From a virus: 27,895 nucleotides of DNA. The stretch spans positions 1 through 27,895 of the IMG/VR virus record IMGVR_UViG_3300030098_000113; one strand, given 5' to 3'. The notes under the pieces are model-generated. The model searched no databases. It was given only the letters and a program-made list of their open reading frames with translations, and was not told the DNA's origin. This document shows, in pieces, positions 1 through 27,895 of the stretch. Both the position numbers and the translations under genes were made by a program. The stretch's first letter is position 1. Each line of letters starts with the position of its first letter.

Positions 1-1580
1 ATAGATATACCTGACGCTGTGCGTCCTATGCCAGATATACCTGTCTGCCCGTGTGCAAAGGATGGAAAGCCTGTGCTTTCATCTGCCAACACTCGTGCTT
101 TGTCAAACATCATCATGTTTTCTTGAGATACGTTTGGATACTTTGTACCGAAGATTGCCTGACCCGGTGCGCCACCTTGTCTACGGAATACTTTGCCCGG
201 ATATAACGTGAGGTCTTGTCCCGGCACTAGATTAGTTTCATCTACCTCAACCAGCAAGTTACCAGACAACACAGCATTGTCAACCGCCATACGCATAAAC
301 CCATTCATCAATGTTTGTGTATCGTCCATATTTTCTGCAATACCCACGCCAAAGAATGAGTATGGATTGAGTTCGTAAGGTGCAGCCATATATGGAATTT
401 TAGATGGTTTAAATGGATTAAGCACAAGACGAATTAGTTTGCCGTTACAAACCCACGCATTGGCTTGCAGTTCATCAAAGTCCTCTAGTTCCTTGGGTAT
501 GTCTACATCTTGCTCAATAAGCATGGCGACATCAATCATGCCCCAATACTCTAGAACCTCAAAACGATCAATGCCATGCTCTGGTGCATAGTCTGAAAGA
601 TCATCCTCCCAATATTTTTTAGTATAGTTTTCGCCAAAGGATATAACTTCATCAATAACAGATGACCTAAAGTATGGGCGTCGTTTTAAAGAACGCAACT
701 GTGTACGAGACATCTTGTGTCTCTCAATTACAAACTGCGCCTCATCCATGTTGTTGGCATCAGGATCAGGATAGAAGTTCCAAACAGAAACGTGTGATAT
801 CTGTGGCACTGTTTTAAATACAGGATCATACTCGCCATCGTCATTCCAATTAGGATATTCTTTGTCAACAGCAAATGGCCCTTTCATTACGCCTGTGCCA
901 AACAAAGATATTTCAAAAGCAGTGCTACGCAAATACTTAGTTGCACTCGACTCTTCAAGTTGATCGTGTATCTTCTTCTGCATTTTTTTAGCAGCAACCA
1001 TAGCTGGGCTAAATGTTACAGAAGTTGGAGTTGCACCCGGCCCCTCTTTTAGCTTATCCTGTACAGGGTCTAACTTTTCTTGCAGTGGACCTAGCTTGTC
1101 CATAAGAGTTTTTTCTGTTGATCCAGCAGGTAAACCTAATCCGTCACCAGCAAAGCCATACGGGTTTTGCAGATCATCAATGCCTACATTATCTTCAGGT
1201 GCTTGTGGATCAAAGTTTACACTATCAACTACACCTTCAGGAAGTGTCGTAGGTTCGATAGAAAGCGGAAAACGATTGTTGGCAAAGAGTACATCGGTAA
1301 TTTGTCCATATGCTGCCAGTGTTTTTGTTTTGGTGATTTTAATAAATACACGAGATTTCTCCGTTTCCGTAAACTGCACATCTGGTGAATACAAACCACG
1401 GTAGTTGCGATATGCTCTAAGCCAGCGTTCTTCATCTTGATACCTATAGTCTTCTGCTTTATGATATCTACCCTCAATAAAGCCAATGATTGAAGACACG
1501 TTAGCATCTTCAGTTGCACTATCATCTGTATCATCTAGTGCAATTGAATCATCTTCCATTAAAATTTCTTCTTCAGCCAT
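1..1580 (-). CDS. Portal protein (C-terminus beyond left edge)
   Basis: The portal is the dodecameric ring at the capsid vertex through which DNA is packaged and ejected and to which the tail attaches. The frame is open from an ATG at 1580 to the window edge, about 526 codons, and is cut off by the window, not broken. The N-terminus is acidic (MAEEEILMEDDSIALDD). Portal-like stretches include ERWLRAYRNYRG near residue 50, HVSVWNFYPDPDA in the middle, and a glycine-rich GISGIGRTASGIS at the last visible residues, typical of portals of P22-like and other podoviruses. A good ribosome binding site (AAGGAAG) precedes the ATG. Terminase lies just upstream, the usual packaging order. The family assignment is by pattern recognition; a portal of another podovirus subgroup is the only serious alternative. 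Confidence 0.85.
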   Translation of the reverse strand, partial: MAEEEILMEDDSIALDDTDDSATEDANVSSIIGFIEGRYHKAEDYRYQDEERWLRAYRNYRGLYSPDVQFTETEKSRVFIKITKTKTLAAYGQITDVLFANNRFPLSIEPTTLPEGVVDSVNFDPQAPEDNVGIDDLQNPYGFAGDGLGLPAGSTEKTLMDKLGPLQEKLDPVQDKLKEGPGATPTSVTFSPAMVAAKKMQKKIHDQLEESSATKYLRSTAFEISLFGTGVMKGPFAVDKEYPNWNDDGEYDPVFKTVPQISHVSVWNFYPDPDANNMDEAQFVIERHKMSRTQLRSLKRRPYFRSSVIDEVISFGENYTKKYWEDDLSDYAPEHGIDRFEVLEYWGMIDVAMLIEQDVDIPKELEDFDELQANAWVCNGKLIRLVLNPFKPSKIPYMAAPYELNPYSFFGVGIAENMDDTQTLMNGFMRMAVDNAVLSGNLLVEVDETNLVPGQDLTLYPGKVFRRQGGAPGQAIFGTKYPNVSQENMMMFDKARVLADESTGFPSFAHGQTGISGIGRTASGIS

Positions 1581-1771
1581 TATACTTCCTTTGCTCCAAC
1601 TATAGTGCATTTATATTTAACAGATTTCCAATTGCCGTCTATAGGCAACTCTTCATGTAATGCTTTCATGGCTATGCATTGATACTTTTCTTCAAACCAC
1701 TGTACGTCTTGTTGCACACAAGATTGACTGTCCATACACGCTGTTAACATTAATGACCAAATAATTTGCAT
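1580..1771 (-). CDS. Small secreted cysteine protein (paralogue 1)
   Basis: This 63-residue protein has an N-terminal hydrophobic segment (MQIIWSLMLTAC) that looks like a signal peptide or lipoprotein-like leader, then a short hydrophilic domain with cysteines at YQC and at KYKC near the end. No family recognised. A TTG twelve bases further upstream (1783) is in frame, but the ATG at 1771 comes right after the terminase stop and is the better start. Its stop overlaps the portal ATG. The layout (leader, central helix with a Cys, C-terminal Y/F-K-C strand) is shared with the proteins at 9935-10141 and, more loosely, 7119-7310 and 15008-15202. An envelope role is inference. Confidence 0.6.
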   Translation of the reverse strand: MQIIWSLMLTACMDSQSCVQQDVQWFEEKYQCIAMKALHEELPIDGNWKSVKYKCTIVGAKEV

Positions 1772-1772
1772 A

Positions 1773-3332
1773 TTAATATCCAAATGTAGAATCTGCTACT
1801 CGCATACCCATACCCGGTCTACCTTGCGGGTCGTAGTCGAAAATACTAAACCGGGGTCTGGACATAATTCCGTACCGTAGGGCATCATAAAGATGGTCTT
1901 CAGACTTTGTATCAACGTCTTCTGGATTGCGTTTGTCAAGCGGAAGTGCTGGTAGCTGGGATATAATGTTCGTGCAATTATTAAAGAACACAAGTCTTGG
2001 TTCCTCCGTGTACTCGTCTACTTGTAGCCGTCTGTGTATTTCGTTTTTACCAGCTACCCTACTGCCTCTGCTTCTATCTGATGGACGCCATCTGCATCCT
2101 TTACTAATCATTTGTTCTGCCAGACTAGGACCAGTATCGCCGCGCTTATGCCAAAGAGAACTATCAAGAACACCGTACTTGATGTTGCCATCCCCAGCTT
2201 CCAACTCAAGTATTTGCTCTGCCAAATCTGTCGCCAGAACTTTAGAAACGTAATGCTCCCTGTATACAATAAGCTGTTCAGCAGGACTAACAGCAAACCA
2301 AACAACCCCACTGTATGAGCCATACCCATAATCACAAGCCCTAAACTTAACCCAATTATTAGGAATGGGGAAAGGATCAACCACGTGAATGTTACGATCA
2401 AACTCCGTAAAGGCTGCACCTTCTTTAATATCCCAATCACCTTCTAATAACTGTCTTCGTTGTTGTTCTGGCATGGATAGAAGCATCGCTTCGTAGTCAC
2501 CCGACTCTGCCAAGTAAGGATTGTCAGATAATCTTGCTGGGATAAACCGCCTTTTGAATAGAGGTCTGCCAGCTTTTGCATGTCCTGCGGGATACCGCAA
2601 GACCTCTCCTGTTTCAGAATCTGTCGCATCGAAAGACCTATTATATGGTGCAGGGTCGATGAACATCTTCTTGACCCATTGATGGCCCCGTCCTCCGGGG
2701 TTAGTTGTAGCCCTCATAAATATGGGCAAGTCTGGTGCAGTGGACCGTAGACGTGACCGCATGTAATTCCATGCATACGGTGTGGACCATTGAGTCAATT
2801 CGTCAAACCCTATCCAGCTAAATGCTAGACCCTGATAACGCAAGACATCATCATCTCTATCCAGATATGACATCCACAACCTTGCGCCAGATGGTGCAGT
2901 CCACTGCATCTTACGTTCTGACCACTTTATCCCCGGCCAGATTTTTGGGTACAACTCCTGCGACTTGAATATAAGTTCACGCAGTTCCTCTGTTGTATGC
3001 CGAAGCAACAGTCCACTAAACTGTGGATGCCCCATGTAACGTAGTGGGTCTGCAAGCATGGCATAGCTTTTACCACCCCCTGCACTTCCACCGTATAACA
3101 CTTCTCGTTCTGCAGCAGCTAGAAACTCTGTTTGTGGACCCTTGTTTGGTTTAAATAATACATTGGCATGTTCTTCTATTGCTTCTGTTTCATATGAAAC
3201 ATCTTGTATTTCAACCGTTGGCTTTGGAGCCGACTCTTTCTTCTTCAAGGGCTTTCGCTTTGGAGATTGCCTTTTCCGCATATTCTGCCCACTTGCGGAG
3301 GCTTCTAGCTTGGTTCTTACGATGTTTTTCAT
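1773..3332 (-). CDS. terL: Terminase large subunit (ATPase-nuclease)
   Basis: This is the packaging motor: the N-terminal ATPase pumps DNA into the prohead and the C-terminal RNase H-fold nuclease cuts concatemers. Seen in the 519 residues: Walker A GGSAGGGKS at 81-89, Walker B ending in D177-E178 (SWIGFDE), coupling motif ATTNPGG at 208-214, and nuclease acidic residues D334 (RACDYGYG), D390 (YGVLDSS) and the D479/D483 cluster (EDHLYDALRYG). Length is normal for the family. The first 55 residues are a basic, low-complexity extension (KRKPLKKK) that overlaps the upstream gene by 122 nt. An alternative ATG at residue 18 (3281) would shorten the overlap. No other Met occurs before the Walker A region, so overlap cannot be avoided. 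Confidence 0.95.
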   Translation of the reverse strand: MKNIVRTKLEASASGQNMRKRQSPKRKPLKKKESAPKPTVEIQDVSYETEAIEEHANVLFKPNKGPQTEFLAAAEREVLYGGSAGGGKSYAMLADPLRYMGHPQFSGLLLRHTTEELRELIFKSQELYPKIWPGIKWSERKMQWTAPSGARLWMSYLDRDDDVLRYQGLAFSWIGFDELTQWSTPYAWNYMRSRLRSTAPDLPIFMRATTNPGGRGHQWVKKMFIDPAPYNRSFDATDSETGEVLRYPAGHAKAGRPLFKRRFIPARLSDNPYLAESGDYEAMLLSMPEQQRRQLLEGDWDIKEGAAFTEFDRNIHVVDPFPIPNNWVKFRACDYGYGSYSGVVWFAVSPAEQLIVYREHYVSKVLATDLAEQILELEAGDGNIKYGVLDSSLWHKRGDTGPSLAEQMISKGCRWRPSDRSRGSRVAGKNEIHRRLQVDEYTEEPRLVFFNNCTNIISQLPALPLDKRNPEDVDTKSEDHLYDALRYGIMSRPRFSIFDYDPQGRPGMGMRVADSTFGY

Positions 3333-3615
3333 TACCTAACCGTTTTCTTAATCCTACATGTGAAATGTATCTGTTAGTATTAGCACTCAACCAGTTCGCT
3401 ACTTCACGGTAGGAGTATTGATTTACATGCTTCCTTGCTTTCTCTAGCAAGTCTAGTTCAGTTTGTATAGGGTCAAGAAGGTCGGGGTCTTCTTCGTTTA
3501 CTTTGTATCCAAAAGGTACAGTCCTAGCAATGCGAGGTATCTGCACCCATACGTTCTGTTCTTTAATGTCTGTCGGCTGTGGTAGCTTCCACTTGCCTAC
3601 GCTTCTATTCATCAT
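3211..3615 (-). CDS. HTH-like DNA-binding protein of packaging module
   Basis: This 134-residue protein lies between the terminase subunits. Residues 66-92 (QYSYREVANWLSANTNRYIS and HVGLRKRL) look like the helix-turn-helix found at the end of serine recombinases and in some terminase small subunits. The C-terminal third is highly basic and probably helical (KWAEYAEKAISKAKALEEE). It starts at tandem ATGs inside the end of the previous gene and overlaps terL by 122 nt. It may help recognise the packaging site together with TerS, or could itself be the true small terminase; the sequence does not decide. Expression of the gene is very likely; function is inference. Confidence 0.75.
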   Translation of the reverse strand: MMNRSVGKWKLPQPTDIKEQNVWVQIPRIARTVPFGYKVNEEDPDLLDPIQTELDLLEKARKHVNQYSYREVANWLSANTNRYISHVGLRKRLGNEKHRKNQARSLRKWAEYAEKAISKAKALEEERVGSKANG

Positions 3616-3979
3616 CTTCTACGGTAGCTTTAGGTGGCATAAGCATAACACCACCACTTGCCTCTACCTGCATCTTCTCTGTCTTCACCAGACCTACACG
3701 GTCAAGTAGTTCTTTAGCAGCAACCATCTTGTCACGAATACCTAGTTCCGTTGGGTCAACAAGTGCGCCTGTCATAGCCATAGCAGCCCGTGGTGCATTA
3801 CGTGCCATGTACATCTGCGTAGCTTCAAGTATTTCTTCTTTTAATCCCTTGACAATCTCTGCCGTTCCACTTGTGTCTGCGTAACCTGCCATCTTCTTTG
3901 CAGTCACCATGTCACCACCTGCTTCGTCAAAAAGCACTGCAAGAAACTTCTGCTGTTTTTCTGTTAGCTGTCTAGCCAT
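3605..3979 (-). CDS. terS: Terminase small subunit
   Basis: TerS binds phage DNA and loads the large subunit for packaging. The 124-residue product begins LTEKQQKFLAVLFDEAGGD and has an A-x-x-x-A-G-Y element (KKMAGYAD, about residues 29-36), the signature of the HTH-containing Terminase_2-type small subunits (LT.KQ..F...Y....AA..AGY). The rest is mostly helical, as expected for the oligomerisation core, and ends in an acidic tail (VEDDE). It follows the lysozyme gene directly and precedes the HTH-like gene and terL. Assignment rests on the N-terminal signature and gene position. Confidence 0.75.
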   Translation of the reverse strand: MARQLTEKQQKFLAVLFDEAGGDMVTAKKMAGYADTSGTAEIVKGLKEEILEATQMYMARNAPRAAMAMTGALVDPTELGIRDKMVAAKELLDRVGLVKTEKMQVEASGGVMLMPPKATVEDDE

Positions 3980-4464
3980 TATATCTCACCTGTGTGCATA
4001 GCATGTGCTAATTTTGTTGCCCTTGATTTTACCTGATTTGCCCACCTGCTGTCAAGCATTTCTTTTGCTGCTTCTTCAAAATTATTTTCGTGGATAGCTG
4101 CCCACATTTTTTTGAACTTATTTAATCTTGGTACACCCATATTAAATGCCATGTCTACCAATATAAGCTGACGCACAGAGTCTAACCTGTCCACGCAAGG
4201 GTGCGCACGTAACAGTTCTTCTTCGACAATCTGTACGTCATTCTCTGCTAGGTACATGGCATCAGCTTCGGATATACCATACTCATAAATTGTATCAATG
4301 TTAGGAATATCCATCCACGCTAGTTCTTCATCAGTGATGCCACGATCCTCTAGGTTCCTTCCAATACCAATTGTATCAATTCCTAGTGTGTCTTTGTATA
4401 CTTGAAGGCGTAAACCCTCGTGTATAATTAATTTATTAACTAAATCTTCTTTGTTATATTTCAT
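3979..4464 (-). CDS. T4-type lysozyme endolysin (GH24)
   Basis: This enzyme hydrolyses the MurNAc-GlcNAc bond of peptidoglycan at the end of infection. The catalytic triad of T4 lysozyme is present with identical spacing: E16 in HEG, D25 in YKDT and T31 in TIGIGRN (T4: E11, D20, T26). Further family blocks are VDMAFNMGVPRLNKFKKMWA and a C-terminal SRWANQVKSRATKLAHAM. Length (161) matches T4 lysozyme (164). No signal peptide or SAR segment is visible, so release should depend on a holin. Its start overlaps the stop of the upstream membrane protein (ATGA), and that protein together with the 127-residue membrane protein forms the rest of the lysis cassette. Confidence 0.92.
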   Translation of the reverse strand: MKYNKEDLVNKLIIHEGLRLQVYKDTLGIDTIGIGRNLEDRGITDEELAWMDIPNIDTIYEYGISEADAMYLAENDVQIVEEELLRAHPCVDRLDSVRQLILVDMAFNMGVPRLNKFKKMWAAIHENNFEEAAKEMLDSRWANQVKSRATKLAHAMHTGEI

Positions 4465-4664
4465 TTCTCATGCCCCATCCATACCGCAAATGCACCTGTC
4501 ATGGCCCCCGTGACTACACTCACTAGTGCTGCTTGCTGACTTGTTGGTTCTGGTAGTGACATGAACCACTCCACTACCCGCCAAGCCGATAGCGACATCC
4601 CAATCATCATCAGACGGGGAAGTATCTTCCACCGTAAAAATCTCTCCATTGTTACTTCTGCCAC
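4461..4664 (-). CDS. Two-TM membrane protein, lysis cassette (holin-like)
   Basis: A 67-residue protein with two likely membrane helices (about 14-36, ILPRLMMIGMSLSAWRVVEW, and 42-62, SQQAALVSVVTGAMTGAFAV) and short charged ends. The start is a GTG at 4664, supported by GAGG seven bases upstream; an ATG five codons later (4649) is less well placed. Its stop overlaps the lysozyme start, implying coupled translation. Size, topology and position fit a holin or holin accessory/antiholin, but such proteins are too divergent to assign by sequence alone. Confidence 0.75.
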   Translation of the reverse strand: MAEVTMERFLRWKILPRLMMIGMSLSAWRVVEWFMSLPEPTSQQAALVSVVTGAMTGAFAVWMGHEK

Positions 4665-4724
4665 GATTTATCCTCGCTTGTTCTTCTGTAGTTTTCTCGT
4701 GCATATTCAATGTCGGCACTTGGA

Positions 4725-5108
4725 CTACCCTTTTCCAAATAGCCTAGTAGCACTGCGAACACCAAAGCTGGCAGCAACAATAACACCAAGACTATATTGA
4801 TACCATGTTGGCATTGCTTGTAACTGTGCAAATCCGTTTGCAACTACTTCTTCCATACCCGGAACGAACGCAAGAATGAGAGGTATAGAGAACAAAATGG
4901 TAAGCCACTCATCTTTCCACGACGACCTACTGCCTTTAGCCATTTCCAAATCCCAATCAAGTTCGCCCGTAGCTTTTTTCTCCATGATTGTAGCTTCTGC
5001 TTTAGCCCGTGCAACTTTTGCACCAGTTTCTGCTTTAGATTTTTCAACTTTTCCATTTAACCATGTCCCTGCTAGTTCAGCCACTGGCCCTATTAATAGA
5101 TTCAACAT
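4725..5108 (-). CDS. Putative holin, GTA_holin_3TM-like
   Basis: This 127-residue protein begins with a short hydrophobic stretch (LLIGPVAELAGTW), a charged alanine-rich helix (residues 20-50), then the block DWDLEMAKGSRSSWKDEWLT (51-70) followed by a membrane helix (about 68-82, ILFSIPLILAFVPG) and a second (about 103-119, YQYSLGVIVAASFG). The charged helix, the SxxSWKDEW block and the following membrane helices resemble the three-TM holins of gene transfer agents and marine phages. It would form the lethal membrane hole that lets the lysozyme out. It stops 60 nt before the next gene, the only gap of its kind in this cassette. Confidence 0.75.
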   Translation of the reverse strand: MLNLLIGPVAELAGTWLNGKVEKSKAETGAKVARAKAEATIMEKKATGELDWDLEMAKGSRSSWKDEWLTILFSIPLILAFVPGMEEVVANGFAQLQAMPTWYQYSLGVIVAASFGVRSATRLFGKG

Positions 5109-5347
5109 TATGCTCTCCTGAACCTTGCTGTCTTTTTAGCAATCTTTTTTGGTTGCTTGACAAATTGTTTGCCCTTACGAGTTCCTTCCCTCTTAGCTTT
5201 GGACGTAGCTGCGTATTCTTGCGCCGACAAACTTTTGATTGCTGCTGCTGGTAAATACCGTTCACCCGTTTTACTGGACGGTTTCCCACTCTTTGTTCTC
5301 CAATCCTGCTTAGTCCATTGCTTTAGACTTTTCTGTGGTGCTTTCAT
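5108..5347 (-). CDS. Small basic conserved phage protein
   Basis: A 79-residue, strongly basic protein. It opens KAPQKSLKQWTKQDWRTKSG, continues KPSSKTGERYLPAAAIKSLS and ends in KGKQFVKQPKKIAKKTARFR. I recall very similar small proteins in cyanophages and pelagiphages, with the same order SLK.WT.Q.WRTKSGKPS..TGERYLP..AI..LS..EYAAT. Their function is unknown. The charge suggests nucleic-acid binding or a virion-associated role; that is inference. Its ATG shares the last base of the upstream stop (TAATG). Confidence 0.8.
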   Translation of the reverse strand: MKAPQKSLKQWTKQDWRTKSGKPSSKTGERYLPAAAIKSLSAQEYAATSKAKREGTRKGKQFVKQPKKIAKKTARFRRA

Positions 5348-6039
5348 TATTTTCGTGACTTCTCTATAGCTTTAAATGTTTCTCTTAAACTAGGCGGCTT
5401 CTCATTTTTAGGATCATACTTACACTGTATTTCTTTTGGAAAGTATTCGTGTAGATTTATCCAAACACTATCCACCGTATTGTTAGCACCATGATATATA
5501 CATAACCTTTCTCCGTCTATAGTCTGACATCCTTGTAATCTACACACTACATATTCAGGAGTTGCATTAGCTGCTAGACCTTTAAGAAATAATACAAACC
5601 CTAACAACATACCTGCGCCAATACCTGACATGACTATCCATGCTACAATTTCTACAAACTTACGTCTACGCTGTCTTTGTTTATATAATGTTTCTTGGCG
5701 AGATTTTCTAATTGTTCCTTCCATTTTAACAAGTTCATCCCACTTAGATTTACCCATAGTAAGGCCAATCCACTGCTGTAACTCTCTGCGTTGTGCTTCT
5801 GCTTTCTGTTTAGCAGCGAATGTCTCTATAGCTTCTTGTTCAATAGACTTGCCAGCAAATAGTTTTTTAAAAATAGGTGGATTCTTAGCCTCTTTCTCAA
5901 GCATGTCCAAGTCAGACATTGCGCCCATCCATCTAGACAAGTCAGATGCCATAGATTCAATGTCACGGCCTACTTGAAAGCCTTTCTTGATAGCACCAAA
6001 CGCTGCTGATGCTGTTGCCATTGCACTAATCGGGTCCAT
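5347..6039 (-). CDS. Membrane-anchored coiled-coil protein, unknown
   Basis: This 230-residue protein is unrecognised. It has a small-residue-rich N-terminus (ISAMATASAAFGAIKKGFQV), a long charged helical region (about 60-128) rich in E, K, Q and R, one strong membrane helix (about 131-153, VAWIVMSGIGAGMLLGFVLF), and a C-terminal domain of about 75 residues with four cysteines (166, 171, 180, 206) that could pair in the periplasm. A cytosolic coiled coil with an exported Cys domain is the simplest topology. It directly follows the oxygenase gene, with no intervening base. An envelope or virion-ejection role is possible, but nothing decides it. Confidence 0.75.
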   Translation of the reverse strand: MDPISAMATASAAFGAIKKGFQVGRDIESMASDLSRWMGAMSDLDMLEKEAKNPPIFKKLFAGKSIEQEAIETFAAKQKAEAQRRELQQWIGLTMGKSKWDELVKMEGTIRKSRQETLYKQRQRRRKFVEIVAWIVMSGIGAGMLLGFVLFLKGLAANATPEYVVCRLQGCQTIDGERLCIYHGANNTVDSVWINLHEYFPKEIQCKYDPKNEKPPSLRETFKAIEKSRK

Positions 6040-7119
6040 CTATGCTGCTTTCTTTATAGGGTTATTGGCCTCTACTCCCATCCACTTACTCCATTCAGCG
6101 TAGTAGTGTCGCATACCTACCTCATCGTGAATGGTTCTGTTCTCATGTCTACCGTGCAAAATATTACGAGGTTCCGTTCCGGGGCGCATTGTTGTACCCT
6201 GTCCAGCTACACCTATAAGGTCTTCGTGCAAGTTACGTCCAAACGGACCCCATATAGAGTTGTGATGTTCAATGCGTGTGTTTCGTTCTTCCGGTGTATC
6301 ACTCTTTAGTCCATAACCACGAAACTCAATCAATACTTTATCAGGCCCAAGAGGTGTTACGCTGTCGCTACGGTAGGCACTGCCTCGCAGGTTGAAGTTG
6401 TAGCCGGGAAACAAGTCTACCATGTACCACTGATTTGGTGGCAGGTTGGGAAAAGATAACTCGCCCCTATCTTCAAATCCCTGATACTCTTCATAGTTAA
6501 CAGTAAAGCTGCTAACATTAACATGACCATTGTCAAAAGGCACGTTTTTTCTAGCAAAGTATTCATCGTTAAATCCAGAGACACGATTGAAGTAATGCAT
6601 GAAGTCGTGGTAAAACTCGCTATTAGTATCATGCCACAGTTTGTAGTTTGTACCTATGATGGCTTTGTGGTAGTGAAATACTTCTAGTTCTTCTGCATCA
6701 ATAGCATCAGCAATGCAATCAAACGCCCCACAAGTCCACTCCTCCACACTCATGTCAGGGTTTTTATTTAGAGTAACCCAGATCATACCGCCATGCTTTA
6801 CTTCGCAGTGCAGTTCACCCCAGTCACGTGCGTGATAGCACAGAGATATATCATTACCTGCAGGTGATATAACTCCTTTATTTAGAAAAGACCTGTAGCC
6901 ATTGTCAAACTTAATGGTTATTATGTTTTGTCCAGCTATCTGTGCAGTCCTGTAACTGCCTATGTGTTCTATTTCACTTTTGTGAAATGCAGGAACCCAT
7001 ACCTTTGAAAAAATGTTTTCTAGTTCTTCTTCAAACAAACTCTGATCAGAGTATATGAGAGAGTTTACATACTCGACATTAGGCTCTTTAATCCAGTTCG
7101 TGTGATTGCGTGGTGGCAT
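6040..7119 (-). CDS. Atypical Rieske-type oxygenase, methanesulfonate monooxygenase alpha-like
   Basis: Rieske oxygenases pass electrons from a [2Fe-2S] cluster to a mononuclear iron that hydroxylates substrate; methanesulfonate monooxygenase splits methanesulfonate to formaldehyde and sulfite. In this 359-residue protein the Rieske part is abnormal. Where a CxH...CxxH pair is expected, the chain reads SFLNKGVISPAGND then LCYHARDWGELHC, leaving C94-x-H96 and C105-x3-H109 as the only candidates. The catalytic domain looks intact: N158-Y-K-L, then E168-x2-H171-x3-H175 (families usually have x4) and D300 in the HEDLIGVAGQG block. The start at 7119 has AAGGAT upstream and is coupled to the previous stop (TAATG). 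No reductase, ferredoxin or beta subunit gene lies nearby, so host partners would be needed. HMO-2011 is described as carrying an atypical methanesulfonate monooxygenase, which this matches; the substrate is not proven here. Confidence 0.8.
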   Translation of the reverse strand: MPPRNHTNWIKEPNVEYVNSLIYSDQSLFEEELENIFSKVWVPAFHKSEIEHIGSYRTAQIAGQNIITIKFDNGYRSFLNKGVISPAGNDISLCYHARDWGELHCEVKHGGMIWVTLNKNPDMSVEEWTCGAFDCIADAIDAEELEVFHYHKAIIGTNYKLWHDTNSEFYHDFMHYFNRVSGFNDEYFARKNVPFDNGHVNVSSFTVNYEEYQGFEDRGELSFPNLPPNQWYMVDLFPGYNFNLRGSAYRSDSVTPLGPDKVLIEFRGYGLKSDTPEERNTRIEHHNSIWGPFGRNLHEDLIGVAGQGTTMRPGTEPRNILHGRHENRTIHDEVGMRHYYAEWSKWMGVEANNPIKKAA

Positions 7120-7310
7120 TAATATATCCTTACGTTGCCAGTGTTAATGTATCTAGGAAGGCAGTATGCAGTTATCAGATTTCCTTGTTTATGTAATGTC
7201 TGTGCGTACCAGACACATTCTTTTAAATCCCTAAAAAATAAATCTTTGCTCTCTAGTTTTTTGTCTTCACCAATGCCTACAAATACAAGAAGTAAAAATA
7301 CATGTTCCAC
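7119..7310 (-). CDS. Small secreted protein with two cysteines (paralogue-like)
   Basis: The likely product is 63 residues from a GTG at 7310 that lies one base after the upstream stop; a longer in-frame start exists at 7406 but would overlap the upstream gene almost entirely. It has a hydrophobic leader (EHVFLLLVFVGIG), then FRDLKECVWYAQTLHKQGN and TAYCLPRYI. The pattern LKxC...A..L....(Y)xAYCxP is one I recall from other marine phage small proteins. The ribosome site GGAGG is 14 nt upstream, a little far. Its stop overlaps the ATG of the oxygenase, so the two are translationally coupled. Function unknown. Confidence 0.6.
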   Translation of the reverse strand: MEHVFLLLVFVGIGEDKKLESKDLFFRDLKECVWYAQTLHKQGNLITAYCLPRYINTGNVRIY

Positions 7311-7311
7311 T

Positions 7312-7563
7312 TCACGACTTGTAACCTCCACCTGCTGCTTTATAAGCCTTTGCAAGCATCTGGGCTTTACGCGCTGACCACTGACCGGGTGCGCCACCTT
7401 TACCACCAGCTTTAATGCGGTTGAACTGTCGCTTTCTCATGGCTGGCTTAGTGTAGTTGCCAGCTTCATTAACTCTACTTTTGCTCTTCGCCGCACCACC
7501 CGGCGCAAGTTTAAGCGGTCTAACTGGTTTCTTTTTCGCCTTTGCTTTTGTTGTCTTCGCCAT
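7312..7563 (-). CDS. Small basic conserved phage protein
   Basis: An 83-residue protein with a lysine/alanine-rich tail at the N-terminus (MAKTTKAKAKKKPVRPLK, histone H1-like) and a conserved-looking C-terminal block: NEAGNYTKPAMRKRQFNRIK at about 32-51, then GGAPGQWSARKAQMLAKAYK. I recall this block from many cyanophage and bacterial small proteins of unknown function; some are fused to larger proteins. DNA or RNA binding is suggested only by charge. A 58-nt untranslated gap separates it from the SET gene upstream. Confidence 0.8.
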   Translation of the reverse strand: MAKTTKAKAKKKPVRPLKLAPGGAAKSKSRVNEAGNYTKPAMRKRQFNRIKAGGKGGAPGQWSARKAQMLAKAYKAAGGGYKS

Positions 7564-7621
7564 CTTCCTAATCTCGCTTCTTTATGCTGTAAAGAAATAT
7601 CCATGATGCTGCCCTTTAATA

Positions 7622-7984
7622 CTAGGCTGCTTCTCTACTACTCCAATAGCTGGTCCCATAATCGTGTAGTATTTCTTGTCCTTTGGCTATGTCTTGAAGT
7701 GCGTAGAACCTAATAAAGTCATCGTCTTCTTCATTTAAATCCCACTCTGCATTAGGAGTTTCGCTATGATTATATATCATGGCTAATCCTAAAGGAATAT
7801 AAAATGTATTCTCTTCTCCTTCATATGGAGAGTAGAACATGTAGTCGTGAAGAATACACTGATCGCCTATATCGTTTTCATCGGAAATCAGATAAGGACA
7901 TAGTTCTATAGTATCACCTACAGAATAGTCCTTATCTGCAAAAACGCCAAGACCATGTATTTTAGATTTGGCTACGTGAGGCAC
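7622..7984 (-). CDS. SET-domain protein (lysine methyltransferase-like)
   Basis: SET enzymes transfer methyl groups from S-adenosylmethionine to protein lysines. This 120-residue protein is a minimal SET domain with all the classical landmarks in order: SKIHGLGVFA (7-16; GxG SAM loop), the pseudoknot strand with YNHSETPNA (71-79; NHS), and GQEILHDYG (102-110; catalytic-type Tyr109). There is no pre-SET or post-SET zinc region, as in other phage SET proteins. It starts at a GTG that shares a base with the stop of the lysine-repeat gene (TAGTG), so the two are made together. The host has no histones; the neighbouring lysine-rich repeat protein is an obvious candidate substrate, but this is inference. 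Confidence 0.85.
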   Translation of the reverse strand: MPHVAKSKIHGLGVFADKDYSVGDTIELCPYLISDENDIGDQCILHDYMFYSPYEGEENTFYIPLGLAMIYNHSETPNAEWDLNEEDDDFIRFYALQDIAKGQEILHDYGTSYWSSREAA

Positions 7985-8184
7985 TAACGTCTTTTCTTTC
8001 TGCCCATTTTAGCCATACCGCCACCCATCATTTTTTTCTTTCTGGCTGTTTTAGCCATGCCGCCGCCCATCATTTTTTTCTTTTTAGCCATTTTAGCCAT
8101 GCCACCGTTAGCCATTTTACGTTTCATCATGCCACCGCCGCGCATCTTTTTCTTTTTAGCCATTTTAGCTTTACCCATTGCCAT
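7984..8184 (-). CDS. Lys/Met/Gly tandem-repeat protein
   Basis: A 66-residue protein made almost wholly of a 14-residue unit: KAKMAKKKKMRGGG, MAKMAKKKKMMGGG, MAKTARKKKMMGGG and a last partial MAKMGRKKRR, with MMKRKMANGG between the first two. About 40% of residues are K or R. It resembles a histone tail or a nucleic-acid condensing peptide. Phage proteins with GGM/KKK repeats occur in other marine viruses, as I recall, with no known role. It is encoded immediately upstream of and coupled to the SET-domain gene. The repeat is also visible at the DNA level as 42-bp units. It could alternatively be a low-complexity internal virion protein. Confidence 0.75.
   Translation of the reverse strand: MAMGKAKMAKKKKMRGGGMMKRKMANGGMAKMAKKKKMMGGGMAKTARKKKMMGGGMAKMGRKKRR
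8010..8100 (-). repeat. 42-bp tandem repeat within the Lys-rich gene
   Basis: Two adjacent near-identical 42-bp units (on the plus strand each contains CCGCC.CCCATCATTTTTTT followed by CTTTCTGGC or CTTTTTAGC) encode MAKMAKKKKMMGGG and MAKTARKKKMMGGG; a third, diverged copy lies near 8130-8160. Tandem duplication explains the protein repeat and predicts copy-number variation between relatives. Confidence 0.7.
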
Positions 8185-8701
8185 TTCTTAATCTCCTTCT
8201 GTCAAGAACTAAGGCTTCATATACGTCCTCTGGAAAGTGTTCGTAGTAGTTAGACTTTTCCAGATACAACGCTGCATCGTCTAGTTTAGATAACAACTGC
8301 ACAAAGACCATGCAATAAGATAGGCTGTCATCAGTAACCCCGTCATCTACAAGGAAATCAAGTCCAGCCTCTGTTGCGTCGTAGTCGGGGTGGAACACCA
8401 TCAGGTGCAAATCAATACCTGCCACTGACGCTAACTCATTTACGCCATCACAGTAACCATCTAGGTATTCCATGTCTGGCAAATCTTCTTCTGCCCATAC
8501 CACTATTTCATAGTTGTGGTCACTGAATGTACGGACCTCTTCCATAAGTCCATCTAGCCCAGTATTAATACTAAACATTACTTTATCATCAGCCCATGCT
8601 TTTCTAGCATAGGGGCAAGGCGGTAGACCATTTAGTTTTGCATTAGGTACTTCTAAAAAGTCTTTTGACCATTTACGTATATCAGCTTCTACGGGATGCA
8701 C
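8171..8701 (-). CDS. Conserved acidic protein, unknown function
   Basis: A 176-residue acidic protein. Its N-terminal part reads IRKWSKDFLEVPNAKLNGLP then PCPYARKAW, a block I associate with uncharacterised phage and bacterial proteins. The remainder alternates predicted strands and helices (EIVVWAEEDLPDMEYLDGY, LHLMVFHPDYD, YCMVFVQLLSKLDDAALYLE). The only reasonable start is a GTG at 8701, inside the end of the upstream gene. It overlaps the repeat gene by 14 nt. No catalytic motif is evident; cysteines in PPCPYA and GYCDG could bind metal. Confidence 0.75.
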   Translation of the reverse strand: MHPVEADIRKWSKDFLEVPNAKLNGLPPCPYARKAWADDKVMFSINTGLDGLMEEVRTFSDHNYEIVVWAEEDLPDMEYLDGYCDGVNELASVAGIDLHLMVFHPDYDATEAGLDFLVDDGVTDDSLSYCMVFVQLLSKLDDAALYLEKSNYYEHFPEDVYEALVLDRRRLRNGNG

Positions 8702-8990
8702 GTTCTTTAGTCTTCCGCTTTTGGGCTTCTATAAATTTTCTAAATACTGCTGCTGCAGATTTTTTACCAGCTACTCTAGCACGTTGTTCCATAGCAATTG
8801 CTGCTTGTGTTTTGTGCGCATGTGATCGTCCAGATGCTTTTATTTTACGCACACTGGCTTCCGCATCTTTAACCGTAGCAAACTTTAAACCCTTTATAGT
8901 TCCTTTAGGGTCTTCATCTGTATATAGGTCACTATGCTTCTTAGACTTTGCGGGTTGGCCTTTTTTTCTTGGCACTCTTGGATTTGCCAT
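8682..8990 (-). CDS. Basic conserved phage protein
   Basis: A 102-residue basic protein. The ATG at 8990 is chosen over an in-frame ATG at 9026 because it has a perfect AAGGAG eight bases upstream, while the outer one has none. Sequence: MANPRVPRKKGQPAKSKKHS, then DLYTDEDPKGTIKGLKFATV, a helix VRKIKASGRSHAHKTQAAIA and a basic tail KRKTKERASRRS. I recall similar proteins in cyanophages (SDLYTDEDPKGTI..L.F....A..SV.KI..S.RSHAHK.QAA.AM.QRA). Role unknown; possibly virion- or nucleoid-associated. Confidence 0.8.
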   Translation of the reverse strand: MANPRVPRKKGQPAKSKKHSDLYTDEDPKGTIKGLKFATVKDAEASVRKIKASGRSHAHKTQAAIAMEQRARVAGKKSAAAVFRKFIEAQKRKTKERASRRS

Positions 8991-9052
8991 TAAGAACTCC
9001 TTGTAATGTTCTAGCTTGACCTGCATGTGTCTTAGAGGCTTTTTTTAAACCT

Positions 9053-9193
9053 TTAATTACTTTTTTTATTTTTGTTTGATTTCTTTTTTGCACTTGGTAA
9101 CAATCCTTTGTTTACAGCCCTTGCTCTTTCACTAAAGCCTAGTTTTTTCCCAGTTCGTATCTTACGTTTTATAGTAGATACTTTAGCAACCAT
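9053..9193 (-). CDS. 46-residue basic peptide
   Basis: A short gene below usual length cut-offs. Its ATG at 9193 shares a base with the stop of the upstream gene (TAATG), as elsewhere in this arm. The product begins MVAKVSTIKRKIRTGKKLGF, continues SERARAVNKGLLPSAKK and ends in KSNKNKKSN; more than a third of its residues are basic. It fills what would otherwise be a 166-nt gap. Function unknown; it fits the run of small basic proteins at 5.1-9.9 kb. Confidence 0.65.
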   Translation of the reverse strand: MVAKVSTIKRKIRTGKKLGFSERARAVNKGLLPSAKKKSNKNKKSN

Positions 9194-9636
9194 TAGACAT
9201 CAAAGCCCATATTGCGTACAGCAGCTTTGCCTTTTTCTGTCTTAGCCAACTGCCTCAAACCTTTGTTTGGCAACTTGTCAGTTACAGAACCGCCAGCAGA
9301 ATACATGTGCTTCTTGCCATTAGCCATACCACCCATTGCCATCTCAGCCTTCTTCATTTTCTTTAGTTTGCTTTTAGGCACAGTGCCAACACCGATTGAC
9401 ACAACCATTACATCATCCTTTTTCTTACCCATACTTAATCCACCTTTGTTCATTTCTAAATTAAATCCTTGGTCCATATTAATGTCATAAACATCTATTT
9501 CATTGTCTATAAATGTACGCAAGTCAGCCCTAAACCCTGCTTTTTTTAATTTGTTTCTAGTTTGAGCAGCAGTTGAATTACCCTTTACATACGAGTCAAT
9601 AATAGACTCTGCTTCCATTTCTCTCTTACTAGCCAT
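9193..9636 (-). CDS. Protein with KKM/GGM motifs, unknown
   Basis: A 147-residue protein with a helical, moderately acidic N-terminus (EMEAESIIDSYVKGNSTAAQ, LKKAGFRADLRTFIDNEIDV) followed by MNKGGLSMGKKKDDV and KSKLKKMKKAEMAMGGMANG, then YSAGGSV, and a C-terminal NKGLRQLAKTEKGKAAVRNM. The NKGG/GGM/KKM elements echo the tandem-repeat protein at 7984-8184. The family is not recognised. Starts at 9636, directly coupled to the upstream stop. Confidence 0.75.
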   Translation of the reverse strand: MASKREMEAESIIDSYVKGNSTAAQTRNKLKKAGFRADLRTFIDNEIDVYDINMDQGFNLEMNKGGLSMGKKKDDVMVVSIGVGTVPKSKLKKMKKAEMAMGGMANGKKHMYSAGGSVTDKLPNKGLRQLAKTEKGKAAVRNMGFDV

Positions 9637-9938
9637 TAGTATTTTCCCTTACGTGATTTAGGACTAGATTGTTTAGGCTTACCTGCCCCACCCCATAGAG
9701 TACGACATGCCCAATACCGTGCTGTCAATATGTCACTGGCTGTGTCACACTTGTGCCTAGCACGAAATGACTTACGGGCTGCAGCACTATAGTTGTGACC
9801 ATAGCCTGTAGCACCGAAGTGAATTAGTTTTATCTTGTCACCTTTCTTAGCCAACACCATCTTCTTCTTACCTTCACGGTTAGACTTGATGGGTTTATTG
9901 TAGCCGGGAAATGTAGTGCCACGATATTCTACACTCAT
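9636..9938 (-). CDS. Conserved phage protein with RKSFRARHKC motif
   Basis: A 100-residue basic protein. It starts SVEYRGTTFPGYNKPIKSNR, contains KKGDKIKLIHFGATGYGHNY, and then RKSFRARHKC (55-64) and ARYWAC (73-78). The RKSFRARHxC...ARYW.C core is widespread in tailed phages, often near head or tail genes, and may bind a metal through C64, C78 and H62, which is inference. Function unknown. It overlaps the upstream secreted-protein gene by 4 nt (ATGA). Confidence 0.8.
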   Translation of the reverse strand: MSVEYRGTTFPGYNKPIKSNREGKKKMVLAKKGDKIKLIHFGATGYGHNYSAAARKSFRARHKCDTASDILTARYWACRTLWGGAGKPKQSSPKSRKGKY

Positions 9939-10141
9939 GTGGATACACCCTTTTGTATTTCTTCACATTTAAAATAAAATTGTTTAGGGGTTGGTGGAAG
10001 AAGAGGATTAATATCAGTAATCATTTCTTCTATACGTGCCACACACTCTTTTTGTGTTTTGTACGGACCTTTATTGTCTGTAAACTTTGCACAGTCACCC
10101 GGTGTTACTAGGCTGCACACCATTACTATTGCTGTCAACAT
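9935..10141 (-). CDS. Small secreted cysteine protein (paralogue 2)
   Basis: A 68-residue protein with a clear signal-peptide-like start (MLTAIVMVCSLVTPGDCAKF), followed by TQKECVARIEEMITDINPLL and FYFKCEEIQ. The arrangement leader, K-x-C helix, proline linker, Y-F-K-C strand parallels the protein at 1580-1771. The mature domain could carry one disulfide. Probably exported to the periplasm; function unknown. Its start lies within the end of the preceding gene. Confidence 0.7.
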   Translation of the reverse strand: MLTAIVMVCSLVTPGDCAKFTDNKGPYKTQKECVARIEEMITDINPLLPPTPKQFYFKCEEIQKGVST

Positions 10142-10343
10142 CGTCTGTCCATCCTTCCTTACGCATAGCCCACTCTACGTGTTCAAGTGTGAAAGGACGA
10201 CCATAGTGTGCCTCTACTGCTTTACGTACGTAGAACACATCACTGTGAGGTATGTGTAATTTATCTAGTGTGTTATTTTTGATAGCATCATAAAATGCTC
10301 CAAGTACATTGTCTGTATATAGTTTTACAGATTTTTTTGCCAT
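10095..10343 (-). CDS. First gene of left arm, unknown small protein
   Basis: An 82-residue protein from the ATG at 10343 (a TTG two codons upstream is less likely). Sequence features: basic start MAKKSVKLYTD, helical middle (VLGAFYDAIKNNTLDKL), and an HTH-like second half, YVRKAVEAHYGRPFTLEHVE then WAMRKEGWTD. It is the first gene behind the strong leftward promoter at 10498-10526, so it will be made as soon as that promoter fires; a regulatory role is a guess. No strong ribosome site is visible. Confidence 0.65.
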   Translation of the reverse strand: MAKKSVKLYTDNVLGAFYDAIKNNTLDKLHIPHSDVFYVRKAVEAHYGRPFTLEHVEWAMRKEGWTDDVDSNSNGVQPSNTG

Positions 10344-10407
10344 TGTCAACTACTTTTTCTAGAAATACGAGATTTAGTCCATATGGGGTATATTAAATGC
10401 AGTATTA

Positions 10408-10475
10408 GATGTCTTAACATCTTTGTTTTTACATTTATATTTTTACATCTTTGTTCTTTTATTTATGTAAGAACA
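10408..10475 (-). other. Leader with two hairpins and direct repeats
   Basis: In the transcribed leader of the left arm there is a GATGT/ACATC hairpin with a 4-nt loop (10408-10421) and a GTTCTT/AAGAAC hairpin (about 10453-10474). The plus-strand text AACATCTTTGTT near 10416 recurs as TACATCTTTGTT near 10444. These are AT-rich and short; they may affect mRNA stability or be repressor sites. Confidence 0.35.
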
Positions 10476-10497
10476 TTTAATGTTATATTTAATATAC

Positions 10498-10526
10498 GTT
10501 ATACCACAACCCGAAAATTGTGTCAA
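10498..10526 (-). promoter_or_regulatory. Sigma70-like promoter for the left arm
   Basis: Read on the minus strand: TTGACA (10526-10521), a 17-nt spacer, and TATAAC (10503-10498), i.e. a consensus -35 and a one-mismatch -10 at ideal spacing. The spacer and -35 flank carry a CACAA...TTGTG inverted repeat (8-nt centre), which could be an operator. Transcription would begin near 10491 and run through a leader of about 150 nt into the first left-arm gene. Confidence 0.65.
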
Positions 10527-10662
10527 GCATAATCAACAAAAAACATCCAGTGTTTTATTGATTGCCTATTTTTTAAGCACAGTTGCACATTACTTGTGCA
10601 TATTATTTTATGAGTTACTCTTGTGGTTAACACTCTATTTTCCTGATCTGTGTATTTATCCA

Positions 10663-10678
10663 TATACGTATACGTATA
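10663..10678. repeat. 16-bp perfect palindrome
   Basis: TATACGTATACGTATA reads the same on both strands; it also contains overlapping TACGTA units. It lies between the leftward promoter and the GACTA region. A dimeric regulator site or origin element would look like this, but simple alternating pyrimidine-purine DNA is another explanation. Confidence 0.6.
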
Positions 10679-10724
10679 CCCTACGGGTGGCCCCTGCCTG
10701 CCCGTTTGATCTTCGCGGGTTATG

Positions 10725-10764
10725 GCGCATTTGGGACACTTTATATCTTATTCGCGCCATCATG
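10725..10764. repeat. Inverted repeat ATGGCGC...GCGCCAT
   Basis: A 7-bp perfect inverted repeat (ATGGCGC / GCGCCAT) separated by about 25 nt of AT-rich sequence, in the one GC-richer patch of the intergenic region. It could form a stem-loop or bind a protein at both arms. No terminator-like T-run follows. Confidence 0.35.
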
Positions 10765-10973
10765 CGATAAGAACCACAAGCCAATCAATAAAAAATCTAA
10801 TGTTTTCAGCAATCTAACACCATACAGTCAAGGCATATCCTATGAATTGACGCCAAGCCTTATGATATTGAATAGTTCACTTTCAAAACAGACACGAAAA
10901 ACAAAACGACGGTGCATGTTTATTTAACCCCAACCCCTAAAAAATTTACCTATTGTCTTAATCAGAATATTAT

Positions 10974-11001
10974 TTGTCGCTGTCAAGATAAAAACTATAT
11001 A
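10974..11001 (+). promoter_or_regulatory. Possible rightward sigma70-like promoter
   Basis: TTGTCG (10974-10979), 16-nt spacer, TATATA (10996-11001). Both boxes are imperfect and the region is AT-rich, so this is a weak call. It would produce a leader of about 580 nt containing the GACTA stretch and the structured RNA elements before the first right-arm gene. Confidence 0.3.
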
Positions 11002-11110
11002 CAATTCATTCATTATAAACCTATCGAACGCGACGAAGCGAAACGCTAACCCGCTAAGATAACGCTAGATAACCCTTAATCGCCAAGGCAACATAGGGCT
11101 AGGCATAAGA

Positions 11111-11281
11111 GACTAAAGAGACTTGACTACCTAATAAGACTAGACTAACGTAATGATACTAGCACGGTTTAAGCTAGGTGGTTAAACCCACGAATTACAC
11201 CACTACATTAGAGACGGATAGGCGACTACACTATAAGGTTTAGATACAAAAAGACGGAAGAATACAAAAACAAAAAGACTA
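11111..11281 (+). repeat. Cluster of six GACTA pentamers
   Basis: GACTA starts at 11111, 11125, 11138, 11143, 11224 and 11277, all on the plus strand, where about 0.2 copies would be expected by chance in 170 bp. The surrounding 11025-11290 is T-poor and purine-rich on this strand. Candidate explanations are protein-binding iterons at an origin or strand composition bias of a transcribed leader. Confidence 0.4.
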
Positions 11282-11327
11282 AACACTGTATCTTTTAAAT
11301 TTAAGCGTACCAACGCAAGTTAACCTG

Positions 11328-11380
11328 ATAGGCCACAAAGTGAAGTCTCAAACTACACTGGTTCAATGCCAGTGGCCTAT
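11328..11380 (+). ncRNA. tRNA-like T-arm plus acceptor hairpin
   Basis: A 7-bp stem ATAGGCC (11328-11334) with GGCCTAT (11374-11380) stacks, with no unpaired base on the 3' side, on a 5-bp stem ACTGG (11357-11361) with CCAGT (11369-11373) whose loop is exactly seven bases, TTCAATG, matching the T-loop rule TTCRANN. This is the acceptor/T-arm half of a tRNA. Only 22 nt replace the D and anticodon arms, so it is not a normal tRNA, and no CCA follows. An alternative pairing extends the outer stem to 9 bp (ATAGGCCAC/GTGGCCTAT). Transcription is inferred from the direction of the right arm. Confidence 0.45.
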
Positions 11381-11440
11381 ATGGCAAGCCTCAAGCGAAA
11401 GCTGTGGGTGAACAATGTCCGGGAACGTGCGGGCTATAGA

Positions 11441-11461
11441 ACTATGATTGAGTTACATAGT
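11441..11461 (+). other. Hairpin ACTATG/CATAGT
   Basis: A 6-bp perfect stem (11441-11446 with 11456-11461) around a 9-nt loop, between the tRNA-like element and the multibranched element. Probably part of the same structured leader. Confidence 0.35.
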
Positions 11462-11481
11462 CAAAAGGTGTCCTGTCAATT

Positions 11482-11537
11482 TAGGGGTGGAGTGTAGCGA
11501 CCATTAGTGGTAGTGTATGCCATGCACAAAGCCCCTA
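11482..11537 (+). ncRNA. Multibranched leader RNA element
   Basis: A closing stem TAGGGG (11482-11487) with CCCCTA (11532-11537) encloses two hairpins: ACCA-TTAG-TGGT (11500-11511) and GTGTAT-GCC-ATGCAC (11513-11527, one G-U pair). This three-way arrangement sits 47 nt before the start codon of the first right-arm gene, where a riboswitch-like or protein-binding control element would act. It matches no riboswitch class I know. The AT-rich repeats that follow could let the closing stem act as an attenuator, though there is no long U-run. Confidence 0.4.
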
Positions 11538-11540
11538 TCT

Positions 11541-11562
11541 ATTAATCAATTTATTAATCAAT
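11541..11562 (+). repeat. Direct repeat ATTAATCAAT x2
   Basis: Two exact 10-bp copies (11541-11550 and 11553-11562) separated by TT, immediately upstream of the ribosome site (AAAAGGTGA) of the first right-arm gene. Could be a tandem operator or a simple AT-rich leader. Confidence 0.45.
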
Positions 11563-11584
11563 AACTAAACTAAAAGGTGACACA

Positions 11585-12184
11585 ATGTCTGTAGAAAATA
11601 TACTTGCCATTTACAAATTGGCTACACCGGAAGAAAAACGGGACGGTGTCGTGTGGTATGCGGACGCATTGCGAGACTGTACACGCATTGCTACTGATTT
11701 AGAATTGCCTGTTCACAATGTGACAGGTGTTTGTGCGGCACTATCGCCGAACAACAAATGGGATAGAAACATTATCAATGCACGTGATCTGTGCGCGGCA
11801 TTTGTCAATGGTGATGGCATGGATAGCGTCAAGGTGTCCACCTACCACAAGATGAAACAAAAAGCGTGGTCAATACTAGAGGCAATGCCTGACCATGATG
11901 GCGTCATTGACATACTCAATGGGCAAAAGATTGTTTCATTCTATCGCAATATTATGGGTGATGATACTTGCACGATAGATGGACACGCACGCAATATCGC
12001 CTATGCTGAACGTGTAGGATTGACAAACGATAAGACCAATATTGGTGTCAAAGAATACAGGACACTACAAACAGAATACGTAGCCGCTGCCAAGCGTACA
12101 CGTGTTAATGGTCGCGCATTGAAAGCGTTTGAATTACAAGCCATTACTTGGGTGACATGGCGTAGAATACACAACATCAAGTGA
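11585..12184 (+). CDS. HhH-GPD glycosylase-like protein, first right-arm gene
   Basis: A 199-residue protein preceded by AAAAGGTGA. It contains AALSPNNKWDRNIINA (51-66), VSTYHKMKQKAWSIL (84-98), ILNGQKIVSFYRNI (110-123) and CTIDGHARNIAYAERVG (129-145). The last two blocks resemble the helix-hairpin-helix and the catalytic-Asp segment of endonuclease III-type DNA glycosylases (LPGVG.KTA... and V.VDTHV.R...), with D132 in TIDGHA at the catalytic position. The lysine of bifunctional glycosylases is not evident. I recall an uncharacterised phage family with these blocks. Base excision or recognition of modified bases is therefore an inference, and a non-catalytic role is possible. Being first behind the leader it is probably made very early. 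Confidence 0.75.
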   Translation: MSVENILAIYKLATPEEKRDGVVWYADALRDCTRIATDLELPVHNVTGVCAALSPNNKWDRNIINARDLCAAFVNGDGMDSVKVSTYHKMKQKAWSILEAMPDHDGVIDILNGQKIVSFYRNIMGDDTCTIDGHARNIAYAERVGLTNDKTNIGVKEYRTLQTEYVAAAKRTRVNGRALKAFELQAITWVTWRRIHNIK

Positions 12185-12196
12185 AGGGAAAAGCCA

Positions 12197-12406
12197 ATGC
12201 AAATGATGTTTGCTCAAATGTTGCGAATTGATACGGCAGCAGGTGGCAGGATTGCCAGCAATAGACAATTTATCAAACACTGTCACAAGGCATTAAAACC
12301 TGTTAGCAGATTGCGCGGTCATAGGACGGCACGCCATGCGTGGATACGTTCCGGCATTGAACAGCGAGACAGAATGGAAGCAAAATTGCGGATGTTTAAA
12401 CTATAA
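12197..12406 (+). CDS. Small basic protein, unknown
   Basis: A 69-residue arginine/histidine-rich protein (MQMMFAQMLRIDTAAGGRIA, then SRLRGHRTARHAWIRSG). A ribosome site (GAAGGGAAA) precedes the ATG. No family recognised. Its position right after the first early gene suggests an early host-interaction or DNA-binding peptide, without direct support. Confidence 0.6.
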   Translation: MQMMFAQMLRIDTAAGGRIASNRQFIKHCHKALKPVSRLRGHRTARHAWIRSGIEQRDRMEAKLRMFKL

Positions 12407-12426
12407 TAAATGGATGGGGTGACAAA

Positions 12427-12708
12427 ATGAACATTGAAAATCTATCTATTAATAGGCTTGTGCCTTACTATCTGATGAGTAGTTATCTGTATTATGAGGA
12501 AGACAAGCAGGTATTGACAGATAATGAGTTTGACGCATTGTGTAAGCGGTTATTGGATAATTGGGATACCATACAGCATATACACAAACATCTAATCACT
12601 AAAGGTGACTTGACCGCTGGCACTGGCTATGCTATCAAGTATACCAACATGATAATCGGAGCCGCCAATAGGTGGTATGAGTTAGCACAAAGTGAGGTGA
12701 CAAAATGA
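12427..12708 (+). CDS. Small protein resembling LigA domain Ia
   Basis: A 93-residue protein: RLVPYYLMSSYLYYEEDKQV, then LTDNEFDALCKRLLDNWDTI and HIHKHLITKGDLTAGTGYAI. The order YY...YYxxD...(L/I)(T/S)DxE(F/Y)DxL is that of domain Ia of NAD-dependent DNA ligases (YHYYVxDxPxISDAEYDxL), which binds the nicotinamide mononucleotide. No nucleotidyltransferase domain follows, so this is not a ligase by itself; I recall stand-alone phage proteins of this kind with no known role. NAD or NMN binding is speculative. The stop overlaps the next ATG. Confidence 0.7.
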   Translation: MNIENLSINRLVPYYLMSSYLYYEEDKQVLTDNEFDALCKRLLDNWDTIQHIHKHLITKGDLTAGTGYAIKYTNMIIGAANRWYELAQSEVTK

Positions 12709-12875
12709 CATTCGAGGAATTTATGAGAGAGTGTGACGCAATCTGTGAGGCAGAAATTGGCGTCGGTGTACATGACATGCCAGACTTATGTTGGCGTGAT
12801 TTTCACGAAGATGGTTTATCGCCACAGGATGCGATAGATTGTGCAATGGAAGAATGGGAAATGGATTGGATATGA
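12705..12875 (+). CDS. 56-residue acidic protein
   Basis: A short gene with ATGA overlaps at both ends (start within the previous stop, stop within the next start), which strongly supports translation. The product begins MTFEEFMRECDAICEAEIGV, contains HDMPDLCWRDFHEDGLSPQD and ends AMEEWEMDWI. DLCWRDxxxDGLxPxDA is typical of a small phage family of unknown function, as I recall. Highly acidic; possibly a DNA mimic or an inhibitor of a host protein, without evidence. Confidence 0.75.
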   Translation: MTFEEFMRECDAICEAEIGVGVHDMPDLCWRDFHEDGLSPQDAIDCAMEEWEMDWI

Positions 12876-13069
12876 CAATGGACAAGCAATACAAAACTAT
12901 TTATTTTGAACGCAAAGAAAATTGGGGTGAAGTTAGGTTCTATCCTAAATGCGACAAAACAAAATTTCTTGCGAGTTTGTGTGGGCGCAAGATATTCTAC
13001 AGGCAAGAAGTGCTTGACATTCGTGACAAGCTAGGCTATGAAGTAGAACTTACTAACACCACATTGTAA
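12872..13069 (+). CDS. Small protein, unknown
   Basis: A 65-residue product from the ATG at 12872, which is coupled to the previous stop; a start at 12839 would overlap needlessly. Sequence MTMDKQYKTIYFERKENWGE, then RFYPKCDKTKFLASLCGRK and a tail LGYEVELTNTTL. It looks like a small alpha/beta fold. No family recognised. Confidence 0.7.
   Translation: MTMDKQYKTIYFERKENWGEVRFYPKCDKTKFLASLCGRKIFYRQEVLDIRDKLGYEVELTNTTL
13014..13042 (+). promoter_or_regulatory. Possible internal promoter
   Basis: TTGACA (13014-13019), 17-nt spacer, TATGAA (13037-13042), inside the end of the previous gene and about 50 nt before the ATG of the next gene. Perfect -35, mediocre -10. It may give extra transcription of the basic-protein genes that follow. 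Confidence 0.3.
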
Positions 13070-13090
13070 CCAATATAAGGAGACTAAACC

Positions 13091-13270
13091 ATGTTTAAGA
13101 CTGTATTCACAAAGAACGTAGCAGGTGTAATTCGTAATCCTATCGGTGTAGAAAACCTGCAGTTTCGCCGTACTACTTCACGTTACAAGCGCAAAGGTAC
13201 ATTCAGTAACAACAAAGGTTATCTGTCAGTGTCACGCAATGCTGACGGTACATTTGCAAAACGTGCGTAA
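13091..13270 (+). CDS. 59-residue basic protein
   Basis: A short gene with a strong AAGGAG site. Product: MFKTVFTKNVAGVIRNPIGV, then RRTTSRYKRKGTFSNNKGYL and SVSRNADGTFAKRA. Basic and probably small and folded. No family recognised. The next gene starts inside its end. Confidence 0.7.
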   Translation: MFKTVFTKNVAGVIRNPIGVENLQFRRTTSRYKRKGTFSNNKGYLSVSRNADGTFAKRA

Positions 13271-13433
13271 ACTTACCAGAATAAATCCGGTAGCAAAGGC
13301 ACTTGCCTTGTCACGACGTAGGGCAAGTGTCGTACCGGATAAGACAAAATACAACAGAAAGCGAGACAAAAGAGATGTCGAAAAAAATACTTACATATCG
13401 GAAGCCAGTAAGAGTCAAGGCGATAGCGACTAA
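13263..13433 (+). CDS. Small basic protein (INPVAKAL motif)
   Basis: A 56-residue product from a GTG at 13263 that overlaps the end of the previous gene by 8 nt. It reads VRKLTRINPVAKALALSRRR, then ASVVPDKTKYNRKRDKRDVE. I recall small phage proteins with the core (S/N)PVxKAL...RxxVVxDKxKYxRK, function unknown. An upstream in-frame ATG (13239) is possible but would overlap more. A second basic peptide (13375-13509) overlaps it in another frame. Confidence 0.6.
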   Translation: MRKLTRINPVAKALALSRRRASVVPDKTKYNRKRDKRDVEKNTYISEASKSQGDSD

Positions 13434-13509
13434 ACGCAGGAAGCCTGTGGCAGCCATGCGTAAACAACAGCGACAGAACAAACAACAGCGACAGAAAATG
13501 GGATATTAA
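13375..13509 (+). CDS. 44-residue Lys/Arg/Gln-rich peptide
   Basis: From an ATG at 13375 preceded by AAAAGAG. Product begins MSKKILTYRKPVRVKAIATK and ends MRKQQRQNKQQRQKMGY, with an obvious QQRQ repeat. It overlaps the preceding gene by 59 nt in another frame, so one of the two may be spurious; the extension past 13433 argues that this one is translated. Function unknown. Confidence 0.45.
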   Translation: MSKKILTYRKPVRVKAIATKRRKPVAAMRKQQRQNKQQRQKMGY

Positions 13510-13512
13510 ATG

Positions 13513-13542
13513 TTGACATCCTCTATACAATAGTTGTATAAC
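13513..13542 (+). promoter_or_regulatory. Sigma70-like promoter with embedded operator
   Basis: TTGACA (13513-13518), 18-nt spacer, TATAAC (13537-13542). A perfect 7-bp inverted repeat TATACAA-TAG-TTGTATA (13524-13540) lies between and across the boxes, where a bound dimer would block RNA polymerase. It is in the first intergenic gap of the early cluster, 30 nt before the next ATG, and would drive genes from 13572 rightward. The same -10 hexamer, TATAAC, is used by the leftward promoter. Confidence 0.65.
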
Positions 13543-13571
13543 ATAATTACAACAACAGAAAAGGTAATAAA

Positions 13572-13793
13572 ATGTTTGTTTCACCAACACAATTTACGGC
13601 AGATGTATTGGCCGCCGACTATGATTTTGTGGCAGACTATGCTGATCTGACTGCTTATCGTGCAAAATACAATGGTTTGCTCCGCATCATTGATAACGAT
13701 AGCGGTCACTGCATTCTTGCAATGGGTGGTAATGTTTACACTAACTCAATTGGTCATGCCAAAGAAATTGCTGACCGCATGATGGGAGATTAA
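13572..13793 (+). CDS. Small protein, unknown
   Basis: A 73-residue protein (SPTQFTADVLAADYDFVADY, NGLLRIIDNDSGHCILAMGG, IGHAKEIADRMMGD) directly behind the promoter/operator at 13513-13542, with AAAAGG before the ATG. It could be the product most affected by that operator. No family recognised and no HTH is visible, so it is not an obvious repressor. Confidence 0.7.
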   Translation: MFVSPTQFTADVLAADYDFVADYADLTAYRAKYNGLLRIIDNDSGHCILAMGGNVYTNSIGHAKEIADRMMGD

Positions 13794-13794
13794 A

Positions 13795-13992
13795 ATGAGA
13801 CAACAAGATTTTAGAAACTTAAAACGGTATCCCAATGGGGATATCGTTGACCTATACAACATACATCATTTATTGACAGACAAACAGATAGACAAACTGT
13901 CAGACGATGATTGGTCTAGGGTAAATGAATATCAGGATGAGTTGAGCATCCTGTATCAACAAGCAAAAGAGGAGTTAGCACAATGCGATTAA
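13795..13992 (+). CDS. Small acidic protein, unknown
   Basis: A 65-residue acidic, mostly helical protein (RQQDFRNLKRYPNGDIVDLY, HHLLTDKQIDKLSDDDWSRV, QAKEELAQCD). It begins one base after the previous stop and overlaps the next start by 10 nt. No family recognised. Confidence 0.7.
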   Translation: MRQQDFRNLKRYPNGDIVDLYNIHHLLTDKQIDKLSDDDWSRVNEYQDELSILYQQAKEELAQCD

Positions 13993-14336
13993 CAATTAAC
14001 ACAAGACACTATGACGCACCAAAAGAACATCTTGTGGAGTCACTTGGATTGCTACCTCATTGGGTGGTAGAGTACAATCTGCTAAACGCAATGGATTTAC
14101 CCGGAGGTGAATCTGACATCGTGCAGTACATGACTAAACGCTATGGCTTTGGCGAACTGTATCGTTTCGATGGTGAGATTGTAAACGGTGGCGTGTATAA
14201 AAGTAACCACGAAGATGATAAAGATTTAGAATATGTCGGTAGGATGGACACGAAAGATGGCACAGTGTACTTCTATCCGTATGCTATCACTGCCTTGCCT
14301 ACCAAGGATGGCTACTTTATTACAAGGTTGGACTGA
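13983..14336 (+). CDS. Conserved-looking 117-residue protein, unknown
   Basis: Alpha/beta-type protein (RLTINTRHYDAPKEHLVESL, LPHWVVEYNLLNAMDLPGGE, IVQYMTKRYGFGELYRFDGE, TVYFYPYAITALPTKDGYFI). The last base of its stop starts the next ATG (TGATG). No catalytic motif is recognised. Confidence 0.7.
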   Translation: MRLTINTRHYDAPKEHLVESLGLLPHWVVEYNLLNAMDLPGGESDIVQYMTKRYGFGELYRFDGEIVNGGVYKSNHEDDKDLEYVGRMDTKDGTVYFYPYAITALPTKDGYFITRLD

Positions 14337-14482
14337 TGAATAGAGAACTTATGATGCAAGCATTGGAACAATTTATGTTCGACCATGATTGGCTTGATAC
14401 AGACGTAGTTGCTTTGTTAGAAGATGAGGACATTCCCTATACTAGAAACGATAAGGAGATCACACATGACACAGACGATTGA
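14336..14482 (+). CDS. 48-residue acidic peptide
   Basis: A short gene coupled at its start (TGATG) and overlapping the next ORF at its end. Product MNRELMMQALEQFMFDHDWL, DTDVVALLEDEDIPYTRND. Very acidic and helical. Function unknown; resembles the other small acidic early proteins in this arm. Confidence 0.6.
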   Translation: MNRELMMQALEQFMFDHDWLDTDVVALLEDEDIPYTRNDKEITHDTDD

Positions 14483-14996
14483 TCAACACTATGTAAAACG
14501 TGGCAGGATATTCTTTGAGGATGGCGAGTGGTGGTACTCGCGGCCAAACCAAAAGATACGCGAGAGGATAGCGGGTCATGCCAAGAAAAACACGACAAGG
14601 ATGTTCGTCAATGGGATGTACATTCCCAAGTCACACCCACTACATAAGCCAGGCCGATACAAAAGTTTGGACGATGCGTGGTCACACCAGCAGATTAACA
14701 GTGTGCCACAGGGTGAGGTCTATGCCATCACCAACAAGGCATGGCCTGATTGGGTGAAGATTGGTTGTGCAACCATTGCAGAAGATAGGCTCAATGGGTA
14801 TCAGACATCATCACCGTTTCGTGACTACGAGATTGTTTGCACCTTTGAGACAACCAACAGACGCAAGGCTGAGACTATCATGCACCGAACACTGGAGCAG
14901 TATGCTAGTGAACGCCGCAACGAATGGTTTAAGATTGACCTTGACAAAGTGAGGGAAATGTTTCATCACTATAACGATGCAGTAGTAAACAGGTAG
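14466..14996 (+). CDS. GIY-YIG (T5orf172-type) nuclease domain protein
   Basis: The start at 14466 is fixed by AAGGAG eight bases upstream; a longer frame from 14424 lacks one. The 176-residue protein has an N-terminal region with FEDGEWWYSRPNQKIRERIA (17-36), then a C-terminal GIY-YIG-superfamily domain of the T5orf172/Mug113 type: GEVYAITNKAWPDWVKIG (83-100), R108, SPFRDYEIV (116-124), E136 and H140, and EWFKID (153-158). These enzymes nick or cut DNA; a single GIY-YIG domain in a phage may be a free-standing homing endonuclease or act in recombination. No intron is seen nearby. Confidence 0.8.
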   Translation: MTQTIDQHYVKRGRIFFEDGEWWYSRPNQKIRERIAGHAKKNTTRMFVNGMYIPKSHPLHKPGRYKSLDDAWSHQQINSVPQGEVYAITNKAWPDWVKIGCATIAEDRLNGYQTSSPFRDYEIVCTFETTNRRKAETIMHRTLEQYASERRNEWFKIDLDKVREMFHHYNDAVVNR

Positions 14997-15007
14997 GAGG
15001 AAGTGGC

Positions 15008-15202
15008 ATGATTGGATTATTACTTGTTACAGCGTTTGCCATGTTCTCGCATGACAATGCAGAGTTTATTCAGGATGTTGAGGTCAAGCGTGAGCAAGGA
15101 TGTACCTTTACCTATGTAGGTAAGCAGTATGCTAGGCAACACGTGCCTCATATTGCTTGGGGTGAGTATGTATTCTACAGCATGGAGCCGTGTGATGACT
15201 AA
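15008..15202 (+). CDS. Small secreted protein with two cysteines
   Basis: A 64-residue protein with a hydrophobic N-terminus (MIGLLLVTAFAMFS) and then DVEVKREQGCTFTYVGKQYA and YVFYSMEPCDD. A strong ribosome site (GGAGGAAG) precedes it. Leader plus two-cysteine mature domain is the layout of the small secreted proteins of the left arm, but here it belongs to the early arm. Possibly envelope-directed; function unknown. Confidence 0.65.
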   Translation: MIGLLLVTAFAMFSHDNAEFIQDVEVKREQGCTFTYVGKQYARQHVPHIAWGEYVFYSMEPCDD

Positions 15203-15347
15203 CTTAGTCAAACACATCTGTGTGTATTGTAATACTGTGCAGTACATACCAACCAGACTACGCAAGCTAGTACAAAGAATGTATTGCTATGTGTGTAAAA
15301 AGGAGATTGATAATGCTGACACTATACAAGATAATCATGGACAGTAG
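15195..15347 (+). CDS. 50-residue zinc-ribbon protein
   Basis: From an ATG at 15195 overlapping the previous stop by 8 nt. Two CxxC knuckles, CVYC (9-12) and CYVC (31-34), separated by 18 residues (TVQYIPTRLRKLVQRMY) form a classical zinc ribbon. Such tiny zinc ribbons in phages often contact RNA polymerase or nucleic acid. No further family assignment. Confidence 0.7.
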   Translation: MTNLVKHICVYCNTVQYIPTRLRKLVQRMYCYVCKKEIDNADTIQDNHGQ

Positions 15348-15594
15348 ATACAATCCACTGCGCCACATACCCGATACAAACACACGTCACATGGTGATGC
15401 AGGTATTGGCATGGATGTGGTGTATTATCTTCAGCATGTGGATGGGTAGCATCGTGGTGTTTGGCATCAGTGCCATAGCCCATGCCCTGCTGATTGCTGG
15501 CATCTTTATCACAGCAGGTGTATTTGAAACAGCCAAGCGTAGGCCGCAGTATTTCGGTGGGCTAGGCAGAGGCAATGGAGGTGAGCATGAATGA
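15313..15594 (+). CDS. Two-TM membrane protein
   Basis: The ATG at 15313 has AAGGAG upstream; it overlaps the zinc-ribbon gene by 35 nt. The 93-residue product has two membrane helices (about 29-50 and 52-71; MWCIIFSMWMGSIVVFGISA, HALLIAGIFITAGVF) and a glycine-rich hydrophilic tail (QYFGGLGRGNGGEHE). An inner-membrane early protein of unknown role, possibly superinfection exclusion. Confidence 0.7.
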   Translation: MLTLYKIIMDSRYNPLRHIPDTNTRHMVMQVLAWMWCIIFSMWMGSIVVFGISAIAHALLIAGIFITAGVFETAKRRPQYFGGLGRGNGGEHE

Positions 15595-15772
15595 AGTAAC
15601 GCTTTTACTTGATACAAACAAACCACATAACCCATACATTCGATTTCATATGATACTTGACATGTTAGAGAATGTGCCAGATGATTATGTCATAGACAAG
15701 GCGTGGATTAGACGAGAGTTGCAGGAGATATTTGATATGTTTGTTTCAGTAGCAGAAGAGAAATATCTATGA
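15587..15772 (+). CDS. Small protein, unknown
   Basis: A 61-residue product; the ATG at 15587 follows GGAGGTGAGC and is preferred to one four codons earlier. It overlaps the previous gene by 8 nt. Acidic and helical (FHMILDMLENVPDDYVIDKA, RRELQEIFDMFVSVAEEKYL). No family recognised. Confidence 0.65.
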   Translation: MNEVTLLLDTNKPHNPYIRFHMILDMLENVPDDYVIDKAWIRRELQEIFDMFVSVAEEKYL

Positions 15773-15909
15773 GTAAATATTGGCGCAAAGCAAAGCACTA
15801 CTATCTCACGCATGACGGAATTGAGATGTTTTTGTTCGCATGTATATGGGCCAGCATAGGCTGGATGTTGTATCACTTTGTAATCGGATTGATAGGGAGG
15901 TTTGGATAA
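15769..15909 (+). CDS. 46-residue single-TM peptide
   Basis: ATGA overlap at the start and TAATG overlap at the end support translation. Product MSKYWRKAKHYYLTHDGIEM then a membrane helix FLFACIWASIGWMLYHFVIG. Unknown function. Confidence 0.65.
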   Translation: MSKYWRKAKHYYLTHDGIEMFLFACIWASIGWMLYHFVIGLIGRFG

Positions 15910-16094
15910 TGACTAGAAAAACTTTACAAGACAGACGACTACAACACATGCACCTTAGTGCATTGATGGATGAGATAGATTATCTTGACACCATCATTGA
16001 ACCACAAGACTGTGGTCATCTAATCACCTGTCGTAATGTGTTGGAGACACACCTTGACCAACTTTTAAAAGAAAGGAATCAACGTAATGGCTAA
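15909..16094 (+). CDS. Small helical protein, unknown
   Basis: A 61-residue product from the TAATG-coupled ATG at 15909. Helical throughout: TRKTLQDRRLQHMHLSALMD, YLDTIIEPQDCGHLITCRNV, LDQLLKERNQRNG. Two cysteines (DCGHLITC) seven apart with a histidine between could bind metal. No family recognised. Confidence 0.65.
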   Translation: MTRKTLQDRRLQHMHLSALMDEIDYLDTIIEPQDCGHLITCRNVLETHLDQLLKERNQRNG

Positions 16095-16323
16095 GAAAAA
16101 AGAGGACTGGGAAATTGCAAGAGAAGAACGCAAGCAGGACATAGCAAAGGCTATCGCAGCCATGCGTCCAGAACAATGGAAGGCAGTGCAAATGGCAGTT
16201 GAAGCATTGCGTGACTTCGATCAAGACTACTTTGAAAACTATGAGATATTCTGCGCACAAGTGCCAAGAGATTTGAAACGTGCATTAGAAGAACTTAAAC
16301 ATGAGTTTGATCTCAATGGCTAG
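16087..16323 (+). CDS. Small charged helical protein
   Basis: A 78-residue protein (AKKKEDWEIAREERKQDIAK, RPEQWKAVQMAVEALRDFDQ, RDLKRALEELKHEFDLNG) with overlapping neighbours on both sides. Highly charged and almost all helix. Unknown function. Confidence 0.65.
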   Translation: MAKKKEDWEIAREERKQDIAKAIAAMRPEQWKAVQMAVEALRDFDQDYFENYEIFCAQVPRDLKRALEELKHEFDLNG

Positions 16324-16498
16324 AAATATAGAGGAAACTTTAGTTGCTACCACCAAAGAAGATTTGAACGAACAAATCGAATGGTACTTAGTGCAGTATC
16401 ACCCCTTGGGATACGACACACGGGTAGCTAAGACAACATACAATCCTGACACCGACAAGTATACTGCTGTTATGTCTCGTTGGGATTCTTGCGATTAG
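16316..16498 (+). CDS. Small protein, unknown
   Basis: A 60-residue product from the ATG at 16316, overlapping the previous stop; an in-frame ATG at 16301 is an alternative. Sequence MARNIEETLVATTKEDLNEQ, IEWYLVQYHPLGYDTRVAKT, NPDTDKYTAVMSRWDSCD, which looks like a small alpha/beta fold. No family recognised. Confidence 0.6.
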   Translation: MARNIEETLVATTKEDLNEQIEWYLVQYHPLGYDTRVAKTTYNPDTDKYTAVMSRWDSCD

Positions 16499-16509
16499 GA
16501 GAAAAATAC

Positions 16510-16566
16510 ATGGACATTATTATTGCTGTAATTGGAATGATAATCTTGGTGGCATTTACGCTATGA
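16510..16566 (+). CDS. 18-residue hydrophobic micropeptide
   Basis: ATG with AGGAG nine bases upstream, encoding MDIIIAVIGMIILVAFTL, and a stop that overlaps the recombinase ATG. It may be a real membrane micropeptide or a leader whose translation is coupled to the recombinase, which has no ribosome site of its own. Confidence 0.5.
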   Translation: MDIIIAVIGMIILVAFTL

Positions 16567-17489
16567 TTACTTTAAAACAAATGGTAGATGATTACTATTC
16601 TTCCTATGAATACAATGACTTGCGGGACGAAACTAAATCTGATTATAAGTATTTAATCGGTCAAGTTTTGGACACTAGGGTGGAGGGACAGTACCTCCGA
16701 CAAGTAGATGTCAAAAAACTGACTACCAAAATATGCAAACTTGCGTATAACTTATGGTGTAATAGAGGCATACATTTTGCCAACAAGACAATGGCAATAG
16801 CTAGAGTTCTGTACAACCATGGTTTACGCATGGAGATAGTGGGCAACAACCCATTCAACGCTGTACGTAGGCGCAAGCCACAAGTTCGTTCTACCCTGTG
16901 GTCAAAAGATGATGTAGTCAAGCTACTAGATTTTGCTTACAGTGAGTTTGAAACACGCAACCTTGGGTTGATCGCACAGATGGCGTACGAATGGTGTCAG
17001 CGTGTGGGTGATATGCGCCTACTCAAATGGAATAATGTAGACTTTGAACACAAGCGTGTGCATATTTTGCAGTCAAAGCGTAGGGCAGAGGTGTATCTGC
17101 CTGTGTCTGATGAACTGCTGGAGATGCTTGAACAACAACGTGAAGACTTTGGGTTCCAAGATTATATTGCTCCACGTCCATACGCCATAGGTGGTAAGTA
17201 TGAACCTTATACTAAGTACAAGATGTCGAAGCATGGACGCACATTGATTCGCAATGCAGGTTTACCTGACACGCTACGTCTGTCTGATTTGAGGCGCACT
17301 GGCACTACAGAAATGGTGCAAGCTGGTGTTGGAATAGGACAAATTATGTCGGTTACAGGACATGCTAACCCACAATCAGTCAAGCCATACATAAAGAATA
17401 CATACGATGCTGCAAATTATGCCTTGACAAAACGAACATCGCATGGTACAAGCACATTAGATGCCGAACAAGAAAAGGATTATATCTAA
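16563..17489 (+). CDS. Tyrosine recombinase (integrase family), degenerate His box
   Basis: Tyrosine recombinases break and rejoin DNA through a covalent 3'-phosphotyrosine. The 308-residue protein has an N-terminal core-binding region (about 1-105) and a catalytic domain with R147 (WCQRVGD), K172 (LQSKRRA), S241-D-L-R244 (LSDLRRTGTTEM), H267 (VTGHANP) and nucleophile Y276 (VKPYIK). The usual motif is HxLR at the third position; here it is SDLR, so the first histidine is replaced by serine. No arm-binding domain or excisionase gene is evident and no att-like site lies next to the gene. It sits directly before the primase, so it may act in genome integration or in resolving replicated DNA. Start ATG is embedded in the stop of the micropeptide. 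Confidence 0.85.
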   Translation: MITLKQMVDDYYSSYEYNDLRDETKSDYKYLIGQVLDTRVEGQYLRQVDVKKLTTKICKLAYNLWCNRGIHFANKTMAIARVLYNHGLRMEIVGNNPFNAVRRRKPQVRSTLWSKDDVVKLLDFAYSEFETRNLGLIAQMAYEWCQRVGDMRLLKWNNVDFEHKRVHILQSKRRAEVYLPVSDELLEMLEQQREDFGFQDYIAPRPYAIGGKYEPYTKYKMSKHGRTLIRNAGLPDTLRLSDLRRTGTTEMVQAGVGIGQIMSVTGHANPQSVKPYIKNTYDAANYALTKRTSHGTSTLDAEQEKDYI

Positions 17490-18256
17490 TGTATAACAAT
17501 ATATATGATACAATAGATTCTCTTACATTATATGTAGGTGAGACAGTTAGAATTAATTGTCCCTCATGTAAAGGAATGAAAACTTTTACTGTATCTAATA
17601 TTGGTGGAAGCATTGTTTGGAATTGTTATAAGGCATCTTGTGCTGTCAGTGGTGGCAAGCGTGTAGGCATGACACCAGATGACATAAAAAATATGAAGGC
17701 AAGACAAGTAAAAAAGGAAATAGAATTTGAATTACCTAAGTTTATTGTTAGACGCAATACTTCATATATGAACAGATGGTGTGCAAGATGGGGCTTGGAT
17801 GTAGATAAACTAGGTTTGCAATACGATGTAAAGGAAGACAGAGTTGTGTTTCCTATCGTGCATGATAACAAGATTGTTGACGCTACTGGTCGGGCGTTAA
17901 CAAAGCGACTCCCCAAATGGCGAAGGTATGGGTCTTGTAGTCTCCCCTATACCAGTGGTCAGGGTGATGTCGCCGTGGTTGTTGAGGACTGTGTGAGTGC
18001 AGCCGTAGTTGGCAGTGAGAAGTTTGTCGGGGTCGCACTGCTAGGCACTACTTTGCTTGAAGAACACAAGCATTATCTCACACGGTTCTCAGCGGCTATC
18101 GTTGCCTTAGACCCTGACGTACTACCAAAGACTATAGCAATGGCTACAGAATTGCGTAGCCACATACCAAACGTAAGGGTGTTGCGCCTTGAGAGAGACT
18201 TGAAGTATTGCAACCCGACAGATATACAAAAACTTAAACAGCTAGGAGCAACATAA
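17489..18256 (+). CDS. DNA primase (zinc finger plus TOPRIM)
   Basis: This enzyme makes RNA primers for lagging-strand synthesis. The 255-residue protein resembles the primase half of T7 gp4: a zinc-binding module (C24, C27, C46, C51), a linker, and a TOPRIM domain with E166 (VVVEDCVSAAVV) and D208-x-D210 (ALDPDVL), the metal-binding acidic residues. T7 fuses primase and helicase; here the helicase is the next gene. The stop shares a base with the helicase start (TAATG), consistent with equimolar synthesis. Confidence 0.9.
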   Translation: MYNNIYDTIDSLTLYVGETVRINCPSCKGMKTFTVSNIGGSIVWNCYKASCAVSGGKRVGMTPDDIKNMKARQVKKEIEFELPKFIVRRNTSYMNRWCARWGLDVDKLGLQYDVKEDRVVFPIVHDNKIVDATGRALTKRLPKWRRYGSCSLPYTSGQGDVAVVVEDCVSAAVVGSEKFVGVALLGTTLLEEHKHYLTRFSAAIVALDPDVLPKTIAMATELRSHIPNVRVLRLERDLKYCNPTDIQKLKQLGAT

Positions 18257-19488
18257 TGGAACTTATGGAACTATCACTTGTACGAAGTCTGATGAACAAA
18301 GACTTCTACGAAAACAATCGTGGTGCTAGATGCCCAGACAAATTGTTCAGCGCAGATGTGCGTAAGATTAAGAAGTCAGTTGATATTGCAATGGACAGAT
18401 ATGATAGGACGGTCACTCCCGAAGAAGTGCAAGCCCTGTTTATATCAAGCAACCCATCAATTACACCAGCACAACGTGAATCATACAGTGGTTTATTTAA
18501 TACCATCAATCGTATTGACCCATTAGGTAATGATGTAGCAGGAGAGGTGCTTTCTCGCCTGTTTCAGCAGGTTGTGGGGGCAGAGATTGCAGAGTTGGGG
18601 TTCGACTATGTAAATGGTGACAGAGCCAGCCTAGAGCCTTTACAACAGCTATTAGAAAAATATGGGGATGACTTTACACCTAAACTAAAAATTGAGTGGG
18701 ATGATATATCAATTGATACTATCATAGCTAAGAATGATTTAGAAGCACGTTGGACATTCAACATACCTGCATTGACACGTAAGGTTGCGGGTGTAAACGA
18801 TGGACACTTGATTGAGGTAGGTGCTAGACCTAATACAGGTAAGACATCATTCCATGCCAGCCTAATTGCAGGGCCAGATGGGTTCGCCCATCAAGGTGCA
18901 AACTGCATTGTGTTGTGTAACGAAGAAAGCTACCATCGTGTAGCAGCACGATACTTAACTGCAGCAACAGGTCTTACAATGTGGGAAGTAAAAAATAATC
19001 CATCTCAAGCACGCGATTTGTATCGCCCTGTATACGATAAGATTCGCATTAAGGATTCAACAGGTAGAGACATGGCTTGGGTAGAGAGTGTGTGCAAGTC
19101 ATACAATCCTGACGTTGTTGTGCTTGACATGGGTGACAAGTTTGCTACTATGTCTGGCTACTCTCGTCCTGATGAAGCATTAAAAGCTAACGCAATATAT
19201 GCGAGAATGATTGCCAAGCAACATAGTTGTGCAGTATTTTATATGTCACAATTAAGTGCAGAGGCAGAAGGTAAGACAATACTAAATCAAAGTATGATGG
19301 AAGGTTCACGCACAGGTAAAGCAGCCGAAGCAGACTTGATGGTTCTCATTGCTAAGAATCCACAAGTTGATGGTCAGGATGAAGAAGATACGCAACGACA
19401 TCTGTGTGTGGTAAAAAATAAATTAACTGGTTGGCATGGCAGGGTACACTGTGAACTCAACTACACAATAGGAAGATACGAGGTATAG
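18256..19488 (+). CDS. Replicative DNA helicase (DnaB/gp4 type)
   Basis: This RecA-fold ring helicase unwinds the fork. The 410-residue protein has a helical N-terminal half (about 1-150) and a C-terminal ATPase: Walker A GARPNTGKT (189-197), catalytic acid in CNEES (221-225), Walker B VVVLD (287-291) and a DnaB-like QLS sensor (MSQLSAEAEG). It is coupled to the primase gene and separated by two bases from the polymerase gene. The N-terminal half does not look like a DnaB N-domain; it may be the primase-contact region. Confidence 0.9.
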   Translation: MELMELSLVRSLMNKDFYENNRGARCPDKLFSADVRKIKKSVDIAMDRYDRTVTPEEVQALFISSNPSITPAQRESYSGLFNTINRIDPLGNDVAGEVLSRLFQQVVGAEIAELGFDYVNGDRASLEPLQQLLEKYGDDFTPKLKIEWDDISIDTIIAKNDLEARWTFNIPALTRKVAGVNDGHLIEVGARPNTGKTSFHASLIAGPDGFAHQGANCIVLCNEESYHRVAARYLTAATGLTMWEVKNNPSQARDLYRPVYDKIRIKDSTGRDMAWVESVCKSYNPDVVVLDMGDKFATMSGYSRPDEALKANAIYARMIAKQHSCAVFYMSQLSAEAEGKTILNQSMMEGSRTGKAAEADLMVLIAKNPQVDGQDEEDTQRHLCVVKNKLTGWHGRVHCELNYTIGRYEV

Positions 19489-19490
19489 AC

Positions 19491-21533
19491 ATGAAACTAA
19501 CACTTGACGTAGAGAACACCGTTACTAAACGTGATGGAAAGATGCATCTTGATCCATTTGAACCTGATAACTCTTTGGTTATGGTTGGTGTGCTAACTGA
19601 TCAAGGCGTGTGTCATACGTTTCCTTTTGACCACGCTGATGTTCCTAATCAGCAGGACTATCACGAACGTGTTCAATGGTATCTGGATCAAGCAACTATC
19701 CTAATATGCCACAATGCTGCATACGATTTGCTATGGTTGTGGGAGTCAGGCTTTAAGTACGATGGTCCAGTGTTTGATACAATGCTGGCAGAATATGTGT
19801 TACAACGTGGGGTCAAAGAACCTTTATCTCTTGAGGCATGTGCTGAACGCTATGATCTGGATACAAAGAAGCAAGACACCCTGAAAGAATATTTTAAGAA
19901 GGGTATGAGTGTTCGTGACATTCCATATGATGAACTCACTGAATATCTTATCGCTGACCTAGAAGCTACGCAACAACTATCAGACAAACTAATGCTACGA
20001 CTTAATAAGGTAGACGATGTTGGTTTGCGTGGCACAGTTGACTTGACTAATCAAGTAGCTATATGTTTAGCACGTATATATCAACGTGGTTTTGCTGTAG
20101 ATTTAGGTGCGCTAGATGAAGTGCGCCAAGAATTTGAACAAGAAAAGTGTCAACTTATTGACAGCTTACAAGATCACATTCGTGACATCATGGGTGACAC
20201 TCCCATAAATCTTAACAGTCCAGAGCAACTATCGTGGGTTATATATAGCCGTAAGGTAAAAGATAAAACACTTTGGTCAAACACTATTGAACCTTACATG
20301 AAAGACACAGCCTTCAAAGACTTGATACGTGGGCAAACAGAACGTATTTATAAAACCTACGCGGTTCAGTGTAAAGATTGTCGTGGCACTGGATTCATTC
20401 GCAAGACAAAGAAAGATGGCACACCATTTGCCAAACCTAACAAATGCATTACTTGTGCAACAAGTGGTTATTTGTATAAACCCACTAACAACGTAGCTGG
20501 TTTAAAGTTTATGCCACCTAACGCCAAGTGGGCTAGTGCTAATGGTTTTAGCACAAGTAAGGGTAATCTTGAGATGCTAGAAAAAGCAGCGAGAAGCAAA
20601 GGCATGGATGACGCAGTATCATTTTTGTCTAAAGTTCGTAGACTATCTGCTGTTGATACGTATCTCTCCTCTTTTGTAGAGGGAATACATACACACACTA
20701 AACAAGATGGCAAGTTGCATGTCAGACTTTTGCAACATAGAACAGCCACAGGTCGCCTATCAGGTGCAGACCCTAACATGCAGAACATGCCACGTGGTGG
20801 TACTTTCCCTGTCAAGAGGGTGTTTGTATCTCGTTGGCCTGATGGTAAAGTATTGGAAGCAGACTTTGCCCAGCTAGAGTTTAGGGCGGCTGCATATTTA
20901 TCACAAGATGGAGTAGCAATTGAAGAAGTATCTACTGGGTTTGATGTACACTCATACACCGCTAAAGTTATTACCGATGCTGGTCAGCCTACGAATAGAC
21001 AGACAGCGAAGGCTCATACATTCGCGCCGTTATATGGAGCAACGGGCTTTGGCAGAACGCCAGCGGAAGCAGAATACTACACCCACTTTACACAGAAATA
21101 CCAAGGCATCGCAGATTGGCATACCAGATTGGCTAAAGAGGCTCTATCGACAGAGATGATTACAACACCATCTGGTCGTCAGTTTAAATTTGAGGGTGTA
21201 AAACGTTTAGAAAGTGGGAAGATAACAAACTTCACACAGATAAAAAACTACCCTGTGCAATCGTTTGCTACAGCAGATATTGTGCCTATTGCTTTATTGC
21301 ATATTGATAAGCTACTACAGGGTATGCAATCTTGTGTAGTCAACAGTGTACATGACAGTATTGTAGTAGATGTTCATCCAAGTGAAGAACAACAAGTAAT
21401 AAATATAATTAAAAAAACTAATGATGATCTTCCGGGTTTAATCACAATGCGTTGGGGGATAGTGTTTAATGTACCACTAGAACTTGAGGCAAAAATAGGA
21501 AAAAATTGGCTTGACACTAATGATATAATGTGA
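19491..21533 (+). CDS. polA: Family A DNA polymerase with DnaJ-like zinc insert
   Basis: Replicative polymerase with proofreading. The 680 residues run: 3'-5' exonuclease with D6-x-E8, N75...D79 (CHNAAYD) and Y152...D156 (YLIAD); a zinc-knuckle insert with C294-x2-C297-x-G-T-G and C319-x2-C322 (about 290-330), like part of the DnaJ cysteine-rich region; then the polymerase domain with motif A D458 (EADFAQLE), motif B R503-K507-F511-Y515-G516, and motif C H621-D622. A DnaJ-type insert in this position is the published hallmark of HMO-2011-type phages. Motif B has Phe at the site equal to E. coli Pol I F762, a residue linked to virulent phages in published work. There is no thioredoxin-binding loop insertion as in T7. 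Confidence 0.95.
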   Translation: MKLTLDVENTVTKRDGKMHLDPFEPDNSLVMVGVLTDQGVCHTFPFDHADVPNQQDYHERVQWYLDQATILICHNAAYDLLWLWESGFKYDGPVFDTMLAEYVLQRGVKEPLSLEACAERYDLDTKKQDTLKEYFKKGMSVRDIPYDELTEYLIADLEATQQLSDKLMLRLNKVDDVGLRGTVDLTNQVAICLARIYQRGFAVDLGALDEVRQEFEQEKCQLIDSLQDHIRDIMGDTPINLNSPEQLSWVIYSRKVKDKTLWSNTIEPYMKDTAFKDLIRGQTERIYKTYAVQCKDCRGTGFIRKTKKDGTPFAKPNKCITCATSGYLYKPTNNVAGLKFMPPNAKWASANGFSTSKGNLEMLEKAARSKGMDDAVSFLSKVRRLSAVDTYLSSFVEGIHTHTKQDGKLHVRLLQHRTATGRLSGADPNMQNMPRGGTFPVKRVFVSRWPDGKVLEADFAQLEFRAAAYLSQDGVAIEEVSTGFDVHSYTAKVITDAGQPTNRQTAKAHTFAPLYGATGFGRTPAEAEYYTHFTQKYQGIADWHTRLAKEALSTEMITTPSGRQFKFEGVKRLESGKITNFTQIKNYPVQSFATADIVPIALLHIDKLLQGMQSCVVNSVHDSIVVDVHPSEEQQVINIIKKTNDDLPGLITMRWGIVFNVPLELEAKIGKNWLDTNDIM

Positions 21534-21539
21534 TAGAAC
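21511..21539 (+). promoter_or_regulatory. Possible middle promoter before ssDNA-binding gene
   Basis: Two overlapping solutions: TTGACA (21511-21516), 17-nt spacer, TAGAAC (21534-21539); or an extended -10 TGATATAAT (21521-21529). Both lie in the last codons of the polymerase gene. The gap before the next ATG (21534-21574), with its own AAAGGAG, fits a separate transcript start for a protein needed in large amounts. An ATAGAA/TTCTAT inverted repeat follows (21533-21551). Confidence 0.4.
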
Positions 21540-21574
21540 TACGCTTTCTATTTCCATGAAAGGAGTAAATATAT

Positions 21575-22450
21575 ATGACTGAACTCGCAGTAATTGACAA
21601 TAATAACTATGCAGCTATGGCACAAATGCTAGGCGTAGCGTATGATACAGGTGACAGTAAGAGTACACTGGCACGTATTAGGATACAGAAACTTCCTATT
21701 AAGGGTAAAGCTGAAATAGATGGTAAGATTATGAATGTTGATTTGGTATCCGCTGGGTCAATGTTTATGGCAAACCTTGAAGGTAATAATGTATATGCTG
21801 ATAAAATAGAGATGCGTATGTTTATGCAAAGGTTTTTTTATCAGAAGTATGACCCATCTATAAAAAACTACGTAAAAACAGTGATGGCAGATAGTTTAAA
21901 AGACATAGACTTAAAAGATAATTATGGTGGGTTTAACTGTGGTAAACCGTCTGGTTATATTAAGGACTTTCAATCACTGCCTAAAGATATGCAAGACTTA
22001 ATTCGTTCTGTAAATAGAACACGTTCTATGTATGGCACAGTTACGTTTGTTGATGCAAAAGATGGGGAAGGTAATCCTACAGAACTTGTAAATACTCCAT
22101 TTGTTTGGGACGTGCATGTTAAAGAAGGATACAAAAACTTTGGTGACGCAACTGCAAAGTTTGCGCAACATCGTAGGCTTCCTATTATGCACAACTTGTC
22201 TATTACCACAGAGGAAAGGACTGGCCCCAATGGTTTGTATTACGTTCCTGTATGTGATGTAGACATGGATACCGTTCACGAGATTACTGAAGAAGATCAA
22301 AAACTTCTGCGTGATTTTCAAGCCGTTGTTGAAAGCCACAATCGACGGATTTTATCTGAATGGGATAAAAATCATGTAACAAAAGCAACAGATGAAGAGA
22401 AAGAACTTGCTGAATCTTTTGTTGACATTGATGTTGAAGAGGTGCAATAG
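21575..22450 (+). CDS. Putative ssDNA-binding protein
   Basis: A 291-residue protein between polymerase and nuclease genes, the position of T7 gp2.5. It has a beta-rich middle and an acidic C-terminal tail (ESFVDIDVEEVQ, with EEKELAE before it) such as ssDNA-binding proteins use to recruit partners. Aromatic/basic stretches (MRMFMQRFFYQKYDPSIKNY) could contact DNA. I recognise it as like an uncharacterised replication-module protein of marine podoviruses; the ssDNA-binding role is inferred from position, tail and likely abundance. Strong ribosome site (AAAGGAG) and possible own promoter. Confidence 0.6.
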   Translation: MTELAVIDNNNYAAMAQMLGVAYDTGDSKSTLARIRIQKLPIKGKAEIDGKIMNVDLVSAGSMFMANLEGNNVYADKIEMRMFMQRFFYQKYDPSIKNYVKTVMADSLKDIDLKDNYGGFNCGKPSGYIKDFQSLPKDMQDLIRSVNRTRSMYGTVTFVDAKDGEGNPTELVNTPFVWDVHVKEGYKNFGDATAKFAQHRRLPIMHNLSITTEERTGPNGLYYVPVCDVDMDTVHEITEEDQKLLRDFQAVVESHNRRILSEWDKNHVTKATDEEKELAESFVDIDVEEVQ

Positions 22451-22453
22451 CCT

Positions 22454-23197
22454 ATGTTAAGTAATGATCCTTTTAAAGTTCATAACATACAATGGCTATC
22501 TCCCAGCAGTATAAATACCTACATAAGTGACCCACCTTTGTGGGTCATGCGGTATCTTTTTAAAGTAAAAACTCCAAGTGGTGCAGCAGCAGTTAGAGGT
22601 AACGCTTTGGAATTTGCTTTAGAAAAAAAATATGAAGAGGGAAAATTTGATTACGATACATTAAAAGCAAAGTTTTTGACTTTGTGTGCCGAATCAATGA
22701 TACCAATAGATAGTAAGTCAGCACAAAAAGAACTTAATCAACTAGAAAAGTTTGGAAAAATAATAGATGAAGAATTTAATTATGATAATCTAGAAAGCTA
22801 CCAAGAAAAAGTTTTAGTATATCTGGATGAAATATCAGTTCCAATACTTGGCTATATAGATTTTAGGTTTAAGGATAAAATAGTTGACTTGAAAACTACA
22901 GCTAGGATTCCTACAAAACCTACAGATGGACAAGGTAGACAGATGGGTTTATACTCTATGGCTTATCCTGATAACAGTGTAGATTTATTTTTTGCTGGTC
23001 CTAAGTCACACAAGAAATTTACAGTAGAAAATTTAGATGAGTACAAAACCCAGTTAAAAAAAGTAGCTATAACTATACAAAAGTTTTTATCTATTAGTAA
23101 TGATAAACATGAGTTAGCTTCTCTTGTATATCCAAATTTTGACTCTTGGATGTGGGGAGAAAAAATGAAAGAGGAAGCTGGTAAGATATGGAAATAG
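22454..23197 (+). CDS. PD-(D/E)XK exonuclease, Cas4/RecB-like
   Basis: A nuclease that would degrade or trim DNA ends in recombination or host DNA breakdown. The 247-residue protein carries RGNALEFALE (48-57, with E53 at the usual His/Glu site), GYIDFRF (133-139, D136), VDLKTTAR (144-151, D145 and K147) and GRQMGLYSMAY (161-171, the RecB-type Q-x-x-x-Y). No cysteine cluster for the iron-sulfur site of Cas4 proteins is visible, so it is closer to the RecB-family phage exonucleases in that respect. It is followed by the resolvase gene. Confidence 0.8.
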   Translation: MLSNDPFKVHNIQWLSPSSINTYISDPPLWVMRYLFKVKTPSGAAAVRGNALEFALEKKYEEGKFDYDTLKAKFLTLCAESMIPIDSKSAQKELNQLEKFGKIIDEEFNYDNLESYQEKVLVYLDEISVPILGYIDFRFKDKIVDLKTTARIPTKPTDGQGRQMGLYSMAYPDNSVDLFFAGPKSHKKFTVENLDEYKTQLKKVAITIQKFLSISNDKHELASLVYPNFDSWMWGEKMKEEAGKIWK

Positions 23198-23200
23198 AAA

Positions 23201-23686
23201 TTGCATAACGCTAAAAGATTTAGGGCAGCACGTAAGTTAGGATTTCGTAGTGGTCTTGAACACAAGGTTTCTGAATATCTAATTAACTTAAAGGTAAAGT
23301 TTGAATACGAACCTTTTAAGATAGAGTGGGAAGACCTTGCATATAGAACCTACACTCCTGACTTTGTGTTGTATAATGGTATTATAATAGAAACAAAAGG
23401 TATGTTTACAGCAGCAGATAGGCGTAAACATCTTGCAATTAAAAGACAGCATCCTAAATTAGATATTCGTTTTGTGTTTGAAAATAGCAAAAGAAAATTA
23501 AGGAAGGGTGCAAAGTCTAGTTATAGTGAATGGTGTATTAAGCATGGATTTAGATATTACGATAGAATTATACCAGAAGATTGGATCAAAGAAAAGGGCA
23601 AAAACAAACATCCAAAATTTGTAAGGTTTACAGGAACAAAAGTAAAAAGGAGCAAAAATGACAGAATCAAAAATATCAAAAGATGA
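23201..23686 (+). CDS. T7 endonuclease I-like Holliday junction resolvase
   Basis: Resolves branched DNA before packaging and helps break down host DNA. The 161-residue protein has the catalytic set of T7 endonuclease I at nearly the same positions: E20 (SGLEHKV), D54 (YTPDFVL), E64 and K66 (IIIETKG); T7 has E20, D55, E65, K67. A basic C-terminus follows (KNKHPKFVRFTGTKVKRSKN). The start must be the TTG at 23201: an in-frame TAG lies two codons upstream and the next Met is residue 68, past the active site. It overlaps the next gene by 29 nt. Confidence 0.92.
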   Translation: MHNAKRFRAARKLGFRSGLEHKVSEYLINLKVKFEYEPFKIEWEDLAYRTYTPDFVLYNGIIIETKGMFTAADRRKHLAIKRQHPKLDIRFVFENSKRKLRKGAKSSYSEWCIKHGFRYYDRIIPEDWIKEKGKNKHPKFVRFTGTKVKRSKNDRIKNIKR

Positions 23687-24002
23687 TTTTTTAATTCGTG
23701 TAAAACCCATGAAAAATGACACTGGAGATTACACGGGAGAAGCAAATTTTTCTGTCATTAGTAGTGAAGACAGCGAAGTGCCTATTCTTATGTATAAAGA
23801 TATTGAATATCTAGTTAAATGTATGCTATCTACTATACCACTAATGGAGCAAGATGAAGAGTTTCGTGACTTCGTAGATTATTATGTAACAAATAATTTT
23901 AAGTATGAGTTTGGCGAAGATAAAGTAAAACCTTTAATACATGACGTGGATGGTAATGTAATTACAATTAATTTTAATACTGATACGGAGGGCAGTGCAT
24001 GA
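23658..24002 (+). CDS. Conserved-looking 114-residue protein, unknown
   Basis: Acidic alpha/beta protein (FLIRVKPMKNDTGDYTGEAN, FSVISSEDSEVPILMYKDIE, FVDYYVTNNFKYEF). Strong AAGGAG site. It overlaps both neighbours. It is placed between the resolvase and DUF3310 genes; no family recognised. Confidence 0.75.
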   Translation: MTESKISKDDFLIRVKPMKNDTGDYTGEANFSVISSEDSEVPILMYKDIEYLVKCMLSTIPLMEQDEEFRDFVDYYVTNNFKYEFGEDKVKPLIHDVDGNVITINFNTDTEGSA

Positions 24003-24307
24003 GACATGAAGCATATATGAAACAAGCTATGGCAACAGACGAATCTGGCGCAACATTTAAACAAGATGAACTTGGTGGCACTCCTTCTATGGTAGACAGT
24101 CCACCACATTACAATCAATCAGGCATTGAGTGCATTACAGCTATTCAAGCTGCGCTTGGTCCTAACTTTAAATATTATTTGCAGGGTAACATTATGAAAT
24201 ATTTATGGAGGTTTGATTACAAGGGTAAGCCAATAGAAGATTTACAAAAAGCACAATGGTATCTTAATACTATGATTGAAGATATGGTGGCTAGTGATGA
24301 GGGTTAA
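23999..24307 (+). CDS. DUF3310 protein (T7 gp1.7 nucleotide kinase-like domain)
   Basis: The 102-residue protein contains the DUF3310 signature: PPHYN (35-39), ECI (44-46), AALGPNFKYYLQGNIMKYLW (51-70) and KAQWYL (84-89). In T7, gene 1.7 with this domain is a nucleotide kinase acting on dGMP and dTMP, so a role in deoxynucleotide supply is plausible, though most DUF3310 proteins are untested. Its place just before ribonucleotide reductase and near MazG fits nucleotide metabolism. The start overlaps the preceding stop. Confidence 0.85.
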   Translation: MRHEAYMKQAMATDESGATFKQDELGGTPSMVDSPPHYNQSGIECITAIQAALGPNFKYYLQGNIMKYLWRFDYKGKPIEDLQKAQWYLNTMIEDMVASDEG

Positions 24308-24455
24308 AGTTTATCTTACATTAGATATTGATACAGAAGAGTATCCAGTACCTGCAGATGAGAATGTGGGACAAGACATACAGGATAGCTTAGAAGAATA
24401 CTTCTACGATGTTGAGGGCGTAGACATACGAAATATGAAAGCAATTATGGAGTAA
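24297..24455 (+). CDS. 52-residue acidic protein
   Basis: ATG at 24297 overlaps the DUF3310 gene; stop three bases before the reductase ATG. Product MRVKVYLTLDIDTEEYPVPA, DENVGQDIQDSLEEYFYDVE, GVDIRNMKAIME: a short beta strand followed by acidic helices, of a type common as tiny phage proteins of unknown role. Confidence 0.75.
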   Translation: MRVKVYLTLDIDTEEYPVPADENVGQDIQDSLEEYFYDVEGVDIRNMKAIME

Positions 24456-24458
24456 TAC

Positions 24459-26420
24459 ATGAACAATTATTTACCAACAGACTATCAAAACTTCATCGCG
24501 CTATCACGGTATGCACGATGGAAAGAAGATGAACAACGCCGTGAAACATGGGCAGAAACAGTAGAACGATACTTTGACTATATGGAAGATCATTTATCAA
24601 AGATGGGTAGGCAAGGTTCGTCTGCAAAGAGTTACGCTATGCCTGTAGACTTACGTGCAGAACTAGAGGAAGCTGTGCTTAATCAAGACATAATGCCTAG
24701 CATGAGAGCATTAATGACTGCTGGCCCTGCATTAGATCGCTGTAATGTGGGCGCATACAACTGTTCCTATGTGCCTGTGGATAGCCCCAGAGCCTTTGAT
24801 GAAACTATGTATATACTAATGTGTGGCACGGGAGTAGGTTTCTCTGTGGAACGTGAAAACGTAGACAGACTACCTATCGTAAATGAGTCTATGCACGAGA
24901 CTGATACAGTAATCAAGGTTGGTGACTCTCGCCCCGGTTGGGCAAAGTCTTTGCGTGAACTTATCTCTTTGCTATATGCAGGTCAGATACCCAAGTGGGA
25001 TGTATCAGAGGTGCGTCCTGCTGGTGCAAGGCTCAAGACATTTGGTGGCCGTGCCAGTGGACCAGCACCCCTAGAGGAACTGTTTGAGTTTGTTATAGCT
25101 AAGTTCAAGGCCGCGACAGGTCGTAGACTGTGGCCCATTGAGTGCCACGACATCATGTGTAAGATTGGTGAGGTTGTAGTTGTAGGAGGTGTACGCCGTT
25201 CTGCTCTTATCAGCCTGTCTAATCTTGGTGATGACCAGATGGCACACGCCAAGTCAGGACAGTGGTGGGACACAGAACCACAACGTGCATTGGCTAACAA
25301 TAGCGTAGCTTACAAGGGTAAGCCAGAAATGGGTACATTCATGCGTGAATGGGTTGCTCTTTATGAATCTAAGTCAGGTGAACGTGGCATCTTTAATCGT
25401 GAAGCAGCAAAAAGACAAGCAGCAAAAAATGGAAGACGAGATTCACAACAAAGTTTTGGATGTAATCCCTGCAGTGAAATTATCTTGCGCCCATATCAAT
25501 TTTGTAATTTGTCAGAGGTAGTTGCTCGTGCTAGTGATACACAACAAACACTACGCGAAAAGGTGCGCCTAGCTACAATTTTAGGCACGTTCCAATCCAC
25601 ACTTACAGATTTCAAATATCTGCGTAAAGTATGGCAAAATAACACAGAGGAAGAAAGGTTACTTGGAGTATCTCTTACGGGTATAATGGATAACGACTTG
25701 CTTAGTGGTACATCAGCCCACCTTGGTAAAAATATTGGGCAGACACTTGAAACATTACGTGATACAGCAGTAGAGACTAACGCTGCTATGGCTAAACAAC
25801 TTGGTATACCACAGTCAACAGCTATCACGTGTGTTAAGCCTAGCGGCACAGTGTCGCAGCTTGTAGACAGTGCCAGTGGTATTCATGCAAGACACAACCC
25901 ACACTACATTCGTACTGTACGTGGCGATAACAAAGACCCTCTTACACAGTTTATGATGAGTGCAGGAGTGCCAGCAGAGCCAGATGTTATGAAGCCAGAG
26001 TCTACGACAGTGTTCAGTTTTCCAATGGCATCACCACGTGGGGCAGTTACACGTACAATCCTGTCGGCTGTTGAACAGCTTGAGTTATGGCTTACTTATC
26101 AGCGTCATTGGTGTGAACATAAACCAAGTGTCACTATAAATGTAAAAGAACATGAGTGGCTTGAAGTAGCAGCTTGGGTATATAAACACTTTGACGAGGT
26201 ATCAGGCATTAGTTTCTTACCATTTGATAATCACACGTACAAACAAGCACCATATCAGGACTGTACAGAGGATGAGTACCATGATATGGTAGCAAAGATG
26301 CCAAAGTCTATTGATTGGACATGGTTAAGAGATTATGAGAAAGAAGACACAACATCCGGTGGGCGTGAGTTAGCGTGTACTGCAGATGCTTGTGAGATTG
26401 TAGACTTAAACGCAGCATGA
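24459..26420 (+). CDS. nrdJ: Class II (B12-dependent) ribonucleotide reductase
   Basis: Reduces ribonucleotides (triphosphates in the closest characterised enzymes) to deoxyribonucleotides using a radical generated from adenosylcobalamin. The 653-residue protein matches the monomeric RTPR type of Lactobacillus leichmannii: NC102SYVPVD for the first redox cysteine, N336-P-C338-S-E340 for the thiyl-radical Cys and Glu, C349 eleven residues on (as 408 to 419 in RTPR), and a C-terminal shuttle pair C640/C645 (CTADACEI, same spacing as 731/736). It is shorter than RTPR (739), so loops or the allosteric region are probably reduced. No small subunit or activase is needed, so one gene is enough and it works without oxygen. 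The host must supply cobalamin. Confidence 0.93.
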   Translation: MNNYLPTDYQNFIALSRYARWKEDEQRRETWAETVERYFDYMEDHLSKMGRQGSSAKSYAMPVDLRAELEEAVLNQDIMPSMRALMTAGPALDRCNVGAYNCSYVPVDSPRAFDETMYILMCGTGVGFSVERENVDRLPIVNESMHETDTVIKVGDSRPGWAKSLRELISLLYAGQIPKWDVSEVRPAGARLKTFGGRASGPAPLEELFEFVIAKFKAATGRRLWPIECHDIMCKIGEVVVVGGVRRSALISLSNLGDDQMAHAKSGQWWDTEPQRALANNSVAYKGKPEMGTFMREWVALYESKSGERGIFNREAAKRQAAKNGRRDSQQSFGCNPCSEIILRPYQFCNLSEVVARASDTQQTLREKVRLATILGTFQSTLTDFKYLRKVWQNNTEEERLLGVSLTGIMDNDLLSGTSAHLGKNIGQTLETLRDTAVETNAAMAKQLGIPQSTAITCVKPSGTVSQLVDSASGIHARHNPHYIRTVRGDNKDPLTQFMMSAGVPAEPDVMKPESTTVFSFPMASPRGAVTRTILSAVEQLELWLTYQRHWCEHKPSVTINVKEHEWLEVAAWVYKHFDEVSGISFLPFDNHTYKQAPYQDCTEDEYHDMVAKMPKSIDWTWLRDYEKEDTTSGGRELACTADACEIVDLNAA

Positions 26421-26434
26421 TTGAAGGAGTAGAG

Positions 26435-26545
26435 ATGCCTACATGGTGGCAGTGGTGGTTGATATTAGCCATCACTGTCAACACACTAATTAATATAACT
26501 GTTTTCTTTGTGGGACGTAAATTTAAAAAGGGAGTTGACAAATGA
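26435..26545 (+). CDS. 36-residue single-TM peptide
   Basis: ATG at 26435 with AAGGAG six bases upstream; stop overlaps the next ATG (ATGA). Product MPTWWQWWLILAITVNTLIN, ITVFFVGRKFKKGVDK: a tryptophan-rich start, one membrane helix, basic tail. An earlier in-frame ATG at 26417 lacks a ribosome site. Unknown function. Confidence 0.6.
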   Translation: MPTWWQWWLILAITVNTLINITVFFVGRKFKKGVDK

Positions 26546-26745
26546 GAGAACAAATGATAGAAGTATTACGTAAACATGCACAGGCAAATATTGCTTTGCA
26601 TGTGGCTAACATAGAGTGCTATCTTAGAAATCCCGTGGGCATTGGTGAACATTCTGATATTATGGAAGCTATGCAAGGTGAGTTAGATAAGATCGCTATG
26701 CATGAAGATAGATTAGATATACTCAATAATTATTTTAATGAGTAA
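26542..26745 (+). CDS. Small helical protein, unknown
   Basis: A 67-residue, entirely helical protein (REQMIEVLRKHAQANIALHV, SDIMEAMQGELDKIAMHEDR) with coupled start and an overlap with the next gene. GGGAG before the ATG. No family recognised. Confidence 0.7.
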   Translation: MREQMIEVLRKHAQANIALHVANIECYLRNPVGIGEHSDIMEAMQGELDKIAMHEDRLDILNNYFNE

Positions 26746-26881
26746 GCTAATTTGGAAAAGGGGCAAGGATTGGATACAATATGACCCACCCCGTCATCAC
26801 CCACAGTATGCAGATTGGATTAAGTATAAACAGAAACAAGAGGAGAAACAAGATGACAGAACAAAACAAACAGACAGTTAA
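26738..26881 (+). CDS. 47-residue charged peptide
   Basis: ATG at 26738 inside the end of the previous gene. Product MSKLIWKRGKDWIQYDPPRH, HPQYADWIKYKQKQEEKQDD. Rich in aromatic and charged residues. It overlaps the next gene by 29 nt. Moderate support from overlap pattern only. Confidence 0.5.
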   Translation: MSKLIWKRGKDWIQYDPPRHHPQYADWIKYKQKQEEKQDDRTKQTDS

Positions 26882-27071
26882 TATTGATGGCACAGATTAT
26901 GTAGTAGATGAACTGACAGATACACAAAAATACATGCTTAATCAAGTCGTAAATTTAAGAGATAGAATATCAAAAGCCAGAATGGAACTAGATCAAATAC
27001 AAGTAGCTAGTTCTGGGTTTAGTAAAATGCTTTCTGACTCTGTGAAAGGAGACAATGATGAAGCGGCGTAA
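26853..27071 (+). CDS. Small coiled-coil protein
   Basis: A 72-residue product; the ATG at 26853 is preferred over 26781 because GAGGAG lies upstream. Reads VNIDGTDYVVDELTDTQKYM, then a helix LRDRISKARMELDQIQVASS. This IdG..Y...eLt..qk......L..ri.....el.q..va pattern occurs in a marine phage family of unknown function that I recall. Confidence 0.7.
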   Translation: MTEQNKQTVNIDGTDYVVDELTDTQKYMLNQVVNLRDRISKARMELDQIQVASSGFSKMLSDSVKGDNDEAA

Positions 27072-27300
27072 TGGCCTTAGTAAGTATGATGCCCCACTAA
27101 AAATACAATATCAATGGGGATACGATTCCTTTCATAAAGGCAAAGTAAGTAAGGGAGAGAAGGGTAAATTCTTTCTTGGTGATAGCGGCATTGACCATAA
27201 TACAATGCAGCATCGTGAGTGGCTACGTGGGTACAACGATGCCTATCATGCCAACTTGAAAAGAGTGCAACACAATGAACAAGCTAGAGCAAGAAGCTAA
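27058..27300 (+). CDS. Small protein, unknown
   Basis: An 80-residue product (tandem ATGs; the second has the better distance to AAAGGAG). Sequence KYDAPLKIQYQWGYDSFHKG, FLGDSGIDHNTMQHREWLRG, YNDAYHANLKRVQHNEQARA. The paired WGYDSFHKG and WLRGYNDAYHAN segments look like two copies of the W/GY..A/F motif of ribosome-modulation-factor-like proteins. Function unknown. Confidence 0.65.
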   Translation: MKRRNGLSKYDAPLKIQYQWGYDSFHKGKVSKGEKGKFFLGDSGIDHNTMQHREWLRGYNDAYHANLKRVQHNEQARARS

Positions 27301-27322
27301 AAACTGGATGAAGGAGAAATCT

Positions 27323-27661
27323 ATGTATGGCATTACAGCCAAAGCGTATCAGATAGCAGCATGTGAAACTGCCATCTTCCCAAAAGAAAAAGCCACAGAG
27401 TATTTAACTCTGGGCCTGACGGGAGAGGCAGGAGAGATTGCTAATAAGGTAAAGAAGTTTATTCGTGATGGCGCACCACCAGATGAGTACGAAGCCAAGA
27501 GAATACAAATAGGCTATGAAATTGGTGACGTTATGTGGTACTGTGCAGTGTTAGCACAAGAAATGGGGATGGACCTTGGTCACATTATGGAAAACAATCT
27601 GCAAAAGCTGGCTGACCGAAAAGCTAGGGGTACTCTGTCTGGCTCTGGTGACAATCGTTAA
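27323..27661 (+). CDS. mazG: MazG-like nucleotide pyrophosphohydrolase
   Basis: MazG-type enzymes hydrolyse NTPs, dNTPs or alarmones; in phages they are proposed to manage (p)ppGpp or dNTP pools. The start at 27323 follows AAGGAG by six bases and gives the normal family N-terminus; a longer frame from 27275 has a weak site. In the 112 residues, the metal-binding acids follow the family pattern: E35-A-G-E38 (GLTGEAGEIANKVKK) and E66-I-G-D69 (YEIGDVMWY). A single MazG domain, mostly helical, probably dimeric or tetrameric. It closes the nucleotide-metabolism block with ribonucleotide reductase and DUF3310. Confidence 0.88.
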   Translation: MYGITAKAYQIAACETAIFPKEKATEYLTLGLTGEAGEIANKVKKFIRDGAPPDEYEAKRIQIGYEIGDVMWYCAVLAQEMGMDLGHIMENNLQKLADRKARGTLSGSGDNR

Positions 27662-27800
27662 ATATATTATAGGTGGTGCTATATGCCTGTGGTTAATATA
27701 CATCGTAGGCATGGCACTGACTAATACCATATGTGATTGTGTCAGAGACTTCAATGGTTGGTGGGAGTTAGAATACTGGACAAAAAAAGAGGGGACTTAA
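27648..27800 (+). CDS. Last right-arm gene, single-TM peptide
   Basis: About 50 residues if started at the GTG at 27648 inside mazG (the frame is open further upstream, so the start is uncertain). Membrane helix VKYIIGGAICLWLIYIVGMA, then NTICDCVRDFNGWWELEYWT and a charged end. The stop falls inside the terminator hairpin. Unknown function. Confidence 0.5.
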   Translation: MTIVKYIIGGAICLWLIYIVGMALTNTICDCVRDFNGWWELEYWTKKEGT

Positions 27801-27809
27801 CGGTCCCCT
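27790..27809. terminator. Bidirectional hairpin terminator between convergent arms
   Basis: AGGGGAC (27790-27796) pairs with GTCCCCT (27803-27809) around TTAACG. Read leftwards it is followed by CTTTTTTTG, a good intrinsic terminator; read rightwards by TTATTT, weaker. It lies where the rightward arm ends (27800) and a leftward gene ends (27813). Confidence 0.75.
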
Positions 27810-27812
27810 TAT

Positions 27813-27895
27813 TTAGTCAAACACCCCTGCTTTTCTCATTTGTCGCAGGTATTTTACATAGTATAATAGCTTAGTATAATCATATGTTTCACCAT
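27813..27895 (-). CDS. C-terminus of a minus-strand gene entering from right
   Basis: The minus strand is open from the right edge to a TAA at 27813-27815, giving the final 26 residues GETYDYTKLLYYVKYLRQMR followed by KAGVFD. Composition is protein-like and the stop lies right next to the terminator. It is probably the last gene of a further late (structural) block to the right. Too short to identify. Confidence 0.65.
   Translation of the reverse strand, partial: GETYDYTKLLYYVKYLRQMRKAGVFD

Follow-up and report, generated by a model that had tools for sequence, protein, structure and literature searches.

The stretch of DNA analysed here (the window, 27,895 nucleotides in length) carries on its minus strand a reading frame that runs from position 7119 to 6040 and encodes a 359 amino acid protein resembling the catalytic subunit of methanesulfonate monooxygenase (MsmA) without its Rieske cluster, with an AAGGA ribosome-binding site just upstream. 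The span of 6040-7119 given for this gene in an earlier note on the same DNA was correct, the frame being read on the minus strand. Next to it, in the same late operon, lies the gene of an uncharacterised protein (PHROG 32327; 5347-6039, minus strand), whose start abuts the oxygenase stop and which is not a part of the enzyme. The oxygenase gene stands among late genes, with structural genes on one side and lysis genes on the other, and the order of the late genes around it matches that of Puniceispirillum phage HMO-2011, where gp61, annotated as methanesulfonate monooxygenase, is 73% identical to the window protein over the full length. Neither PHROGs nor NCBIfam provided a specific name for the window protein. 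Since the large terminase is 89% identical to that of HMO-2011 and the neighbouring late genes come in the same order, the window is, judged by its genes, a phage of the HMO-2011 type; the same kinship, expressed in the terminase, points to SAR116 bacteria as its probable host.

Pfam recognised PF00848 in the window protein (28.2 bits, the cut-off being 24.9) and no PF00355 Rieske domain. The conservation of single residues was read from an alignment of 161 rows, comprising 160 distinct viral homologues and the window protein. N158, E168, H171, H175 and D300, all of which the earlier note had placed correctly together with C94, H96, C105 and H109, were kept in 161 of 161 rows, and the loss of H171, H175 or D300, which that note regarded as decisive against oxygenase activity, was seen in none of these rows. 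E168, H171 and H175 belong to the iron helix TNYKLWHDTNSEFYHDFMHYFN (residues 157-178; 6586-6651, minus strand), and the third iron ligand, D300, to the HEDLIGV segment (residues 298-304; 6208-6228, minus strand), in which H298, E299 and D300 are invariant in every row. In the family profile H171 corresponds to the first iron His and E168 to the bridging Asp of cumene/biphenyl dioxygenase; we take the role of E168 to be the connection of the iron site with the cluster of the neighbouring subunit. The 2-His-1-carboxylate ligands (H171, H175, D300) and the bridging acid (E168), as well as PF00848 and the alpha-subunit fold described below, are those of a Rieske oxygenase alpha subunit. The H-x3-H spacing, which had been noted as one residue too short, is indeed one shorter than the H-x4-H of the naphthalene dioxygenase type, but it is the normal and invariant spacing in the alignments of full-length MsmA and therefore no sign of decay. 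Over 67 sequence pairs the whole protein had a dN/dS of 0.066, the catalytic domain one of 0.035 and the iron helix one of 0.014, values which indicate that the viral gene is under strong purifying selection. The suggestion that the protein is no longer an oxygenase is made unlikely by this selection and by the iron site being complete in all rows.

The structure of the window protein was modelled from an input alignment to which full-length MsmAs had been added, giving a mean pLDDT of 86.9 and a pTM of 0.88; an earlier model built from 16 near-identical sequences (pLDDT 43) was set aside. The best matches among solved structures were Rieske oxygenase alpha subunits, aligned across about 320 residues with Z about 31. 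Because residues 30-130 mostly exceeded a pLDDT of 90, the remnant of the Rieske domain (residues 38-116; 6772-7008, minus strand) is predicted to retain its beta-barrel scaffold, from which the cluster-binding loops are deleted. Full-length MsmA has the motif CxH-x26-CxxH, whereas the phage protein lacks the approximately 50 residues that bear it, namely CPH, the 26-residue spacer, CxxH and the next loop, and with them both Cys/His pairs. The two cluster-binding loops are replaced by a hypervariable loop (residues 72-104; 6808-6906, minus strand), which holds C94-x-H96, is the most variable stretch of the protein and has the highest regional dN/dS (0.185, versus 0.066 overall).

The absence of CxH...CxxH, already remarked in the earlier note and borne out here by the motif search and by Pfam, extends to the whole viral family: the motif was found ahead of the iron helix in none of the 260 viral loci examined (some of which overlap on the same contig), all with the architecture of the window protein, versus 61 of 63 cellular full-length frames. 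On these counts the loss of the motif is not due to chance. As one way out, a compact [2Fe-2S] site of new geometry had been suggested, with C94, H96, C105 and H109 as ligands, and all four residues do occur in the window sequence. Each of them varies among the relatives, however: out of 161 rows C94 is kept in 15 (with a gap in 100), H96 in 49, C105 in 119 and H109 in 135. Moreover, C105 aligns with an extra, non-ligand Cys and H109 with Phe/Tyr of full-length MsmA, the HMO-2011 and SAR116 copies lack the complete set of four, and the loop is the very region with the highest dN/dS. As a family trait the compact cluster is refuted by this ligand variation, and the chance that such a site is formed at all is, in our estimate, close to nil.

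Relatives in bacteria were sought by scanning 84,980 genomes. Full-length MsmA is present in many other proteobacteria (e.g. Filomicrobium, Hyphomicrobium); it is 50-61% identical to the window protein across the whole length and has in common with it the iron motif NYKLWHDTNSEFYHDFMHY, HEDLIGV and H-x3-H. Chromosomes of SAR116 (Puniceispirillaceae) encode Rieske-less copies, 72-74% identical to the window protein, which together with HMO-2011 gp61 belong to the same family (72-75% identical) and have the same deletion. Whereas the phage copy stands alone, the SAR116 copy is normally found in the company of msmB/msmC/msmD genes, in an msm operon with a cluster-bearing partner. In Candidatus Puniceispirillum AH-135-F23 (L092) this operon encodes an 815 amino acid partner, MsmB, MsmC, an uncharacterised protein and, last, the Rieske-less protein; a divergent ABC transporter lies beside the operon, and a TauE-type exporter and folate C1 genes come after the Rieske-less gene. 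The partner derives from MsmA: its cluster motif is perfect, a catalytic domain is not recognisable, and an FAD reductase forms its C-terminal part. Accordingly it has PF00355, Pyr_redox_2 and Reductase_C without PF00848, the Rieske-less protein has PF00848 without PF00355, and full-length MsmA has both. The same gene order was seen in 10 contigs, and 3 more are cut by contig ends; two SAR116 genomes have the partner on the opposite strand at a distance of about 11 kb, and in one of them it is split into a Rieske and a reductase ORF. In SAR116 the partner is usually fused to the FAD reductase; at L231 (14189-16575), in one genome, a reductase ORF and the ORF of a Rieske half, its iron site wrecked, adjoin each other in place of the fusion.

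The two proteins have lost complementary parts. When nine key residues were compared in one alignment, full-length MsmA had C,H,C,H and N,E,H,H,D in 10 of 10 sequences, the bacterial Rieske-less copies kept N/E/H/H/D in 17 of 17 without the cluster motif, and the partners kept C,H,C,H in 15 of 15, with Glu, both His and Asp gone. Two partners retain the iron helix with its residues exchanged (E168K, H171Q, H175K in L229; E168K, H171Q, H175N in L094); the remaining thirteen have lost the helix altogether, and none of the 15 has the D300 segment. The L229 and L094 partners represent an intermediate state, in which point changes preceded the deletion of the helix, and the decay of the iron site looks like progressive loss following a duplication. 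Among 61 Puniceispirillaceae genomes both halves were present in 12 (in one of them a contig end cuts the partner short) and neither in 49, counts that, the genomes being related, do not amount to independent events; full-length MsmA was found in none of the 61. On the evidence of these alignments it was shown that the SAR116 enzyme is divided into a cluster protein without an iron site and an iron protein without a cluster.

In an ordinary Rieske oxygenase every alpha subunit combines a Rieske [2Fe-2S] domain with a domain for the mononuclear iron, and the cluster of one subunit delivers its electrons to the iron of the next. Since the electrons cross from subunit to subunit, cluster and iron can be housed in separate polypeptides. 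We therefore regard it as probable that the phage protein is the catalytic half of a split Rieske oxygenase of the methanesulfonate monooxygenase type, fed by a Rieske/reductase partner of the host. The sequences lend support to this through the complementary loss, the co-occurrence, the invariance of the iron site, the purifying selection and the absence of the partner from viruses; the invariance of E168, given its role between the iron and the neighbouring cluster, fits a surviving electron donor. Of the possibilities raised in the earlier note, that the protein works without a cluster of its own is the one that stood, the SAR116 relatives sharing their operon with a cluster-bearing, iron-less partner. 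In those parts of the model that we infer, namely the physical complex, the electron route, the substrate and the benefit to the phage, the phage catalytic subunit would join the Rieske/reductase partner and the MsmB of the host during infection, adding to or replacing the host catalytic subunits, and the cluster of the host partner would supply electrons to the iron of the phage subunit, as NdmD does to NdmC. By oxidation of methanesulfonate, or of a sulfonate related to it, the mixed enzyme would release sulfite and a C1 unit, both of which the phage might gain; the near-identical iron helix and the msm operon of the relatives point to methanesulfonate, and the C1 gain would fit, without showing it, the folate C1 genes beside the L092 operon. 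It speaks against the model that a mixed trimer would give at most one productive pair of neighbouring cluster and iron, so that the oligomer may have changed. That a phage provides one subunit of a host complex is known from cyanophage psbA, a likeness which is an analogy, the proteins and the pathway being unrelated to Msm.

A division of this kind has a precedent in the caffeine N7-demethylase NdmC/NdmD of Pseudomonas putida CBB5, where NdmC is a mononuclear-iron oxygenase without a cluster and the Rieske domain is on the reductase (PMC4408171). The NdmC-type split, with a cluster-less catalytic subunit and the Rieske domain on a reductase-linked protein, is found in SAR116, whereas the phage has the first half only. 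The donors differ in build: NdmD consists of an FMN-type reductase, a plant-type ferredoxin and an extra Rieske domain, while the SAR116 partner has Pyr_redox_2 and Reductase_C instead and, unlike NdmD, joins what is left of an MsmA, its iron site dead, to an FAD pyridine-nucleotide reductase. No counterpart of the GST-like NdmE was found, the one uncharacterised gene of the operon being without Pfam or NCBIfam match, and in the Ndm system no phage is involved.

Other readings of the phage protein have to be weighed against the split enzyme. Peroxide shunts are known among Rieske oxygenases. The protein might thus be an oxygenase independent of any cluster, with its iron site fed by hydrogen peroxide or directly by MsmC, the Rieske ferredoxin encoded in the same bacterial operons, and both the intact iron site and the fold predicted without cluster loops agree with this. 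We nevertheless hold it to be unlikely, as it leaves unexplained the perfect cluster motif of the partner together with the loss of every iron ligand there, and the co-occurrence in 12 of 12 genomes versus 0 of 49; ordinary full-length operons have MsmC too. Against the split enzyme it may be said that MsmC could be the electron donor instead, and that the gene also has relatives in T4-like phages.

Inhibitors of host enzymes are common among phage gene products, and a protein missing one redox centre could be inserted into mixed oligomers as a decoy or regulatory subunit, poisoning or retuning the host enzyme without catalysis of its own. For such a role an invariant iron site is not needed, yet E168, H171, H175 and D300 are kept in every row and the dN/dS of the helix is 0.014; besides, the bacterial version is a standing member of the msm operon, and the reciprocal loss in the partner is left unexplained, which makes a decoy distinctly improbable. 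Reuse of the fold in a binding, structural or virion protein would suit a gene that lies between structural and lysis genes, but it is at odds with the invariant iron ligands, the selection pattern, the operonic bacterial counterpart and the annotation of the HMO-2011 counterpart as an enzyme gene, and hardly any probability is assigned to it.

Concerning the distribution in viruses, at least 597 stretches of IMG/VR encode the Rieske-less protein. None of 80 viral loci had an msmB/C/D homologue within 5 kb, and whereas MsmA is encoded with MsmB, MsmC and MsmD in bacteria, none of the three was found in the window phage. A partner query against viral contigs returned two generic reductases and no Rieske half, and a full-length MsmA query exclusively Rieske-less copies among the best 80 matches. 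Among HMO-2011-type isolates in the phage collection the gene is present in the SAR116 phage only, the Roseobacter and SAR11 phages being without it. It was also found in phages without HMO-2011 genes (at around 5001-6100 in L295, L302, L298 and L333, and at 8001-9089 in L095), and T4-like backgrounds are suggested by the neighbouring genes, among them those for ribonucleotide reductase, glutaredoxin and baseplate-like proteins. L095 and L096 are contigs from MAGs labelled 'Rickettsiales' and 'Hellea' with a lone Rieske-less gene, and their genomes yielded no Rieske half derived from MsmA; they are probably phage contigs, because L095 at least has phage genes. In free trees the SAR116 copies fall within the phage radiation. 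Trees with all phage copies constrained together were not rejected (AU p 0.095, 0.074 and 0.565), therefore no direction of transfer is claimed. It is conceivable, though we find it rather doubtful, that the cluster-less subunit arose in phages as a plug-in on the full-length MsmA of their hosts and was later captured by a SAR116 ancestor, whose own MsmA then lost its iron site and became fused to a reductase; if so, a bacterial two-part enzyme was built around a phage gene.

The absence of the motif was reported in 2015 for HMO-2011, viromes and one of the two MsmAs of IMCC1322 (PMC4433239). Later SAR116 surveys score msmA as present, the accessible parts of them making no remark on the motif, and reviews take the oxidation of methanesulfonate by phage MsmA for granted. 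In the literature searched we found no description of the fusion partner, of its lost iron site or of a phage carrying one half, although other papers may contain one. Under the split-enzyme model the decade-old oddity of a cluster-less 'MsmA' in one of the most abundant marine phage groups would be explained as a half-enzyme that finds its complement in the host. The division of a Rieske oxygenase into cluster and iron proteins would be known from a second, independent system, with the intermediate still visible, and would offer a natural test of the rule of electron transfer between subunits. To count a phage or SAR116 'msmA' as a complete methanesulfonate monooxygenase would then be definably wrong, and the viral role in marine organosulfur turnover becomes directly testable with a few purified proteins.

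Some further features of these loci may be mentioned. L229 is from a closed genome, probably that of IMCC1322, the strain that HMO-2011 infects, an assignment with which the two MsmAs reported for this strain, one of them with the motif, agree. At L229 a DMSO-reductase-like molybdoprotein set (A, B, C; 8912-13502) separates msmC from the Rieske-less gene, which fits the neighbourhood of msmA and dmsABC given for the genus of IMCC1322 in PMC8547437. A family of about 275 amino acids without Pfam or NCBIfam match (L092 6921-7742, L229 13555-14385) is linked to msm genes at split and at some full-length loci; the 274 amino acid gene was considered as specific to the split system, an idea refuted by relatives in 11 loci with full-length MsmA. 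Two MAGs labelled Planktomarina and Marinovum (L089, L093) contain a complete split msm operon grouping inside the SAR116 copies, a placement that suggests misbinning or transfer. In the window itself, the plus strand encodes a B12-dependent (class II) ribonucleotide reductase (24459-26420), whose Pfam matches are weak, as well as MazG, DUF7178 and T5orf172 genes. On the minus strand a SET-domain gene (PF00856; 7622-8184) directly follows and overlaps the gene of a 66 amino acid protein made of Lys/Met/Gly repeats (GGGMAKMAKKKKM...), and the two products could be a candidate phage lysine methyltransferase and its substrate.
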